Below the pieces are notes generated by a model. That model was not told the origin of the DNA and did no database searches. It saw only the letters and a list, made by a program, of their open reading frames with translations. This document shows positions 1 to 64,000 of a stretch of DNA of 64,000 nucleotides, in pieces. The DNA is from Comamonadaceae bacterium (GTDB lineage Bacteria > Pseudomonadota > Gammaproteobacteria > Burkholderiales > Burkholderiaceae_C). The stretch lies in contig CANJWZ010000004.1 of assembly GCA_947478725.1 (NCBI GenBank), forward strand, positions 62,001 to 126,000, in the 5' to 3' direction. The position numbers and the translations under genes were made by a program. Each line of letters opens with the position of its first letter. Position 1 is the first letter of the stretch.

Positions 1-462
1 ATTTGGAGGTGGGTTGGCCAGCAGCTCTCTGGCTTTGGCGATGTCGGCGTCGCTCAATGCCGCAGGCTGGACGCTGCGCCTGCGCCGCCTGACGTTCAGC
101 ACCAGCATCAGCAGGGCAATTGCCAGCAACGTAAACGGCCCCAGCCACAGCAGCACGGTGGTGGTTTTAAGCGGTGGACGGTACAACACAAAGTCGCCGT
201 AACGCTCGACCATGAAATCCAGAATCTGCCTTTGCGACTGGCCCTGCGTGAGCTTGATGCGGATCTGGTTTTTCAGGTCAACCGCCAGATCGGCATGCGA
301 CGCGGCTATGGTTTCGTTTTGGCAGACGAGACAACGCAGCTCTTCGGCAATCACCATCATGCGGGCTTCAAGGGCCGGGTCTGCCGATGTGTTGGCCGCG
401 ACTTTGGCTAGCGCATTCAAGCTTGAGCAGATCAACAAGGCGATGAAGAGATACCTGAGCAT
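1..462 (-). CDS. ccmH: Cytochrome c maturation protein CcmH (partial, C-terminus off the left edge)
   Basis: CcmH is a membrane-anchored periplasmic thiol protein that reduces apocytochrome cysteines before heme attachment. My translation of the minus strand from the ATG at 460-462 gives 154 residues open at the window edge. It has a signal peptide (residues 1-20), the family motif RCLVCQN at about 43-49 with the CxxC pair, and a membrane span near 105-122 followed by a run of arginines. The visible length is close to a full CcmH. The ATG follows the ccmG stop directly (TAA-ATG), so the two are translationally coupled as the last genes of the ccm operon. Confidence 0.9.
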   Translation of the reverse strand, partial: MLRYLFIALLICSSLNALAKVAANTSADPALEARMMVIAEELRCLVCQNETIAASHADLAVDLKNQIRIKLTQGQSQRQILDFMVERYGDFVLYRPPLKTTTVLLWLGPFTLLAIALLMLVLNVRRRRRSVQPAALSDADIAKARELLANPPPN

Positions 463-1002
463 TTAACCGGCCGAGAGTTTTTTAACCAGCGGCAAAATCG
501 TGTCCCGCAATGCCTCGGGCGTGACCGGGCCAATCTGCTTGTAGCGAATCACGCCCTGCTTGTCGACCACAAAGGTCTCGGGCACACCGTACACGCCCAG
601 GTCAATCCCTACCAGGCCGTCAGCATCGACGAGTGACTGCACATAAGGGTTGCCAAAATTGGCCAGCCAGGCCACCGCCGCAGGCGACTTGTCTTTGTAG
701 TTCAAGCCGTAGATGGACACCTGCTTGGTTTTGGAAAGTTCGACCAGTACCGGGTGCTCAATGCGGCAGGCCACGCACCACGATGCCCAGACGTTGAGCA
801 GCCAGACCTGGCCCAGCATGTCTTGCGCGGCGATGGTCTTGTCGGGTTGGCTCAATACCGCCAACTTGAATTGAGGCAGCGGTTTGTTGATCAGGGGCGA
901 GGGTACTTCACGCGGATTCAGCGTCAGGCCAATGGCTAAAAAGCCAACCAGCACGATAAAAATACCCAGCGGCAGGAACCGCTTGAAGGTGGTGCTGCTC
1001 AT
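463..1002 (-). CDS. ccmG: Thiol:disulfide interchange protein CcmG/DsbE
   Basis: Periplasmic thioredoxin-like reductant for cytochrome c maturation, held in the membrane by an N-terminal anchor. The 179-residue product has a hydrophobic segment at about 9-28, then a thioredoxin fold with the active site WASWCVAC (Cys76, Cys79), preceded by the LLNVWASW strand. A cis-Pro loop YGVPET lies further on. Its start overlaps the ccmF stop. Length is normal for DsbE. It likely reduces CcmH or apocytochrome in the pathway that loads heme on PufC and other c-type cytochromes. Confidence 0.95.
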   Translation of the reverse strand: MSSTTFKRFLPLGIFIVLVGFLAIGLTLNPREVPSPLINKPLPQFKLAVLSQPDKTIAAQDMLGQVWLLNVWASWCVACRIEHPVLVELSKTKQVSIYGLNYKDKSPAAVAWLANFGNPYVQSLVDADGLVGIDLGVYGVPETFVVDKQGVIRYKQIGPVTPEALRDTILPLVKKLSAG

Positions 1003-3029
1003 CAGGCCTGAACCACGGTATTGTCTTTGGCTGCGATAGGCGAAGTTACCAAGGGCCTGGCAGATTCAACGGCGGGCGCTGCTTTTTTAGCCGCCACCTT
1101 CACCGCACGGTAGCGCCGGTCCAGCACCGCCAGCAAGCCGCCGAGGGCCATCAGCACGCAACCAAACCAGATCCAGTTGACAAACGGTTTGTGGTGCAGG
1201 CGAACGCTCCACGCCGTGCTGCTGACGGGCTCGCCGAGCGCCACATACAAGTCTCTGGTGATGCCCCGGTCAATCGCCACTTCTGTCATTGGCATGCTGC
1301 GCACGGTGTAAATGCGGCGTTCGGGGCTGAGGGTGGCAATCGTCTTGTCGCCATCCGTCACGGTCAATGTCGCGCGTGCTGACGAGTAGTTCGGGCCCTT
1401 GGCCTGCACCACCTTGTCCAGCTTGAAGGTGTAGCCGCCGACGGTCGCGGTTTCACCGGGCTCCATGCGCACATCGTTTTCGCTCTGAAAACTGCTCACA
1501 ACAGTCACACCAACAATGAACACCGCAATGCCAAAGTGCGCCAGCAGCATGCCGTAGTAGCTGCCGGGCTGCGCTGCGAAGCGGGCCAGCCAGCTGGGCG
1601 AGCGGTGCTCGCGCACTTTGGTGATCAGGTTCACAACAGCTGTGCTTGCCACCCACACCGCCAGCAGCAAGCCCAAGCCCGTCATGGGCGTCCAGCTGCC
1701 CAGCAGCATTGGCGCGATGATGGCACTTGCAATGCTGACGCCAATCGCCCACCGCAGGCGCTTGGCCAGGTCCATCACTTCAGCCTGGCGCCAGCGGGTC
1801 ATGGGGCCAACACCCATCAAGAACAGAGCAGGAGCAATCAAAGGTACAAAAACGGCTACAAAATACGGTGGGCCCACTGACAGCTTGCCCATGCCAAGTG
1901 CGTCAATGACCAGTGGGTACAGCGTGCCAAGGAGAACAGCCGCAGCGGCCACCACCAGCAACACATTGTTGGCCAGCAGCATGGATTCACGCGACACCGG
2001 CTCAAAGCTGCCGCCCAAACCCACACGCGGCGCGCGCCAGGCAAACAGCGCCAGCGAACCACCAATCACGAACGCCAGAAAACCCAGAATAAAAATGCCG
2101 CGCGCGGGGTCTGTCGCAAAGGCGTGAACAGATGAGAGCACACCTGAACGCACAATGAACGTACCCAACAGCGAGAGGGAAAACGTCATGATGGCCAGCA
2201 GGGCGGTCCACATTTTGAAGCCGCCGCGCTTTTCCGTCACGGCCAGTGAATGAATCAGCGCCGTGCCGACCAGCCAGGGCATAAAGGATGCGTTTTCGAC
2301 CGGGTCCCAAAACCACCAACCACCCCAGCCTAATTCGTAGTACGCCCAAAAACTGCCGAGTGCAATGCCTACCGTCAAAAAACACCACGCCACCGTCGTC
2401 CAAGGGCGTGACCAGCGCGCCCAGGCGGCGTCAAGCCGGCCCGACAACAGCGCCGCAATCGCAAACGCAAAAGCCACTACAAAACCCACATAACCCATGT
2501 AAAGCATGGGCGGGTGGATGATCATGCCGGGGTCTTGCAGCAAAGGGTTCAGGTCTTGCCCATCGGGCGCGGCGGGAAGCAGTCGGGTAAAGGGGTTGGA
2601 CGTGAGCAGCGTGAACAAAATAAAACCGCAGCTGATCAAACCCATCACGCCCAGCACGCGCGCCACCATGCGGTCATCCAGCTGCTTCGAAAAAATGGAC
2701 ACCGCCAACGTCCAGCCCGCCAAAATCAGTGCCCACAACAAAATCGAACCTTCGTGGTTGCCCCATACGGCGGTGAATTTGTAAACCAAAGGCAGCATGC
2801 TGTTGGAATGCTGCGCCGCCAGCTGAACCGAAAAGTCATTGGTGACAAACGCATAGGTCAGGCACCCGTAGGCTATTGCGACAAACACAAATTGCCCGCG
2901 TGCTGAAGGCCGCGCCAGCGCCATCCATGCAGCGTTTCCTTTGTGTGCGCCAATCAATGGCAGCACGCTTTGGGACAGCGCCATCATGAAGGCCAAAATA
3001 AGGGCGAAGTGGCCGAGTTCACTGATCAT
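1002..3029 (-). CDS. ccmF: Heme lyase subunit CcmF
   Basis: Large polytopic membrane protein that joins heme from holo-CcmE to the CxxCH motifs of apocytochromes. The 675 residues contain many membrane spans and the tryptophan-rich heme-handling signature WWFWDPVEN at about 238-246. Conserved periplasmic histidines sit in HEG (about 92), the IHPPMLYMGY segment (about 171-180) and just after the WWD motif. Full length for the family. It is separated from ccmE upstream by about 53 bp and overlaps ccmG downstream. Confidence 0.97.
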   Translation of the reverse strand: MISELGHFALILAFMMALSQSVLPLIGAHKGNAAWMALARPSARGQFVFVAIAYGCLTYAFVTNDFSVQLAAQHSNSMLPLVYKFTAVWGNHEGSILLWALILAGWTLAVSIFSKQLDDRMVARVLGVMGLISCGFILFTLLTSNPFTRLLPAAPDGQDLNPLLQDPGMIIHPPMLYMGYVGFVVAFAFAIAALLSGRLDAAWARWSRPWTTVAWCFLTVGIALGSFWAYYELGWGGWWFWDPVENASFMPWLVGTALIHSLAVTEKRGGFKMWTALLAIMTFSLSLLGTFIVRSGVLSSVHAFATDPARGIFILGFLAFVIGGSLALFAWRAPRVGLGGSFEPVSRESMLLANNVLLVVAAAAVLLGTLYPLVIDALGMGKLSVGPPYFVAVFVPLIAPALFLMGVGPMTRWRQAEVMDLAKRLRWAIGVSIASAIIAPMLLGSWTPMTGLGLLLAVWVASTAVVNLITKVREHRSPSWLARFAAQPGSYYGMLLAHFGIAVFIVGVTVVSSFQSENDVRMEPGETATVGGYTFKLDKVVQAKGPNYSSARATLTVTDGDKTIATLSPERRIYTVRSMPMTEVAIDRGITRDLYVALGEPVSSTAWSVRLHHKPFVNWIWFGCVLMALGGLLAVLDRRYRAVKVAAKKAAPAVESARPLVTSPIAAKDNTVVQA

Positions 3030-3082
3030 GGTGGCTTGATGGTTGGTTCGATTGAGGGGCTGGGGGGCGAGGGGGCGAGGGC

Positions 3083-3550
3083 TTAGGGGGCTTGTTTGAG
3101 GGTAGCGCTGGTCTGTTGCGGCTTGCCCGCTGCAGCGTTTTTCAAGGCTTCGGCGGCTTCGGGCGGCATGTAGTTTTCATCATGCTTGGCCAGTACCTGG
3201 TCGGCCCTGAAGAGGCCGTCGGCGCCCAGTTTGCCCTGTGCCACCACGCCTTTGCCTTCTTTAAACAGGTCAGGCAGCAGGCCGGTGTAGGTGACAGGAA
3301 TCGTCTTGGCCAGATCGGTGACCACAAACCGGGTCGTCAGTCCCTGGGTTTCACGCTGGATGCTGCCTTCCTCCACCAAGCCGCCAATGCGAAAGCTTCG
3401 GCCCTGAGGCGCTTCGTTGGCCGCAACCTGCGTGGGGCTGAAGAAAAACACCAGATTGCTGTTGAAGGCGTTCAGCACCAGCGCGGTAGCCACACCCAGG
3501 GCAGCAAGCCCGCAGGCAATCGCTATCAGTCGTTTGCTTCTTGGTTTCAT
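3083..3550 (-). CDS. ccmE: Heme chaperone CcmE
   Basis: Periplasmic heme carrier that binds heme covalently through a histidine and passes it to CcmF. The 155-residue product has an N-terminal anchor (residues 7-26), the OB-fold region with [10 protein letters not shown] (about 54-63), and the heme-binding motif HDENY with His123 and Tyr127. The stop of ccmD and the start of ccmE overlap (ATGA), as expected in a coupled ccm operon. The C-terminal tail is low-complexity and charged, as usual. Confidence 0.96.
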
Positions 3551-3732
3551 GACTCGAATTGTCCGGTATCTGGCGCGCCCTGCTCGCGCGCCTCAGACAA
3601 AAGCGCACGGCGCTTGAGGTTAAGGGTGACGGGCTCCATGATGCAAACCAGCAGGCAAGCACCCATCGACCCCCAAACATAAAGACCGTAGCCGCCCATC
3701 GCTAAAAAATCACTGGCGCTATTCCACATCAC
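3547..3732 (-). CDS. ccmD: Heme exporter protein CcmD
   Basis: Small single-span protein of the CcmABCD heme-handling complex; it helps release holo-CcmE. The 61-residue product has the typical CcmD pattern: a short aromatic and glycine-rich N-terminus ([14 protein letters not shown]), one membrane helix, then a basic cytoplasmic tail. It overlaps ccmC upstream and ccmE downstream by a few bases. An alternative start one codon later is possible. Identification rests on size, topology, motif and position. Confidence 0.9.
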
Positions 3733-4472
3733 ATGACCCCCATCTCGGCACGCGCCCAGGCGGTGTGGCGTTCACGTTCAAGAATAATGACCCGCACCCG
3801 CTTGAGCACCACTGCAATACAGTAAGCCCAAAAAGCCAGTGCCATGACCAGCATGGCAATCAGCATGGGTGTGGCCATGCTCGTGCCTTTAAAGCTGACG
3901 GATGCGCCCTGGTGCAGGGTGTTCCACCATTTGACTGAAAAATAAATGATCGGCACGTTCACCACGCCAATCAATGCCAGTAGCCCCGCAGCCCTGTCTG
4001 CCCGGCGCACGTCATCAATCGATGCATGCAGGGACATAAAACCGATGTACAAAAAAAGCAGAACCAGCTCAGATGTCAGGCGCGCGTCCCATACCCACCA
4101 CGCGCCCCAGGTGGGCTTGCCCCACAGCGCACCTGTCCAGAGCGCCAATACCGTCATCAGCGCACCCGTTGGGGCCAGCGCGCAAGCCATCATGGACGAC
4201 AGGCGCGAGTTAAACACCAGCCCGACGCCCGCCCAGCCGGCCATGGCGACGTAAATCACCATCGACATCCAGGCCGTGGGCACGTGGACAAAAATAATCC
4301 GGTAGGCTTGGCCCTGCGTGGCATCGGTCGGGGCCACCCACAGGCCCAGGTACAGACCATAGGCGGCCAACAGAACCCCGGCCACCGTAAACCATGGCGT
4401 CAGGCGCCCGGCCAGTGGGTAAAAGCGCTGCGGCGCGGCAAATTGAAACCAGTTGATCTTGTCGGTGGGCAC
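3729..4472 (-). CDS. ccmC: Heme exporter protein CcmC
   Basis: Six-span membrane protein that attaches heme to CcmE. The 247 residues show the tryptophan-rich periplasmic motif WGAWWVWDARLTSEL and flanking conserved histidines (IFVHVPTAWMS before it, SLHASID after it). It has normal length and sits between ccmB and ccmD. The roughly 60 bp between it and ccmB is the only sizeable gap in the left part of the operon and shows no clear terminator. Confidence 0.96.
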   Translation of the reverse strand: MPTDKINWFQFAAPQRFYPLAGRLTPWFTVAGVLLAAYGLYLGLWVAPTDATQGQAYRIIFVHVPTAWMSMVIYVAMAGWAGVGLVFNSRLSSMMACALAPTGALMTVLALWTGALWGKPTWGAWWVWDARLTSELVLLFLYIGFMSLHASIDDVRRADRAAGLLALIGVVNVPIIYFSVKWWNTLHQGASVSFKGTSMATPMLIAMLVMALAFWAYCIAVVLKRVRVIILERERHTAWARAEMGVM

Positions 4473-4533
4473 TTGTCTTGATTCCTAAATCTTCTGAGTC
4501 ATTTTATTCAGCCGGCTAAGGTGTACAGGCCGT

Positions 4534-5220
4534 TCATTCCATCGAAATCCGCAGTGCCGCAGCCGACACCCAGGGTGCGGCCAGCAGCCCGACGATCAGC
4601 AGCGCCCCCAGCAACGAGAAATGCCCTGCCACACCCAGCCCGGCGGTGTGCGCCTCGACGGCACCAGCGCCAAAAATCAGCACCGGAATAGTCAAAGGGA
4701 GCACCAGCAAGGACAGCAAGACACTGGAGCCGCGCAAACCGACCGTCAGAGCAGCACCCATCGAGCCAACCAGGCTCAAAATGGGCGTGCCCAGCAGCAG
4801 CGACAGCACCAGCACCCCGGTAGCCGATGCCGACAAATCAAACTGCAAGGCCAGCACGGGCGACAGCAGCACCAACGGCAGGCCGGAGCCGACCCAGTGC
4901 GCCATCGTTTTGCCAAAAACAAGCAGCGCCAGCGGATGGGTTGACAGCAGCATCTGTTCTAAAGTTCCGTCGGCGTGGTCGTCGGCAAACAGACGCGGCA
5001 GGGACAGCATGGATGCCAGCATCGCTGCCACCCACAAGACACCGGGCGCCATGGTGCGCAGCAATTGAGGTTCAGGCCCGACCCCCAGCGGGAACAGGCT
5101 GACCACCATGACAAAAAAGATCAGCGTTGACAAGGTATCGCTGCGCCGCCGCAAGGCCACCCGCAGGTCGCGCCGCAGCACCACCATCAGGCCCGTCAGC
5201 AGGCGGGGTTTTGCGCTCAT
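4534..5220 (-). CDS. ccmB: Heme exporter protein CcmB
   Basis: Membrane subunit of the CcmAB ABC transporter, which uses ATP to release holo-CcmE from CcmC. I take the start at MSAKPRLLTG because its ATG overlaps the ccmA stop (ATGA); a longer frame upstream only shadows ccmA. The roughly 228-residue product has six hydrophobic segments and the characteristic cytoplasmic stretch RLFADDHADGTLEQML, plus LLSTHPLALLVFGKT. Length matches CcmB. Confidence 0.95.
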   Translation of the reverse strand: MSAKPRLLTGLMVVLRRDLRVALRRRSDTLSTLIFFVMVVSLFPLGVGPEPQLLRTMAPGVLWVAAMLASMLSLPRLFADDHADGTLEQMLLSTHPLALLVFGKTMAHWVGSGLPLVLLSPVLALQFDLSASATGVLVLSLLLGTPILSLVGSMGAALTVGLRGSSVLLSLLVLPLTIPVLIFGAGAVEAHTAGLGVAGHFSLLGALLIVGLLAAPWVSAAALRISME

Positions 5221-5840
5221 AGCGTCAAGTCCAGCTGATTCGCTGCGGCAATGGGCATGTCCTGGTGACTGGTCAGCACCACCATGCCGGCGTTTTTCAG
5301 ATGGCCCTCTATCAGGCCGGTCAGCCATGCGTTGGCGGCAATGTCCAGTGCATTAAAGGGTTCATCAAGAATCCACAAAGGGGCATGTTGGCTCAGGGCC
5401 AGGCGCGCCAGGGCGCTGCGCCTGCGCTGGCCTTGGGACAGGCGGCGTGCAGGGATGCGCGCATGGCTGCGCAGCCCAGCACCATCAAGCGCTGCCAACG
5501 CTGCCGGCAGGGTGGGAATGTGTCCGCCCAGGGCGCAAGCGTCGATCAAATTTTCAAGGGGCGACAGTTCATCTTTCAAGGCAGCCGCGTGACCCAGGTA
5601 CATCAGGTCCTGCCCCATCGTGTCGCGCTGTACGTTTAAGGGTTTTCCATGCCATAGCACCTGACCGCTGGTAGGCAGCAGCAAGCCGCACAGCATGCGC
5701 AGCAAACTGGTCTTGCCCGCGCCATTGGCACCGCGCACCCGCAGCAGTTCGCCCGGTTTAACAGCCAGCGACAGGCCGCAAAACAACTGGCGGCTGCCTC
5801 TGGTGCAGGCCAGGTTGTCCAGTTCAAGACCCTGGCTCAT
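5217..5840 (-). CDS. ccmA: Heme exporter ATP-binding subunit CcmA
   Basis: ATPase subunit of the CcmAB complex. The 207 residues contain a Walker A loop (GANGAGKTSLL, about residues 38-48), an ABC signature LSQGQRRR, and a Walker B stretch WILDEPFNALD. It is the first gene of the minus-strand ccm operon. Its start lies about 200 bp from the divergently transcribed crtE, so the two operons share one intergenic control region. Confidence 0.95.
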   Translation of the reverse strand: MSQGLELDNLACTRGSRQLFCGLSLAVKPGELLRVRGANGAGKTSLLRMLCGLLLPTSGQVLWHGKPLNVQRDTMGQDLMYLGHAAALKDELSPLENLIDACALGGHIPTLPAALAALDGAGLRSHARIPARRLSQGQRRRSALARLALSQHAPLWILDEPFNALDIAANAWLTGLIEGHLKNAGMVVLTSHQDMPIAAANQLDLTL

Positions 5841-5979
5841 GGCTTGGCCTGAAAAAAAGGGACGCTATAAAAAAAGCCCAAAGCACAACTCCATAAAAAA
5901 TCGATTGTCGCGTGGATTGTCATGTGATGGACCAGCCGCCTGCCGTCGCGTTAAAGCGGGTTGACGGCTTCTTGAAATG

Positions 5980-6023
5980 TGTCTATATTAATTGACAGTT
6001 AACGTTGACAATTAATATTTACA
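5980..6023. promoter_or_regulatory. Tandem PpsR/CrtJ-type operator upstream of crtE
   Basis: A perfect TGT-N12-ACA palindrome lies at 5980-5997. A second with one mismatch (TGA-N12-ACA) lies at 6006-6023, exactly 8 bp after the first. Pairs of TGT-N12-ACA sites 8 bp apart are the known cooperative binding arrangement of the aerobic photosynthesis repressor CrtJ/PpsR. A TTGACA hexamer (5992-5997) overlaps site 1, with ATATTT 17 bp further on as a weak -10 candidate, so binding would block the promoter. No ppsR gene is in the window. Confidence 0.75.
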
Positions 6024-6039
6024 CTCAACTGGAGCACCT

Positions 6040-6960
6040 ATGAAGGCCATCACACACATTGAACAATCCTTGGCTGCCGCACTGGCTCTCGGCGAGGCGC
6101 CGGGTTGCCCGCCCAAGCTGGCCAACGCGGTACGACATGCTGTGTTTCCGGGTGGGGCGCGTATCCGGCCTCAGCTGTGCCTGGCGGTGGCGCATGCATG
6201 TGGCAACGACGATCCCTTGCTGGCCGATGCCGCAGCAGTGGCCATTGAACTGCTGCATTGCGCCTCACTGGTGCATGACGACTTGCCGTGTTTTGACGAT
6301 GCCCCAACACGCCGTGGTCGTGCTTCGGTGCATTGGGCGTATGGCGAAAGTCTGGCGGTTCTGGCAGGTGACGCCCTGATCGTGCTGGCTTTCCAGACCC
6401 TTGGCCTGGCAGGTGGTCAGTCCCCCAAACGCATGGCCGAAGTGCTTGGCGTGGTCGCCAAAGGTGTCGGTATGCCCTTTGGTATTGTGGCGGGGCAGGC
6501 CTGGGAAAGCGAGTCACGGGTGTCGCTCACGGCGTATCAGCGGGCCAAGACAGGCGCCCTTTTTGTCGCGGCAACGGCTGGCGGTGCTTTGGCCGCGGGC
6601 GCAGACCCCAAGCCCTGGGTGGCGCTGGGCGAGTGGCTCGGTGAGGCCTATCAGGTGGCCGACGATATTCGCGATGTGATGGCAGACCCAAGCTTGCTGG
6701 GCAAGCCGGTGGGCCAGGACCTTGCACTGGGCCGCCCCAGTTCTGCGATTGACCTCGGGCTGGGTGGCGCCATCGCTTACTTCGAAAAACTGGTGCAGTC
6801 GGCCATCGATTCGGTGCCTGAATGCACCAGCCGCGAGGCGATGCGCCAGCTGGTGCGCCAGGAGTCAGAGCGTCTGGTGCCACGCGAGGCCTGCGACAAG
6901 TTCAGGCATGTGCAGGCTGTGCAGGGTGATACGTCCTCTGTCAAAGGTGTTGCTGCCTGA
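6040..6960 (+). CDS. crtE: Geranylgeranyl diphosphate synthase CrtE
   Basis: Short-chain polyprenyl diphosphate synthase. It supplies geranylgeranyl diphosphate for carotenoids and the bacteriochlorophyll tail. The 306-residue product carries the first aspartate-rich motif HDDLPCFDDAPTRRG (from about 79), the upstream GGARIRPQL, and the second aspartate motif DDIRD (near 208). It is the first gene of a plus-strand operon and its stop overlaps the crtF start (TGATG). Position next to crtF and tandem PpsR sites favours CrtE over a housekeeping farnesyl diphosphate synthase. Confidence 0.92.
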   Translation: MKAITHIEQSLAAALALGEAPGCPPKLANAVRHAVFPGGARIRPQLCLAVAHACGNDDPLLADAAAVAIELLHCASLVHDDLPCFDDAPTRRGRASVHWAYGESLAVLAGDALIVLAFQTLGLAGGQSPKRMAEVLGVVAKGVGMPFGIVAGQAWESESRVSLTAYQRAKTGALFVAATAGGALAAGADPKPWVALGEWLGEAYQVADDIRDVMADPSLLGKPVGQDLALGRPSSAIDLGLGGAIAYFEKLVQSAIDSVPECTSREAMRQLVRQESERLVPREACDKFRHVQAVQGDTSSVKGVAA

Positions 6961-8156
6961 TGCGAACACTCGACTTGGCCAAGCCGCTGGACGGGGGGCA
7001 TAGCAGGCCTGCCTGGCGTGATCGGCTGGATGCGTGGATGGACAGAAAGCTCACCGACCCCGGTTTTTCACGTTGGGCTGCCGCAAATGTGTTGACCCGC
7101 TGGATCACACGCAGACGCGCGCAGCAGGTGTTTGATGTGATGGCTGGTTTTGTGTATTCGCAAGTGCTGTTGGCGTGTGTGCGTCTGCGCATTCTTGAGC
7201 TTGTCAATGAGTCGCCACGCACGCTGGACGAGCTGGCACACATTTGCCATGTGCCCGCATCGGCCTTGCAGCGTTTGATCAATTCTGCTGTCGCGCTCCG
7301 GTTGCTGTCGCTGCGCGGGCAGGGCCGCTACGGCTTGGGAGCGCTCGGTGCACCCGTTGCTGGTCATCCGGGCATACGCGCCATGATTGAGCACCACGCT
7401 GTGCTGTACCACGACATGCAAGACCCGGTAGCCCTGCTGCGTGACCAGGTCAGTGACGGACAAATGATGGCGTACTGGCCGTATGTTGAAACCCATATTC
7501 AGGACCTTGGTACCAGTGGGCAGCCGCAACAAGCCCCCAGAGCCTGGGAACAGGAAAAAGTGTCGCGTTATTCGCAGCTCATGTCCGCGTCGCAGCCCTT
7601 TGTGGTGGACGAGGTGTTGGCGACCTACTCATTTGCCAGGCACCAATGCGTGCTGGATGTGGGTGGCGGGCAGGGTACGTTTGTCAGTCGTTTGGCGGGG
7701 CACGCAACGCACCTCAAGCTCAAGTTGTTTGACTTGCCCCAAGTCGCTGCGCTGGCGCAGGACAACTTCAGGAAGAAATCTCTTTCTGACCGGGCAGATG
7801 CTTTTGGTGGTGATTTTTTAAAGGATTCGCTGCCTGAAGGCGCGGACCTGGTCACGCTGATACGTGTTGCGCACGACCATCCCGATGCACACGTCAACAT
7901 CATCTTGCGCGCCATCTTCAAGGCTTTGCCTGCGGGCGGCACCTTGCTGCTGACCGAGCCAATGGCCCAGGCCAGCGACGAGGCGCCGCTTGGCGATGCT
8001 TATTTCCATTTCTATCTTTTGGCGATGGGCTCGGGCCGCTTGCGCACCGTCAAAGAGTTGAGCGACATGATCATGAACGCGGGCTTTGACCGCGTTGACG
8101 TCATGGCCAACGCCATGCCTTTGCAGACGCGAATTCTTGTGGCGCGCAAAAAATAA
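6960..8156 (+). CDS. crtF: Hydroxyneurosporene O-methyltransferase CrtF
   Basis: SAM-dependent methyltransferase that converts the tertiary hydroxyl of hydroxyneurosporene/demethylspheroidene to a methoxy group in spheroidene synthesis. The 398-residue product has a winged-helix N-terminal half (LDELAHICHVPASALQRL near 89-106) and a Rossmann SAM-binding motif VLDVGGGQGT at 231-240, followed by the catalytic region ending LLTEP. This is the standard CrtF architecture and length. It is coupled to crtE; in other purple bacteria bchC follows, but here only a remnant does. Confidence 0.93.
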   Translation: MRTLDLAKPLDGGHSRPAWRDRLDAWMDRKLTDPGFSRWAAANVLTRWITRRRAQQVFDVMAGFVYSQVLLACVRLRILELVNESPRTLDELAHICHVPASALQRLINSAVALRLLSLRGQGRYGLGALGAPVAGHPGIRAMIEHHAVLYHDMQDPVALLRDQVSDGQMMAYWPYVETHIQDLGTSGQPQQAPRAWEQEKVSRYSQLMSASQPFVVDEVLATYSFARHQCVLDVGGGQGTFVSRLAGHATHLKLKLFDLPQVAALAQDNFRKKSLSDRADAFGGDFLKDSLPEGADLVTLIRVAHDHPDAHVNIILRAIFKALPAGGTLLLTEPMAQASDEAPLGDAYFHFYLLAMGSGRLRTVKELSDMIMNAGFDRVDVMANAMPLQTRILVARKK

Positions 8157-8183
8157 GTGTTTACCCTAGATTAGTCCAAATAA

Positions 8184-8227
8184 CGTCAATATTAGTTGAC
8201 ACTTTTAAACGTAAACGTAAACTGACA
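8184..8227. promoter_or_regulatory. Tandem PpsR/CrtJ-like palindromes before the bchC remnant
   Basis: Two CGT-N12-ACA near-palindromes lie at 8184-8201 and 8210-8227, again separated by exactly 8 bp. Each has one mismatch to TGT-N12-ACA. The second ends 2 bp before the old bchC start codon. The geometry matches the operator before crtE, so this is likely the PpsR-controlled bch promoter. It would still drive bchXYZ and possibly puf although bchC itself is gone. Confidence 0.6.
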
Positions 8228-8229
8228 TC

Positions 8230-8438
8230 ATGCAAGCCGAAGCGATCGTATTTACAAGTCCAAAAGACCTGAAAGTCCAGATTCTGGAATTGGCTGGCTT
8301 TTGCAAACAAGCACTCAGTTTTTCCTTTGCACCAGCCTTTGTGGGCGATAAGCCCTCGAATGCAGCCAGCACCTACGAATCGCTGTTGGCGACGCAGTCT
8401 GCTTAAAAATGATTTTGGATTGGAAGCACCGCACATGA
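8230..8438 (+). pseudogene. bchC: bchC remnant (two internal deletions plus a frameshift)
   Basis: BchC is the NAD-dependent 3-hydroxyethyl bacteriochlorophyllide a dehydrogenase, normally about 310 residues. Here the ATG at 8230 starts MQAEAIVFTSPKDLKVQ, like the BchC N-terminus. About 20 codons in, it jumps to AGFCKQALSFSFAPAFV, which matches a segment near residue 230 of BchC (LAGFYSAPISFAFPPAF in Rhodobacter, from memory). It then skips roughly 40 residues to KPSNAASTYESLL. A one-base deletion near 8389 shifts the frame to GDAVCLKMILDWKHRT, the conserved BchC C-terminus, whose TGA (8436-8438) overlaps the bchX ATG. In the original frame there is a TAA at 8404. Confidence 0.9.
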
Positions 8439-9424
8439 ACCCGACGACCATCATGATGAAAGACCTCCGCGCAGAGGCGGCTATTGAGCCAACGCCAATG
8501 AAAACGGGCGAGGCCAACAAGGAAACGCAAATCATCGCCATTTATGGCAAAGGCGGCATTGGCAAAAGCTTCACGCTTGCCAACCTCAGCTACATGATGG
8601 CCCAGCAGGGCAAGAAAGTGTTGCTCATTGGCTGTGACCCGAAGAGTGACACCACCAGCCTGTTGTTTGGTGGCCGGGCTTGCCCCACCATCATTGAAAC
8701 GTCGTCGAAGAAAAAACTGGCTGGCGAGGCTGTTGCAATTGGCGATGTGTGCTTCAAGCGTGACGGTGTTTATGCCATGGAGCTCGGTGGTCCTGAAGTC
8801 GGACGCGGTTGCGGTGGTCGCGGCATCATCCATGGCTTCGAGCTGCTTGAAAAGCTCGGTTTTCACGACTGGGGTTTTGACTACGTGCTGCTCGACTTTT
8901 TGGGCGACGTGGTGTGTGGCGGTTTCGGCCTCCCGATTGCCAGAGACATGTGCCAAAAAGTCATCGTGGTGGCCAGCAACGACCTGCAGTCGCTTTATGT
9001 GGCCAACAACGTTTGCTCAGCCGTTGAGTACTTCCGCAAGCTGGGCGGCAACGTCGGCGTCGCGGGCATGGTGATCAACCGTGACGACGGTACTGGCGAG
9101 GCATCGGCTTTCGCTGAAAAAGTCGGCATTCCTGTGCTGTCAATCATTCCCGCCAATGATGACATCCGCCGCAAAAGCGCCAGCTACGAAATCATTGGTC
9201 GGCCCGACTCAGTCTGGGGCCCGATGTTTGCGCAGCTCGCAGAAAACGTGGGCGCGTCGCAGCCGATTCGTCCCAAGCCCATGACGCAAGACCAATTGCT
9301 GGGTTTGTTCTCGGCAGATGTGGTGGGCCGCAATGTGGTGCTGGAGCCAGCCACGCAGTTTGATATGTGCGGCAAAAAAGAAACTGTCAAAGAAACGCTC
9401 GAAGTCGTTTACGACGAAGTCTGA
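8435..9424 (+). CDS. bchX: Chlorophyllide a reductase iron protein BchX
   Basis: NifH-like ATPase that delivers electrons to BchYZ, reducing ring B of chlorophyllide a to the bacteriochlorin. I choose the ATG at 8435 (MNPTTIMMKD) because it overlaps the conserved bchC stop as ATGA. The 330-residue product has the P-loop YGKGGIGKS (about 37-45), the GCDPKSDTT motif and the two 4Fe-4S ligand cysteines in GRGCGGRG and DVVCGGFG. Length and motifs are intact. Confidence 0.96.
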   Translation: MNPTTIMMKDLRAEAAIEPTPMKTGEANKETQIIAIYGKGGIGKSFTLANLSYMMAQQGKKVLLIGCDPKSDTTSLLFGGRACPTIIETSSKKKLAGEAVAIGDVCFKRDGVYAMELGGPEVGRGCGGRGIIHGFELLEKLGFHDWGFDYVLLDFLGDVVCGGFGLPIARDMCQKVIVVASNDLQSLYVANNVCSAVEYFRKLGGNVGVAGMVINRDDGTGEASAFAEKVGIPVLSIIPANDDIRRKSASYEIIGRPDSVWGPMFAQLAENVGASQPIRPKPMTQDQLLGLFSADVVGRNVVLEPATQFDMCGKKETVKETLEVVYDEV

Positions 9425-9438
9425 ACTGAAGAAAAGTC

Positions 9439-10998
9439 ATGAGCACAGTCATCCCGATCATTCCGATGCCCACGGCGCCGATCAGCACGGCCCTTGAAGG
9501 CGACGGTATGGGCTGCCACAGCGGCGGTGAGGCCATGCTGGCAGCGGCCAAGTCCGCAGGCAAGTCTGAAATTCTCGAGCAATACGCCAAGGACTACCCG
9601 AAAAACCCCAAAGCGGGCCCGCATGACCAACCCCAAAGCATGTGCCCTGCGTTTGGTTCTTTGCGCGTAGGTTTGCGCATGCGCCGCACCGCCACCATTT
9701 TGTCGGGCTCCGCCTGCTGCGTGTATGGACTGACCTTTACCTCGCATTTTTACGGTGCCAAGCGCAGCGTCGGCTATGTGCCGTTCAACTCTGAGTCTCT
9801 GGTCACCGGCAAGCTGTTTGAAGACATCCGCGAAGCGGTGTTTCAGCAGGCTGACCCCGCTTTGTACGACTCGATCGTGATCATCAATTTGTGCGTGCCT
9901 ACCGCCAGCGGTGTGCCTTTGCAAATTTTGCCAAAAGAAATCAACGGCGTCCGCATCATTGGTATTGACGTGCCAGGCTTTGGGGTGCCAACCCATGCTG
10001 AAGCCAAAGATGTGCTGGCTGGCGCGATGCTGAAATACGCGCGTACCGAGGCTTTGGCTGGACCAGTCCAAGCGCCGCGTAACGGCAAGTCTGACAAGCC
10101 GACCATCACGCTGCTGGGTGAAATGTTTCCAGCAGACCCGGTCATCATCGGCATGATGCTCGAACCCATGGGTTTGTCGGCAGGCCCCTCTGTACCAACG
10201 CGTGAATGGCGCGAGCTGTATGCCGCACTCGACTGCGCAGCGGTTGCCGCCATTCACCCTTTTTACACCGCCAGCGTTCGTGAGTTTGATGCGGCAGGTC
10301 GTGCCATTGTTGGCTCTGCACCGGTGGGTTATGAGGGTACGGAGGCCTGGCTGCAAGCGATTGGCCAAGCCGCCAATATTGCACAAAGCGACATTGACAT
10401 CGCCAAAAATAAATTCTTGCCTGCGATCAAAGGGGTGCTTTCGAAAACGCCCATCAAGGGCCGTATCACGCTGAGTGGCTACGAAGGCTCTGAGCTTTTG
10501 GTCGGTAGATTGCTGATCGAAAGCGGCGCTGACTTGCGCTATGTTGGCACGGCCTGCCCACGCACTGCATGGAACGAAGCCGATGTTCAGTGGTTGGAAA
10601 GCAAAGGCGTGATGGTGCAGTTCCGCGCATCGCTGGAGCAAGACTTGGCCGCAGTGCATGAATTCAAACCTGACCTGGCAATTGGCACCACGCCTGTAGT
10701 TCAAGCAGCCAAGGAGTTAACAATTCCGTCGCTGTATTTCACCAATCTGATTTCTGCCCGTCCCTTGATGGGCCCGGCAGGCGCTGGTTCCTTGGCGACT
10801 GTGGTGAATTCGGCCATTGGCAACAAAGCACGCTTTGAGGAAATGAAAGATTTCTTCGGCTCAACCGGTACCGGGCATGCGACAGGTGTGTGGGAGGCCG
10901 CACAAGGGATTCCTCAAGACCGGCCAGAGTTCAAGGCTGAGCAACGCCGACTTGCTGTGAAGATGGCGAAAAAGCGCAAAGCAGAGGAAATGATCTGA
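9439..10998 (+). CDS. bchY: Chlorophyllide a reductase subunit BchY
   Basis: NifD-like subunit of chlorophyllide a oxidoreductase; with BchZ it forms the catalytic heterotetramer reduced by BchX. The 519-residue product contains conserved cysteines for the shared cluster (GCHSGGEAM near 31, [13 protein letters not shown] near 71, SACCVYGL near 91). An ATG with AAG-rich upstream sequence starts it 14 bp after bchX. It overlaps bchZ (stop/start TGATG). No disruption is visible. A long antisense frame over it is a shadow. Confidence 0.95.
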
Positions 10999-12476
10999 TG
11001 TTGGTTTTAGATCACGATCGCGCTGGCGGCTATTGGGGCGCGGTGTATGTGTTCACCGCCATCAAAGGCTTGCAGGTGGTCATTGACGGGCCAGTGGGCT
11101 GCGAGAACCTGCCCGTCACATCGGTGCTGCATTACACCGATGCACTGCCCCCGCACGAGTTGCCGATTGTGGTGACCGGTTTGGCTGAAGAGCAACTGGG
11201 CCGTGAAGGCACCGAAGGCTCCATGAGGCGAGCTCATGCAGCGCTTGACCCCGACTTGCCTTCTGTTGTGGTGACAGGCTCCATCGCCGAAATGATTGGC
11301 GGCGGCGTGACCCCGGCAGGAACCAACATCCAGCGGTTTTTACCTCGCACGATCGATGAGGACCAGTGGCAGTGCGCCAACCGTGCCATGTTCTGGCTCT
11401 GGTCCGAATACGGCCTCAAGGAGGTGCCTGCGCGCAAGCCCGCGTCTGAGCGCGCCCCAGGTGAAAAGCCCCGAGTCAACATCATTGGTCCGAGCTACGG
11501 CACGTTCAACTGCCCCAGCGACTTGGCAGAAATCCGCCGCTTGGTGCAAGGCATTGGTGCCGAGATCAATATGGTGTTTCCACTGGGCAGTCACTTGGCC
11601 GACGTCTCGCGCCTGGTGGAGGCCGACGTGAACATCTGCATGTACCGCGAGTTTGGCCGCATGCTGTGCGAGGCGCTGGAGCGGCCTTACCTTCAGGCGC
11701 CGATTGGGCTGCACAGCACGACCAAGTTCTTGCGCAAGTTGGGAGAGCTGCTCGGGCTAGATCCTGAGCCCTTCATTGAACGCGAAAAGCACACCACGAT
11801 CAAACCCATCTGGGACTTGTGGCGCTCTGTGACGCAAGATTTTTTTGGCACCGCCAGCTTTGCGGTGGTGGCCAATGAAACCTACACCCGTGGCCTTCGC
11901 CACTTCCTAGAAGAAGAAATGGGTTTGCCCTGCAGCTTTGCCGTGGCCCGCTGCCCCGGTGCAAAAACCGACAACGCAGAAGTGCGTCGGCTGACCACCA
12001 CGAAAACACCTTTGGTGATGTATGGCAGTTACAACGAGCGCATGTACCTAGCCGAATGTGGTGGCGGCGGCATGATGAAAGCAACTTTCATCCCTGCCTC
12101 CTTTCCGCTGCCGATCATTCGACGTCACACCGGCACGCCATTCATGGGTTATGCCGGCGCAACTTATGTGATTCAAGAGTTTTGCAATGCGTTGTTTGAT
12201 GCCTTGTTTCATATCTTGCCGCTGGGCACTGACTTGGACAAGATTGACTCGACACCAAGCCGCGTCAACGCAGACAAGCCCATCAGCTGGAGCACCGAGG
12301 CGCATGCGCTGCTTGAAGAATTGATTGAGGCCGAGCCGGTACTGGTTCGCATTTCAGCGGCCAAACAAATGCGTGATCGTGCTGAGCGCGACGCTCGCCA
12401 ATCTGGCAAATCAAGTGTTGAGCTTGATCGTCTTTCAGAATTGTTTGGGCATTCAAAAGCGGGAGCGGCTGCATGA
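10998..12476 (+). CDS. bchZ: Chlorophyllide a reductase subunit BchZ
   Basis: NifK-like subunit of chlorophyllide a oxidoreductase. The 492-residue product begins [21 protein letters not shown], has the cluster region [19 protein letters not shown], and later [18 protein letters not shown]. The C-terminus has the extra helical region ([27 protein letters not shown]) typical of BchZ. Overlap with bchY indicates translational coupling. It is the last bch gene here; puf follows after about 145 bp. Confidence 0.95.
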
Positions 12477-12621
12477 CCTGTAACCGCACCGCCTTGAGTT
12501 CCCCGACAAGTATTCAGGCTTGCCTGAATGCAAGTTCGCCGCAGCAACCCTGCTGTGGCAATTCGTTCCTTGCTCTCGGGCAAGGTGTTGGCCGCAAGGC
12601 TTTTTAAGTGAGGTATTGACG
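12477..12621 (+). promoter_or_regulatory. bchZ-pufB spacer with two hairpins; no pufQ
   Basis: The 145-bp spacer holds a perfect inverted repeat ATTCAGGC-TT-GCCTGAAT (12512-12529) and a second, CCTTGC-loop-GCAAGG (12568-12585). Neither is followed by a T run, so they are more likely processing or mRNA-stability elements than terminators. No PufQ-like reading frame is present here, unlike in Rhodobacter. A GAGG ribosome-binding site lies before the pufB ATG. Confidence 0.5.
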
Positions 12622-12765
12622 ATGAATCAAAGTACTAACCCTACCGGGTTGACTGACTCAGAGTGCCAGGAATTTCACAGCTACTACATCCAAGGTTATG
12701 TGATGTGGGGTGTGGGCGCGATGATCGCCCACAGCTTGGTGTGGATCTGGCGTCCCTGGTTCTAA
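12622..12765 (+). CDS. pufB: Light-harvesting 1 beta polypeptide PufB
   Basis: Single-span antenna protein that binds bacteriochlorophyll in the LH1 ring. The true start is the ATG at 12622 (MNQSTNPTGLTDSECQEF), preceded by GTGAGG. The 47-residue product has the beta-type motif LTDSECQEFHSYYIQG, the ligand histidine in IAHSLVW, and the C-terminal WRPWF characteristic of LH1 beta chains. First gene of the puf operon. Confidence 0.95.
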   Translation: MNQSTNPTGLTDSECQEFHSYYIQGYVMWGVGAMIAHSLVWIWRPWF

Positions 12766-12787
12766 GAACCAACTCACGGAGATAAAT

Positions 12788-13012
12788 ATGGCTTACCTAC
12801 ATGCTCAGCACGCTGACAGCGACGTTCAAGCTCCCCTCAAGGAGTTTCGCTACCTGTACGTGGTGCTTTTCTGCGTCTTTTTATTGCTTGCAATGATGGG
12901 CCAGATGTTGTTCATGGATTGGCGTAACTGGCTGCCAGGGGCAGAGGGAACCAGACCCATGTTGGGCAGCGTGAAGTCGGCTGTTTACACCGTGATTTCC
13001 CAACTCAGCTAA
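12788..13012 (+). CDS. Unrecognised 74-residue single-span protein between pufB and pufA
   Basis: I do not recognise this gene. The 74-residue product has a polar N-terminus ending in KEFR, one hydrophobic span at about 23-42 (YLYVVLFCVFLLLAMMGQML), then MDWRNWLPGAEG and an amphipathic end SVKSAVYTVISQL. A strong GGAG site lies 6-9 bases before the ATG, and spacing to pufB and pufA is tight, so it is very likely translated within puf. By the positive-inside rule the N-terminus is cytoplasmic, as in LH1 chains. The NWLPGAEG stretch loosely resembles the FNWLEGA end of LH1 alpha, but the bacteriochlorophyll-ligand histidine is absent; a glutamine lies near that place. PufX- or gamma-like roles are possible but only guesses. 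Confidence 0.75.
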   Translation: MAYLHAQHADSDVQAPLKEFRYLYVVLFCVFLLLAMMGQMLFMDWRNWLPGAEGTRPMLGSVKSAVYTVISQLS

Positions 13013-13028
13013 CACTAAAGGAAATATT

Positions 13029-13220
13029 ATGTGGCGTATGTGGCGTATGGTAGATCCCCGCAAGGCGATCATCCTGACAGGCTTAATGATAGCCTTCATT
13101 TCGACGAGCATTCATCTGATTCAAGTCAGTGGTGATCGTTACAACATCAACACGTGGCATCCTGACACCGTCAAGGCCGCGAAAGCCGCCAACAATGCGG
13201 CGATGCCTCCGTCGAAGTAA
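13029..13220 (+). CDS. pufA: Light-harvesting 1 alpha polypeptide PufA
   Basis: LH1 alpha antenna chain. The 63-residue product begins with the classic MWRMWRMVDPRKAI, has one span, the ligand histidine in SIHLIQVS, and the post-membrane DRYNINTW. A C-terminal tail of about 20 residues rich in Lys and Ala follows. AAAGGA precedes the ATG. It is separated from pufB by the unrecognised small gene, which is unusual because pufB and pufA normally adjoin. Confidence 0.93.
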   Translation: MWRMWRMVDPRKAIILTGLMIAFISTSIHLIQVSGDRYNINTWHPDTVKAAKAANNAAMPPSK

Positions 13221-13285
13221 CGGTAGCAAATTTTGCTACCGATGTGGTGAGCGAAGTCAGGCCTTTGTGGCCTGCTTCGCACACC
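13221..13285 (+). promoter_or_regulatory. Two intercistronic hairpins between pufA and pufL
   Basis: Immediately after the pufA stop lies a near-perfect inverted repeat CGGTAGCAAA/TTTGCTACCG (13221-13241). A longer hairpin follows at 13246-13285, with paired blocks GGTG/CACC, GCGAAG/CTTCGC and CAGGCC/GGCCTG around a short loop. In Rhodobacter, hairpins at this same position protect pufBA mRNA from 3' decay and set the antenna to reaction-centre ratio. The same role is inferred here from position and structure. Confidence 0.7.
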
Positions 13286-13357
13286 CTACCCAAGAATTAG
13301 TTTTAACAGTTTTTAATCCGAATCACGCACACTAGCGGATCGGGCAGAGGAGCCAAC

Positions 13358-14185
13358 ATGGCCATGTTGAGTTTTGAAAGAAAGTACCGCGTACGCGGCG
13401 GCACCCTGATTGGGGGTGACTTGTTCGACTTTTGGGTCGGCCCGTTTTACGTTGGCTTTTTCGGAATTACCACCGCCTTTTTTGCGGTTCTAGGCACTGT
13501 CATGATCATGTGGGGCGCTGCCATGGGCCCAACCTGGAATCCTTGGCAAATCAATATCGCGCCGCCAGACATTTCAAATGGACTGAAGATGGCGCCGATG
13601 ATGGCTGGAGGCCTTTGGCAAATCATCACCGTTTGCGCCCTGGGGGCCTTTGTCTCCTGGGCACTCCGCGAGGTCGAAATTTGTCGCAAACTGGGAATGG
13701 GCTTGCATGTCCCGATAGCATTCGGTTTTGCCATCTTTGCGTACTTCACCTTGCAGGTCATCCGACCGGTGCTGATGGGTTCCTGGGGTCACGCTTTTCC
13801 TTACGGCATTTATAGCCACTTGGACTGGGTCAGCAACACCGGCTATCAGTACCTGCACTTTCATTACAACCCGGCGCACATGATTGCGGCGACACTGTTT
13901 TTTGCCACCACCTTGTCACTGTCTTTGCATGGTGCGCTGGTCTTGTCGGCGACCAATCCGGGCAATGGACAAGTCGTCAAATCACCTGAGCATGAAGACA
14001 CATTTTTCCGTGACGTGATCGGCTACTCGGTGGGCACGCTGGGTATTCACCGTCTGGGGTTGTTCCTGGCGCTGGCAGCAGTCTGGTTTTCTGCCCTTTG
14101 CATCGTCATCAGCGGGCCATTCTGGACGCGCGGCTGGCCTGAATGGTGGGGCTGGTGGCTGAACATGCCCATCTGGGGTCATTGA
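13358..14185 (+). CDS. pufL: Photosynthetic reaction centre L subunit PufL
   Basis: Core membrane subunit of the type II reaction centre, binding the special pair, accessory pigments and quinones. The 275-residue product starts [15 protein letters not shown] after a GAGGAG ribosome-binding site. The expected histidines are present at 154 and 174 (bacteriochlorophyll ligands) and 191 and 231 (non-heme iron ligands), one residue offset from Rhodobacter numbering. Five membrane spans; apparently intact. Confidence 0.97.
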
Positions 14186-14218
14186 AGAGGCACGAGGAAA
14201 GAACAAGAGGTAATAAAC

Positions 14219-15193
14219 ATGGCTGAATATCAAAATCTTTTTACCACCGTGCAGCCCGTCGGGCCTGCATCCGCAGGGGTTCCGCTGCCGCCCGGGGACT
14301 CCGAGCGCATCGGCACACCATTTTTTCTACACCTGGCTGGTCGTTTGGGCAACGCCCAAATTGGCCCCGTCTATCTGGGGTGGCTGGGCTTGGCATCGCT
14401 GCTGTTTGGCACGCTGGCCTTCAACATCATTGGCTTCAATATGTTGGCCCAGGTGGACTGGAATCCATTGCAAATGATTCGCCAGCTGTTTTGGTTGGCG
14501 CTTGACCCGCCGGCGCCCAAATATGGTTTGAGTATTGCGCCACTCAATGACGGGGGGTGGTGGAATATTGCGGGGTTGTTTCTGACCGTGTCACTGATTT
14601 TGTGGTGGGCACGCATGTACCGCCGCGCGCGTCAGCTTGGCTTGGGCACGCATGTGGCTTGGGCGTTTGCTGCTGCTATATGGCTTTATTTGGTGGTTGG
14701 ATTTTTCCGCCCTGTGCTGATGGGCAGCTGGTCTGAATCCGTGCCCTTCGGTATCTTTCCGCACCTGGACTGGACAGCTGCCTTGTCCTTGCGTTATGGC
14801 AATCTCTTCTACAACCCGTTCCATGCGCTATCGATTGTGTTTTTGTATGGCTCTGTCTTGCTGTTTGCCATGCACGGCGCCACCATTTTGGCGGTAGGCC
14901 GTTACGGTGGTGAGCGTGAGATTGAACAGATCATTGACCGCGGTACCGCATCGGAGCGCGCCGGCCTGTTCTGGCGCTGGACCATGGGCTTCAACGCATC
15001 GATGGAGTCTATTCACAGGTGGGCCTGGTGGTTTGCAGTGCTCTGTCCGCTGGTCGGTGGTATCGGGATCTTGCTCACCGGCACGGTGGTTGACAACTGG
15101 TACCTGTGGTCTGTTAAACACAATGTGGTGCCAAGTTACCCCGCCATGTGGGTGCCCACCATTGACCCAGCTTTGATTGGAGTAAAACCATGA
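14219..15193 (+). CDS. pufM: Photosynthetic reaction centre M subunit PufM
   Basis: Partner of PufL in the reaction centre. The 324-residue product shows the typical N-terminal [12 protein letters not shown], the conserved [11 protein letters not shown] segment, FYNPFHALS with a pigment-ligand histidine, [17 protein letters not shown] with an iron-ligand histidine and glutamate, and [10 protein letters not shown]. It overlaps pufC by 4 bp (ATGA). Full length and undisturbed. Confidence 0.97.
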
Positions 15194-16305
15194 TCATGCG
15201 TACCACCATCAAACTGCTTCTGGCAAGCACTGCAGCCTTGCTGCTGGCAGCTTGTGAAAAGCCGCCGATTGCGGTGTCTCAAACCGGTTTTCGCGGCACG
15301 GGCATGGAGCAGGTGTACAACCCGCGCACCCTGGCAACCCAGGCCTCACTCAACAAGGCGCCTGAAGTGTCGGCCGCCGTGGAAGATGTGCCAGGTGGTC
15401 CTAAAGCTGGCGCGATTTACCAAAACGTCAAGGTGCTGGGCGACCTGAGTGTGGGAGAGTTTGCCCGCACCATGAGTGCCATCACCGAATGGGTCGCGCC
15501 CCAGCAGGGTTGCAATTACTGCCACGTGGCCGGTAACTTTGCCGACGACAGCGTGTACACCAAAGTGGTGGCGCGCAAGATGTTGCAGATGACGCAAAAA
15601 GTCAACTCCGGCTGGAAACAGCACGTGGCTGAAACCGGCGTGACCTGCTACACCTGCCACCGCGGCAACAACATTCCCAAAGAGATCTGGTTTGCACCTC
15701 AGCCTCAAAAATCTGCCGGTGGCAGCCTGGGGAATGATTTCGGCCAAAACCGGGCCGCCAAGTCGGTCGGTCTGTCGTCGTTGCCGTATGACCCTTTCAC
15801 CCCATACTTCCTGGACAACAAGCCCATTCGCGTCAATGGCAACCAGGCTTTGGCCATGACGGGAGCCGCCGCCAACCGCAGTTCCATCAAGCAGGCTGAA
15901 CACACGTATGGCACGATGATTCACTGGTCTGAGGCGCTGGGCGTGAACTGCACGTACTGCCACAACACACAGGCTTTTGCAGAGTGGGGTGCCAATGCAA
16001 CGCCGCAACGCGCCACTGCTTGGTACGGCATTCGGATGGCACGTGAGTTGAACAACGAGTACATGGTGCCGCTGACCAGCGTGTTTCCAGCCAATCGGCT
16101 GGGCCCCACGGGTGACGTCGCCAAAGCCAACTGCGCCACTTGCCACCAGGGTGCTTATAAGCCTCTGTATGGTGCGGCCATGGCCAAGCATTACCCTGCG
16201 ATGTATGCGCCGGTGAAAGCGCCTGATGCTCCTGCCGCTTTACCCGTCGCTGATGCTGGGCAAGCGGTGCCGGTTGCTGGTAAGGTTGAGGTTTCAGCCA
16301 AGTAA
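15190..16305 (+). CDS. pufC: Reaction-centre tetraheme cytochrome c subunit PufC
   Basis: Periplasmic cytochrome that re-reduces the photo-oxidised special pair. The 371-residue product is a lipoprotein (lipobox LLAAC, Cys22) with four CxxCH heme sites at 108-112, 153-157, 254-258 and 315-319. A proline/alanine-rich tail of about 30 residues ends it. An alternative ATG lies two codons in. It is coupled to pufM. The ccm operon at the left of this window would mature its hemes. Confidence 0.96.
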
Positions 16306-16327
16306 TTTGTTTTTGGCCCATGAGCCC

Positions 16328-16364
16328 CGCTGAGCTTCTGGCTCAGCGTGGGCGGTCACTTTTT
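16328..16364 (+). terminator. Hairpin plus T run between pufC and crtA (weak terminator candidate)
   Basis: A perfect 8-bp stem CGCTGAGC/GCTCAGCG with a 5-base loop lies at 16328-16348. A run of five Ts follows 11 bases later at 16360-16364, just before the crtA start. The gap between stem and T run is longer than in standard intrinsic terminators, so it may instead attenuate or mark the 3' end of puf mRNA. Confidence 0.35.
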
Positions 16365-16366
16365 GT

Positions 16367-17110
16367 ATGCCGCCCACAGTTGTATTGCAAGCATCAGCCA
16401 CCGAAAGCTCACAGCCTCAAGCTGCGGGCACGGTGGCTGTGTTTTTATTGGCCGACATTGCGCCCAAGTACCGTTTGTGGGGTTACGCCCGATTTGTGAT
16501 CGGGCGCTTTGCGATGCGCGATGTGCGGGGTTTGGTGATGTCCAAGGTCATGGGCAGTGGTGATGGTGGCGGTTTTGGCCTCAAACCCAGCAGCTCGCGA
16601 CAAGCGCTGTTTTGCCTGTTCACCGACGAGGACAGTGCTGATGCATTTTTAAAATCACCCATCGCCCTGGCGTATGCGCAACGCGCGCAGGAATTTTGCA
16701 GCGCGAAGCTGCGTGCTTATTCATGCAGGGGCGCGTGGTCTGGCCAGTCGATTGCCGTGACGGCCAGTCCACCCGACAGCGGCAGCGGACCGATTGCCAC
16801 ACTAACCCGCGCCTCCATCCGGCCCATGAGTGCGCGACGCTTTTGGCGCATGCAACCGGCCAGCGAGGTGTCGCTCAATGAGGCCAGTGGTTGCCTGATG
16901 GCCACCGGTGTCGGCGAGGCGCCATTTTTCAGGCAGGCCACCTTCAGTTTATGGGCCAACACGGCCGCGATGGAGGCTTACGCCCGCACTGGCGCGCACC
17001 TGGCCGCCATACGGGCGGCGCATGAAGGCGCGTTCTTTTCAGAATCCATGTTTGCCCGTTTTGTGCCCCTTCAGCTGTCCGGTCGCTGGCGTGGTCAGTC
17101 CTATGGCTGA
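16367..17110 (+). CDS. crtA: Spheroidene monooxygenase CrtA
   Basis: Oxygen-dependent enzyme that turns spheroidene into spheroidenone, the keto-carotenoid of semi-aerobic cells. The 247-residue product matches CrtA in the blocks LWGYARFVIGRFAMRD, IATLTRASIRP, FWRMQPASEV, and GVGEAPFFRQATFSLW. The ATG follows the pufC hairpin with no clear ribosome-binding site, so initiation may be weak. It overlaps crtD by 8 bp. Confidence 0.88.
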   Translation: MPPTVVLQASATESSQPQAAGTVAVFLLADIAPKYRLWGYARFVIGRFAMRDVRGLVMSKVMGSGDGGGFGLKPSSSRQALFCLFTDEDSADAFLKSPIALAYAQRAQEFCSAKLRAYSCRGAWSGQSIAVTASPPDSGSGPIATLTRASIRPMSARRFWRMQPASEVSLNEASGCLMATGVGEAPFFRQATFSLWANTAAMEAYARTGAHLAAIRAAHEGAFFSESMFARFVPLQLSGRWRGQSYG

Positions 17111-18725
17111 ACTGGCCGTGCCGCCAAAAAAGCAGCTCACCCAGTTGCGTGACAAGCACGTCATCGTGGTGGGCGCTGGCGTGGGTGGCCTGGTCAGTGC
17201 GCTGCTGCTGGCACACAGCGGCGTGCGCGTGACGCTGGTTGATTCGGCGGCTGCGCCCGGCGGCAAGATGCGCCAGGTCAACGCGGGTGGCGCACTGATT
17301 GACTCAGGCCCTACCGTCTTCACCATGCGCTGGGTATTTGAACAAATCTTTGCCCAAGTAGGCTGCAAGCTGACTGACCTGATCAAGCTGGAGCCGCTGG
17401 ATATTTTGTGTCGTCACGCCTGGGGCAACACGGGTCAGCGTCTGGATTTGTTCACCGACGTGGCCCGTTCAGCCGATGCCATCGCGCAATTCAGCTCGCC
17501 CGAAGAGGCCCGGCGCTTTATCGCTTTTTGCCAAAAAGCCAAAGACATCTACCGGCATCTTGAGGGGCCCTACATTCGCTCGTCGCGCCCCACACTGATG
17601 GGCATGGGGGCAGATCTTGGCCCCAGCGGTCTGGCTGCGCTGGCCAGCCTGGGGCCGTTTGCCTCGCTGTGGCAGTCGCTCGGCCATTATTTTCATGACC
17701 CACGTTTGCGCCAGTTGTTTGGCCGTTACGCCACCTACTGCGGCGCGTCGCCCTGGGCGGCACCGGCCACGTTGATGCTGGTTGCCCACGTTGAGCTGGA
17801 CGGTGTCTGGTCAGTTGATGGCGGCATGCACGCGCTGGCCAAAGCCATCGCGGCGCAGGCCGAGCGCCAGGGCGCAAGCCTGCGCTACAGCACAAGCTGC
17901 CAGCGCATTTTGGTGCGTGATGGCCGAGCCTGCGGCATTGAACTGGCCGGCGGTGAGCAATTGCAGGCCGACGCGGTGGTTTTTAATGGCGATGCCAGTG
18001 CGCTGGCCCAAGGCCTGCTGGGCGAAAGTGCGCGCGCCGCTGCCAGCAACACGCCGCTTGCCAAACGCTCCTTGTCAGCCGTCACCTGGTCTGTCAATGC
18101 GCCTACATCGGGCTTTCCGCTGGTCAGGCACAACGTGTTTTTTGACGACGACTACAAGTTGGAGTTTGACGACATCTTCAAGCGGCGCAAGCTGCCCAGC
18201 CGGGGCACGGTGTATGTGTGCGCCCAAGACCGGACCGACACAGTGCAAGCGGTCAGCGGCAGCGAACGCCTGCTGTGCCTGGTCAACGCGCCTGCCACCG
18301 GCGACCAAAGCAGCGGTCATCAGTTAACCCCCTCGGAGATCCAATCATGTCAGGAGCAAAGCCTCAAACTGCTGGGCCAATGTGGCCTGGCGCTGGACTT
18401 GACAACAGCCACAGCCCATTCAGTGATCACCACGCCGCGGGACTTCAACCAATTGTTTCCGGGCACGGGCGGGGCACTGTACGGCCCGGCATCGCACGGC
18501 TGGATGACGCCCTTTCAAAGGCCGAGCTCGGCCAGCAAACTGCCGGGGCTGTACCTGGCGGGTGGCAGCGTACATCCGGGGCCGGGCGTGCCGATGGCGG
18601 CGCTGTCGGGCCAACTGGCGGCCGCCACAGTACTGGCGAGCCTCGCTTCGACCAAACCGTTGGGCCGGGTGCGTATCTCTGGTGGTACGTCGATGCCATC
18701 AGCGACGACGGCCAGCACGCCCTGA
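17103..18725 (+). CDS. crtD: Hydroxyneurosporene/methoxyneurosporene desaturase CrtD
   Basis: FAD-dependent carotenoid 3,4-desaturase of the spheroidene pathway. I start it at 17103 (MAELAVPPKK), overlapping the crtA stop. The dinucleotide-binding motif VVGAGVGGLVSALLLAHSG lies near 22-40. DSGPTVFTMRWVFEQ and LFGRYATYCGASPWAAPA are typical of CrtD rather than CrtI. The C-terminal FAD block YLAGGSVHPGPGVPMA ends near 18600. About 22 residues after LASLASTK (PLGRVRISGGTSMPSATTAS) have no family counterpart I recall and lie over crtC, suggesting stop-codon loss at the junction. Confidence 0.9.
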   Translation: MAELAVPPKKQLTQLRDKHVIVVGAGVGGLVSALLLAHSGVRVTLVDSAAAPGGKMRQVNAGGALIDSGPTVFTMRWVFEQIFAQVGCKLTDLIKLEPLDILCRHAWGNTGQRLDLFTDVARSADAIAQFSSPEEARRFIAFCQKAKDIYRHLEGPYIRSSRPTLMGMGADLGPSGLAALASLGPFASLWQSLGHYFHDPRLRQLFGRYATYCGASPWAAPATLMLVAHVELDGVWSVDGGMHALAKAIAAQAERQGASLRYSTSCQRILVRDGRACGIELAGGEQLQADAVVFNGDASALAQGLLGESARAAASNTPLAKRSLSAVTWSVNAPTSGFPLVRHNVFFDDDYKLEFDDIFKRRKLPSRGTVYVCAQDRTDTVQAVSGSERLLCLVNAPATGDQSSGHQLTPSEIQSCQEQSLKLLGQCGLALDLTTATAHSVITTPRDFNQLFPGTGGALYGPASHGWMTPFQRPSSASKLPGLYLAGGSVHPGPGVPMAALSGQLAAATVLASLASTKPLGRVRISGGTSMPSATTASTP

Positions 18726-19585
18726 GCATCATTGCCTTTGTGGGCAGTGTTTTTTCGCCCTACTACGCCAGTGCCTTTGAAAAGCAAGGCTCAGCCGTGA
18801 AGGCGAACAACCACTGCGCCATCAACGTGGCGCTGTATAGCCCCGGCCAGCGCCGCTGGACCATGACCGAGCGTGGCCACCGCAGCGTCGAGCGCAGCGC
18901 TGACCACCTGCGCATTGGCCCGAGCCAATTGGCGTGGCGCGGCGACCATCTGGAAATCTCCCTTGACGAAATCAGCGTACCGGTCCCGCAGCGGGTGCGC
19001 GGCACGGTGCGGGTTTATCCGCAGGCGCTGTGCAGTTACACCAACGCGCTGGACGATGCAGGCCGCCACCGTTGGGGGCCGATTGCACCCTGCGCCCGCA
19101 TCGAGGTTGACCTTGCCAAGCCTGGCCTGCGCTGGCAAGGCAACGCCTATCTGGACAGCAACGAGGGCGACGAGCCGGTGACCGTGCCCTTTAAAACCTG
19201 GGACTGGTCGCGCGCCCGCATGGCCGATGGCAGCACCGCCGTGATCTACGACGTGACGCAGCTCAGCGGCGCGCGCACGCTGCTGGCCGAGCGTTTCAAA
19301 CCCGATGGCAGCTGGGAATCGTTTGACGCGGCACCTAAGCGCGAAACCATGCCCGCCACCCTGTGGCGTATTGACCGTGGCATCCGGGCCGACGTGGGCA
19401 CCACCAGCGAGGTCATCGACACCCTTGAAGACACCCCGTTTTACGCGCGATCGCTGCTGCGAACCCACCTGCTTGGCGAGCAAGTCACGGCAGTCCACGA
19501 AACGCTGGAGCCGCAGCGCCTGAACAGCCGCGTGATACAAATGATGTTGCCCTTTCGCATGCCGCGCCGGGCTGGGGGAGGATGA
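18347..19585 (+). CDS. crtC: Hydroxyneurosporene synthase (carotenoid 1,2-hydratase) CrtC; start uncertain
   Basis: Adds water across the terminal double bond of neurosporene or related carotenes. The recognisable protein runs from about 18630 (GEPRFDQTVGPGAYLWWYVD) through SIIAFVGSVFSPYYA and NHCAINVALYSPG to the end. No ATG, GTG or TTG lies in frame between the ATG at 18380 and that region. The nearest starts are 18380 and 18347, both deep inside crtD; 18347 has a GGAG 9 bases upstream. The first 90-odd residues from there would be crtD read in another frame. The stop overlaps the next gene. Confidence 0.8.
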   Translation: MSGAKPQTAGPMWPGAGLDNSHSPFSDHHAAGLQPIVSGHGRGTVRPGIARLDDALSKAELGQQTAGAVPGGWQRTSGAGRADGGAVGPTGGRHSTGEPRFDQTVGPGAYLWWYVDAISDDGQHALSIIAFVGSVFSPYYASAFEKQGSAVKANNHCAINVALYSPGQRRWTMTERGHRSVERSADHLRIGPSQLAWRGDHLEISLDEISVPVPQRVRGTVRVYPQALCSYTNALDDAGRHRWGPIAPCARIEVDLAKPGLRWQGNAYLDSNEGDEPVTVPFKTWDWSRARMADGSTAVIYDVTQLSGARTLLAERFKPDGSWESFDAAPKRETMPATLWRIDRGIRADVGTTSEVIDTLEDTPFYARSLLRTHLLGEQVTAVHETLEPQRLNSRVIQMMLPFRMPRRAGGG

Positions 19586-20052
19586 TGGTCATTGCCAACG
19601 ATACCGTCAAGGTCTTGCATGTGCTGTCAGCCTGCCTGTTTTTGGGCAATGTGGTGGTCAGCGGCACCTGGGCCTTTCTGGCCGAGCGCACGCGCAATTT
19701 TGAAGTCATCTCCTTTAGCAACCGGCTGGTGCTTATCACCGACCTGATGTTCACCCTGACAGGCGCGTTGCTGGTGGTTTACACCGGCTCACTCATGTCG
19801 CAACGTTACGCCGGCGCGCCAGCAGAATCGCAGGCGTGGATCAGCTGGTCGTACATGCTGTTTGGCTTGTCGGGGGCGATCTGGGCGCTGGTTCTGGTGC
19901 CCATCCAGTTGCGCCAGCGCGTGCTGCTCAAACGGCATCTCACCATCACGCCCGAATACCTCAAGCTGTCGCGCATCTGGCAAATCAGCGGTGCTGTGGC
20001 CACCATCGTGCCACTGCCGATTGTGTATTTGATGATCGTCAAGGGGATCTGA
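19582..20052 (+). CDS. DUF2269-like four-span membrane protein
   Basis: A 156-residue integral membrane protein resembling the DUF2269 family, whose function is unknown to me. It has four hydrophobic segments: LHVLSACLFLGNVVVSGTWAF, LITDLMFTLTGALLVVY, SYMLFGLSGAIWALVLVPI and ISGAVATIVPLPIVYLMIV. A conserved histidine lies in the first span. It overlaps crtC (ATGATG after GGGAGG) and is followed directly by the SDR gene, so it is cotranscribed with crtADC. The context hints at a link to carotenoid or pigment metabolism; this is inference. Confidence 0.75.
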   Translation: MMVIANDTVKVLHVLSACLFLGNVVVSGTWAFLAERTRNFEVISFSNRLVLITDLMFTLTGALLVVYTGSLMSQRYAGAPAESQAWISWSYMLFGLSGAIWALVLVPIQLRQRVLLKRHLTITPEYLKLSRIWQISGAVATIVPLPIVYLMIVKGI

Positions 20053-20931
20053 TTGACCTCCGTTCGCGGCTTGGTCATCCTGATTACCGGCGGCGCGTCG
20101 GGCATCGGTGCGGCTACGGCCAAAGCCCTCCAGGCGCAAGGTGCGATACCGGTGCTGATCGACTGCGCCGAGCAGCAGCTCAAAGCCACCGCTGCAGAGT
20201 TAAACGCGACATCGTTTTGCCTCGACGTGACCGACCTGGCGGCTTGTGAGGCCGCCGTCGCGCAAACCTTGGCCACGCATGGCCGCATTGACGTGGTCTG
20301 GGCCAACGCGGGTATCGCCTCATTCGGCCCTCTGTTGTTAACCGACATGGCCGGCTGGAAACGCTGCATAGAGGTCAACGTCTTCGGCACGCTCAACATG
20401 GTGCGCGCCGCGCTGCCAGCCGTCATTGCCCAGCGTGGCTACGTGCTGGCGACAGCCTCCGTCTCCAGTTTTGCCAACCCGCCCGCCGTCTCTAGCTACG
20501 CAGCGTCCAAAGCCGCCGTCGAGGCGATGTGCAACTGCTGGCGCATCGAGTTGGCCGCGCACGGCGTGGGCGTGGGCACCATCTACGCATCCTGGGTGCA
20601 AACCCCGATGGTCACCGAGAGCGACATGCTCCCGGCTTTTGTTCGCCTGAAAAGCACCATGCCAGCCCCCTTGCGACGGGCTATGCCGGTGAGCGATGCG
20701 GCAGACATGATCGTCCAGGGCATCCAGCGCCGCGCCAGACGCATCTGGCTACCTAGCTGGCTGCGGCTGCTGCATTGGCTGCGCGCCGCCCTGCACACCC
20801 CCCTGGCCGAACGATCACTTCTGCAAGTGGCCCCCGAGATGGAAAAGCTCTTTGAGCAAACCATCGCCACCAACGGCGTGAAGGCCTCATCGGTCGCCCC
20901 GCGAGAGCTGGCGCGGGAGCAGACGGTTTGA
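20053..20931 (+). CDS. Short-chain dehydrogenase/reductase (SDR)
   Basis: NAD(P)-dependent oxidoreductase, substrate unknown. The 292-residue product has the Rossmann motif TGGASGIGAATA (about 13-24), the NAG motif WANAGI, and catalytic Ser and YxxxK in SSYAASKAA. The start is TTG directly after the upstream stop (TGATTG). A C-terminal extension RRARRIWLPSWLRLLHWLRAAL looks amphipathic and may touch the membrane. As the last gene of the crtADC string it could act on carotenoid or tetrapyrrole intermediates, but nothing in the sequence fixes that. Confidence 0.85.
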   Translation: MTSVRGLVILITGGASGIGAATAKALQAQGAIPVLIDCAEQQLKATAAELNATSFCLDVTDLAACEAAVAQTLATHGRIDVVWANAGIASFGPLLLTDMAGWKRCIEVNVFGTLNMVRAALPAVIAQRGYVLATASVSSFANPPAVSSYAASKAAVEAMCNCWRIELAAHGVGVGTIYASWVQTPMVTESDMLPAFVRLKSTMPAPLRRAMPVSDAADMIVQGIQRRARRIWLPSWLRLLHWLRAALHTPLAERSLLQVAPEMEKLFEQTIATNGVKASSVAPRELAREQTV

Positions 20932-21167
20932 ATATAGTCAAGCTGGCGCTATTCATTTAATAGCTGCTTGCCCAAATATTGATTGGCCTACAGACGTAAA
21001 AAATAACTAAAAATAGCCAGTAAAGCTGTTCCGCGCTCGTTTTTGGGAAAGCTGGCTGGAGCTGAATCGTCAGACGCCAAAAATCAATTTTGCATATCGT
21101 TTAAAAAGTCCTGAGGCCCAATAAATACAAGGGCAAGCAGCTCATGAATCGATAGCGAAAATTCGCT
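20932..21167. repeat. Convergent intergenic region with a copy of dispersed repeat family B
   Basis: No gene is visible between the SDR stop and the BLUF stop. At about 20937-21000 there is a copy of a short repeat with core AATAGCTGCTTG then ATTGATTGGCCTACAG, related to copies near 27050, 30300, 36550, 37560, 41290 and 58605. The remaining sequence has no strong terminator. Confidence 0.5.
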
Positions 21168-21596
21168 TCAAATCACAGGCGCATGCATCACCATGCCTGC
21201 GGCAATCAGGGCATCAATCTTTGCCATCACTTCTTCAGCTGTTGCGGTGTACGGGTCAAAAGCGGTTTGTTGGGGGTGGGCAGCCTCTTCATCTGACAGC
21301 TGGCCCATGTCCACATGCGCCATCGCCCATTTGCCGTAGCGGCGCCGGCTGATGCTTTCTTGCTGGTGAAGCACGACCTTGTGATGCCGTTTGTCAAGCG
21401 CGATGCGTGCGTACAGGGCTTCGACCTGGTTGCGCTCGCCTTCGAGCACCTGCAAATACAAGCCGCGTCCCTGACACAGCACGCCGGTGATGCCGTTGGC
21501 CGGGTTGTGCGCCTGCGCGCTGCGCAGGATGGTGCCGGTGACGGCTGTGGTGACCGGGCCAACAGCGGTGCTCACATAAATGATGCGGCTTAGCAT
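21168..21596 (-). CDS. BLUF-domain blue-light sensor
   Basis: Flavin-binding photoreceptor. From the ATG at 21596 the 142-residue product is a single BLUF domain plus a short helical tail. All key residues align with AppA: Tyr7 (Y21), Asn31 (N45), Gln49 (Q63) in YLQVLEG, Trp90 (W104) and Met92 (M106). A longer upstream frame overlaps fur and lacks similarity. There is no output domain, so it must act on a partner. It sits 240 bp from the photosynthesis cluster, where an AppA-like role in gene control is plausible but unproven. Confidence 0.9.
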   Translation of the reverse strand: MLSRIIYVSTAVGPVTTAVTGTILRSAQAHNPANGITGVLCQGRGLYLQVLEGERNQVEALYARIALDKRHHKVVLHQQESISRRRYGKWAMAHVDMGQLSDEEAAHPQQTAFDPYTATAEEVMAKIDALIAAGMVMHAPVI

Positions 21597-21636
21597 GGTA
21601 CGTTCATCGTGATTTTTCCTTTGCCAGCGCTTTGGC

Positions 21637-22089
21637 TTAGGCGTGATGGTGCCGTGTCGGCGTGTCACTGCGGTTGGGGCATTTGTCTTTGGTGCAGTTG
21701 GCATAAATCGACAGCGAGTGGTCGGCGATGGCAAAGCCTTTGGCCTTGGCCACCGCGTGCTGGCGCTTTTCGATTTCTGCGTCGTAAAACTCTTCAACCT
21801 TGCCGCAGTCCAGACACACCAGGTGGTCGTGGTGTTGGCCTTCGTTCAGCTCATACACGGCTTTGCCGGACTCAAAATTGCTGCGGTTGAGCAAGCCTGC
21901 CTGTTCGAATTGCGTCAAGACCCGGTAGACGGTAGCCAATCCCACGTCTGAGCGCTCTTCCAGCAGCACCCTAAACACGTCTTCAGCGGTCATGTGGCGC
22001 TGCTTGCCTACCTGAAAGATTTCGAGAATCTTCAATCGCGGCAAAGTGGCCTTCAGGCCCGTATTTTTCAGGTCTTTGATGTTGCTCAT
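21637..22089 (-). CDS. fur: Ferric uptake regulator Fur
   Basis: Iron-responsive transcription repressor. The 150-residue product (start [18 protein letters not shown]) has the winged helix [25 protein letters not shown] and the metal sites [16 protein letters not shown], with a second cysteine pair NCTKDKC near the end. It diverges from bamE with about 95 bp between, the usual betaproteobacterial arrangement. Confidence 0.95.
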
Positions 22090-22183
22090 GTGTTTTTCCT
22101 CAGCCAAAGTGCGCGCCTACCCGCCAAGCATTGCAAAATACCCAGCCGCTACAATGAATCATCATATCGCTACCGGCTCCCTC

Positions 22184-22792
22184 ATGACCGAAACACACCG
22201 CTCTACCGAAGCTCCAGCGCGCCCGTTGTTTGGCCTTGCGGTGCTGTCCTGCCTGACGCTGGCCATCGGCTTGTCTGGTTGCAGCAGCATCAATACCAGC
22301 AGCCTGAACACCAGCAAGATCAACCCGGTGAACTGGATCACGCCCTACCGCGTCGACATGATTCAGGGCAACTTCCTGTCCAAAGAACAGGTGGGCATGC
22401 TCAAGACCGGCATGAGCCGCTTACAGGTCAAAGACACGCTCGGCACACCATTGGTGTCCAGCTTGTTTCACCAGGACCGCTGGGACTATGTTTTTACCTT
22501 GAAGCGTCAGGGTGTTGAGCCGCAATCCTTCAAATACGCCGTGTATTTCAAAGGTGACGAGCTGGAGCGCTTTGAAGGCGACACCATGCCCACCGAAGCT
22601 GACTTCATTGCCACCCTCGCGCCTGCACGCAAGTTTGCAAAAACGCTTCCACTTGAGGCGACAGAGGAACAGCTCAAATCTACCGAAAAATCCACCGCAT
22701 CGAACGTGAAAACCAGTGATGCCGGCAAGACCGGAGCCGAAGCTCTTGCGCCGGCCACCGTGTACCCGCCGCTAGAAGGTACCACGCGGTGA
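22184..22792 (+). CDS. bamE: Outer membrane assembly lipoprotein BamE
   Basis: Lipoprotein of the BAM complex for beta-barrel insertion. From the ATG at 22184 the roughly 202-residue product has a signal peptide with lipobox LSGC, then the SmpA/OmlA core: [29 protein letters not shown] and [15 protein letters not shown]. The C-terminal 50 residues are Ala/Thr/Lys-rich and longer than in E. coli. An ATG at 22154 is an alternative. It overlaps dapB (GTGA). Confidence 0.92.
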
Positions 22793-23613
22793 GCGCGGCT
22801 AAAGCGCACGCCATTGCCGTGGCCGGTGCCACTGGCCGCATGGGCCGCATGCTGATCGAAGCCATCGTCCAAAGCCATGACTGCCGGCTCAGCGGCGCGC
22901 TGGACGTCGCTGGCGGCGCCGGCATTGGCAGCGATGCCGCTGCTTTTACGGGCCGGTCTGCAGGCGTGGCGATTGCATCGGACATGCGCCTGGGCCTGCA
23001 ACACGCCGATGTTTTGATCGATTTCACCCGCCCCGAAGGCACCATGGCGCACCTGGCCATCTGCCGCGAGCTGGGCGTGAACATGGTGATTGGCACGACC
23101 GGCTTTAGCGACGCGCAAAAAGCTGAAATTCTTGATGCTGCCAAACACATCGCCATCGTCATGGCGCCGAACATGAGCGTGGGCGTGAACGTCACGCTCA
23201 AGCTACTGGAAATGGCGGCCAAGGCGTTGAGCACGGGCTACGACATCGAAATTGTTGAAACGCACCATCGCCACAAGGTCGATGCCCCGTCGGGCACCGC
23301 CCTCAAAATGGGTGAAGTCATTGCTGCGGCGCTGGGCCGTGACCTGAAAGAGTGCGGCGTGTTGTCGCGTGAAGGCGTGACGGGCGAGCGCGACCCCTCA
23401 ACCATCGGCTTTGCCGCCGTCCGCGGCGGTGATGTGGTGGGCGACCACAACGTGATGTTTTTGGGGGATGGCGAGCGCATTGAAATCACCCACAAGTCAT
23501 CGAGCCGCACCACCTATGCCCAGGGCAGCTTGCGGGCGGCGCGCTTTTTGGCGGGCAAATCCTCGGGTTTGTTTGACATGTTTGATGTGCTCGATCTCAA
23601 GTCGATGGCCTGA
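22789..23613 (+). CDS. dapB: 4-hydroxy-tetrahydrodipicolinate reductase DapB
   Basis: Lysine and diaminopimelate biosynthesis enzyme. The 274-residue product starts with GTG overlapping the bamE stop. It has the nucleotide-binding motif [12 protein letters not shown] (about 11-22), VIGTTGFSD, the catalytic region [20 protein letters not shown] and the C-terminal [19 protein letters not shown]. Full length. Confidence 0.96.
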
Positions 23614-23649
23614 GCGGCACACCGCAGCAGCACATAAAGCGAGCAACCG

Positions 23650-24294
23650 GTGAATTTCATGAGCTTGATGACCCAGGGCGGTGCCGTCAGTGTGATTGTG
23701 GCGGTAGTGCTGCTGCTGATGTCAATCGCCAGCTGGGTCGTGATTTTGTGGAAAGCCTGGCTGCTCAAACGCGCAGTGGGCGACGTTGCGCGAAGCGCGG
23801 CAGCATTCTGGCAATCGGCCAGCGTTGCTGAAGGCGCTGAAAAAGTAGCCCTGTTTGACCGCGAGGCACTGCTCCTGCCTTTGATAGCTGCCAGCAACAT
23901 GGAGGCGGGCAACACACTGGCCACGCGGGGTGACAAGTCCCAGCAGCTCACCCGTGTGCTGCGTGACGCGCTGCACAAAATTTTGCTCAAACTGCAATAT
24001 GGTCAGGTACTGCTGGCCACCGTTGGGTCTACCGCGCCATTTGTGGGCTTGCTGGGCACCGTCTGGGGTATTTATCACGCGTTGGTAGCGATTGCGTCCA
24101 GCGGGCAAATCACCATCGACAAGGTGTCTGGCCCGGTCGGTGAGGCACTCATCATGACGGCGGCAGGGCTGGCGGTGGCGATTCCAGCCGTGCTGGCGTA
24201 CAACATTTTTGGTCGCTATATCAATCGCATCGAGGCTGACCTTGAAGGCTTTGCGCGTGACCTGCGTGAACTGTTGATTCAGGAAGTCAAATGA
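23650..24294 (+). CDS. exbB: MotA/TolQ/ExbB proton channel protein (ExbB type)
   Basis: Inner-membrane proton channel that energises TonB- or Tol-type transport with ExbD. The 214-residue product has an N-terminal span, a cytoplasmic helical region, and two further spans including VGSTAPFVGLLGTVWGIYHAL and GEALIMTAAGLAVAIPAVLAYN, the pore signature. The GTG at 23650 is the given start; the ATG 9 bases later is an alternative. The adjacent exbD supports ExbB; no tolA or tonB is next to it. Confidence 0.88.
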   Translation: MNFMSLMTQGGAVSVIVAVVLLLMSIASWVVILWKAWLLKRAVGDVARSAAAFWQSASVAEGAEKVALFDREALLLPLIAASNMEAGNTLATRGDKSQQLTRVLRDALHKILLKLQYGQVLLATVGSTAPFVGLLGTVWGIYHALVAIASSGQITIDKVSGPVGEALIMTAAGLAVAIPAVLAYNIFGRYINRIEADLEGFARDLRELLIQEVK

Positions 24295-24303
24295 AAGCAT
24301 TTT

Positions 24304-24380
24304 TTCGACGGGCCGCCCCTAGAAAAAATAGCCTCCTCGGGGGGCAGAGTGTTACACGCAGTGAACGAACGTGGGGGCCA
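24304..24380 (-). repeat. Dispersed GC-rich repeat, family A, copy 1
   Basis: Read on the minus strand: a GGCCCCCACG start, a central CTGCCCCCCGAGG palindromic core, and a CTAGGGGCGGCCCGTCG end. The same layout occurs in leuS (about 27246-27322), holA (about 28844-28937) and the GST gene (about 51538-51617). Here it fills the exbB-exbD gap and ends just before the exbD start. Confidence 0.8.
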
Positions 24381-24382
24381 AC

Positions 24383-24835
24383 ATGTCTTTCGGTCGTTTA
24401 GAGCGCACCAAAGGCTCTGAGCCGATGAGCGAGATCAACGTCACGCCGATGGTTGACGTGATGCTGGTGCTGCTGGTCATCTTTATATTGACCGCGCCAC
24501 TCATGGCCTCGTCCATCAAACTGGATTTACCCAAAACTGACGCTGCCAAAGCTTCAGAAGCGCCAAAATTTGTGACGCTGGTGGTTGACAAAGCGGGCCA
24601 GATTTTCTTGAACGACAAGCCGATTGCGCTGGACGCCTTAAAAACCAGCTTGGTGCAAACCGCCGTTCAAAACCCTGACACCGAAGTGCAGTTACGCGCC
24701 GACGAAGCCGTGCCCTACGGAAAAATCGTCGAAGTGATGGGCACCGCGCAAAAAGCCGGTTTGAACCGCATCGGTTTTGTGGCTGATGCACCTGTCACAT
24801 CACCCGTTGCAGCGCCGCAGCTGCCCACTCGCTGA
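24383..24835 (+). CDS. exbD: Biopolymer transport protein ExbD
   Basis: Single-span partner of ExbB. From the ATG at 24383 the 150-residue product has the signature MSEINVTPMVDVMLVLLVIF with the proton-path aspartate in the span, then a periplasmic domain (FLNDKPIALDALKTSL). An in-frame GTG at 24371 is an alternative start but lies in the family A repeat. The pair is followed by leuS. Confidence 0.9.
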   Translation: MSFGRLERTKGSEPMSEINVTPMVDVMLVLLVIFILTAPLMASSIKLDLPKTDAAKASEAPKFVTLVVDKAGQIFLNDKPIALDALKTSLVQTAVQNPDTEVQLRADEAVPYGKIVEVMGTAQKAGLNRIGFVADAPVTSPVAAPQLPTR

Positions 24836-24927
24836 CGCGGCAAGAGCAGCATCTAAAATCAGACATCCGCAGCGAATAGCTGCCTGCCCCGCGATGTCGG
24901 GTACTTTTCTGCCTCTGGGCAATTTTC

Positions 24928-27699
24928 ATGAACGACAAATACGATCACAAGCCCATCGAGGCCGCAGCCCAAGCCGACTGGCATGCTGTTAACGCCTACC
25001 GCGTCGAGAACCATGACCACCCGAAAAAACCGCTAGGCAAGTACTACGCTTGCTCTATGCTGCCTTACCCCAGCGGCAAGCTGCACATGGGCCATGTGCG
25101 CAACTACACCATCAACGACATGCTGACCCGCTACTTGCGCATGAAGGGTTACAACGTGCTGATGCCGATGGGCTGGGACGCCTTTGGCCTGCCGGCTGAA
25201 AACGCCGCCATGAAAAACGGCGTGCCGCCCGCCCAATGGACCTACGACAACATCGCTTACATGAAGCAGCAGATGCAGGCACTGGGCTTGGCGATCGACT
25301 GGAGCCGCGAGGTCGCCACCTGCGATGCGAGTTACTACAAATGGAACCAGTGGCTGTTTTTGAAGATGCTGGAAAAAGGCATCGCCTACCGCAAGACGCA
25401 AGTCGTCAACTGGGATCCGATTGACCAGACGGTGCTGGCCAATGAACAAGTGATTGACGGCAAGGGCTGGCGCACGGGTGCGGTGGTTGAAAAGCGCGAA
25501 ATTCCGGGTTATTACCTGAAGATCACCGACTACGCCGAAGAGTTGCTCGGCCATGTCAAGGACGGCTTGCCGGGCTGGCCTGAGCGTGTCAAGCTGATGC
25601 AGGAAAACTGGATTGGCAAAAGCGAAGGTGTGCGCTTTGCATTCAACCATGACATCAAAAATGCAGCGGGCCACTTGATCGGCGACGGCAAGATGTACGT
25701 CTTTACCACCCGCGCTGACACCATCATGGGCGTGACGTTTTGCGCTGTAGCCCCTGAGCACCCGCTGGCGTTGCATGCGGCACTCAGCAACCCCAAACTT
25801 GCCGCGTTCATTGAGGAATGCAAGTCCGGCGGCACCACCGAAGCCGAGCTGGCCACGCAAGAAAAAAAAGGTGAGCGCACTGGTTTGCTGGTCACGCATC
25901 CACTCAGCGGCGAGCAGGTTGAAGTGTGGGTGGGCAACTATGTGCTGATGAGCTACGGCGACGGTGCGGTGATGGGCGTGCCCGCGCATGACGAGCGGGA
26001 TTTTGAGTTTGCAAACAAGTACGGTTTGCCCATCAAGCAGGTCACCGACTTTAAAGGTCAAGCCTTCAGCAGCACCGTGTGGGCTGACTGGTATGGCGAC
26101 AAACAACGCGGCGTGGCCGTCAACTCCGGCAAATACAACGGCTTGGCCTTCAAAGCCGCGGTTGATGCGGTCGCTGCTGACCTGATGGCCAAAAACCTGG
26201 GCGAGAAAAAAACCACCTGGCGTTTGCGCGACTGGGGTGTGAGCCGCCAGCGCTACTGGGGCACGCCGATTCCCATCATCCACTGTGCCGAACACGGCGC
26301 TGTGCCTGTGCCCGAAAAAGACTTGCCCGTCGTGCTGCCGCAAGACTGCGTGCCGGATGGCTCGGGCAACCCGCTGCTCAAGCACGAAGGTTTTCATGCC
26401 GGTGTGGTGTGCCCCGTGTGCGGCAAGCCTGGTCGGCGCGAGACAGACACGATGGACACGTTTGTCGACAGCTCCTGGTATTACATGCGGTACTGCGATG
26501 CGCAGGCGACCACCCGCGCAGGCGATCCGATCACGTCTGACAAGATGGTCGCAGAAGGCGCGAACTACTGGATGCCGATGGACCAGTACATCGGCGGCAT
26601 CGAGCACGCGATTTTGCATTTGCTTTATGCCCGCTTCTGGACCAAAGTCATGCGCGATATTGGCCTGGTCAAAGCGGACGAGCCGTTTACCAAGCTGCTG
26701 ACGCAGGGTATGGTGCTCAACCATATTTACTCGCGCAAAACCGACAAAGGCGGCATGGACTACTTCTGGCCGAAAGAGGTCGAAGACATTCATGATGCGG
26801 ATGGCAAGGTGCGCACCGCCAAACGAAAAACCGACGGCCTGATCGTGAACTACGAAGGCGTCGGCACGATGAGCAAAAGCAAAAACAACGGCGTGGATCC
26901 GCAGGACCTGATTGAAAAATACGGTGCGGACACAGCCCGGCTGTACACCATGTTCACCGCACCGCCCGAGGCCACGCTGGAGTGGAACGATGCGGGTGTT
27001 GAGGGAAGTTACCGCTTCTTGCGCCGCGTCTGGAATTTTGGCGCCAAGCTAAACGCTATGCATTCAGGAGCTGCTCGCCCAGACATAGATTGGTCTGCAG
27101 GCATTTTTGGCAAGGAACTCAAGGCTCTGCGGCTGGACATCCACACGGTGCTCAAGCAAATTGACTACGACTACCAGCGTATGCAGTACAACACTGTCGT
27201 CTCGGGTTCGATGAAACTTCTCAATGCGCTCGAAGACAACCTTTCTACCCCCACGCCGGTCGATTCGCGTACCACGCTGTCCCCCGGGGGGGAGTCCCCA
27301 CCTAAGGGCGGCCTGTCGGCGGAGCAACCTGAAGCCACAGACGCATTCAACGCTGCCCTGCATGAAGGCTTCAACATCCTGCTGCGCTGCCTGTACCCCT
27401 GCGCGCCACATCTGGCGCATGCGCTGTGGGTGGATTTGGGCTATGCCAAAGACCACGGCGATCTGCTTGACGCACCGTGGCCGCAGGTGGATACCGGCGC
27501 CTTGACACAGGACGAAATCGAGCTGATGCTGCAAATCAATGGCAAGCTGCGCGGTTCTGTGACAGTCAGTGCGGCAGCCGACAAACAGGCGATTGAAGCC
27601 GCTGCGCTGGCAACGGATGCTTTCATCAAGCAGGCTGCAGGCGCTGCACCCAAAAAGGTGATTGTTGTGCCAGGCCGACTGATCAACATCGTGGTGTGA
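24928..27699 (+). CDS. leuS: Leucyl-tRNA synthetase LeuS
   Basis: Charges tRNA-Leu. The 923-residue product has [15 protein letters not shown] (HIGH-type motif, near 47-61), the editing-domain [12 protein letters not shown], and [10 protein letters not shown] (KMSKS). It is longer than usual because two repeats have been absorbed in frame: family B near 27048-27105 ([20 protein letters not shown]) and family A near 27246-27322 ([18 protein letters not shown]). Both lie in the anticodon-binding region and appear tolerated. Confidence 0.97.
27246..27322 (+). repeat. Family A repeat inside leuS
   Basis: Starts ACCCCCACGCC, has the core CTGTCCCCCGGGGGGGAG and the AGGGCGGCCTGTCGG end shared with the copies at 24304, 28844 and 51538. 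It adds about 25 in-frame residues to LeuS. Confidence 0.75.
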
Positions 27700-27721
27700 A
27701 ACCCATAACCGAGGAACAAGT

Positions 27722-28234
27722 ATGCAACGCCGTTTTTGTCTGACCCTGCTGGCGCTCAGTCCTGCGCTTGGTGCCACGGGCTGTGGTTTTGCGCTTCGCC
27801 AAGCCCCCAACTTCGCGTTTAAAACGCTGTTCTCGCCCTTTTCAGAAACCTCCAGTCTGGGCATTGAGCTCAAGCGTTCGCTTGAATCCAATGGCAATGT
27901 GCAAGTCATCACCGACGTGCGGCAAATTGACAAGGCCGATGTGATTCTGGACGTGCTGACTGATCGGCGTGAAAAAACCGTGGTGGGTATGAATGCATCA
28001 GGCCAGGTGCGCGAGTTCCAGTTGCGCTTGCGCTTTGCCTTCAGGCTGCGCAGCGCCAAAAACAGCGAGCTGATTCCGGCCACTGAAATTTTGCAGCAGC
28101 GTGACATCAGTTTCAACGAATCCGCCGTGCTGTCCAAGGAAACCGAAGAAGGCTTGCTGTACCGCGAGATGCAAAGCGACATCGTGCAGCAGATCATGCG
28201 CCGCCTGGCCACGGTGACTGCCAACAAAATCTAA
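27722..28234 (+). CDS. lptE: LPS-assembly lipoprotein LptE
   Basis: Outer-membrane partner of LptD in lipopolysaccharide insertion. The 170-residue product has a signal region with lipobox-like GATGC followed by GFALRQAP, the usual LptE start (C-GF-LR). The family pattern of alternating beta strands and a C-terminal amphipathic helix (EMQSDIVQQIMRRLATV) is visible. It lies between leuS and holA, its standard place. Confidence 0.92.
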   Translation: MQRRFCLTLLALSPALGATGCGFALRQAPNFAFKTLFSPFSETSSLGIELKRSLESNGNVQVITDVRQIDKADVILDVLTDRREKTVVGMNASGQVREFQLRLRFAFRLRSAKNSELIPATEILQQRDISFNESAVLSKETEEGLLYREMQSDIVQQIMRRLATVTANKI

Positions 28235-28240
28235 AAAGCG

Positions 28241-29410
28241 ATGAATTTAGCGCCCGGTCAACTCCAAGAGCATCTAAAGCGCGGCATCAAAAGCCTCTAC
28301 ACCCTGCATGGTGACGAGCCGCTGCTGGTGCAGGAGTTTGCCGACAGCCTGCGTGCCCACGCCCGGGGGCTTGGTTACACCGAGCGCACGGTGCATACCG
28401 TGGCTGGCGCGCACTTTGACTGGAGCGAGGTGCTGGCCAGTGGCGGTTCCCTCGGCTTATTCGCGGACAAGCAAATCGTTGAAATTCGCATCCCCAGTGG
28501 CAAGCCCGGTAAAGATGGTTCTGCGGCCTTGCAGCAGATCGCCGAGCGGGCACAGGGCGACGATTCAACCTTGAGCCTCATCCTGCTGCCCCGGCTGGAC
28601 AGCATGACCACCAAAGGTGCGTGGTTTGGCGCGCTCGAGAGTTACGGCGTGACCGTCAAGTTTGAGCCGATTGCCAGAAACAATTTGCCGCAATGGATTT
28701 CGCAGCGTCTGCAAGCCCAGGGCCAGCGCGTTGCCGCAGGCGAAGAGGGCCAGCGCACGTTGCAATTTTTTTCAGACCGGGTTGAGGGCAATCTGCTGGC
28801 TGCGCACCAGGAGATTCAAAAACTGGGCCTGCTGTACAACAGTGCCCCCACGCTCCCCGCTTCGCGTGGTTCGCTGCCCCCCGAGGGGGAGTCTTTTGGC
28901 TCCGCCGCTCTTCAAGAACCTAGGGGCGGCCCGTCGGAAAAGGCTGCCGATCCTGTCACGCTAAGTTTTGAGCAGGTCGAAAACGCTGTGCTGAACGTGG
29001 CGCGCTATGACGTTTTCAAGCTGTCCGAAGCGGTGCTCGGTGGCCAGACGGTGCGTGTGGCGCGCATGCTCGACGGCCTTCAGGCCGAGGGCGAATCAGA
29101 AGTGCTGGTGCACTGGGCCATCAGCGAAGACATTCGCAGCATGAAGCGCGTCAAAGACGCGATCAACGCGGGCCGGCCCATGCCGATGGCCCTGCGGGAT
29201 AACCGAATCTGGGGCATCAAGGAAAAGCTCTACGAGCGTGTGCTGCCAGGCATCACCGACACCACCCTGGCCAACCTGCTGACCGCTGCGCACAAGGTTG
29301 ATGGTATTTGCAAGGGCTTAAAGCAGCCCGACTGGCCCGCCAGCGGATGGCAGGCTCTGCATCGGCTGGCCGGACTGGTGTGTGAGCAGTGCGCCTTGCG
29401 TGCAAAATAG
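28241..29410 (+). CDS. holA: DNA polymerase III delta subunit HolA
   Basis: Clamp-loader subunit that opens the beta clamp. The 389-residue product has the N-terminal [20 protein letters not shown], the [12 protein letters not shown] region and the C-terminal helical domain. It is about 40 residues longer than typical because a family A repeat (28844-28937) is inserted in frame ([18 protein letters not shown] and on). It follows lptE by 6 bp and precedes proA. Confidence 0.93.
28844..28937 (+). repeat. Family A repeat inside holA
   Basis: GCCCCCACGCT start, CGCTTCGCGTGG, core CTGCCCCCCGAGGGGGAG, and end CTAGGGGCGGCCCGTCGG, spaced as in the other copies but with a longer middle. It encodes a Pro/Gly/Ser-rich in-frame insertion in HolA. 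Confidence 0.8.
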
Positions 29411-29414
29411 CTGT

Positions 29415-30704
29415 ATGACTGACCTGAACATCACCGACCTCATGCATGCCATGGGCGCCAGGGCAAAAGCCGCCTCCACCCAAGTAGCAAGTGCACCAAC
29501 AGCTACTAAAAACAGAGCGCTTTTAGGCCTGGCTGCGCTGTTGCGAAAAAACCTGGCGTCACTCGCAGCCGCCAACCAGCAAGACCTGGCCAGAGCCGCA
29601 AGCGCAGGCCTGGCAGGCCCGATGCTGGACCGCCTGAAACTCAGCCCCAAAGACATAGAAACCGTGGCCGCCGGCTGCGAGCAGCTCGCCGCCATGCCAG
29701 ATGTGATTGGCGAAATCATGGGCATGAAGCAGCAGCCCAGCGGCATCCGGGTGGGACAAATGCGGGTGCCGATAGGCGTGTTCGGCATGATTTACGAAAG
29801 CCGCCCGAACGTGACGATTGAAGCGGCCAGCCTGGCCATCAAAAGCGGTAACGCCTGCATTTTGCGGGGCGGTTCAGAAGCGATTGACTCGAACAAAGCA
29901 TTGGCCGCGCTGGTGGCACAAGCCCTGACAAGCGCTGGCCTGCCTGCCGATGCGGTGCAGCTGGTGCCCACCACTGACCGTGAAGCCGTCGGCCATTTGA
30001 TCAGCATGCCGCAATATGTCGACGTGATCATCCCGCGCGGCGGCAAGGGCCTGATTGAACGCATCAGCCGTGATGCCAAGGTACCCGTCATCAAACACCT
30101 GGATGGCAATTGCCATGTGTATGTCGACGACCCCTGCGACATCGCCATGGCCGTTAAAGTGGCCGACAACGCCAAAACCCAAAAGTACAGCCCCTGCAAC
30201 GCCGCAGAAGGCTTGCTGGTGGCGCGCGGCGTGGCTGAGGCGTTTTTACCTCAAATCGCCGCCATTTATGCTGAAAAAGGCGTCGAAATACGGGCTGATG
30301 AGGCTGTAGCCATTATTTTGCAAGGGTGCGAGGCTACTAAATATATAGCGGTTAAAGGCGCGACTGAGCAAGACTGGTACGAAGAGTACCTGGCTCCCAT
30401 CATCAGCATCAAGGTGGTGGAGAATGTTGACGAAGCGATTGCCCACATCAACCAATACAGCAGCCACCACACCGACGCCATCATCACCAGCAACCACCTG
30501 CACGCGCAAAAGTTTTTGCGGGAAGTTGATTCAGCCAGCGTGATGGTCAACACCAGCACCCGCTTCGCTGACGGTTTCGAGTTTGGTCTGGGCGCTGAAA
30601 TCGGCATCAGCACGGACAAGTTTCACGCACGCGGCCCAGTGGGCATTGAGGGGCTGACCTCGTTGAAGTATGTGGTGTTGGGGGATGGGGAAGTACGCAG
30701 CTAG
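29415..30704 (+). CDS. proA: Gamma-glutamyl phosphate reductase ProA
   Basis: Second step of proline biosynthesis. From [10 protein letters not shown] the 429-residue product has the NAD(P)-binding and catalytic regions including [24 protein letters not shown], the catalytic cysteine in [15 protein letters not shown], and [19 protein letters not shown]. Residues around [20 protein letters not shown] (30300-30355) match dispersed repeat family B, so this part of the protein was likely built from an absorbed repeat. Confidence 0.95.
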
Positions 30705-30865
30705 AGCCTTGTATTGGCCCGACCAGGCCTGTTTTCTGCATAGCCGACGCTTTCAAGTCGCCAAGCGGACCTGCTGGGGGCCAAAACTCAATTACCCTTG
30801 CAACTTAATGGTTAGCCCCAATATCTATTTGGTACGCTAACCAACCAAAACAAGAAAGTGGCCGC

Positions 30866-32179
30866 ATGGTCCCGCACCTGATTACTGCCTTGACCGGACC
30901 CATCAACGAGCTTGAGCAGCGCATTCTGGACTCCACCCCGGCCATTGAGCGCTGGTTTAGGCTCGAATGGATGGAGCACACGCCGCCTTTTTACTGTTCG
31001 GTCGACGTCCGCAATGCCGGCTTCAAGCTGGCCCCTGTCGACACCAACCTGTTTCCCGATGGCTGGAACAACCTGACGCCTGAAATGCTGCCGCTGGCGG
31101 TGCAGGCGGCCATGGCGGCGATTGAGAAGATTTGCCCGGAGGCGCGCAACCTGCTGGTGGTGCCTGAAAACCACACCCCCAATGACCCAACCGGCAGCTT
31201 TTATCTGGCCAACGTGCTGCAACTCAAGCGCATCTTTCATCAGGCTGGGCTGAATGTTAAGTTTGGCTCACTCGATGCTGCCATTAAAACCCCCACCACA
31301 CTCAAGCTGCCCACCGGCGAAACGATCACGCTGGAGCCATTGAACCGCACGGACCGCCGTCTGGTTCTGAAAGACTTCGATCCCTGCACGATCTTGCTGA
31401 ACAACGATTTGGCGGCGGGCATTCCTGGCATGCTGGAAGATGTGAACGAGCAGTACCTGCTGCCGCCGCTGCACGCCAGCGGCTCGGTGCGCAGCAAAGC
31501 CACCCACTTCAAGAACTATGAAGAAGTTGCCAAGCGTTTTGGCAAGCTGATCGGTGTGGATTCGTGGCTCATCAACCCGATGTTTACGCATTGCGGCCCG
31601 GTCAATGTGGCGACCAGCGAGGGTATTGATAGCTTGAGCACCCAGGTCGATGCGCTGCTGACCAAAATCAAGCGCAAGTACAAGGAATACGGCATTCATG
31701 AAAAGCCGTTCGTGCTGGTCAAGTCCAACAGGGGCAGCGGCGAGGGCGCCGGCGGCATGGGCATCATGACGGTGCGCGATGTGAAAGACCTGGACGCCTG
31801 GGCCGCCAAAAACAAAAGCCGCAACGGGCCACTTGCCAATGCGGTGATGGACATCATCATCCAGGAAGGCATACAAACCAACGAGCGCGTCAATGCCGCC
31901 GTGGCCGAACCGGTGGTTTACATGATGGACCGCTATGTGGTCGGCGGCTTTTACCGCATTCATGCTGACCGCGGTATTGACGAGAACCTGAACGCACCCG
32001 GTGCCAGCTACGTGCCTTTGGCGTTTGCTGATAGTGGGCGCCTACCTCAGCCTGGTGAAATACCTGGGGCCAGCAGCCCGAACCGGTTTTATATGTACGG
32101 CGTGATCGCCAGGCTGGCCATGCTGGCTGCCAGCTACGAGTTGGAAGCGACCGACCCGAACGCTGAGGTTTATGACTGA
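30866..32179 (+). CDS. gshA: Glutamate-cysteine ligase GshA (betaproteobacterial type)
   Basis: First step of glutathione synthesis. The 437-residue product resembles the betaproteobacterial GshA family with an ATP-grasp-like C-terminal part: PVDTNLFPDGWNNL, VLVKSNRGSGEGAGGMGIM, VAEPVVYMMDRYVVGGFYR. gshB lies 3 kb downstream with kup and a BenE-type gene between. The ATG at 30866 has no strong ribosome-binding site; GTGGCCGC precedes it. Confidence 0.9.
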   Translation: MVPHLITALTGPINELEQRILDSTPAIERWFRLEWMEHTPPFYCSVDVRNAGFKLAPVDTNLFPDGWNNLTPEMLPLAVQAAMAAIEKICPEARNLLVVPENHTPNDPTGSFYLANVLQLKRIFHQAGLNVKFGSLDAAIKTPTTLKLPTGETITLEPLNRTDRRLVLKDFDPCTILLNNDLAAGIPGMLEDVNEQYLLPPLHASGSVRSKATHFKNYEEVAKRFGKLIGVDSWLINPMFTHCGPVNVATSEGIDSLSTQVDALLTKIKRKYKEYGIHEKPFVLVKSNRGSGEGAGGMGIMTVRDVKDLDAWAAKNKSRNGPLANAVMDIIIQEGIQTNERVNAAVAEPVVYMMDRYVVGGFYRIHADRGIDENLNAPGASYVPLAFADSGRLPQPGEIPGASSPNRFYMYGVIARLAMLAASYELEATDPNAEVYD

Positions 32180-32427
32180 ACACCGCCTGAAATTCCCTTC
32201 TAGGGGTGTTCTCAGGTCTGTTATAAGCCTGCGAGCCCAGACAGGCCGGCCTCATTAGCTCCCGAAAAAAGAGCATTTGATATGCCATGGATGCAGTTGC
32301 TGCGCCGCAACAAAAGCTGAATTATTTAACGGCGCGCCATTTTGAAGCATTGAATCGGCCCGGACTGGGTGCAAAATAGCCATCCCTCAGTTATCCATCC
32401 CGTTCTGACCAAAGGCGGGACGTTTTT

Positions 32428-34296
32428 GTGTCCAGTCAAAAATCATCCTTAGCCGCGCTCACTCTGGGTGCCATCGGCGTCGTTTACGGTGACATCGGTA
32501 CCAGCGTTTTGTACGCTGTCAAAGAAGTTTTCAACCACGGTCACGTCGCGGTTACCCCCGACAACGTCTACGGCTTGATGTCGATTTTCTTTTGGACCAT
32601 GACAGTGATCGTGTCCATCAAGTACGTGGCCCTGGTGCTGCGGGCAGACAACAACGGTGAGGGCGGGTTGATTGCCATGCTGGCGCTGGCGTCCAACGCG
32701 GTCAATGACAAACCCAAGCTCAAGCGCATTTTGCTCATCATTGGCATCTTTGGTACGTCGCTGTTTTATGGCGATGGTGTGATCACACCGGCGATTTCAG
32801 TGCTGTCAGCCGTTGAGGGGCTGGAGGTGGTGTCGCCAGCATTCGCCCAAGGGGTGATACCCCTCACGCTGGCGATTTTGTTTGCCCTGTTTGCGGTACA
32901 GAAAAAAGGCACAGCCGGCATTGGTAAGTTTTTTGGACCCATCACCCTGGTCTGGTTTTTAACCATCGCTTTGCTCGGCATCTCGCAAATCATCACCCAG
33001 CCTGAGATCCTGAAAGCGCTCAGCCCACACTATGCCGTGGTCTTCATGTGGGCGAATCCAGGTGTTACTTTTATCATTTTGGGCGCTGTCGTGCTCTGCG
33101 TCACTGGCGGGGAAGCGCTGTACGCTGACCTGGGGCACTTCGGCAAAAAGCCGATTCGCTTGGCCTGGTTCAGCATCGTCATGCCTTGCCTGGTGCTCAA
33201 TTATTTTGGTCAGGGCGCACTGCTTTTAAACAATCCGGAAGCGGTTAAAAACCCGTTTTACCTGATGGCCCCTGACTGGGCATTGCTGCCGCTGGTTGCT
33301 TTGGCCACGCTCGCCACGGTGATTGCATCGCAAGCACTGATCACCGGTGCCTTCAGCGTGACCAAGCAAGCCATTCAAATGGGTTACCTGCCCCGCCTGC
33401 GCATTTTGCACACCAGCGTGCGCGACACCGGACAAATTTATATGCCCTTCATCAACTGGGGGCTGTTTGTCGTCATTGTGCTGGCGGTGGTGATGTTCCG
33501 CTCGTCGAGTAACCTTGCGGCTGCTTACGGCATTGCCGTGTGTACCGACATGCTGATCACCACGATCTTGACGTTTTACGTGGTCCGCTATGGCTGGAAG
33601 TACCCTTTGTGGCTTTGCCTGGGTGCAACCAGCGTGTTTTTCGTGGTGGATTTTGCGTTCTTTGCGTCCAACCTGATGAAGTTTTTTGCTGGCGGCTGGT
33701 TCCCGCTGGTCATTGGTGGCATTGTCTTCACACTGATGATGACCTGGAAAAAAGGTCGTTTCATACTGAATGAAAAAATACGTACCGATGCGATTGATTT
33801 ACCCAGCTTTTTAGATGCCGTGTTTGTCAGTCCACCCGCGCGGGTAGAAGGCACCGCCGTGTTTTTAACGGCCGAGCCCGGCACCGCGCCCAATGCGCTG
33901 CTGCACAACCTCAAACACAACAAGGTGCTGCATGAAAACAATTTGTTTGTCACCGTGCGCAACCATGAAGTGCCCTGGATAGGCCTGAACAAACGGCTGG
34001 AGATTGAGCCGCTGGGCCACGACTGCTGGCAAGTGATTGTGAACTACGGCTTTAAAAACGACCCTGATTTGCCCAAGGCCTTGCAGCAAATCAAAGGTCA
34101 CGGCTGCGAACTGGAACCCATGACAAGCAGCTACTTTTTGTCGCGTGACGTGATCGTGCCGACGGTCGGCGGCGGCATGGCGGTGTGGCGTGAAAAGCTG
34201 TTTGCGCAAATGCACCTCAACGCAGGCTCGGCGGCAGACTTTTTGAAACTGCCGAACAACTCGGTCGTTGAGCTCGGCAGCAAGATCGAAATCTGA
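32428..34296 (+). CDS. kup: Low-affinity potassium uptake protein Kup
   Basis: Proton-coupled potassium transporter with 12 membrane spans and a cytoplasmic C-terminal domain. The 622-residue product begins with GTG; the conserved [20 protein letters not shown] lies near residue 12, followed by [11 protein letters not shown] and [19 protein letters not shown]. The C-terminal RVEGTAVFL and [11 protein letters not shown] stretches are typical of Kup. The 248 bp before it holds no gene; a CCCG...CGGG inverted repeat then TTTTT (32399-32427) lies right at the start. Confidence 0.96.
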
Positions 34297-34331
34297 CAGG
34301 CCGGCTGCTTTTGAGCTGCCAACATCGCGCC

Positions 34332-35525
34332 ATGCGATTTTTCAAAGACCTCACATTCGGCGCCTTCACCGCCGGTTTTGTTGCGGTGCTGGTCGGCTTC
34401 ACGTCATCGGTGGCCATCGTCTTTCAGGCGGCGCAGGCGTTTCATGCCACGCCTGCACAAATCGCCTCGTGGATGTGGGCCCTTGGCGTCGGTATGGGGC
34501 TGTGCACCATGCTGCCTTCTTTGTATTACAAAAAACCCATCATGGTGGCGTGGTCCACACCCGGCGCGGCGGTGCTGGCCACGGCGGGTGTGGCGGGCGG
34601 CTTCAGTATGGGTGAGGCGGTCGGCGCATTTGTGGTCAGCGCGGCGCTGGTCACGCTGTTCGGCATCACTGGCTGGTTTGAAAAGCTGATGAACCGTATC
34701 CCGGTGGCGATGGCATCCGCACTGCTGGCAGGTGTGCTGGCGCGCTTTGGCCTGCAGGGCTTTACCGCCGCGCAAACGGCCTTGCCGCTGGTGCTGTTGA
34801 TGCTGACGATTTATTTGCTGGGCAGGCGCTGGTTGCCGCGCTATGCCGTGGTGCTGACGCTTGTGGGTGGCGTGGCCCATGCGGCAGTTGCCGGGCAGAT
34901 GGCCTGGTCTTCTGTCAGCTTGAGCTTTGCCGTGCCCGTGTTTGTCATGCCGCAATTTTCCCTGGGCGCTGTCATTAACCTGGCCATTCCGCTGTTTGTG
35001 GTGACCATGGCCTCGCAAAACCTGCCCGGTGTGGCGGCGATTCGCGCCACCGGTTATGAGGCCAGCATTCCGGTGTCCAAAGTCATCACCATCACAGGCG
35101 TGGCCACCTTGTTGCTGGCACCGTTTGGCGCATTCGCATTGAACCTCAGCGCCATCACCGCTGCCATCTGCATGGGAAAAGAGGCCCACCCTGACCCTGA
35201 CAAACGCTACACCGCGAGCGTCAGTTGCGGGCTGCTGTATTTGGTGATGGGTGTGTTTGGCGCGGCTGTGACCAGTCTGCTGGCGGCCTTCCCCAAAGAG
35301 CTGGTCGCCGCCATTGCCACCCTGGCACTGCTGGGCACGATAGGCGGCGGCCTGGCAGCGGCGGTGAAAGACGAATCTCACCGTGAAGCCGCACTGATCA
35401 CCTTTTTGGTCACCTTGTCTGGGGTGGTGATCGCTGGCATTGGCTCAGCCTTCTGGGGCTTGGTGGCCGGCGCTCTGGCGCTGTTTGTACAACAATACGG
35501 GCAAGCCAAAGCCGCCAACCCTTAA
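34332..35525 (+). CDS. BenE-type benzoate/proton symporter family protein
   Basis: Membrane transporter of the BenE/YdcO family with about 11-12 spans in 397 residues. Diagnostic stretches are FTSSVAIVFQAAQAF, MVAWSTPGAAVLAT, and PLFVVTMASQNLPGVAAIRATGY. True substrate is uncertain, as no benzoate catabolic genes are nearby. I start it at MRFFKDLTFG. It sits between kup and gshB on the same strand. Confidence 0.85.
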   Translation: MRFFKDLTFGAFTAGFVAVLVGFTSSVAIVFQAAQAFHATPAQIASWMWALGVGMGLCTMLPSLYYKKPIMVAWSTPGAAVLATAGVAGGFSMGEAVGAFVVSAALVTLFGITGWFEKLMNRIPVAMASALLAGVLARFGLQGFTAAQTALPLVLLMLTIYLLGRRWLPRYAVVLTLVGGVAHAAVAGQMAWSSVSLSFAVPVFVMPQFSLGAVINLAIPLFVVTMASQNLPGVAAIRATGYEASIPVSKVITITGVATLLLAPFGAFALNLSAITAAICMGKEAHPDPDKRYTASVSCGLLYLVMGVFGAAVTSLLAAFPKELVAAIATLALLGTIGGGLAAAVKDESHREAALITFLVTLSGVVIAGIGSAFWGLVAGALALFVQQYGQAKAANP

Positions 35526-35534
35526 AAGCTCATC

Positions 35535-36497
35535 ATGCAAATTCTTTTCGTCGCCGACCCGCTTGAGTCTTTCAAGATCTACAAAGACACCACCTTCGTC
35601 ATGATGCGCGAGCTGCAAAAGCGCGGCCACACGCTGGCCGCGTGCGAGACCAAAGACATCCGCTGGCAGCGCGGCGAATGCGTGACGGGTTTTGTGCGGG
35701 ACATCAAACTTACCGGTGATGCGACCAACTGGTTTAGCGCTGAGCAATCACACCCCAACGAACGCCCACAAGCCCTCAAAGACTTCGACGCGGTGGTGAT
35801 GCGCAAAGACCCACCGTTTGACAGCGAGTTTTTCTACAGCACGCACCTGCTGGAGCAGGCCGAGCGCGAAGGTGCCAAAGTCTTCAACAAACCCAGAGCC
35901 CTGCGTGACCACCCTGAAAAGCTGGCCATCCTTGAGTTCCCGCAGTTCATTGGCCCCACACTGGTCACGCGAGACAGCGCCGACATCAAACGCTTTCATG
36001 CCGAGCACCAAGACATTATTTTGAAGCCGCTCGACGGCATGGGCGGCATGGGTATTTTCCGCGTCAAGGAAGACGGCCTGAACCTGGGCAGCATGATCGA
36101 AACGCTGAACAAGGACGGCGCGCAAAGCGTGATGGTGCAAAAGTTTTTGCCCGAAATTGTGAAGGGCGACAAGCGCATTTTGGTGATTGACGGCAAGCCT
36201 GTGCCGTTCAGCTTGGCGCGTATTCCCCAGGGAACGGAGGTACGCGGCAACCTGGCAGTGGGCGGCAAGGGCGTGGCGCAGCCGCTGTCAACGCGTGACC
36301 GTGAAATCGCCGAGGCGATTGGCCCGGTGCTGGCCGCACGCGGCTTGTTGCTGGCAGGCATTGACGTGATTGGCGACTGCGTGACCGAGATCAACGTGAC
36401 CAGCCCGACCTGCTTTCAGGAGATTTTTGACCAGGCTGGCTTTGATGTGGCAGCCATGTTTGTGGATGCGCTGGAGGCTGCCCTAGCTGCCGCTTAA
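35535..36497 (+). CDS. gshB: Glutathione synthetase GshB
   Basis: ATP-grasp ligase joining gamma-glutamylcysteine and glycine. The 320-residue product has MQILFVADPLESFKIYKD at the start, MRKDPPFDSEFFYSTH, the ATP-grasp loop KPLDGMGGMGIFRV, and the C-terminal EINVTSPTCFQEI. The last dozen residues (MFVDALEAALAAA) and the following non-coding sequence are repeated 950 bp downstream on the other side of a toxin-antitoxin pair. Confidence 0.97.
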   Translation: MQILFVADPLESFKIYKDTTFVMMRELQKRGHTLAACETKDIRWQRGECVTGFVRDIKLTGDATNWFSAEQSHPNERPQALKDFDAVVMRKDPPFDSEFFYSTHLLEQAEREGAKVFNKPRALRDHPEKLAILEFPQFIGPTLVTRDSADIKRFHAEHQDIILKPLDGMGGMGIFRVKEDGLNLGSMIETLNKDGAQSVMVQKFLPEIVKGDKRILVIDGKPVPFSLARIPQGTEVRGNLAVGGKGVAQPLSTRDREIAEAIGPVLAARGLLLAGIDVIGDCVTEINVTSPTCFQEIFDQAGFDVAAMFVDALEAALAAA

Positions 36498-36535
36498 GTC
36501 TCTTGGCTGTCATTGCTGGCTTGACCCGGAATCTA
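36447..36535 (+). repeat. Direct repeat, left copy (gshB 3' end)
   Basis: From GCAGCCATGTTTGTGGATGC through the gshB stop to GGCTTGACCCGGAATCTATC. It is repeated at about 37402-37490. The first part is identical for over 20 bases, then differs mainly at third codon positions while keeping the protein LEAALAAA and the stop. The copies bracket the VapBC pair. Confidence 0.75.
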
Positions 36536-36639
36536 TCCCAGGCAATTTAACTTGCTACGCTATTGATAGCTGCTTGTGCTCGCTGCCCCAAGGCAGGGAG
36601 CTGATTAGATGAGTCATTTATTAAAACCGTTCGGACTGT

Positions 36640-37059
36640 TCAGTTTTCAACAAACGGGTTGTGTACGCGCACACTGCTAATTACTTCACCTGAATTCATG
36701 TCTTCGCTCAGGAGCACGCTGCAACCTGCCATCTCTGCACTTGCGATGATGAGCGCATCGTAAAACGACACACTGCGGGTTTGATGCAAGTCCAGGCCAG
36801 CGCGAATGATGGCCGGAGTGACTTGAACGATTTCAAACTGCTCATACAGATCAAGCTGCGCGCGGATGTACCCAGCCGGAAGCTTTAATTTTTTAAGTGC
36901 AACATTGCAATATTCTTGCAACACCTGAGTAGACAGCACACCTGTGGCGGTTTCATAAAGCTGCTTGAGCAAGGCAAGTGCAATTTGCTGTTTTGCGGGT
37001 TCGTCGCTTGCCTCGGCGTAAACGAGGATGTTGGTGTCTATGAAGCTGCGGGTCGCCAT
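36640..37059 (-). CDS. vapC: PIN-domain toxin (VapC-like)
   Basis: Probable endoribonuclease toxin. The 139-residue product starts ATRSFIDTNILVYAEASDE, with the first acidic PIN motif (Asp8), and has SFYDALIIASAEMAGCSVLLSEDM with the later catalytic acids. It lies 3 bp after the antitoxin gene, as usual for VapBC. The target RNA cannot be told from sequence. Confidence 0.9.
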   Translation of the reverse strand: MATRSFIDTNILVYAEASDEPAKQQIALALLKQLYETATGVLSTQVLQEYCNVALKKLKLPAGYIRAQLDLYEQFEIVQVTPAIIRAGLDLHQTRSVSFYDALIIASAEMAGCSVLLSEDMNSGEVISSVRVHNPFVEN

Positions 37060-37062
37060 AAA

Positions 37063-37287
37063 TCAGCGTTCGTTGGCTTCATCGCGGTTAAAACGCCAAC
37101 CGCCCAGTTGGGCCGAAGACTGAAGGCAACGCGCCTCAAACTCAGCCCACTGCTGACCACGCCGCGTGCTGCCCGCCAATTGCTCCAAGTAGTCACGCAC
37201 TACTTGGTTGAGGCTTTTACCCATTTTTTGCGCAGCCTCACGGGCACGCTGGGCTACTTGTTCATCGACTGAAAGGGTTATGTTCAT
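37063..37287 (-). CDS. vapB: Ribbon-helix-helix-type antitoxin (VapB-like)
   Basis: Probable antitoxin paired with the PIN toxin. From the ATG at 37287 the 74-residue product reads MNITLSVDEQVAQRAREAAQ, then GKSLNQVVRDYLEQLAG, a ribbon-helix-helix pattern, followed by a flexible C-terminus likely to wrap the toxin. A longer start at 37314 is possible. The upstream region has a short palindromic element (TGTGCACATATTATGTGCGCAC near 37309-37330) that may be its operator. Confidence 0.85.
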   Translation of the reverse strand: MNITLSVDEQVAQRAREAAQKMGKSLNQVVRDYLEQLAGSTRRGQQWAEFEARCLQSSAQLGGWRFNRDEANER

Positions 37288-37308
37288 GACATTGCTCCAT
37301 TGAATGGT

Positions 37309-37330
37309 GTGCACATATTATGTGCGCACG
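37309..37330. promoter_or_regulatory. Imperfect palindrome before vapB, candidate autoregulatory operator
   Basis: GTGTGCACATA and TATGTGCGCAC face each other just upstream of the antitoxin start. VapB proteins commonly repress their own promoter at such inverted repeats; here the assignment is by position only. Confidence 0.45.
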
Positions 37331-37401
37331 ATATATTTAGTCAAGAGCTTCCCGATTTGACGATGGCTGGTACAGCCGTGTTGTTGGCCGGTGTGGGTGT
37401 G

Positions 37402-37490
37402 GCGGCCATGTTTGTGGATGCGCTGGAGGCGGCTTTGGCTGCTGCTTAATTTCCTGGTCTGTCATTCCGTGCTTGACCCGGAATCCATCC
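37402..37490 (+). pseudogene. Second copy of the gshB 3' end (direct repeat, right copy)
   Basis: Begins GCGGCCATGTTTGTGGATGC, encodes FVDALEAALAAA and a TAA, and continues GTCATTCCGTGCTTGACCCGG, matching gshB and its downstream sequence. It has no upstream gshB body. Codons after the identical core differ at silent positions, so this is a diverged homologue of the gshB end rather than a fresh tandem copy. It marks the right edge of the VapBC insertion. Confidence 0.75.
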
Positions 37491-37557
37491 CCTGCAACTT
37501 CATCTGCTGCTTGCGCAGGGCTGCGTGGTCGTGTCTTTGCGAGATGCGAGATCTCGG

Positions 37558-37625
37558 AGTTGCTATTTAATTACAAGCTGCTTGTGCATATTTTGATGGG
37601 GCTAGCGGCTTTTTTGATAGAAGTC
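37558..37625 (+). repeat. Dispersed repeat family B copy
   Basis: GTTGCTATTTAATTACAAGCTGCTTGTGC, then TTTTGATGGGGCTAGCGGC: the same layout (GCTAT...AGCTGCTTG...ATTGG.CT) as copies at 20937, 36549 and 41288. No gene lies here. Confidence 0.55.
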
Positions 37626-37637
37626 TGATGTGTCTTT

Positions 37638-37681
37638 GCAAGAACCCGTTTCTTGCGGAGTTCATATACGAGGGGTTAGGC
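37638..37681 (-). repeat. Probable truncated integron attC at the distal end of the cassette array
   Basis: On the minus strand a GCCTAAC core (37675-37681) follows the cassette gene stop, then CCCTCGTATATGAACTC and an inverted repeat GCAAGAA/TTCTTGC (37638-37656). The matching GTTAGGC half is missing, so recombination or deletion seems to have removed one end. Confidence 0.55.
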
Positions 37682-37682
37682 G

Positions 37683-38237
37683 TCACTCTTGCTGCCGCCA
37701 TGACCCCGCCCGGATTTTCTGTTGAATATGCCTTCGTACTCGGCTTTCGAGGTGTTCTAACGGCTCGCCGAAGGTAGCGAGATCTCGGCCACAACTGTCG
37801 CAGTGAAATCCGATTCGATCAATCGCTGCGTATGCGCTTGCTTGATGTGGGAATACCTGAAAGTCACAGTGCGGGCAGAAGGAATGGATGTCTCCGAGCG
37901 ATCCATCCGGGTAGTACTTCCACCTCCAATGTAGGCCAACAAGTTTGTCTTCTAGGTACAGGTTGCGCCAGTCGTCGACGCCTGTCGAAACGCCAATCGC
38001 CCTCCATAGCAGCGCAAGTGCAAGCAGCACGGAAGGGATAGCCAGTGCGACAGCCATCCAAACTTGCCAGTTAGACCATTTGCTCTGCTCGCCTGCAGTT
38101 CTCCAAAGCGAACCAGCCTGATCTGAGATTGCCGGCCAGAGGCCAAGTAAGTACGTTCCGCCCGCGCCGGCTGCGGTGACGATGCCGGCAGATATCACGG
38201 GGGCCCAGACGGGGTCTTTCCACAGCGCTTTCCACAT
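37683..38237 (-). CDS. Integron cassette gene: two-span membrane protein with a C-terminal zinc ribbon
   Basis: Unrecognised 184-residue protein. Two hydrophobic segments lie at about 12-33 (VWAPVISAGIVTAAGAGGTYLL) and about 59-82 (VWMAVALAIPSVLLALALLW). The C-terminal part has two CxxC pairs, SFCPHCDFQVF and FHCDSCGRDL, a likely zinc ribbon. The gene is bounded by integron core sites (38265-38271 and 37675-37681) and ends 2 bp before one, so it is a gene cassette. Function unknown. Confidence 0.75.
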   Translation of the reverse strand: MWKALWKDPVWAPVISAGIVTAAGAGGTYLLGLWPAISDQAGSLWRTAGEQSKWSNWQVWMAVALAIPSVLLALALLWRAIGVSTGVDDWRNLYLEDKLVGLHWRWKYYPDGSLGDIHSFCPHCDFQVFPHQASAYAAIDRIGFHCDSCGRDLATFGEPLEHLESRVRRHIQQKIRAGSWRQQE

Positions 38238-38239
38238 GG

Positions 38240-38271
38240 TCGATTGAGGACGGTTGAGCGAATGGTTAGGC
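38240..38271 (-). repeat. Partial attC between cassettes 2 and 1
   Basis: On the minus strand GCCTAAC (38265-38271) follows the stop of the YodC-like gene, then CATTCGCTCAA, which resembles the start of the complete attC at 38978-39036. The second half is missing and the next gene starts at once, so the site is truncated and probably inactive. Confidence 0.6.
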
Positions 38272-38272
38272 C

Positions 38273-38458
38273 TCAGTCGCGGTAGTGCTCGACCGCTCTC
38301 GGATCAAAGACATCTTCAACCTTGTTCGCATTGTCGAACCACACGCAAAGGAGCCCAGGGTTTGGCCCAGTGGGCGAGTAGTCGCCGATGTAGTGAACCG
38401 TCATTAGCGGACCGCCGCTCTTGAGTTGAACCACATCGCCAACATTGAAGTTACTCAT
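38273..38458 (-). CDS. YodC-like small protein (DUF2158 type)
   Basis: A 61-residue protein starting MSNFNVGDVVQLKSGGPLMTV, matching the small YodC/DUF2158 family, predicted to be an SH3-like beta barrel of unknown role. It overlaps the stop of the preceding cassette gene by 8 bp (ATGAGTAA), so both share one cassette and are coupled. The stop lies 2 bp before an attC core. Confidence 0.8.
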   Translation of the reverse strand: MSNFNVGDVVQLKSGGPLMTVHYIGDYSPTGPNPGLLCVWFDNANKVEDVFDPRAVEHYRD

Positions 38459-38972
38459 TCCGACCTCCTTGAAAGGTTAGTTGCTCGTACATGCCATCCA
38501 GGATTTGAAGAAGTGCCCGTTCTCTCGACTCCAGATCACGAATCACCGCGCGCCGCGGGTCATTGCCGGGTATCACCACAGAGCGAATCTGTTTCAGCTC
38601 GCTTCGGTAGTGTTCGAGAAGAGCACCGGCACTGCCCATTCTTGCCGAAAGTGATGCAGCTTCTGCTTGTGAGCGAAGCGCCACTTCCGACTGTTCTTGT
38701 GCTTGGGCGGTCCGCTGCAGTTCTTGACGAGTGAGTTCCAGTTCCTTGCGTTGAAGCGCGAGTTCCTCGCGCTGTAGGAAGACTGTATAAATCAGGCCGG
38801 TGAAGGCTAGCCCGGAGAAGAGTGCATTGGCAGCACCAAAGACGTCGCCAAACTGGCCTCGTGTTGGCCAGTCCGGTAATGCGAAGAACGCATCAACCCC
38901 CACTGCGACCTGAATCGCGAGAATCAGGACGCCGACGGCGAGTGCAATGAAGGCGTGACTCGGTCGCTTCAT
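38451..38972 (-). CDS. Integron cassette gene: membrane-anchored coiled-coil protein
   Basis: Unrecognised protein of about 173 residues, start MKRPSHAFIALAVGVLILAI. It has two N-terminal membrane spans (about 8-26 and 47-65: FGAANALFSGLAFTGLIYTVF), then a long heptad-rich segment LQREELALQRKELELTRQEL and on, a coiled coil. The remaining C-terminal region is helical. Similar short proteins with two spans and a coiled coil are common hypothetical genes near defence and integron regions, but I cannot assign a function. It starts 6 bp after a complete attC. Confidence 0.7.
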   Translation of the reverse strand: MKRPSHAFIALAVGVLILAIQVAVGVDAFFALPDWPTRGQFGDVFGAANALFSGLAFTGLIYTVFLQREELALQRKELELTRQELQRTAQAQEQSEVALRSQAEAASLSARMGSAGALLEHYRSELKQIRSVVIPGNDPRRAVIRDLESRERALLQILDGMYEQLTFQGGRNE

Positions 38973-38977
38973 CTGAG

Positions 38978-39036
38978 GCCTAACGTGCGAGTTACGCTGC
39001 CTGCCGTAGCGGGTCGGCTTGAACGAGGGGTTAGGC
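38978..39036 (-). repeat. Complete 59-bp integron attC site
   Basis: Bounded by GCCTAAC (38978-38984 on the plus strand) and GTTAGGC (39030-39036), the inverted core sites of an attC, exactly 59 bp apart end to end. Inside are the imperfect inverted stretches typical of these elements (GTGCGAGTTACGCTGCC / GGTCGGCTTGAACGAGG). On the minus strand it follows the stop of one cassette gene, which actually ends in the site, and precedes the ATG of the next. Confidence 0.88.
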
Positions 39037-39660
39037 AGCACTGAGCAGCGGCCGCCAGGGCCCCGAGGGACTGTGCGAAACCTCTATGCTGTGAGGCAAC
39101 GAACAGGCTCCGATAGCTACGACTTCGACGACCTCCGATGCAGTGCCGACGAACTCGCTGGCGGGCAGGTATGTGCGAGCACCGCGAGGGCTGTACTTGC
39201 CACCCGAGCAACGCGGTGCACCAGAGTTGTAGCGCGAAAAGTTGAGAGTGGTCTCCCACAAGGCCGTTGTGGGCAAGCGCAGGATGACCGGCGCCTCAAC
39301 TCGGTAGCGCTCGAAGTGATTCAGGCCGGGGCCGATGGGCCCAGAGAGGCGACCTGGCCAGAAGAAAACATGCTGATTCACGTGATGGACGAAGCGAGCA
39401 AGGTCCCAGCCGTCCTCGAACTCGATAGCGCCTTCAATCAGGGGCGCTTGATCGCGAAGGTGCGTCGTGCGGCCGCTTCTTTGCACCAGCAGATGCTCGC
39501 GACGCCTGATGGAAGACTGGTGCTCCCGGCCACCTTCCGCGAGCAGCGAGTTCGCACACTGGAGGCGCAAAGACTCTGCGATGCCTAGGAGGTTCGCGCT
39601 GGCGGTCAGGTGATACAGGAAGGGCCTGCAACTCACCAGTTGCGGCAGAGTGAACGGCAT
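39031..39660 (-). CDS. Integron cassette 1 gene: DUF7002-like protein
   Basis: A 209-residue protein with conserved-looking blocks PFLYHLTASANL (near 13-24), HLRDQAPL, GWDLARFVHHVNQHVFFWPG, GLNHFERY and NSGAPRCSGG followed by SPRG. I associate these with a family named DUF7002, from memory. The YHLT plus later Asn/Glu pattern loosely recalls ADP-ribosyltransferase-like folds, which is speculative. It begins 11 bp after the proximal core site and its stop lies in the attC, so it is the first cassette of the array. Confidence 0.75.
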   Translation of the reverse strand: MPFTLPQLVSCRPFLYHLTASANLLGIAESLRLQCANSLLAEGGREHQSSIRRREHLLVQRSGRTTHLRDQAPLIEGAIEFEDGWDLARFVHHVNQHVFFWPGRLSGPIGPGLNHFERYRVEAPVILRLPTTALWETTLNFSRYNSGAPRCSGGKYSPRGARTYLPASEFVGTASEVVEVVAIGACSLPHSIEVSHSPSGPWRPLLSAA

Positions 39661-39670
39661 TGAATGTGCT

Positions 39671-39745
39671 GCCTAACGAAATGTATGCCGCAAGACCTGC
39701 GGTCTAAAAATGGCGCTGCAACATAGTCTGGGCATCAAAATCTCC
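39671..39745 (-). other. Probable attI recombination site
   Basis: Between the first cassette and intI lies a GTTAGGC core (minus strand, 39671-39677), preceded on that strand by CGGCATACATTTC and, further up, ATGTTGCAGCGCC, reminiscent of the direct-repeat region of attI1. Position between a diverging intI and cassette 1 is where attI must be. Exact limits are uncertain. Confidence 0.55.
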
Positions 39746-39782
39746 TGAAACTGGCTTGCCTATTGGGTTTCAAGGCCGTATA

Positions 39783-39798
39783 CCGTAAATTTATACAG
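39783..39798. promoter_or_regulatory. LexA-like SOS box before intI
   Basis: The reverse complement reads CTGTATAAATTTACGG, matching CTGT-N8-ACAG with one mismatch, and ends 13 bp before the intI ATG. LexA control of integron integrases is established in Vibrio and class 1 integrons; this box suggests the same ancestral control here. Confidence 0.6.
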
Positions 39799-39811
39799 GC
39801 ATAAAAGAATT

Positions 39812-40016
39812 ATGAAAACCCGCAACCCGCCTTTGCAATCTTTTCGCTTGCTTGACCAAGTTAAAGAGCGGATTCGTTACTTTAGCTTACAAATCGAAAA
39901 GTGCATGTGAATTGGACATTTTTTTCAGTCGCTGGCACGGGTGCAGCGGTGTTGTGCGGCATCCACGCAAGATTTGGGGTCAGCTCTTTCATGAATGCAT
40001 TCCGCTCTTCTTTTTA
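39812..40016 (+). pseudogene. intI: Truncated, frameshifted integron integrase intI
   Basis: IntI is a tyrosine recombinase of about 320-340 residues. From the ATG at 39812 the frame reads MKTRNPPLQSFRLLDQVKER then IRYFSLQIEK and stops at 39908. A shifted frame continues FFSRWHG, then RHPRKIWGQ, matching the conserved N-terminal FFIRWHG...RHPREMG of environmental IntI (family knowledge). Everything after about residue 65, including all catalytic residues, is gone; the 3' end of the next minus-strand gene follows. It diverges from the cassettes, as in a normal integron. Confidence 0.82.
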
Positions 40017-40057
40017 ACATTCAGAGCAAACTGAGTGGCAAAACAACACACCACTAC

Positions 40058-40861
40058 CTAGGCGCTGCCTGAGACCCCGCCCTCAAACACCTTGAGCTCA
40101 CCCGGTGCAAACGCCGTCCAGTGTTCATTGGTGGTCAGAGGTGCGCTCACCACCACGGCTACGCGGTCTGACGCGTTGGTGTGCTCGGCAAAGTCAACGC
40201 TCACGTCTTCGTCGCTGAGGGTGGCGTGCGCAAACGGGTGTTGGCGTTCGATGTAGTACAGCCCCTGCGAGTCGGGTTTGGTTGATGCATGCGCCCACAA
40301 GGCCTGGCCGTTGCTCAGCAAAAAGTTGAAGGTGCCGTGCGGCGCGATGTTGGCCGCCAGCTCGCGTAGCGTGATGCTCAGCTCATGCACACTGGGCACC
40401 CCGGCATGCGACTTGGCCAGCTCCTGCATGATCCAGCAAAAAGCGCGCTCGCTGTCGGTGCTGCCCACTGGTTTGAAGCTGCCGTGCAGGCGCGGTGCAA
40501 AGTCTTTCAAATCACCGTTGTGTGCAAACACCCAATACCTGCCCCACAACTCTCGCACAAAAGGGTGGCAATTTTCAAGCGCCACCCGGCCCTGCGTGGC
40601 CTTGCGGATGTGCGCAATGACGTTGCGGCTTTTGATGGGGTAGCGGCTGATCAGCTCGGCCACGGGCGATGAGCAGGCGGGCTGGTGGTCTACAAAATGG
40701 CGCAGGCCTTTGTCGTCTGCACCTGCGGCGTCGCCCTCAAAAAAGGCAATGCCCCAGCCATCGGCGTGGTGGTCGGTTTGCCCGCCGCGCTGGGCAAAGC
40801 CGCGAAAGCTGAAGGTCACATCGGTAGGGGCATTGCAGTTCATGCCCAGCAGTTGGCACAC
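40058..40861 (-). CDS. Class II glutamine amidotransferase (YafJ-like)
   Basis: Ntn-hydrolase glutaminase domain protein of 267 residues. The GTG start gives MCQLLGMNCN, placing the nucleophile Cys at position 2; the start is fixed by that requirement. Further motifs are ADGWGIAFFEGD, HIRKATQGRV and WVFAHNGDLKDF. No synthetase domain is present, so the acceptor is unknown. It follows the tautomerase stop by 3 bp. Confidence 0.9.
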   Translation of the reverse strand: MCQLLGMNCNAPTDVTFSFRGFAQRGGQTDHHADGWGIAFFEGDAAGADDKGLRHFVDHQPACSSPVAELISRYPIKSRNVIAHIRKATQGRVALENCHPFVRELWGRYWVFAHNGDLKDFAPRLHGSFKPVGSTDSERAFCWIMQELAKSHAGVPSVHELSITLRELAANIAPHGTFNFLLSNGQALWAHASTKPDSQGLYYIERQHPFAHATLSDEDVSVDFAEHTNASDRVAVVVSAPLTTNEHWTAFAPGELKVFEGGVSGSA

Positions 40862-40864
40862 GGC

Positions 40865-41056
40865 TCAGTCGCGTGGCTCAGACCACAGCTTGCCGCCCGT
40901 GGCCCAGTTCTCGCGCTTGATGTCGGTGATGACGATATCGACCGAGTCAGCCACGCCGCCTAAAACCTCAACGCTGACGCGCGTGATCTCGGCGACCAGC
41001 TTCTTTTTTTGCTCGACGGTGCGGCCTTCCAGCATTTCGACGTGGTAAGTGGGCAT
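40865..41056 (-). CDS. 4-oxalocrotonate tautomerase family protein
   Basis: Small tautomerase of about 63 residues. I choose the ATG at 41056 because it yields MPTYHVEMLEGRTVEQKKKL, with catalytic Pro2 after methionine removal; GAAGGAG precedes it. The later Arg and the NW region fit the family. Substrate unknown. Coupled with the downstream amidotransferase. Confidence 0.85.
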   Translation of the reverse strand: MPTYHVEMLEGRTVEQKKKLVAEITRVSVEVLGGVADSVDIVITDIKRENWATGGKLWSEPRD

Positions 41057-41143
41057 GAAATCTCCTTCAGGGGTGATGGCGGGCTTGTTGTGGGAGTTGG
41101 ATGACACATGTGATCGTCCGGCCTGATGATAATCAAGCCTGAA

Positions 41144-41306
41144 CATGACGACTCACCTGCCCCTTCTTGCTGGTCGTTCCTACCGTTGCCAATGCGGCAG
41201 CCCGGTTTTTTCAGGAACAGCGACCGCCGAGCTGGATGCGGTACAAGGCTGGATGCGGTACAAAGGCAGACCTAGCGCCAACTTCAAAGTGCTATATGAT
41301 TTATAG
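41144..41306 (+). pseudogene. Remnant of a zinc-binding metallopeptidase-like gene
   Basis: The frame from 41144 reads MTTHLPLLAGRSYRCQCGSP. After a one-base loss in a run of Ts near 41203 the next frame gives FFRNSDRRAGCGTRLDAV. Together YRCQCG-PVFFRNS...CGT-L matches the N-terminal zinc-ribbon start of a putative zinc-binding metallopeptidase family. The rest is missing; a family B repeat follows. Assignment rests on a short motif. Confidence 0.45.
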
Positions 41307-41345
41307 CTGCTCGCGCATGTATTCATTGGTCTGGAGCCCTAAATG
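41288..41345 (+). repeat. Dispersed repeat family B copy
   Basis: AAGTGCTATATGATTTATAGC then TGCTCGCGCATG, ATTCATTGGTCTGGAG: a well-preserved example of the family also seen at 20937, 36549 and 37558. It lies between the metallopeptidase remnant and the TPR-methyltransferase gene. Confidence 0.65.
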
Positions 41346-41398
41346 AGTACCAAAAACCTTTTTAACGCCAACTGAAGGCTCAAACCGTTTCATTTTTC

Positions 41399-42724
41399 AT
41401 GTCGCCACCAACAGCCAGCCCGTTTGATGCCGCCAGACAGCATTTTGTAGAAGGCATTGGCCACTACGAGGCGGGTCGCTACGCCGAGGCGCGGGTCAGT
41501 TTTGAAGCTTCCCTGGCGCTGTTGCCAGGCCGGGTGTCAACGCTGGGCAATCTGGGGGCGACGCTGGTCAAACTCGGGCAAGCTGAGGCGGCGCTGGTGC
41601 CGCTTGACGAGGCGCTGGCCATCGATGCCCATGCGCTGGATGCGCTGTCGCACAAGGGGCTGGCTTTGGCCGATCTGGCTCGCTACGCCGAGGCGCTGGC
41701 CTGCCACGACGCCGTGCTGCGCCAGCAGGCAGACCACATTCCAGCGGCTTACCAGCGCAGCCTGATGCTCAAGCAGCTCGGGCGCTACCAAGAAGCGGTG
41801 GACGCCACCAGCCGGGTCTTCGCGCTGGATCCAGACAATCTGCAGGCTTGGTGGCTGCGCGCCGAGCTGCTGCATCGGCTCGAGCAACCCGACGCGGCGC
41901 TCGCGGCATTTGACCGATTGCTCGGCCTGGACCCCCTGCTGCACCGCGCCTGGAGCCAGAAGGCGGGCTTGCTCAACGACCTGGGCCGGCATGCCGAGGC
42001 ACTGGCTGCATTTCAGCAAGCCCTGGCCCTTGGTGGAGACCCCGAACTGAACGGTTATTTCATCGCCTCACTCACCGGCCAGCAGGCGCCCAGCGCGCCG
42101 CCGCGCCAGTATGTGGCGGGCTTGTTTGACGACTATGCCGAACACTTTGACAAGCATCTGGTCGACGTGCTGGGCTACCAGGCGCACCGGGTGCTGGTTG
42201 AAAATTTGCAGGGTGTTGGCAAAACCCATTACCGCTCCGCCCTGGACCTGGGTTGCGGCACCGGCCTGTGCGGGCCGCTGCTGCGCGGCCAGGTCAATCG
42301 GCTGGAGGGCGTGGACTTGTCTGGCCTGATGCTGGGCAAGGCGCGTGCCCTTGGGGTGTATGACGCATTGGTTCAAGCCGACGTGGCCGAGCATTTGCAA
42401 GCGACTGACCAGCGGCATGACCTGCTACTGTCTTGCGATGTGTTCATTTATGTGGGAGCGCTGGAGGCTGTGTTTGCAGGCGCAGCCCGCGTGCTGGAGC
42501 CGGGCGGCGTGTTCTGCTTTTCAGTCGAAACCACAGACGATGCGCATGACTATCGCCTGATGCCCAGCCAGCGCTATGCGCATTCAGAGCGCTACCTGCG
42601 CAGCCTGGCTGCCAGTCAGGGTTTGACGGTGGTCAAAACGCTGGCGCAGCCCATCCGGCAAGACCAGCAGCAAAGCATTGACGGCTTGTATGTGTACCTG
42701 GTCAAGCCGGCGCCAGCGTCTTGA
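41399..42724 (+). CDS. TPR-repeat protein with SAM-dependent methyltransferase domain
   Basis: A 441-residue two-domain protein. Residues about 10-215 hold five to six tetratricopeptide repeats (for example AEARVSFEASLALLPG, AEALACHDAVLRQQ, AEALAAFQQALALG). After PRQYVAGLFDDYAEHFDKHL comes a class I methyltransferase: ALDLGCGTGLCGPLL (motif I, near 282-296) and LLLSCDVFIYVGAL. Such fusions methylate unknown partners recognised by the TPRs. It stands alone, convergent with the GAF gene 5 bp away. Confidence 0.88.
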   Translation: MSPPTASPFDAARQHFVEGIGHYEAGRYAEARVSFEASLALLPGRVSTLGNLGATLVKLGQAEAALVPLDEALAIDAHALDALSHKGLALADLARYAEALACHDAVLRQQADHIPAAYQRSLMLKQLGRYQEAVDATSRVFALDPDNLQAWWLRAELLHRLEQPDAALAAFDRLLGLDPLLHRAWSQKAGLLNDLGRHAEALAAFQQALALGGDPELNGYFIASLTGQQAPSAPPRQYVAGLFDDYAEHFDKHLVDVLGYQAHRVLVENLQGVGKTHYRSALDLGCGTGLCGPLLRGQVNRLEGVDLSGLMLGKARALGVYDALVQADVAEHLQATDQRHDLLLSCDVFIYVGALEAVFAGAARVLEPGGVFCFSVETTDDAHDYRLMPSQRYAHSERYLRSLAASQGLTVVKTLAQPIRQDQQQSIDGLYVYLVKPAPAS

Positions 42725-42728
42725 GGGC

Positions 42729-43265
42729 TTACCGGCTCGCGCTTTGCAAAACCCAAGGCGTTGCCAGCACGGCCAGCAAACGAATCAGGGCGATGTCTCG
42801 CGGCAACCACTGCCCGCGGCCACCGAGCACATTGAAAGTGGCGGCGCAACGACCATCGACAAGCAGCGGCACATTGACCACGCCATGCAAACCCAGCGCC
42901 ATGATGCGCGCGTGGTCGTCAAACACCGCGGTCAGGGCAGCATCACCTTCACCTATAAAAACCTCATGACGCAAGAGCAGTTGGCGTGACCAGGGTGTCA
43001 GCGTCTTACGCTTCAGGCCCGCGACTGGGTAGGCCTGCAAGTTCGATGACCACAGGCGCTGCAGCTCAAACTCGCCGTCGCTGGCCGGCAGCGTGTCAAC
43101 CTTGTTGACAGTTAACAGGCCATCGCCCAGCATGGCCTGCCGCACCCGTTCAATCACCGACAGGGCGGCATCAAAATGACTGGCGTGGGGCAGCGCCTCG
43201 CCAAGCAAGGCACACACCGCAGCCGGGAGCTGCAGGTCTTCTGATGCTGGATCTGCCGTGTTCAC
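42729..43265 (-). CDS. GAF-domain protein
   Basis: A 178-residue single-domain protein with a GAF fold: LRHEVFIGEGDAALTAVFDD, ARIMALGLHGVVNVPLLVDG and RCAATFNVLGGRGQW. No output domain. It lies 6 bp downstream of a Bug-family binding protein gene and a gamma-glutamyltransferase homologue on the same strand, so it may belong to that transcription unit as a ligand or redox sensor. Function unproven. Confidence 0.8.
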   Translation of the reverse strand: MNTADPASEDLQLPAAVCALLGEALPHASHFDAALSVIERVRQAMLGDGLLTVNKVDTLPASDGEFELQRLWSSNLQAYPVAGLKRKTLTPWSRQLLLRHEVFIGEGDAALTAVFDDHARIMALGLHGVVNVPLLVDGRCAATFNVLGGRGQWLPRDIALIRLLAVLATPWVLQSASR

Positions 43266-43271
43266 CGGGTC

Positions 43272-44258
43272 TTACTCGTTTTTAATACCCAGCTCACGGA
43301 TGACTTTGCCGTAGCGGTCTGCGTCACGCTGCAACAGGCCTGCAAAGTCTTGCGGCGTGCTTCGCACCACCTCAACGCCAATCGCGTCCATGCGTGACTT
43401 GATGTCGGGTAAAGCCATGGCTTTGTTGATTTCAGCATTCAGCCTGCTGGCCATGTCTCTGGGCAAACCAACAGGCCCAAAAGCGCCGTACCAAACGCTC
43501 ATCTCGTAGCCCGGCAAGGTCTCGCCTACCGTTGGTACATCAGGCAGCAGGGCCGACCGTTTGGCCTCTGTGACGGCCAGCAGCCGCAGCTTGCCTGACT
43601 TGACATGCGGCAGCGTTTGCGTGCCGGCAGAAAACAGCACCTGGGTTTGGTTGCCCACCGTGTCGAGCACGGCAGGTGCACCGCCTTTGTACGGCACATG
43701 CAACATCTCAATACCGGCGGCTTTTTCAAACATCACTGCGGCAAGGTGGTTGGTGGAGCCAGGACCGGCTGTCGCGTAAGCCAGCTTGCCGGGGTTGGCT
43801 TTGGCGTAGGCAATGAATTCCTTGACGGTTTTAACCGGCACCGATGGGTTGACGACCAGGGTGTTGACCACGTTGGCAATTTGCGCAATCGGGGTGAAGT
43901 CGTCAACCCCTTTAAAAGGCATGTTCGGTATCAGTCCCGGGTTCATGGCGTGCGTGCTCATGGAGCCGACCAGCAGGGTGTAACCGTCTGGCTTGGCTTT
44001 GGCCACCAGGTTCGAACCGATATTGCCCGAAGCGCCCGCCTTGTTGTCAACAATGACGGTTTGGCCCATCGACTTGGTCAGTTGCTCACTGAGCGTACGG
44101 GCCAAAATGTCGGTTGAGCCGCCAGGCGCCCACGGCACGATGAGGGTGATCGTGCTTTCGGGCCAGGCGGCGCGCGCCCATGGCGAGACGCCGCCCAACA
44201 AGGTGGCCGCATAGGCCAGCACGGCATGGCGACGGGTGACTGAAAAAGAATGCGACAT
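43272..44258 (-). CDS. Bug/TctC-family tripartite tricarboxylate transporter binding protein
   Basis: Periplasmic solute receptor of 328 residues. A signal peptide with twin arginines (TRRHAVLAYAATLLGG...ARA) precedes the family core: ITLIVPWAPGGSTDILAR, VDNKAGASGNIGSN and the later YGAFGPVGLPRD. Bug proteins are highly expanded in Comamonadaceae and bind small carboxylates. The adjacent gamma-glutamyltransferase homologue hints at an amino-acid-like or glutamyl ligand, as inference only. Confidence 0.9.
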   Translation of the reverse strand: MSHSFSVTRRHAVLAYAATLLGGVSPWARAAWPESTITLIVPWAPGGSTDILARTLSEQLTKSMGQTVIVDNKAGASGNIGSNLVAKAKPDGYTLLVGSMSTHAMNPGLIPNMPFKGVDDFTPIAQIANVVNTLVVNPSVPVKTVKEFIAYAKANPGKLAYATAGPGSTNHLAAVMFEKAAGIEMLHVPYKGGAPAVLDTVGNQTQVLFSAGTQTLPHVKSGKLRLLAVTEAKRSALLPDVPTVGETLPGYEMSVWYGAFGPVGLPRDMASRLNAEINKAMALPDIKSRMDAIGVEVVRSTPQDFAGLLQRDADRYGKVIRELGIKNE

Positions 44259-44312
44259 GTTGAAGCTCCTTGACTTGAGAATAATGTGTTGGTTGATGGA
44301 GCACGACGAGAA

Positions 44313-46148
44313 CTAACGCCCCACCGCGTAGCCCTGCATGCCGCGCGGGTTGGCGGCTGCCCGCAGCACGAGCCGGCCCTGCGCATCACGGCTGCGGCTG
44401 CAAGCCGACAGGCGGCTTTCAGACCAGGGTTCTCCGACTTTCACCTCATGCCCGGCAGCGCGAAGCTCGTCCAGCACCGCTGGTGAAAAACGCGACTCTA
44501 TCGTCAACCGGTTCAGCACGGTCTGACGCGGCCAAAAAGACGAGGGTCCGTGGTCTACATGCCAGGCGGGGGCGTCAATCGCCTCTTGCAGGTTCATGCC
44601 GTGCACTGCGTGACGCAGAAAAAATGCGGTAGACCACTGGTCTTGCTGGTCGCCACCCGGTGTGCCAAACACCATGTAAGGCTCACCATCACGCAGGGCC
44701 AGTGATGGCGACAGCGTGGTGCACGGCGCAACGCCAGGGGCCAGGCTGTTGGGCAAGCCGTCATCGAGCCAGGTCATTTGCAGGCGGGTGTTGATGGCAA
44801 AGCCGAGGGCCGGCACCACCGGGCTGGACGACAACCAGCCGCCTGATGGGGTCACGGCCACCATGTTCCCATGCTTGTCGATGACATCAATGTGGCAGGT
44901 ATCGCCCACAAACACTTCGCGCTCGGCCCATTCAGACACGGGGGGCAGCGCCGCAAATGTCGGCTCACCGATGCCGAAGCGGGTGTCTGCCGTCAGCAGG
45001 GTGCGCAGGCTCACAGCAAGATCGGGTAGGCGCGCTGCGTTGGCGTTGGGGGCCCCTGGCTGCAGCACTTGTGAGGCCCTTTGGCCAACACCTTGCCAGC
45101 GTTTGAGCAGGTAGTCATTTGAAAGCAATGCGGTCTGGTCTTGCGCCGACGCGCCCGGCGCAGTGCCATACCAGGCCAGCCGGTCGGCCAGTGCCAGTTT
45201 GGCCGCTTCTGCAATGCGGTGTACAAATCCGGCGCTGTCAGGTGCGTGGTTTTCAAGCCCCGCATGTTTGAGCATGCCCAGTTGCTCCAGCATCGTCGGC
45301 CCCTGGCTCCAGAAGCCGCACTTGGCCAGCGTGTAGCGACCAAAGTCAAGGCACAAGGGCGCTTCAACTTTGGTTTGCCAGCACGCCATGTCTTCATAGC
45401 GCAGCAGGCCGCTGTGCGCTTGCCCGGTGCCGTCAACGACTTTTTCGGTGCGGTAAAAATGATCAATCTCTTTGGCCACAAAACCCTGGTACCAGGCTGT
45501 GCTGGCGGCATCGATCACCTCGCTGCGGGTGGCGCCTTGGCTTTGCGCGAGCGTGATTAATTTTTCGTAGGTCGCCGCCAGTGCAGGCTGTGTGAACAAG
45601 GCGCCGGGTGCGGGGACTTTACCGCCAGGCAACCACACGCGCGCTGACGAATGCCAGTGCTGCCTGAAGAGGTCTTGCACCGCCACAATCGCCTGCACCG
45701 CCCGGCCAACCAAGGGGTAGCCGTCGCGTGCATAGCCGATGGCAGGCGCCAACACATCGGCCAATGGCCACGTGCCGTGATCGCGCAGCAATGTCATCCA
45801 CGCGCCAAAAGCACCTGGCACGGTGGCCGGCAACAGACCGATGCCGGGCACTTGCGCCAGGCCCATGGCGCGAAAAGCCGCGCTGCTCGCAGCCATGGGC
45901 GCAACGCCCTGGCCACACACTGACAGCATCCGTTTTTCGCGCTCGCTCCACAGCAACATGGGCGCCTCACCGCCTGGGCCATTGAGATGCGGCTCCACCA
46001 CCTGAAGCACAAAGCCGCCGGCCACCGCTGCGTCAAAGGCATTGCCACCACGCTCAAGCACGCCCATGGCCGTTTGCGAGGCCAGCCAGTGCGTGGACGC
46101 GGCAACGCCATAGGTCCCAGTGATCTCGGGGCGGGTGGTGAAACTCAT
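44313..46148 (-). CDS. Gamma-glutamyltransferase family protein
   Basis: Ntn-hydrolase that self-cleaves and hydrolyses or transfers gamma-glutamyl groups. From the ATG at 46148 the product is about 611 residues. It has GVLERGGNAFDAAVAGGF, the likely autoprocessing threonine in VGDTCHIDVIDKHGNMVA, SPSLALRDGEPYMVFGTPGGD, and a normal C-terminus. No obvious signal peptide is seen, so it may be a cytoplasmic acylase-like member. It shares strand and spacing with the Bug-family gene. Confidence 0.88.
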   Translation of the reverse strand: MSFTTRPEITGTYGVAASTHWLASQTAMGVLERGGNAFDAAVAGGFVLQVVEPHLNGPGGEAPMLLWSEREKRMLSVCGQGVAPMAASSAAFRAMGLAQVPGIGLLPATVPGAFGAWMTLLRDHGTWPLADVLAPAIGYARDGYPLVGRAVQAIVAVQDLFRQHWHSSARVWLPGGKVPAPGALFTQPALAATYEKLITLAQSQGATRSEVIDAASTAWYQGFVAKEIDHFYRTEKVVDGTGQAHSGLLRYEDMACWQTKVEAPLCLDFGRYTLAKCGFWSQGPTMLEQLGMLKHAGLENHAPDSAGFVHRIAEAAKLALADRLAWYGTAPGASAQDQTALLSNDYLLKRWQGVGQRASQVLQPGAPNANAARLPDLAVSLRTLLTADTRFGIGEPTFAALPPVSEWAEREVFVGDTCHIDVIDKHGNMVAVTPSGGWLSSSPVVPALGFAINTRLQMTWLDDGLPNSLAPGVAPCTTLSPSLALRDGEPYMVFGTPGGDQQDQWSTAFFLRHAVHGMNLQEAIDAPAWHVDHGPSSFWPRQTVLNRLTIESRFSPAVLDELRAAGHEVKVGEPWSESRLSACSRSRDAQGRLVLRAAANPRGMQGYAVGR

Positions 46149-46355
46149 AGGATGGGGCGGGCAGGAGAAGGTGATGTCAACAGGCACTCTAAGTGTACTT
46201 ACGAAATTCAGCGCATCGCATCTCTTATTCGCCCAAATACCTGCCAGAACGTGGCGTATTTCGTTCTCTGCATTTGCTTTTCTTCATTTCAGTTTTTGAC
46301 AACACTATTTGTCTACTGATTTGGGGGAATGCCGCATTACCTAAATTTGACTTAC

Positions 46356-46369
46356 TTGATGTAAATCAA
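46356..46369. promoter_or_regulatory. Perfect FNR/DNR-type box upstream of nirK
   Basis: TTGAT-GTAA-ATCAA at 46356-46369 is a full match to the FNR/CRP-family consensus TTGAT-N4-ATCAA, 75-90 bp before the nirK start. It implies induction under low oxygen or by nitric oxide. The surrounding 250 bp (46188-46443) is AT-rich and holds no gene. Confidence 0.8.
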
Positions 46370-46443
46370 GATAAGGGCTGGAATCACACACAACAAGCTT
46401 GATAAACCATAGGATCTCTGCTTCTAAAACTCCTTAGCAAGGG

Positions 46444-47907
46444 ATGGGTATGTTGATCAAACTTGCGCTCCGAATCACTTTAGTGCTCGCTATAAGCATG
46501 CTTTATGCATGCGGTCCAAGTACGAAAAAAGAAATTGATCCATATGATGCAAGTCAAATAGAACTGAAGTCACCAGCAGCTAAAACCAGTATGGAAAGGC
46601 ACACAGGCCCCTATGCAGTTGGCGCCGCTTTGAACTTTAATGCCGAGTTAAAACCACTGGAGCTATCGCCAGTTAAAAATGTGCAACTAGACACAACTCA
46701 CAAGATAGTCGAAATTGCGCCTGGGGTTCAATTCAGCGCCTGGACCTTTGGTGATCAGGTACCAGGTCCCACTATTCGAGCAAGAGTCGGCGACAAAATT
46801 CATTTCAGCATGACCAACCGCAGCGATGAAATCTTGCCAGGAATTTCCATGGCCATGGCTCCGATGATGCATTCGATGGATTTTCATGCGGCGATGGTTT
46901 CGCCCCAAGACAAATACCGTTCAATCGCCCCTGGCCAAACCATTGAATTTGAATTTACCCTGAACTACCCTGGTATTTTCATGTACCACTGCGGTACACC
47001 CATGATTTTGGAACACATTGCCTCGGGAATGTATGGTGCCGTCGTGGTGGAACCAAAGGCGGGCTACCCCACTAAGGTAGACCATGAATACTTGGTCATA
47101 CAAAGTGAGTTTTACGTCAAACCAGATCCAGCTGGAAAGAAATTCAATGGCGCCCCGCTTTATATATTAGACGCAGACCGCCTGAAGGCATCACAACCTA
47201 CACACACTGTCTTTAATGGCAAACACAACGGAATGGTCAAACAACCGTTGACTGCAAAACCAGGCGAGCGTGTTCGTTTGTTTGTTCTAAATGTAGGGCC
47301 CAGTAAAACCTCTAGCTTTCACGTGGTTGGAACCATATTTGACAGAGTCTGGCTAGAAGGTAATCCTGATAATCAAATGCGAGGTATGCAAACGGTATTA
47401 CTTGGTTCAAGTAACAGCGCCATTGTAGAAATGGTGATTCCAGAGGCGGGTTCCTACATCATGGTAGACCATCATTTTGCAAATGCCTCACAAGGTGCAA
47501 TTGGTTTGATATCTACTCTTGATAAATCCAAAGAACCAGAACTTGAACACCACAATATGGAAGCCAGTGCTACACCAACTGCCCCTTTGGCTGTAAAAGG
47601 AAAAAACGCGTTTGAGAGCAAATGTCTAGCCTGTCACTCCGTCGGACAGGGTAATAAATTAGGTCCTGACATGGCGGGTGTTACACAAAGACGCAAAGAC
47701 GAATGGCTGACCCAATGGCTAACAGCACCTGAAAAAATGCTGGCTACTAACGATGAAGCCAAAGCCATGCTTAAGCAATTCAATAATATTCCCATGCCCA
47801 ATCAAGGCTTAAGCTCTCAAGAAATCAAGCAATATCTGGCTTATTTTCATTGGATAGATGAGAGCATGACTGCAACCAAGACAAAAAAATCCGAGGCTTC
47901 TAAATAA
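46444..47907 (+). CDS. nirK: Copper nitrite reductase with C-terminal cytochrome c domain (three-domain NirK)
   Basis: Reduces nitrite to nitric oxide in the periplasm. The 487-residue product is a lipoprotein (lipobox LYAC, Cys23). It has the copper sites of AniA-like NirK: His143, Asp146 and His148 (HSMDFH), His182-Cys183, His191, Met196, catalytic His254 and His293. The Cys-to-His loop is short, as in AniA. A C-terminal cytochrome c domain follows with CLACH (394-398) and Met451 in IPMP. An ATG at 46450 has better ribosome-binding-site spacing. Its base composition is more AT-rich than the neighbours. Confidence 0.93.
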   Translation: MGMLIKLALRITLVLAISMLYACGPSTKKEIDPYDASQIELKSPAAKTSMERHTGPYAVGAALNFNAELKPLELSPVKNVQLDTTHKIVEIAPGVQFSAWTFGDQVPGPTIRARVGDKIHFSMTNRSDEILPGISMAMAPMMHSMDFHAAMVSPQDKYRSIAPGQTIEFEFTLNYPGIFMYHCGTPMILEHIASGMYGAVVVEPKAGYPTKVDHEYLVIQSEFYVKPDPAGKKFNGAPLYILDADRLKASQPTHTVFNGKHNGMVKQPLTAKPGERVRLFVLNVGPSKTSSFHVVGTIFDRVWLEGNPDNQMRGMQTVLLGSSNSAIVEMVIPEAGSYIMVDHHFANASQGAIGLISTLDKSKEPELEHHNMEASATPTAPLAVKGKNAFESKCLACHSVGQGNKLGPDMAGVTQRRKDEWLTQWLTAPEKMLATNDEAKAMLKQFNNIPMPNQGLSSQEIKQYLAYFHWIDESMTATKTKKSEASK

Positions 47908-47915
47908 AGATTTAT

Positions 47916-48302
47916 ATGAATATATGTTTAACAAAATGGTTGATAGTTAACTTGCTGAGCTTGGCGAGCTTGAGTGCGTTAGCTTGTGGCCATTGTTTAG
48001 AAGACCGCATTGCTTCAGTCTACGACCATGTCCTTGTGGAAAAAACAAAGCAATTAAATCAAAAAATGCTTTATTTAATATGGGATGGTCCAGCAAATCG
48101 TGATGAAGCAATGCGACGCGAATTGATTTCTATTGCATCGCGCTTACCAGGAATCACGAAAGGCAGTGTCCGCGTCTCACTGGAACCTGCAACCATTGGA
48201 TTGGCTTATCAGCCATTAAAAATTTCTCGAGAACAAGTTGAGGCTTTACTCTTACAAAAACTAAAGTCTAAGAGAATCGTAGTTTCATCTTTACCAGAAT
48301 GA
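47916..48302 (+). CDS. Secreted protein with N-terminal CGHC motif, unknown function
   Basis: Unrecognised 128-residue protein. A signal peptide (about 1-23, ending LSALA) precedes ACGHCLEDRIASVYDHVL, where the mature N-terminus would carry CGHC. The rest has an alpha/beta pattern (RELISIASRLPGITKGSVRVSLEPATIGLAY and KISREQVEALLLQKL) reminiscent of a heavy-metal-associated fold. It follows nirK by 8 bp and overlaps the next gene, so it could serve copper or heme delivery to NirK; this is inference. Confidence 0.75.
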   Translation: MNICLTKWLIVNLLSLASLSALACGHCLEDRIASVYDHVLVEKTKQLNQKMLYLIWDGPANRDEAMRRELISIASRLPGITKGSVRVSLEPATIGLAYQPLKISREQVEALLLQKLKSKRIVVSSLPE

Positions 48303-48763
48303 CAGATTTATCCATCGCCAAAGGCATTCATTTATTGAGCATTGTGGTTTGGATTGGTGGGGTTGCATTTGTAACGAGCGTACTGATACCTGCAATAAGA
48401 AATTTATCGGATGAAAATGTCAAAATTTCTATATTTAATCATATTGAGAATAGGTTTTCAAAAATTGCTCGGCTCGCTGTTTTAGTTGCAGGATTGAGTG
48501 GTTTTTATATGACGCACAGATTAAATGCATGGCATCGCTTTATTGAAATTAAATATGCATGGATGCACGCAATGGTTTTCATATGGCTGATTTTTATGTT
48601 TGCACTGTTTGTAATAGAACCATTTATCAGCAGGCATCACGGTCGAATCAATGATAATAAAGTGAGCAACAATCTTCTGAAAACCCATATCGTTCATTGG
48701 TTGATTCTTATTCTGAGTATGACCACTATTTTTTTTGCATTACTTGGATCACATGGTTTTTGA
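48299..48763 (+). CDS. Four-span membrane protein, CopD-like topology
   Basis: A 154-residue membrane protein overlapping the preceding stop (ATGA). Four spans: about 8-30 with IHLLSIVVWIGGVAFV, 55-73 with IARLAVLVAGLSGFYM, 85-105 with YAWMHAMVFIWLIFMFALFV and 133-152. Histidines sit in spans 1 and 3, and a conserved Trp-Ile-Gly-Gly in span 1, as in CopD-type and related heme- or copper-handling membrane proteins. No firm family assignment. Third gene of the nirK unit. Confidence 0.75.
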   Translation: MTDLSIAKGIHLLSIVVWIGGVAFVTSVLIPAIRNLSDENVKISIFNHIENRFSKIARLAVLVAGLSGFYMTHRLNAWHRFIEIKYAWMHAMVFIWLIFMFALFVIEPFISRHHGRINDNKVSNNLLKTHIVHWLILILSMTTIFFALLGSHGF

Positions 48764-48799
48764 ATCAGCGAATCGCCTCGGGTTTTGAGGACGCTCCAC

Positions 48800-49040
48800 A
48801 CTTTGAGAAGATGGAGCCATGAGCAAGACAGAAAACAAATTTTCCTTGAAGTGCGCTAGCGTGCAGCGCGCATGGTGCAGGAGCACCGCGATGAGTACCT
48901 ATCTTTAAGAGCCGCCATTGAGTCGATGTCACCCAAGATTGGCTGCGTGCCGCAAACGCTAAACGACTGGGTCAAGCACATGAAACATGACACGTTTGCA
49001 TTTTTCGCCATTAACCCTCTGATTTATATAGGTTTTTGAC
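48800..49040 (+). mobile_element. IS3-family orfA transposase remnant
   Basis: The frame through 48840-48990 reads [20 protein letters not shown] then [19 protein letters not shown], a clear IS3-family OrfA helix-turn-helix region, interrupted by a TAG at about 48861 and lacking a proper start and orfB. It is a degraded insertion sequence at the right edge of the AT-rich nirK island. The remaining sequence to 49190 shows no gene. Confidence 0.8.
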
Positions 49041-49190
49041 GCGCCTGGCTTTCCGCTAAGCCGTGTATCGGTATGTCAACCAGTACAGTTTTCATCAGCG
49101 TATCTTCAACTGTATGGGTGGTGTGTTGATAACCGCTATAAAGTCAGCCCCATGAATTGGCAATTTCCTCACCTGACGGGCGCTTGACGC

Positions 49191-50120
49191 ATGACGACCC
49201 AGACTGTTGATACGGCAGCGGTAGCCAAAGGCCTGTGGCTGGGCTTTCTGGGCATTGTGATTTTTTCAGTCACCCTGCCCATGACGCGCCTGGCCGTGGG
49301 CACGCCGGATATGCCGCAAATGTCGGGCCTGTTTATCGCCATGGGGCGGGCCACGGTGGCGGCTGTGTTGTCTGCTGCCCTGTTGTTTTTCACCCGCGCG
49401 CCCTGGCCTGCTCGAGCCGACTGGCTGCCACTGGCCATCACCGCAGCTGGCGTGGTGTTTGGTTTTCCGCTGCTGACCTCGGTTGCCATGCGCCATGTAG
49501 AAGCCATGCATGCCAGCGTGATTGTGGGCGTGTTGCCGCTGGCCACCGCTGCTGTGGGTGCCTTGCTGCATCGCCAGCGGCCATCGGTGGGCTTTTGGTT
49601 GTGCGCGGCAGCGGGCAGCGCGCTGGTGGTGGTGTTTGCGGTGCTGCGGTCGGGCCAGGCAATCGGCACGCTTGCCATCAGCTTTGCAGACTTGCTGCTG
49701 CTGGCCGCCATGCTGTTCGCGGCGGTGGGCTACTGCTACGGCGGCAGGCTGGCAAGCCATATGCGCGCTGACCATGTGATTTGCTGGGCGCTGCTGCTGT
49801 CATTGCCGCTGACGCTGCCGTTGGCTGTTTATTCATGGCCAGAGCATGGCGTCAAGCCAACAGCCTGGCTGGGCTTTGCTTACCTGGCGGTATTTTCGAT
49901 GTGGCTGGGCTTTTTTGCCTGGTACCGGGGGCTGGCCTTGGGTGGTGCGGTGCGGGTCAGTCAGGTACAGCTGGTACAACCGTTTTTGTCGATGCTGTTT
50001 GCCGTGCCCTTGCTTGGCGAGAGGCTGGATGCGGTCACGGTTGGTTTTGGCCTGGCGGTCATTGCCACGGTTTTTTTGGGTAAAAAGATGCCGGTGGGCA
50101 CCTCAAGTGGAAGGAACTAA
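49191..50120 (+). CDS. EamA/DMT-family transporter
   Basis: Ten-span drug/metabolite exporter of 309 residues with two EamA halves: the first around LGIVIFSVTLPMTRLAVG to VVVFAVLRSG, the second ending VQLVQPFLSMLFAVPLLGE, the typical EamA end motif. Substrate unknown. It is followed by an aminotransferase gene 2 bp downstream, so it could export or import the related amino acid. Confidence 0.88.
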   Translation: MTTQTVDTAAVAKGLWLGFLGIVIFSVTLPMTRLAVGTPDMPQMSGLFIAMGRATVAAVLSAALLFFTRAPWPARADWLPLAITAAGVVFGFPLLTSVAMRHVEAMHASVIVGVLPLATAAVGALLHRQRPSVGFWLCAAAGSALVVVFAVLRSGQAIGTLAISFADLLLLAAMLFAAVGYCYGGRLASHMRADHVICWALLLSLPLTLPLAVYSWPEHGVKPTAWLGFAYLAVFSMWLGFFAWYRGLALGGAVRVSQVQLVQPFLSMLFAVPLLGERLDAVTVGFGLAVIATVFLGKKMPVGTSSGRN

Positions 50121-50122
50121 AA

Positions 50123-51301
50123 ATGAAATGGACACAAGCTGCGCGCGCAGAAAAAATGAACCCCTCAGTGATCCGCGAGATCCTGAAGGTCACTGAAAAG
50201 CCCGGCATCATCAGCTTTGCAGGTGGGCTGCCATCGCCCAAAACATTCCCGATTGACGCGTTTGCAGCGGCCTGCGCCAAGGTCTTGTCGACCGACGGCG
50301 AGGCGGCGTTGCAATACGCAGCCAGCGAAGGCTATGCGCCGCTGCGCGAGTGGGTCGCAGCGTCCTTGCCGTGGGACGTCGACCCGGCGCAGGTGCTGAT
50401 CACCACAGGCAGCCAGCAGGCGCTGGACCTGATTGCCAAAATCCTGATCGACAAAGACGCCAAAGTGCTGGTGGAGACGCCAACGTATTTGGGTGCGCTA
50501 CAGGCCTTCACGCCGATGGAGCCGCAGTTTGTGAGTGTGGCCAGTGATGCTGAAGGCATTGATATCGTGGACCTGAGTGCAAAAGCCAAAGATGCGCGCT
50601 TCTTGTATGTGCTGCCGAATTTTCAAAACCCGACGGGCCAATCGATGAGCGAAGCGCGCCGTGCGGCGCTCAGCACAGCCGCTGCAAAGCTGGGCCTGCC
50701 GATTGTTGAAGACAACCCCTACGGTGATTTGTGGTTTGACACGCCCCCGCCTTTGCCGCTAGCAGCCCGCAACCCGGATGGCTGCATCTACATGGGCAGC
50801 TTTAGCAAAACACTGGCACCCGGTTTGCGCCTGGGTTTTCTGGTCGCGCCCAAAGCGTTGTACCCCAAGCTGCTGCAAGCCAAGCAGGCCGCCGATTTGC
50901 ACACGCCCAGCTTTAACCAGCGCATGGTGGCCGAGGTGCTGAAAGACAACTTTCTGGAGCGCCACGTGCCGACGATTCGCGCGCTCTACAAGTCGCAACG
51001 CGACGCCATGCTGGCCGCCTTGAACAAGCACTTGGCGGGCAGCGGCGTGAGCTGGAACACGCCCGACGGCGGCATGTTTTTATGGCTCGAACTCCCCAAA
51101 GGAATGAGCGCTGTTGAGCTGTTGCCAAAGGCTGTCGAACGCAACGTGGCCTTCGTGCCAGGTGCCGCCTTTTACTCTGACGACCCCCAGCACAACACCT
51201 TGCGACTGTCGTTTGTGACGGCGAGTGTGGATCAGATCAACAGCGGCATTGCTGCATTGGCCGATGTTTTCAAAGCACACCTGAAAGAACAAAAAACATG
51301 A
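50123..51301 (+). CDS. PLP-dependent aminotransferase (class I/II, LysN-like)
   Basis: A 392-residue fold type I aminotransferase resembling 2-aminoadipate aminotransferases without the GntR domain. It shows IISFAGGLPSPKTFPID, TTGSQQALDLIAKILID, LPNFQNPTG with the PLP-contact residues, and the Schiff-base lysine in GSFSKTLAPGLRLG. The start has GGAAC before it. It overlaps the GST gene (ATGA). Confidence 0.9.
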   Translation: MKWTQAARAEKMNPSVIREILKVTEKPGIISFAGGLPSPKTFPIDAFAAACAKVLSTDGEAALQYAASEGYAPLREWVAASLPWDVDPAQVLITTGSQQALDLIAKILIDKDAKVLVETPTYLGALQAFTPMEPQFVSVASDAEGIDIVDLSAKAKDARFLYVLPNFQNPTGQSMSEARRAALSTAAAKLGLPIVEDNPYGDLWFDTPPPLPLAARNPDGCIYMGSFSKTLAPGLRLGFLVAPKALYPKLLQAKQAADLHTPSFNQRMVAEVLKDNFLERHVPTIRALYKSQRDAMLAALNKHLAGSGVSWNTPDGGMFLWLELPKGMSAVELLPKAVERNVAFVPGAAFYSDDPQHNTLRLSFVTASVDQINSGIAALADVFKAHLKEQKT

Positions 51302-52002
51302 GCCGGCTCAAAATCTGGGGCCGCATGAGCTCCATCAATGTCAAAAAAGCAGTCTGGGCAGCGCAAGAGCTGGGCCTGGACTTTGAACGCCATGAAGCTG
51401 GCGGTGTGCATGGTGTGGTGAAAACACCGGCGTATGTCGCGCTCAATCCCAACTCACAAATCCCGGTGCTGGAGGACGGCGACTATGTGCTGTGGGAGTC
51501 GAACGTCATCACCCGCTACTTGTGCGCCACATACAGCGCCCCCACGCTTGTCGCTTCGCGTACTGCGCTGCCCCCCGAGGGGGCCGTGCCTAGCTTGGGG
51601 CGGCCCGGCGCGTCGGCGCACTCGCTGTACCCCAGCGACCTGCAAGAGCGCTTTGACGCCGAACGCTGGATGGAATGGCAACAAACCATGGTCAACCCCG
51701 CCAGTCGTAACGGCTTTTGGCATTTGATCCGCCTGCCTGCCGAGCAGCGCGACATGGCTCTGGTCGCCCAGTCGAACGCCCTGGTCGAGCCCTTGATGGC
51801 GATCCTGGACGCGCATCTGGCCACCCGCAGCTTCATGGTGGGTGAGCGTTTCACCATGGCTGATATTCCACTGGGCTGCGAGGTGCAGCGCTGGTTTGGC
51901 CTGCCGCAAGCGCGTGAAAAGCGGCCGCATATTGAGCGCTGGTTTGCCTCGCTTTTAGCCCGGCCTGCGGCCAAGGGCGTGCTCGATTTGCCATTGGCTT
52001 GA
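51298..52002 (+). CDS. Glutathione S-transferase
   Basis: A 234-residue GST. The N-terminal thioredoxin-like domain has GRMSSINVKKAVWAAQELG, NPNSQIPVLEDGDYVLWESN with the glutathione-contact cis-Pro and Glu-Ser; the helical C-terminal domain has FMVGERFTMADIPLG. About 28 residues between LCATYSA and LYPSDLQERF come from an in-frame family A repeat. Substrate unknown. Coupled to the aminotransferase. Confidence 0.92.
   Translation: MSRLKIWGRMSSINVKKAVWAAQELGLDFERHEAGGVHGVVKTPAYVALNPNSQIPVLEDGDYVLWESNVITRYLCATYSAPTLVASRTALPPEGAVPSLGRPGASAHSLYPSDLQERFDAERWMEWQQTMVNPASRNGFWHLIRLPAEQRDMALVAQSNALVEPLMAILDAHLATRSFMVGERFTMADIPLGCEVQRWFGLPQAREKRPHIERWFASLLARPAAKGVLDLPLA
51538..51617 (+). repeat. Family A repeat inside the GST gene
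   Basis: GCCCCCACGCTTGTCGCTTC start, core CTGCCCCCCGAGGGGGCC, then TAGCTTGGGGCGGCCCGGCG. It is the most symmetric copy and encodes the loop APTLVASRTALPPEGAVPSL between the two GST domains. Confidence 0.8.
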
Positions 52003-52012
52003 AAGGCGCCTG

Positions 52013-52939
52013 ATGCAACCACGCCCTTTCAAACAAGTCGATGTTTTTACTTCAACGCCCTACCTGGGTAACCCGGTCGCTGTGGTTCTAAAGGGCGATG
52101 GCCTGAGCGATGCAGAGATGGCGAGTTTTGCCCGTTGGACGAATTTGTCCGAAACCACCTTTGTGCTGCCTGCACTTGACCCCTTGGCCGATTACCGCCT
52201 GCGCATCTTCACGCCGGGCATTGAATTGCCCTTTGCGGGCCATCCCACGCTGGGCAGTTGCCATGCCTGGCTGGAGGCCGGCGGGCAGCCTCAAAACAAA
52301 GATGTCATCGTGCAGGAGTGTGCGAAAGGCCTGGTCCAAATTCGCCGCGACGGGTCGGGCAAGCGCTTGGCTCATCGACTCGCTTTTGCAGCCCCTGAAT
52401 TGAGCCGCTCTGCCCCCAGCCCGGTGGTGCTGGCGCAGGTGGCGGCGGCCCTCGGCATCAAGGCCGCGCAGGTCACCGCGGCGCAACTGCTGGACAACGG
52501 CCCGGTATGGCTGGGCTTGCTGCTGGACCACCCCGAGACGGTTTTGCAGATCATGCCCAACCACCAAGCCTTGGCCAAACTGGGGGTCAAGGTCGGTGTG
52601 GCGGGCATCTACCCGGTGGGCGCAGCGTCGCCGCTGATTGCCAGAGCCAATCGGGAGGCCAAAGCTTTTGCGCACGACCAGCCTGACACCGCCCCCGATC
52701 TGGAGGTGCGGGCCTTTGCAGCCAGCATTGGCATCAACGAAGACCCGGTGACCGGCAGCCTGAACGCCAGCCTGGCGCAATGGCTGATGGCCGACGGCAT
52801 CATGCCAGCGCATTACACCGCCGCACAGGGCGCATGCGTCAAACGCGCAGGGCAAATTGACTTGCAGCGCGACGCGGACGGGCAGCTATGGGTGGGTGGG
52901 CAGTCGGTCACGTGTATCAGCGGGACAGTCACGCTGTGA
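52013..52939 (+). CDS. PhzF-family epimerase/isomerase
   Basis: A 308-residue protein of the diaminopimelate-epimerase-like PhzF family. It has FKQVDVFTSTPYLGNPVAVV at the start, the catalytic Glu in LSETTFVLP, PFAGHPTLGSCHAWL, and a second-domain block NEDPVTGSLNASLAQWL. There are no phenazine genes nearby, so the true reaction is unknown. Overlaps the following VOC gene (GTGA). Confidence 0.9.
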   Translation: MQPRPFKQVDVFTSTPYLGNPVAVVLKGDGLSDAEMASFARWTNLSETTFVLPALDPLADYRLRIFTPGIELPFAGHPTLGSCHAWLEAGGQPQNKDVIVQECAKGLVQIRRDGSGKRLAHRLAFAAPELSRSAPSPVVLAQVAAALGIKAAQVTAAQLLDNGPVWLGLLLDHPETVLQIMPNHQALAKLGVKVGVAGIYPVGAASPLIARANREAKAFAHDQPDTAPDLEVRAFAASIGINEDPVTGSLNASLAQWLMADGIMPAHYTAAQGACVKRAGQIDLQRDADGQLWVGGQSVTCISGTVTL

Positions 52940-53622
52940 CAGCGCAGATTGATCATCTGGTCGTCGCCGCCAGCACGCTTGACGAAGGCGTGGCCTGGTG
53001 CGAACAGACATTCGGCAGCCTGCCCGGCCCCGGCGGTGAGCACCCGTTGATGGGCACGCACAACCGGCTGTTTTCAGTTGCCACAGCGACTTACCCAACC
53101 GCTTACCTTGAAATCATTGCTATTGATAAAGGAGCAGTTTGTACAAGAAAACAGGGCGAAAGACGCTGGTTCGACCTGGACAATGAGGCGCTGCAACAGC
53201 AATTGAAGCAATCTGGCCCGCAACTGGTTCATTTTGTCGCCCGCACGCCGCGTGCTGCGCCTGGCATGCAAGCGCTGGCTGCTCTTGGCATGGACCGTGG
53301 CGACTTGCTACAGGCTTCGCGCATGACACCGCAAGGCTTGCTGAGCTGGAAGATCACCGTCCGCCCAGACGGTCAGCGGCTGATGAACGGCACCCTGCCC
53401 ACGCTGATCGAATGGGGCGATGTTCACCCTGCAACCAGCATGGCGGCAAGTGGCATCACGCTTGAGTCGCTCACCGCGTGCCAGCCAGACACCCAAGCCT
53501 TGCGTGCCGCTTATGCCGCCATAGGCTTGCAAGGCGTGGCGGTGAGCCAAGGGCTGCCCAATCTGATCGCCACCCTGCAAACACCGCGCGGCCTGGTCAC
53601 CCTGGAGTCCAAAGGCATTTAG
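52936..53622 (+). CDS. VOC/glyoxalase-like domain protein
   Basis: A 228-residue protein of the glyoxalase-like (VOC superfamily) type. From the GTG at 52936 it reads VTAQIDHLVVAASTLDEGVA, then GGEHPLMGTHNRLFSV and YLEIIAID, all typical. The C-terminal half is a second module (WKITVRPDGQRLMNGTLPTLIEWG). Residues near IIAIDKGAVCTRKQG overlap a family B-like repeat (53112-53150). The reaction is unknown. Confidence 0.85.
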   Translation: MTAQIDHLVVAASTLDEGVAWCEQTFGSLPGPGGEHPLMGTHNRLFSVATATYPTAYLEIIAIDKGAVCTRKQGERRWFDLDNEALQQQLKQSGPQLVHFVARTPRAAPGMQALAALGMDRGDLLQASRMTPQGLLSWKITVRPDGQRLMNGTLPTLIEWGDVHPATSMAASGITLESLTACQPDTQALRAAYAAIGLQGVAVSQGLPNLIATLQTPRGLVTLESKGI

Positions 53623-53675
53623 CAGCCGACACGCGGGTGACAGGTTTGTCGCCAAAGCCGCCGCACAATGCGAGC

Positions 53676-54344
53676 ATGGGAACCCTCTATTTAGTGCGCC
53701 ATGGCCAGGCCTCGTTTGGTGCAGATGATTACGACGTGCTGAGCCCGCTGGGCCACCAGCAGGCCCTGCGGTTGGGCGAGTATTTTGCAGCCAAAGGCAT
53801 GGCCTTTGATGCGGCACTGACAGGCACCTTAAAGCGGCAGATCAGCACCTATGAGGGTATTTGCAAAGGCATGCGGACAACCCCCCAAGCGCTGCAGTGG
53901 TCAGGCCTGAACGAATACGACAGCCACGCGGTAATTGCCACCGTTTATGCTGGAAAACTTGAAAAACCGCATTCGCCTGAGCAATACCGCCACCACTTTC
54001 GCCTGCTCAAAGACGGCCTGAAGCAGTGGATGGACGGCGTGGTCAGCCCGCAAGGCATGCCCAGCTACAGCGAGTTTGTGGGCGGCGTGACAAGCGCCCT
54101 GGACCACGTGCGAAAAAACTGCGACGGCCATGTGTTGCTGGTCTCCAGTGGTGGGCCCATATCAACCGCTGTCGGCCATGTTTTGGGTTGCAGCCCAGAA
54201 GCGACGATTGAGCTCAACCTGCGCATTCGCAATGCTTCGGTCACCGAGTTTGCCTTTACCCCCAAGCGCCACATGCTGGTGACCTACAACACGCTGCCGC
54301 ATCTGGACGCGCCTGAATATGCAGATTGGGTGACCTACGTTTAA
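53676..54344 (+). CDS. Histidine phosphatase (phosphoglycerate mutase-like)
   Basis: A 222-residue histidine-phosphatase-fold protein starting MGTLYLVRHGQASFG, with the catalytic RHG at residues 8-10. The later LLVSSGGPISTA lacks the usual second histidine of a GHGG-type loop but fits the branch with S-GG. Phosphatase with unknown substrate. Its stop overlaps the convergent creatininase gene by 4 bp. Confidence 0.88.
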   Translation: MGTLYLVRHGQASFGADDYDVLSPLGHQQALRLGEYFAAKGMAFDAALTGTLKRQISTYEGICKGMRTTPQALQWSGLNEYDSHAVIATVYAGKLEKPHSPEQYRHHFRLLKDGLKQWMDGVVSPQGMPSYSEFVGGVTSALDHVRKNCDGHVLLVSSGGPISTAVGHVLGCSPEATIELNLRIRNASVTEFAFTPKRHMLVTYNTLPHLDAPEYADWVTYV

Positions 54345-55186
54345 AGGGCCGCGCGCAGCGTGTCTGAGGGCAACTGGTCAATCTCGCCGAGCAATGCCGC
54401 AAAGCTGCGGCCTGCCGCGTTCAAAATCTTGAAACCTTTCTCGGCCGTTGCTGCCGCCGCATTGCCGGCTGCGCCGTGCGGGTTGTAGTCCTGCATTTGC
54501 CAGGCCAGTTTGGCGCTTTTGCCATCGCCAAGAATTTTGAATCTTTCAGCCCGGTCTTGTGCGGTCGAGCGAAAGTGTTGCGCCTGGGTCATGTCCACCA
54601 GCTCGGGTTTCAAGGCCAGCATCATGGAGGTTTCGACGTCGCCGCCATGAACACCAAACCGGTGCTCCTCGGCACTGAACAGGTCATTGACCGACTCGCC
54701 AAGTTCAGTGACCAATGGCAAATGAAACCAGCTCACGCTGTACACCAGCATGCCCAAGCGCGCCCGAAGGTCACGCGCCACCACATCCAGCAAGCTGACC
54801 TGTCCGCCGTGTGCATTGAGCAGCACCAGTTTTTTGATCCCGGCCGCGTGAGCCGATTCGGCCAGCTCCGTCCAAAGCGCGATCACCGTCGCCGCTTTGA
54901 GCGTCAAAGTGCCGTCAAACGCGGCATGTTCAGGGCTCAGGCCCACTGCTTGCGTCGGCAAAAACAGCACGGGTAAATCGGGCGGTATGCTCGCCAGGCT
55001 GGCGGCCACCACGCCGTCGACCAGCGCCGCGTCAACGCACAGCGGCAGATGCGGGCCATGCTGCTCAATTGCGGCAACAGGCAGCACCGCGATGCAGCGC
55101 GCTTTGTCCAGCTTGGCAAAGTCCGTCGTCTTCAGGTTGGCCCAGAAGCGGCTAGAGCTCAGGTTGTCTTTAACATTGGGAGTCAT
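54341..55186 (-). CDS. Creatininase-family amidohydrolase
   Basis: Metal-dependent amidase of about 281 residues. From MTPNVKDNLS it has LPVAAIEQHGPHLPLCVDAAL with the metal-binding Glu/His/Asp, SPEHAAFDGTLTL, VLLNAHGGQVSLLDVV and GVHGGDVETSMMLAL, all diagnostic of the family. Members include creatininase and mycofactocin-type peptidases; substrate here is unknown. Confidence 0.9.
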   Translation of the reverse strand: MTPNVKDNLSSSRFWANLKTTDFAKLDKARCIAVLPVAAIEQHGPHLPLCVDAALVDGVVAASLASIPPDLPVLFLPTQAVGLSPEHAAFDGTLTLKAATVIALWTELAESAHAAGIKKLVLLNAHGGQVSLLDVVARDLRARLGMLVYSVSWFHLPLVTELGESVNDLFSAEEHRFGVHGGDVETSMMLALKPELVDMTQAQHFRSTAQDRAERFKILGDGKSAKLAWQMQDYNPHGAAGNAAAATAEKGFKILNAAGRSFAALLGEIDQLPSDTLRAAL

Positions 55187-55240
55187 CCCCCTATTTTGGA
55201 TGATTTTCAAAACTCAGCATGGCCCCCCTAAACTGGCGTC

Positions 55241-56887
55241 ATGACAAGTTCCTTGTTGATCGTTTGGTTCAAAAAAGACTTGCGCTGGCATGACCACGCA
55301 GCGCTTGCCAATGCAGCGGCCTGGGCGGCGCAAACTGGCGCCAGGGTGCTGCCGCTGTGGGTGTACGAGCCCGCCATGTGGCAGCAAACTGACATGGCGG
55401 CGCAGCATCTGGGCTTTGCCAACGAGTGCCTGGCCGAGCTGGACACATGGATCCGGCAAGACAGCGACAACGAGGCCCAGCTCTGCCGCCTTCAGGGCGA
55501 CATGGTCGGTGTCCTGGCAGCGCTGCAAGCGTCCGTTGGGCCTTTCACATTGGTCAGCACTGAAGAAACCGGCAATGCCTGGAGCTATGCGCGCGACATC
55601 GCGGTAGGCCACTGGTGCCGTGCCAGCGAGGTCGAGTGGCGCGAATTTCCCAGCAACGGCGTGGTGCGGCGCTTGCTGTCCCATGAAGGAGGGCGCAACC
55701 GCTGGACGCAGCACCGCCTCAAGCGCCTGCAAAGCCCGCCTCTTCCAGCACCGAGTCGTGTGCAGTGGCTCAAGCGAGAGTTGTTGCTGGGTTTAGGCGT
55801 TTGTGCTGAACTGACGGCGCATGACCTGCGCTTGCCAAGCCTTGATAAACCCGGCCGCAAGCGCGGCGGCCGTGCTTTGGCGCTGCAGGAGCTGCACACG
55901 TTTTTAGACCAGCGCGGGCGTACTTACCGGTTTGACATGTCCAGCCCGGTGACAGCGCCAGAAAGCTGTTCGCGCATCTCGGCCCACTTGGCATGGGGCA
56001 GCCTCAGTGTTCGCGAATGCATGCATCAGGTGGCACAGCGCCGGACGCAACTGCAAGCCATGCCTGCCACCGAGCGCCCTGATGGCTTTTTGGCGTCTCT
56101 CAAAAGCTTTGAAAGCCGGCTGCACTGGCATTGCCATTTCATCCAAAAGCTTGAGTCCGAGCCGGCAATTGAGCTGCGAAATGTCAACCGAGGCTTTGAC
56201 CATTTGCGCAATGAAGGCGAATTGACGCCTGAAGAAAGCGCCCGCCTTGCGGCCTGGTGCGAGGGCCGCACCGGGTTTCCATTCATCGATGCCTGCATGC
56301 GCAGCCTGAACGCCACGGGCTGGATCAACTTCAGAATGCGGGCCATGCTGGTCAGCTTTGGTGCTTACCAGTTGTGGCTGCACTGGCGTCACCTGGGTCA
56401 GCACCTGGCGCAGCAATTTACCGACTACGAGCCCGGCATTCACTGGAGCCAATGCCAGATGCAGTCCGGCGTGACAGGCATCAACACCATTCGGATTTAC
56501 AGCCCGATCAAGCAAAGCCACGACCAAGACCCCACCGGCGTGTTCATTCGGCAATGGGTGCCTGAACTGGCTCAGGTCGAACCCGCCTTCATTCATGAGC
56601 CCTGGCTGGCGCTGTCACCGCCTGCCGGTTACCCGGCCCCCATCGTTGACCTGAAAGCCGCCACGCTGGCCGCCAAAGAAAAAATCTACGGCAAAAAAGC
56701 TGAAAAAGCCGTGCAAGCCGAGGCGGCCAAGGTGTATGAAAAGCATGGCTCACGCAGCCCGAATCGCGAAATGGTGCGGCCGCGAAGGAAGGCTAGTGAT
56801 GCAGCGGCTGGTGTTGCAGCAGCGGGGCGCGCTAAAAAAGCGGCAGGCCCGGCACCTGTTTGCCCGCAATTAGGCTTCGATTTTTAG
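55241..56887 (+). CDS. phr: Deoxyribodipyrimidine photolyase/cryptochrome family
   Basis: FAD-dependent light-driven enzyme of 548 residues. It begins [20 protein letters not shown]; the FAD-binding half has [40 protein letters not shown] and the conserved Trp-rich [15 protein letters not shown]. The C-terminus is a Lys/Ala-rich tail. The variant lacks the usual WHRE-type spacing of class I CPD photolyases in places, and may belong to a cryptochrome-like group. It converges with the radical SAM gene, overlapping by 18 bp. Confidence 0.9.
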
Positions 56888-58468
56888 CGCGTCGCCCTTG
56901 GCCGCACCGTGCCGTGCCTGACGCTGGGCCAGGTGTTTAGCCGCTTTGGCTGGGGCTTGCCCTGGCAATGTGGCGGTCAGGCACTGCGGCCTGCCCCGCG
57001 CACCACTGGCGAGGTAGTCTGCCAGCAAGGCCGCTTGCACCTGCGCGCTGCCCATGCCGCGTGTTTCAGTGAGGTAATGATGCAGCAAGTCCACCAGTTT
57101 TTCTTGCGCAAACTCATGCGTCTTGCCGGTTGTTTGCCACAACCAGTCGCTGAAATGCAAAAAGTGATGAAACGCTGAGCCACGGCTTAACAACAGCTTT
57201 AAACCTGACGAAAAGCGCCCCGAGTTCACCACCAGGTCCCAGTAGCGTGCAAAGCGTTTGATGCGCTGCATGGTGGCAAAGTCAACGGTGGAATTTTGCA
57301 AGATGGTGTACGGCGTTTGCGGCTCGTAGACCATCGCGTAGTCGCTGGTGTGGCGCGTGATGGGCGTGCCGCGCAAACGCTTCAAAATACCGAACTGGAT
57401 TTCATGCGGCGCCAACTCATACAGCCTGTCAAAGCCCTCGGCGAAGCTGTCCAGGGTTTCACCCGGCAGGCCAAAAATCAAATCAGCATGCACATGGGCT
57501 TTGCTGTGCGTGACCAGCCAGCGCAGGTTGTCTGCGGTCTTGGTGTTGTCCTGTTTGCGCGAGATGCGTTGCTGCACGTCAGGGTTAAAGCTTTGAATGC
57601 CGACTTCAAATTGCAGCGAGCCTGCGGGGAACTGGGCGATCAGTGCCTTGAGCTTGTCATGCAGGCTGTCTGGCACGACTTCAAAATGGATGAATAAGTC
57701 CGACCCGCTGGCTGTGCGTCCTTCTTCGTCTTTCAAGTGATCTAGAAAAAACTGCAAAATCCGGACTGAAAAATCAACCTTCAAATTAAACGTGCGATCG
57801 ACAAACTTGAAGTTGCGGGCGCCGCGCTGATACAGCGCTTCCATTTCTGCCATGAAGGCATCCAGGTCAAACGCCCAGGCGGTTTTGTCCAAGGAGCTCA
57901 AACAAAACTCACACTTGAAAGGGCAGCCGCGCGAGGCCTCCACATACAGCAGGCGCTTGGCCAGGTCTTCAGGTGTGTATTCGTTGTACGGTAGCGCAAT
58001 CGCGTCAAGGGCGGGTTGCTCGCCCGTGATGACTTTCATCAAAGGCTGCGGACCATCGAGCAAAGCCCGGCACAGCTTGGGAAAGCTCACATCGCCCCAG
58101 CCAGTGATCACATGGTCTGCCAGGCGGCAAATGTCCTGGATCTCGGTTTCAAAACTGACCTCGGGCCCGCCCAGGACGACTTTGATGTCGGGCCGCAAGG
58201 CTTTGAGCAAAGCCACCACCTGCGTGGTTTCCACCACATTCCAGATGTAAACGCCGAGGCCGATGATGCGGGGCTCAAATGCCAGCAGTTCTTCCACAAT
58301 CTGCAAAGGCCGCTGCGCAATGACAAACTCGCACAACTGCGTTTGCGCCTTCAGACCCGACCCGCCATGCACGTCCATGTTGGCCAGCAGGTAACGCAGT
58401 CCCAAGGATGCGTGAATGTACTTGGCATTCAGGGTGGCTAAGACGATGGAGCGCGTTGGGCGAAGCAT
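56870..58468 (-). CDS. B12-binding domain radical SAM protein (DUF4080-type)
   Basis: A roughly 532-residue enzyme. The N-terminal cobalamin-binding-like domain ([31 protein letters not shown]) is followed by the radical SAM cluster motif [13 protein letters not shown] (CxxxCxxC) and the SAM-binding [15 protein letters not shown]. The C-terminal DUF4080-like region holds [14 protein letters not shown]. Start at 58468 ([20 protein letters not shown]). Substrate unknown; anaerobic-type magnesium-protoporphyrin cyclase BchE shares this architecture, but this sequence lacks BchE-specific features I would expect. Confidence 0.88.
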
Positions 58469-58568
58469 CGCCTTATTATCTGGGTTTGTGATCAACAGGC
58501 CTGTCAGCAGACCCACGGTGTCAGCCGGTTGGAACTATTGCTCTTGCCAGGCGCTCAGACAACCATCC

Positions 58569-60746
58569 ATGAACTCCCGATTTTTCAAAACCGCTCTGTT
58601 TTTTGTAGCTGCTTGCCTACAGATTAATTGGGCTGCAGCCCAAATTAACCCTTTAAATTCGCCTCAAAAGGTGGTTGGGAGTGTCATCACCACCGATCAG
58701 GTGCGGGCCGAGCTGATGGCTTTTGTGCCGGACGGTGTGGGGCCGGGCAAGCCGGTCTGGGTGGGCTTGCAAATCGCGCACCAGCCAGATTGGCACACCT
58801 ATTGGAAAAATTCGGGTGATTCTGGCCTGCCCACGGTGCTTGAATTCAAGCTGCCTGCCGGCATGGACCCCGGCGAGATTTCCTGGCCGACGCCTAAAAA
58901 AATCCCGATTGGCACGCTGGCCAACTACGGCTACGAGGGCACGGTGCTGCTGCCGGTGCCCCTTTCCGTGGCGCAAAACTTCAATGCTGGCGTCAACGGA
59001 GGCCAACTTGAAATTAAACTCAAAGCCTCCTGGCTGGTCTGCAAAAAAGAATGTATTCCGCAAGAGGGCGACTTTGCCTTGAGCATTCCGGCCAAAGGCT
59101 CAACCGCCATCCATGCCGCTGCCTTTCAGGCGGCGTTTGATGCCACACCCCAACCCATCAAGACCACGGCAAGCCTGATCGAAGTCGCTGGCAACGCCCT
59201 CAAGATTTCGCTGAGCGATTTGCCCGCTGGCCTGATCGGCAAGACGCTGGCGTTTTTCCCCGAAACAGGCAACGTGATTGAGCCCGCCGCAAAGTGGGCG
59301 CAAGGCTGGCAGGGCAGCGTGTGGACGGCGCAAGTTCCGCTATCAGCCCAGCGCACTGAAAGCCCGACGGTCATGCCGGTCGTTGTGGCGCTGGACAAAA
59401 TTGCGTACCGGATCGAAGCGCCGGTCAAAGGCGAATGGCCCAAAGTGGCGGCCGCTGCCCAAATGCCACCAGCCCTGGAGGCTGCCCCCAAGGCCAAGGC
59501 CAACGCCAGCAGCGGCGCCGCGCCCATTCAGGCGTCCGCAACAGGGTTGACCTTCTGGGCTGCATTGTTCGGCGCGTTCATCGGCGGCATGATCTTGAAC
59601 CTGATGCCCTGCGTGTTTCCGGTGCTGGCCATCAAGGTGGTGAGTTTTGTCAATGTCAAAGACCAGCGCACCCGCGTGAGCACCGGGCTGGCTTATACCG
59701 CTGGCGTCACCTTGTCGTTTTTGGCGCTTGGCGCGCTGCTCCTGGGCCTGCGCGCCGCTGGCGAGCAACTGGGTTGGGGCTTTCAATTGCAAAGCCCGGC
59801 CGTGGTCTCTGGCCTGGCTGTGCTGTTCACGCTGCTGGGGTTGAACCTGGCGGGGATGTTTGAATTTGGCAACGTTCTGCCCAGCAGCGTGGCCAGTTTG
59901 CAAGCCCGCAATCCGACCCTGGATTCATTTTTATCAGGCGTGCTGGCCACCGCCATTGCCTCGCCGTGTACGGCGCCGTTCATGGGCGCGTCGCTGGGCT
60001 ACGCGGTGGGTCTGCCCGCAGCTCAGGCGCTGGCCGTGTTTGCTGCCATAGGTTTGGGCATGGCCCTGCCGTATCTGGCGGCGAGCGCGGTGCCTGCTGT
60101 TGCGCGCGCCCTGCCGCGTCCTGGCCAGTGGATGGTGACGTTCAGGCAGTTGATGGCTTTTCCGATGTTTGCCACCGTGGTGTGGCTGGTCTGGGTGCTG
60201 GGCCAGCAAAGCGGTATTGACGGCGCTGGCGCGCTGCTGGGCTTGCTGGTGCTGCTGACGCTTGTGATTTGGGCTTTGACGCTGAAGGGCCAGGCGCGGG
60301 CCGTGATTGCTACGCTTTCAATAGCTGCTGGTGCCTATGGCGTCTGGGCTGTGGGGCCAAATATCACCCGGATTCAAGAAGCTGGCAGCCCATCAAACAC
60401 GCTGACCAGTGGCTGGCAAGCCTGGGAGCCCGGTCGTGTTGACCAGCTCACAGCCAGTGGGCAGGCCGTGTTTGTGGACTTCACAGCCGCCTGGTGCGTG
60501 ACCTGCCAGTACAACAAAAAAACCACGCTGAGCAATGCATCGGTGCTGGCCGATATGGCCGCCAAAAAGGTGGTGCTGCTGCGCGCCGACTGGACGCGCC
60601 GTGACCCGGCTGTGACGGCTGCGTTGACGCAGCTCGGCCGCAGCGGTGTCCCGGTGTATGTGATTTACAAGCCAGGCCGCGCGCCGGTGGTGCTCAGTGA
60701 AATTTTGTCAGTTGAAGATGTGCGTGCTGAATTGGCTAAACTTTGA
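58569..60746 (+). CDS. Thiol:disulfide interchange protein DsbD/ScsB-like
   Basis: Inner-membrane reductant carrier of about 725 residues. Signal peptide (1-24), N-terminal DsbD-alpha-like periplasmic region with SWLVCKKECIPQEG, eight spans with paired membrane cysteines in NLMPCVFPV and IASPCTAPF, and a C-terminal thioredoxin with AAWCVTCQ. It feeds electrons to periplasmic thiol proteins, including the ccm pathway. Family B-like repeats sit near the start (58604-58660) and at 60307-60345. Confidence 0.92.
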   Translation: MNSRFFKTALFFVAACLQINWAAAQINPLNSPQKVVGSVITTDQVRAELMAFVPDGVGPGKPVWVGLQIAHQPDWHTYWKNSGDSGLPTVLEFKLPAGMDPGEISWPTPKKIPIGTLANYGYEGTVLLPVPLSVAQNFNAGVNGGQLEIKLKASWLVCKKECIPQEGDFALSIPAKGSTAIHAAAFQAAFDATPQPIKTTASLIEVAGNALKISLSDLPAGLIGKTLAFFPETGNVIEPAAKWAQGWQGSVWTAQVPLSAQRTESPTVMPVVVALDKIAYRIEAPVKGEWPKVAAAAQMPPALEAAPKAKANASSGAAPIQASATGLTFWAALFGAFIGGMILNLMPCVFPVLAIKVVSFVNVKDQRTRVSTGLAYTAGVTLSFLALGALLLGLRAAGEQLGWGFQLQSPAVVSGLAVLFTLLGLNLAGMFEFGNVLPSSVASLQARNPTLDSFLSGVLATAIASPCTAPFMGASLGYAVGLPAAQALAVFAAIGLGMALPYLAASAVPAVARALPRPGQWMVTFRQLMAFPMFATVVWLVWVLGQQSGIDGAGALLGLLVLLTLVIWALTLKGQARAVIATLSIAAGAYGVWAVGPNITRIQEAGSPSNTLTSGWQAWEPGRVDQLTASGQAVFVDFTAAWCVTCQYNKKTTLSNASVLADMAAKKVVLLRADWTRRDPAVTAALTQLGRSGVPVYVIYKPGRAPVVLSEILSVEDVRAELAKL

Positions 60747-60761
60747 TTCACAGGAATTTTT

Positions 60762-61382
60762 ATGATGTTGAACCGCCGAACTTTTTCGTCTTCTATCGCC
60801 TTGGCGGCGATTTCTGCTGGGCCGCAACAAGCGCATGCGGCGGCCACCGTCGGCCAGGCCGCGCCTGACTTCACAGCGACCGATGCGCTGGGCAAAACCC
60901 ACAAGCTCAGCGGCTTCAAAGGCAAGCACGTGGTGCTGGAGTGGACCAATCCCAACTGCCCTTTTGTTGTCAAGCATTACAGCGGCAACATGCAGGCCCT
61001 GCAAGCCGAATTCGTGGGTAAAGGCGTGGTGTGGCTGAGCGTGAACTCCACCAACAAAAAAAGTCGCGAATATTTGGCACCCGCCAAACTGACGGCCTGG
61101 CAAGCTGAAAAAAAAGCCAGTGCTTCCGCCATGCTGATGGACGATTCTGGCGAGATTGGCGAGCTTTACAACGCCAAAACCACACCGCACATGTACATCA
61201 TCAACCCGCAGGGCCTGTTGATTTATTCCGGCGCGATTGACAGCATTGCATCGGCCAAAGTGGACGATATCAAAACAGCCACCAATTACGTTCGGCAGGG
61301 TTTGAACGAAGCGCTGGCCGGCAAGGCCATCAGCGTGGCAGCGTCCCGGCCGTATGGCTGCTTTATCAAATACAAAGACTGA
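60762..61382 (+). CDS. Redoxin-domain periplasmic protein (AhpC/TSA-like)
   Basis: A 206-residue exported thioredoxin-fold protein. A signal peptide (ending AHA, about residue 26) precedes GQAAPDFTATDALGKTHKLS and the single active Cys in NPNCPFVVKHY, like a peroxiredoxin rather than a CxxC thioredoxin. It follows dsbD by 15 bp, so DsbD may reduce it. Overlaps the next gene by one base. Confidence 0.85.
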   Translation: MMLNRRTFSSSIALAAISAGPQQAHAAATVGQAAPDFTATDALGKTHKLSGFKGKHVVLEWTNPNCPFVVKHYSGNMQALQAEFVGKGVVWLSVNSTNKKSREYLAPAKLTAWQAEKKASASAMLMDDSGEIGELYNAKTTPHMYIINPQGLLIYSGAIDSIASAKVDDIKTATNYVRQGLNEALAGKAISVAASRPYGCFIKYKD

Positions 61383-61801
61383 TGCTTTCTGGCGACATCG
61401 TCCGGCGTATTCTTGCCGACTGCCGCACCATAGCGGTGGTGGGACTGTCGCCCAAGCCTGAGCGTGCCAGCTACGACGTGGCGCGCTACATGCAGGCCAA
61501 TGGTTACCGCATCATCCCTGTCAATCCGAATGCAGGCGTCGCGCACATACTTGGCGAGACCGTCTACGCCACCCTGCTTGAAGCCAGCCAGTTTGAAAAG
61601 ATGGACCTGGTCAACTGCTTCAGAAACAGTCCCGACATTCCGCCCCTGGTGGATGGTGCAATCGCCATCGGTGCCAAAGCTCTGTGGATGCAACTCGGCA
61701 TCTCGCACCCCGCCGCAGCCGCCAAGGCGCAGGCGGCAGGGTTGCTGGTGGTGCAAGACCGCTGCCTGAAAATTGACCATCGGGGCCTTGCGCCCACTTA
61801 G
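61382..61801 (+). CDS. CoA-binding domain protein (YccU-like)
   Basis: A 139-residue Rossmann-fold protein with VVGLSPKPERASYDVARYMQ, GYRIIPVNPNAG and FRNSPDIPPLVDGAIAIGAK, matching the YccU CoA-binding family. No catalytic domain is attached. Translationally coupled to the redoxin gene (TGATG). Confidence 0.9.
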   Translation: MLSGDIVRRILADCRTIAVVGLSPKPERASYDVARYMQANGYRIIPVNPNAGVAHILGETVYATLLEASQFEKMDLVNCFRNSPDIPPLVDGAIAIGAKALWMQLGISHPAAAAKAQAAGLLVVQDRCLKIDHRGLAPT

Positions 61802-61887
61802 ACAGCCAGGGTTGACGCATAAAAGCAGCCCAAAGCTCGTTAAAGTAAGGGATGTTCAAAGCCTTTTCAGCGATCATCGGGGTGCCA

Positions 61888-62616
61888 ATGCAAGGCATGA
61901 GGCGCCTGATTTGCCTGCTGCCGTTCTTTTTGGCCGCCTGCAGCACCGCCCCACCCGCACCTACCCCGCGCGGAGAGCCGCCTGTCGCGCCCATGACGTC
62001 GGGTGAGTTCGGGCAGTCCGATGCCAACCGCATGGCGACGCTGGGGATGCGTGACAATCTTGCCAGCTTGAGCCTGCTGGCTGACAAGCTGTACCGCCGC
62101 AATCCGGCCGAATGGCGCAAGTCCCAAGCGACGCGCGAGGCTGCGCTGGCCCAACTCAAAACGGCCATTGACACCAACATGCCGTGGCCCGAGTTGCAAG
62201 GCAAACGTGACATTGCGGCACTGTCTCTGGCGCTTGGCCCGGACTTCAAGGGCGACAGGGTGGCTGCATTCATCGCCGCCAGTGCAGACATGCTGGTCAC
62301 AGCACACGGCAACAAAAGCACTTTCTATTTAACCGACCCGCTGGACGCGCAATACATCTACAACGCCGCCCGAAACATTGAAATTGCCGTGTGGTTGTTG
62401 GCCAGTCGTAAAAATGCACGGGGTCTGCCCCTGTTGCTGGCTGACGAGATCAATGACCAAGAGCGCAACCTGAGCTTTGAGCGCGAGTTTGGCAAAATTA
62501 TCGGCAGGCTGGATTTGCTGTCTGCCATGCTGACTGAAAAGTACCGCCGTGCGGTCATCACTTACGTGCAAGGCCTGCTGGGCGGCACCTTCTTACAATT
62601 CTTGCCAGTACGTTGA
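61888..62616 (+). CDS. Hypothetical lipoprotein
   Basis: Unrecognised lipoprotein of about 242 residues. The start at 61888 or 61897 gives [15 protein letters not shown], a short signal with lipobox LAAC; an upstream ATG at 61852 would lengthen the n-region. After a Pro-rich linker the protein is all-helical ([40 protein letters not shown]). No known domain seen. Overlaps the region before hemE. Confidence 0.75.
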
Positions 62617-62675
62617 CAGTGATGCTGAAAATGACCTCATCTAATCCAACCCTATCCGAGAGACAAGCCCCCAAC

Positions 62676-63773
62676 ATGTACGCACCGCTTCAAAACGACA
62701 CCTTCATCCGCGCTTGTATGCGTCAGGCCACCACCCACACGCCCGTCTGGCTGATGAGGCAAGCGGGCCGCTATTTGCCAGAGTATCGTGATACCCGCGC
62801 CAAAGCCGGCAGCTTTATGGGCCTGGCCACCAACACCGACTACGCCACTGAAGTGACACTGCAACCGCTGGAGCGCTACAAGCTGGATGCGGCCATTTTG
62901 TTCAGCGACATTTTGACCATCCCTGACGCGATGGGTCTGGGCTTGAGCTTTGCGTTGGGCGAAGGCCCCAAGTTTGCCCACAAGGTGCGCGACGAAGCGG
63001 CAGTCAGCAAGCTGGCCGTGCCCGACATGGCCAAGCTGCGCTATGTGTTTGATGCGGTCAGCTCGATCCGCAAAGCGCTCCATGGCCGCGTGCCGCTGAT
63101 TGGCTTTTCAGGCAGCCCCTGGACGCTGGCCTGCTATATGGTGGAAGGCGCCGGTTCTGACGACTACCGGCTGGTCAAAACCATGATGTACCAGCGTCCC
63201 GATTTGATGCACAAAATGCTGGCCATCAATGCCGACTCTGTGGCCGCCTACCTGAATGCACAAATAGACGCCGGTGCCCAGGCCGTGATGATTTTTGACA
63301 GCTGGGGCGGCGTGCTGGCCGATGCGGCTTTTCATGAGTTCAGCCTGGTCTACACGGCGCGGGTACTGGCCCAGCTCAAGCGCAGCCACGACGGCGTGGT
63401 CATCCCGCGCCTGGTGTTCACCAAAGGCGGTGGTTTGTGGCTGGAGGCCATGGGCCAGCTCGACTGCGAGGTCCTCGGCCTGGACTGGACGGTCAATCTG
63501 GGCAAGGCGCGCGCCCAGGTCGGTCACAAAATGGCCCTGCAGGGCAATCTGGACCCGAACGTGCTGTTTGCCAACCCGGCGCAGGTAGAGGCCGAGGCCG
63601 TCAAGGTGTTGGACAGCTTTGGCAAACCCCATACAGACGCCCAAACGACCGGCCCGACCCATATTTTCAACCTCGGGCATGGCATCAGCCAGTTCACGCC
63701 GCCTGAAAATGTCGCGGTGCTGGTTGACGCGGTGCACGCGCATTCCCGCAAAATGCGCGCTGCTGCGGCCTAG
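62676..63773 (+). CDS. hemE: Uroporphyrinogen decarboxylase HemE
   Basis: Converts uroporphyrinogen III to coproporphyrinogen III for heme and bacteriochlorophyll. The product is about 365 residues, starting [17 protein letters not shown]; upstream ATGs at 62625 and 62634 give a short unconserved extension. Signatures are [43 protein letters not shown] and [15 protein letters not shown]. Full length. Confidence 0.95.
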
Positions 63774-64000
63774 CCTGCTACCTATTTGTGACCGGGCAGA
63801 ACCTGCATGCATTTTTCTGTGTGGTCTAGCACACAAAGCCTCATGGGTGTTCAGACTTATGCACAAAATTTGTGCGGCGGTGAAGTAACATACCCGTTAC
63901 AAGTCCTCAATCGCTATGAAAGCCATAGCGCAGCTAAGTTGTTGATTTATATAGACTTCTCAAAGTGCTTTTTTTACGGGCAATCTAGCGAAAGCCTTGA
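63774..64000. other. Intergenic region at the right edge
   Basis: No convincing gene in the last 227 bp. It contains a GTAACATACCCGTTAC inverted repeat (63886-63901) and an AT-rich stretch. A TTATGCACA at 63857 resembles one DnaA box but is isolated. The next gene presumably starts beyond the window. Confidence 0.4.

Follow-up and report, generated by a model that had tools for sequence, protein, structure and literature searches.

The bchC gene of a proteobacterial photosynthesis superoperon has decayed here to a short relic, and an intact bchC lies on another contig of the same genome. The window (the whole analysed stretch of 64,000 nucleotides, on contig C4) belongs to a Comamonadaceae genome, G000, of 3.99 Mb and 99% completeness. 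Very probably a bchC-bciA pair was imported, the native bchC decayed and the old bchC promoter was kept; the relic itself is best explained as the remains of the native, vertically inherited gene. An earlier note on the window had described the relic. That it is common to three genomes, that the intact gene sits in a foreign-looking pair with bciA, and that the promoter outlived its gene are additions to that description.

The genes of the superoperon all lie on the plus strand, in the order crtE, crtF, bchC relic, bchX, bchY, bchZ, pufB, pufA, pufL, pufM, pufC, crtD, crtC (Table 1). Open reading frames were found for crtE, crtF, bchXYZ, pufLMC, crtD and crtC, with crtE, crtF and crtC scoring under the NCBIfam cut-offs, and comparison of the three relic genomes placed bchX and crtF under strong constraint. 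Gene order, orientation and the position of bchXYZ and puf downstream are those of proteobacterial crtF-bchCXYZ-puf clusters, crtF-bchCXYZ being present in all ten clusters analysed in one survey (PMC3176799); here, however, bchC is a pseudogene. The blastn pieces and the neighbouring ORFs thus bear out the earlier description of a 209-bp remnant in an otherwise intact superoperon.

Table 1. Features of the superoperon segment carrying the bchC relic (window coordinates)
Feature	Position	Strand	Basis or remark
PpsR-type palindrome TGT-N12-ACA upstream of crtE	5980..5997	+	pattern match
crtE, intact	6040..6960	+	ORF; prenyl synthase families under equivalog cut-offs; adjoins crtF in relatives
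crtF (O-methyltransferase), intact	6960..8156	+	ORF; BchU/CrtF-type TIGR02716 under cut-off; 97% to L030
Upper PpsR-type site, CGT-N12-ACA	8184..8201	+	common to L110; in L030 with one inner base changed
Lower PpsR-type site, CGT-N12-ACA	8210..8227	+	8 bp downstream of upper site; TGT in intact L031 and L017 (alignment)
bchC pseudogene	8230..8438	+	N-terminal piece 8230-8292, middle 8291-8348, C-terminal to 8438; blastn and BchC matches
58-codon open frame in relic	8230..8406	+	from bchC start codon to a TAA entered via the frameshift; no detectable constraint
bchX, intact	8435..9424	+	TIGR02016 411.6 bits, cut-off 331.2 (scan from 8450); start overlaps relic stop (ATGA)
bchY, intact	9439..10998	+	TIGR02015 698.9 bits, cut-off 425.15
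bchZ, intact	10998..12476	+	TIGR02014 762 bits, cut-off 529
pufB (LH1 beta)	12622..12765	+	PF00556
pufA (LH1 alpha)	13029..13220	+	PF00556 slightly below gathering score
pufL, intact	13358..14185	+	TIGR01157
pufM, intact	14219..15193	+	TIGR01115
pufC, intact	15190..16305	+	NF040706

The structure of the relic, which blastn and protein comparison placed between the intact crtF and bchX, was resolved by comparison with L031, a locus from a Polaromonas sp. MAG (also numbered L010, in G012) that has an intact bchC in place. A blastn search with positions 8216-8449 returned three collinear matches, 8216-8292, 8291-8348 and 8386-8449, with identities of 83, 79 and 84% and E-values of 1e-19, 6e-11 and 6e-17, respectively; the relic thus shows collinear homology to an in-place bchC at the orthologous position. 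Compared with a small set of 98 BchC rows, the protein pieces each matched on their own (E 7e-6 for the N-terminal, 1e-8 for the middle and 5e-9 for the C-terminal piece, which is read in a second frame). The alignment to BchC of relatives proposed in the earlier note therefore agreed with its claim that N-terminal, middle and C-terminal BchC motifs follow one another in order.

Compared with the L031 gene (936 bp including the stop), the 209-bp relic lacks 727 bp. The first deletion comprises 618 bp, exactly 206 codons, in frame; the flanking matches share 2 bp where they meet. The second deletion and the frameshift amount to a net loss of 109 bp. When the translation was read by hand, the second deletion covered ~36 codons, in frame; from about 8352 the relic runs on in the C-terminal region, staying in frame until one T is missing from a TTT codon at about 8386-8387. 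The two internal deletions and the 1-bp frameshift near 8389 predicted from the letters alone are accordingly present. The relic begins with the ATG at 8230 and ends with the TGA at 8436-8438, which lies over the bchX ATG (8435-8437); as had been noticed, this ATGA junction survives, because the last codons of the relic overlap the bchX start.

The same relic was found in three genomes of the genus: the window genome, G015 (locus L110) and that of L030, a locus that recurs as L112 in G038 and L113 in G121. It aligns end to end with L110 (93%) and with L030 (85%), and by eye the same T is absent from all three. The closest relatives with an intact in-place gene, G068 and G012, share 97-99% bchX identity.

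Among 80 named loci selected by bchX similarity, 73 could be judged, with bchC in place in 68 and absent from 5; of 23 further loci, 19 were judged and three lacked it. As L112 repeats L030 and L010 repeats L031, there are seven distinct bchC-less loci, and all seven are in genomes with bchC elsewhere. These counts do not represent independent events, because all three relic genomes belong to a single lineage and several of the ectopic rows are closely related. When genomes of the order were drawn evenly (399 in all), BchC was detected at E 1e-100 or better in 31; where the locus was available (30 genomes), crtF and bchX flanked bchC in 28, bchX only in one (L199), and the remaining one was the window genome's own gene.

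The promoter region of the lost gene has been retained. The bchC promoter of Rhodobacter capsulatus is described as carrying two TGT-N12-ACA palindromes, at positions -47 to -30 and -21 to -4 (PMC5362033). Both promoters have two palindromes, and the published positions imply the same 8-bp gap, but in the window each palindrome is CGT-N12-ACA and bchX is the first gene downstream that is intact. The arrangement is also like that of the native crtI sites of Rubrivivax gelatinosus, (TGa-N12-ACA)-N8-(cGT-N12-ACA), in its 8-bp gap and CGT half-site (PMC4452267); those sites belong to another gene, and binding was measured there, whereas the likeness here is one of sequence pattern only. A PpsR gene is present in the window genome alongside this tandem with CGT in both sites, as identified by pattern match.

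These sites are typical of bchC in its usual place. TGT-N12-ACA occurred within 160 bp upstream of 68 of the 85 in-place genes (5.1 expected from dinucleotide shuffles), and a tandem NGT-N12-ACA, exactly 8 bp apart, at 55 of the 85 (0.03 expected); 'upstream' is counted as 160 bp from the first codon in the alignment, which is not in every case the start codon. The 85 derive from 87 in-place rows, two of which were dropped for want of upstream DNA, and include L092, where BchX and CrtE flank the gene and CrtF was not found. In the same interval neither the single palindrome nor the tandem was present at any of 11 relocated bchCs, three of which form one close group. The tandem is kept upstream of bchX in five of the seven bchC-less loci (the window, L110, L058, L038 and L030); L108 has a single TGT-N12-ACA without the tandem, and no PpsR-type site was found in L063. 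Both sites are CGT in the three relic genomes and in none of the 55 in-place tandems, 23 of which have one site that deviates from TGT; in the window, the lower site has lost its TGT half. Weaker PpsR binding at the relic promoter is a reasonable prediction, because in Rubrivivax gelatinosus PpsR bound more strongly once the degenerate crtI sites had been given TGT halves (PMC4452267). The old bchC promoter probably still drives bchXYZ-puf: it would begin the bchXYZ-puf transcript, and the ATGA junction would couple expression to bchX.

It could be argued that the relic itself has been kept as a working element, either as a 58-aa leader peptide or as regulatory DNA in the first bchC codons, that tunes bchXYZ-puf. 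In each of the three genomes its frame stays open almost throughout (the stop in L110 comes two codons sooner), the sole indel among the relics is of three bases, and in R. capsulatus the AerR-CrtJ border extends to +58, binding having been tested on DNA reaching into the bchC coding region (PMC5362033). However, pN was not significantly lower than pS in the three genome pairs (0.062/0.127, 0.187/0.236 and 0.174/0.168; Fisher p 0.18, 0.50 and 1.0; 57 codons only). Between the window and L030, 48 of 61 aligned positions agree in the N-terminal coding piece and 64 of 73 in the promoter, which gives the coding piece no higher conservation than the promoter. Inspection by eye showed just a short N-terminal remainder in L058 and nothing of it in L038. 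Such a role is unlikely, and we regard the relic as a decayed gene lying behind a retained promoter.

When the window genome was searched for BchC, only one of four matches exceeded the TIGR01202 cut-off, an intact protein encoded at C19:63827-64762 (397.4 bits for the full protein, cut-off 291.25). Of the possibilities raised in the earlier note, an intact bchC elsewhere was thus found, and with it no other dehydrogenase is needed as a replacement. The C19 BchC keeps all 48 columns that are invariant in 86 in-place rows, and departs at four of the 100 columns conserved there at 95% or more. For the ectopic genes the three genome pairs gave pN/pS values of 0.012/0.117, 0.012/0.093 and 0.011/0.119, a ratio of about 0.1, indicating that the C19 bchC is under purifying selection. 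We infer that this copy supplies 3-hydroxyethyl-bacteriochlorophyllide a dehydrogenase. A search by sequence for a solved BchC structure gave distant alcohol-dehydrogenase-type chains at best.

The C19 gene overlaps a BciA-like 8-vinyl reductase gene, and the pair lies behind an IclR-type regulator among catabolic-type genes, flanked by iclR and OYE genes. The ectopic bchC-bciA pair is present in all three relic genomes, with 96.9% BchC identity to the window genome's own copy. The order CobW-type, IclR, bchC, bciA recurs in G015, where an AAA-domain protein and not OYE lies beyond bciA, and IclR, bchC, bciA, OYE recurs in G038. In G023 the amidohydrolase, CobW-type and IclR genes stand in the same order, with a PEP-mutase-type gene instead of bchC behind IclR. 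By eye, an inverted repeat lies between iclR and the relocated bchC (L005 9731-9818), partly conserved in G038 and G015, and is possibly a terminator or operator.

In a tree of 98 BchC rows, the C19 bchC fell into a group of nine relocated bchCs with moderate support (92/74), in which the G125 gene was nearest to the ectopic copies of the three relic genomes (98/88); the in-place bchCs of G068 and G012 lay elsewhere. The GC3 values of bchC2 (0.82) and bciA (0.83) stand against 0.51-0.72 for 12 other C19 genes (iclR 0.66, OYE 0.54), and the GC step at the pair is visible in the GC profile. The corresponding pair of G125, whose sampled DNA has 67% GC, gave 0.845 and 0.83. Among other relocated bchCs GC3 was 0.75 in G122, 0.67 in G070 and 0.64 in G030, the last two being ordinary values although these genes are in the group of nine. 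The C19 pair was therefore probably acquired, most plausibly by horizontal transfer from a high-GC relative, on the evidence of composition and phylogeny. No plasmid source of the pair was identified, as none of the 11 matching records covered 80% of it.

The competing view of its origin is simple relocation, in which C19 received a copy of the native bchC, or the gene itself, and the original decayed, with no foreign source involved. The ectopic copies do fall inside a mostly Comamonadaceae BchC clade, and the rows otherwise closest to them are in-place genes, in several cases from the same genus. However, forced grouping of the C19 type with the in-place bchCs of G068 and G012, the nearest relatives as judged by bchX, was rejected (p-AU 0.002), and a GC3 of 0.82 lies outside the 0.63-0.76 of 13 other photosynthesis genes. 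At E 1e-3, moreover, blastn with the relic listed in-place genes (L031, L017) and not the C19 gene; among ectopic copies, only L123 was listed (E 4e-4, middle piece). Relocation of this kind is quite improbable, and import is preferred. Under import, the ancestor of the three genomes would have gained a second bchC with bciA next to it, the insertion lying behind an IclR-type regulator elsewhere in its genome. Because the new copy would supply the dehydrogenase, the native gene would have become redundant and decayed via the two deletions and the frameshift. BchC would then be made from C19, with no recognisable PpsR site in the preceding 160 bp. The direction of the transfer and the order of events are as we infer them. 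Between the window and L030, dS differs by locus (bchX 0.33, over window 8450-9421 and L030 6001-6972; crtF 0.16; bchC2 0.10; bciA 0.05); these unequal values suggest recombination between the relic species, which would blur the timing.

The partner gene points to a second replacement. The C19 neighbour of bchC encodes an NmrA-like NAD(P)H-binding domain (PF13460 and PF05368 above cut-off) and has 72% DNA identity to a Rhodobacter sp. CZR27 gene whose annotation goes no further than NAD(P)H-binding protein. No NCBIfam model matched it at cut-off, the name BciA being assigned here, and a structure search returned distant NmrA-type and other reductases at best. BciA uses NADPH, while BciB uses FAD and carries two [4Fe-4S] clusters (PMC4214422). 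G068, G012 and G023 each encode a PF04432 protein (FrhB/FdhB C-terminal) over cut-off, putatively of BciB type (a name also assigned here), and for those of G068 and G012 the F420 dehydrogenase models stayed under cut-off. Both classes were searched for in 16 genomes: a BciA relative (E 1e-50 or better) is present in 12, the BciB type in three, both in none and neither in one (G123), with G015, G030 and G068 being only 85, 70 and 88% complete. The three relic genomes have BciA, and their nearest intact relatives BciB. Five BciA genomes (G013, G040, G070, G126 and G127) keep an in-place bchC, and BciA alone is therefore no predictor of bchC loss.

The bciB gene adjoins a hydrolase gene in G068 and G012. 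This hydrolase gene occurs without bciB in G000 (on C37, 68%) and G038, is also found in G122, and had no match in G015 or G125; a relic of bciB at the old place was not detected, as the hydrolase flanks held no BciB match better than E 0.8. BciA and BciB are described as two unrelated enzymes for one step, both present in Acaryochloris marina (PMC4214422, PMC4836224), whereas here one class appears to replace the other among natural relatives, along with bchC. On present evidence, the imported bchC-bciA pair would also have replaced a BciB-type reductase. A wider proposal, which we offer tentatively as somewhat short of probable, is that the horizontally acquired cassette displaced two unlinked native enzymes at once (the in-place bchC and the BciB-type reductase) and took both late pigment steps off PpsR-type promoters, while the old bchC promoter stays as the bchXYZ-puf promoter with both PpsR sites changed to CGT.

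Two further explanations carry very little weight. An altered pigment in this strain, or a loss of phototrophy under way, which the earlier note had suggested as possibilities in view of one broken pathway gene in the operon, is highly improbable: an intact, conserved bchC lies on C19, bchX and crtF are under strong constraint, and the further pathway genes searched for, bchF, bchN, bchB, bchH, bchL, bchM, bchG and bchP, are present on C16, as is ppsR. A lineage with bchX under constraint is indeed expected to keep a working BchC, because a bchC deletion in R. sphaeroides is reported to prevent phototrophic growth except in rare bchF suppressors (PMC10101016). The assembly is a 79-contig draft, but a collapse of bchC in assembly, which the note had named as a possible refutation, or the binning of a foreign contig is likewise hardly credible, because the same relic and the same gene order at the ectopic bchC recur in two other genomes of the genus, G015 and G038, assembled separately.

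In the open-access literature searched, neither a natural bchC pseudogene nor a second bchC was found to be reported; where absence of bchC came up there, it was in a laboratory mutant. The crtF-bchCXYZ order is broken here, and has probably been broken on more than one occasion among related lineages, always with bchC elsewhere. For annotation, a disrupted bchC within the cluster should not be read as a defective pigment pathway, and a promoter can outlive its gene. The 11 relocated bchCs, without the regulator sites common to in-place genes, offer natural tests of the need for co-regulation of BchC with the superoperon.

Other arrangements were seen among the relatives. Both an in-place and a second, relocated-group bchC are present in G127, G126 and G070 (L057, L060, L018 and L028), the second gene of G126 and G127 lying upstream of crtE; these genomes may represent an intermediate state. 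In G123 (L038, L122) and G124 (L063, L125), bchC is absent between crtF and bchX and present elsewhere; these copies are likely to be independent relocations, because they fall outside the nine-row relocated group. The relocated bchCs of G122 (L169) and G125 (L170) also lie among catabolic-type genes, the former near an old-yellow-enzyme type gene and one that we take to be Bug-like, the latter near genes for acyl-CoA enzymes.

The photosynthesis genes of G000 are distributed over at least three contigs: C4 with crtEF-bchXYZ-puf, C16 with bchF to bchP and ppsR, and C19 with bchC-bciA. Between pufB and pufA, at window positions 12788-13012, lies a 74-aa ORF without a Pfam match, in which a long hydrophobic stretch was recognised by eye. 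Its tblastn relatives occur in 56 loci, mostly at the same place. The ORF may encode a divergent antenna polypeptide, since its match overlaps the pufB match in several loci (e.g. L038, L047 and L063).
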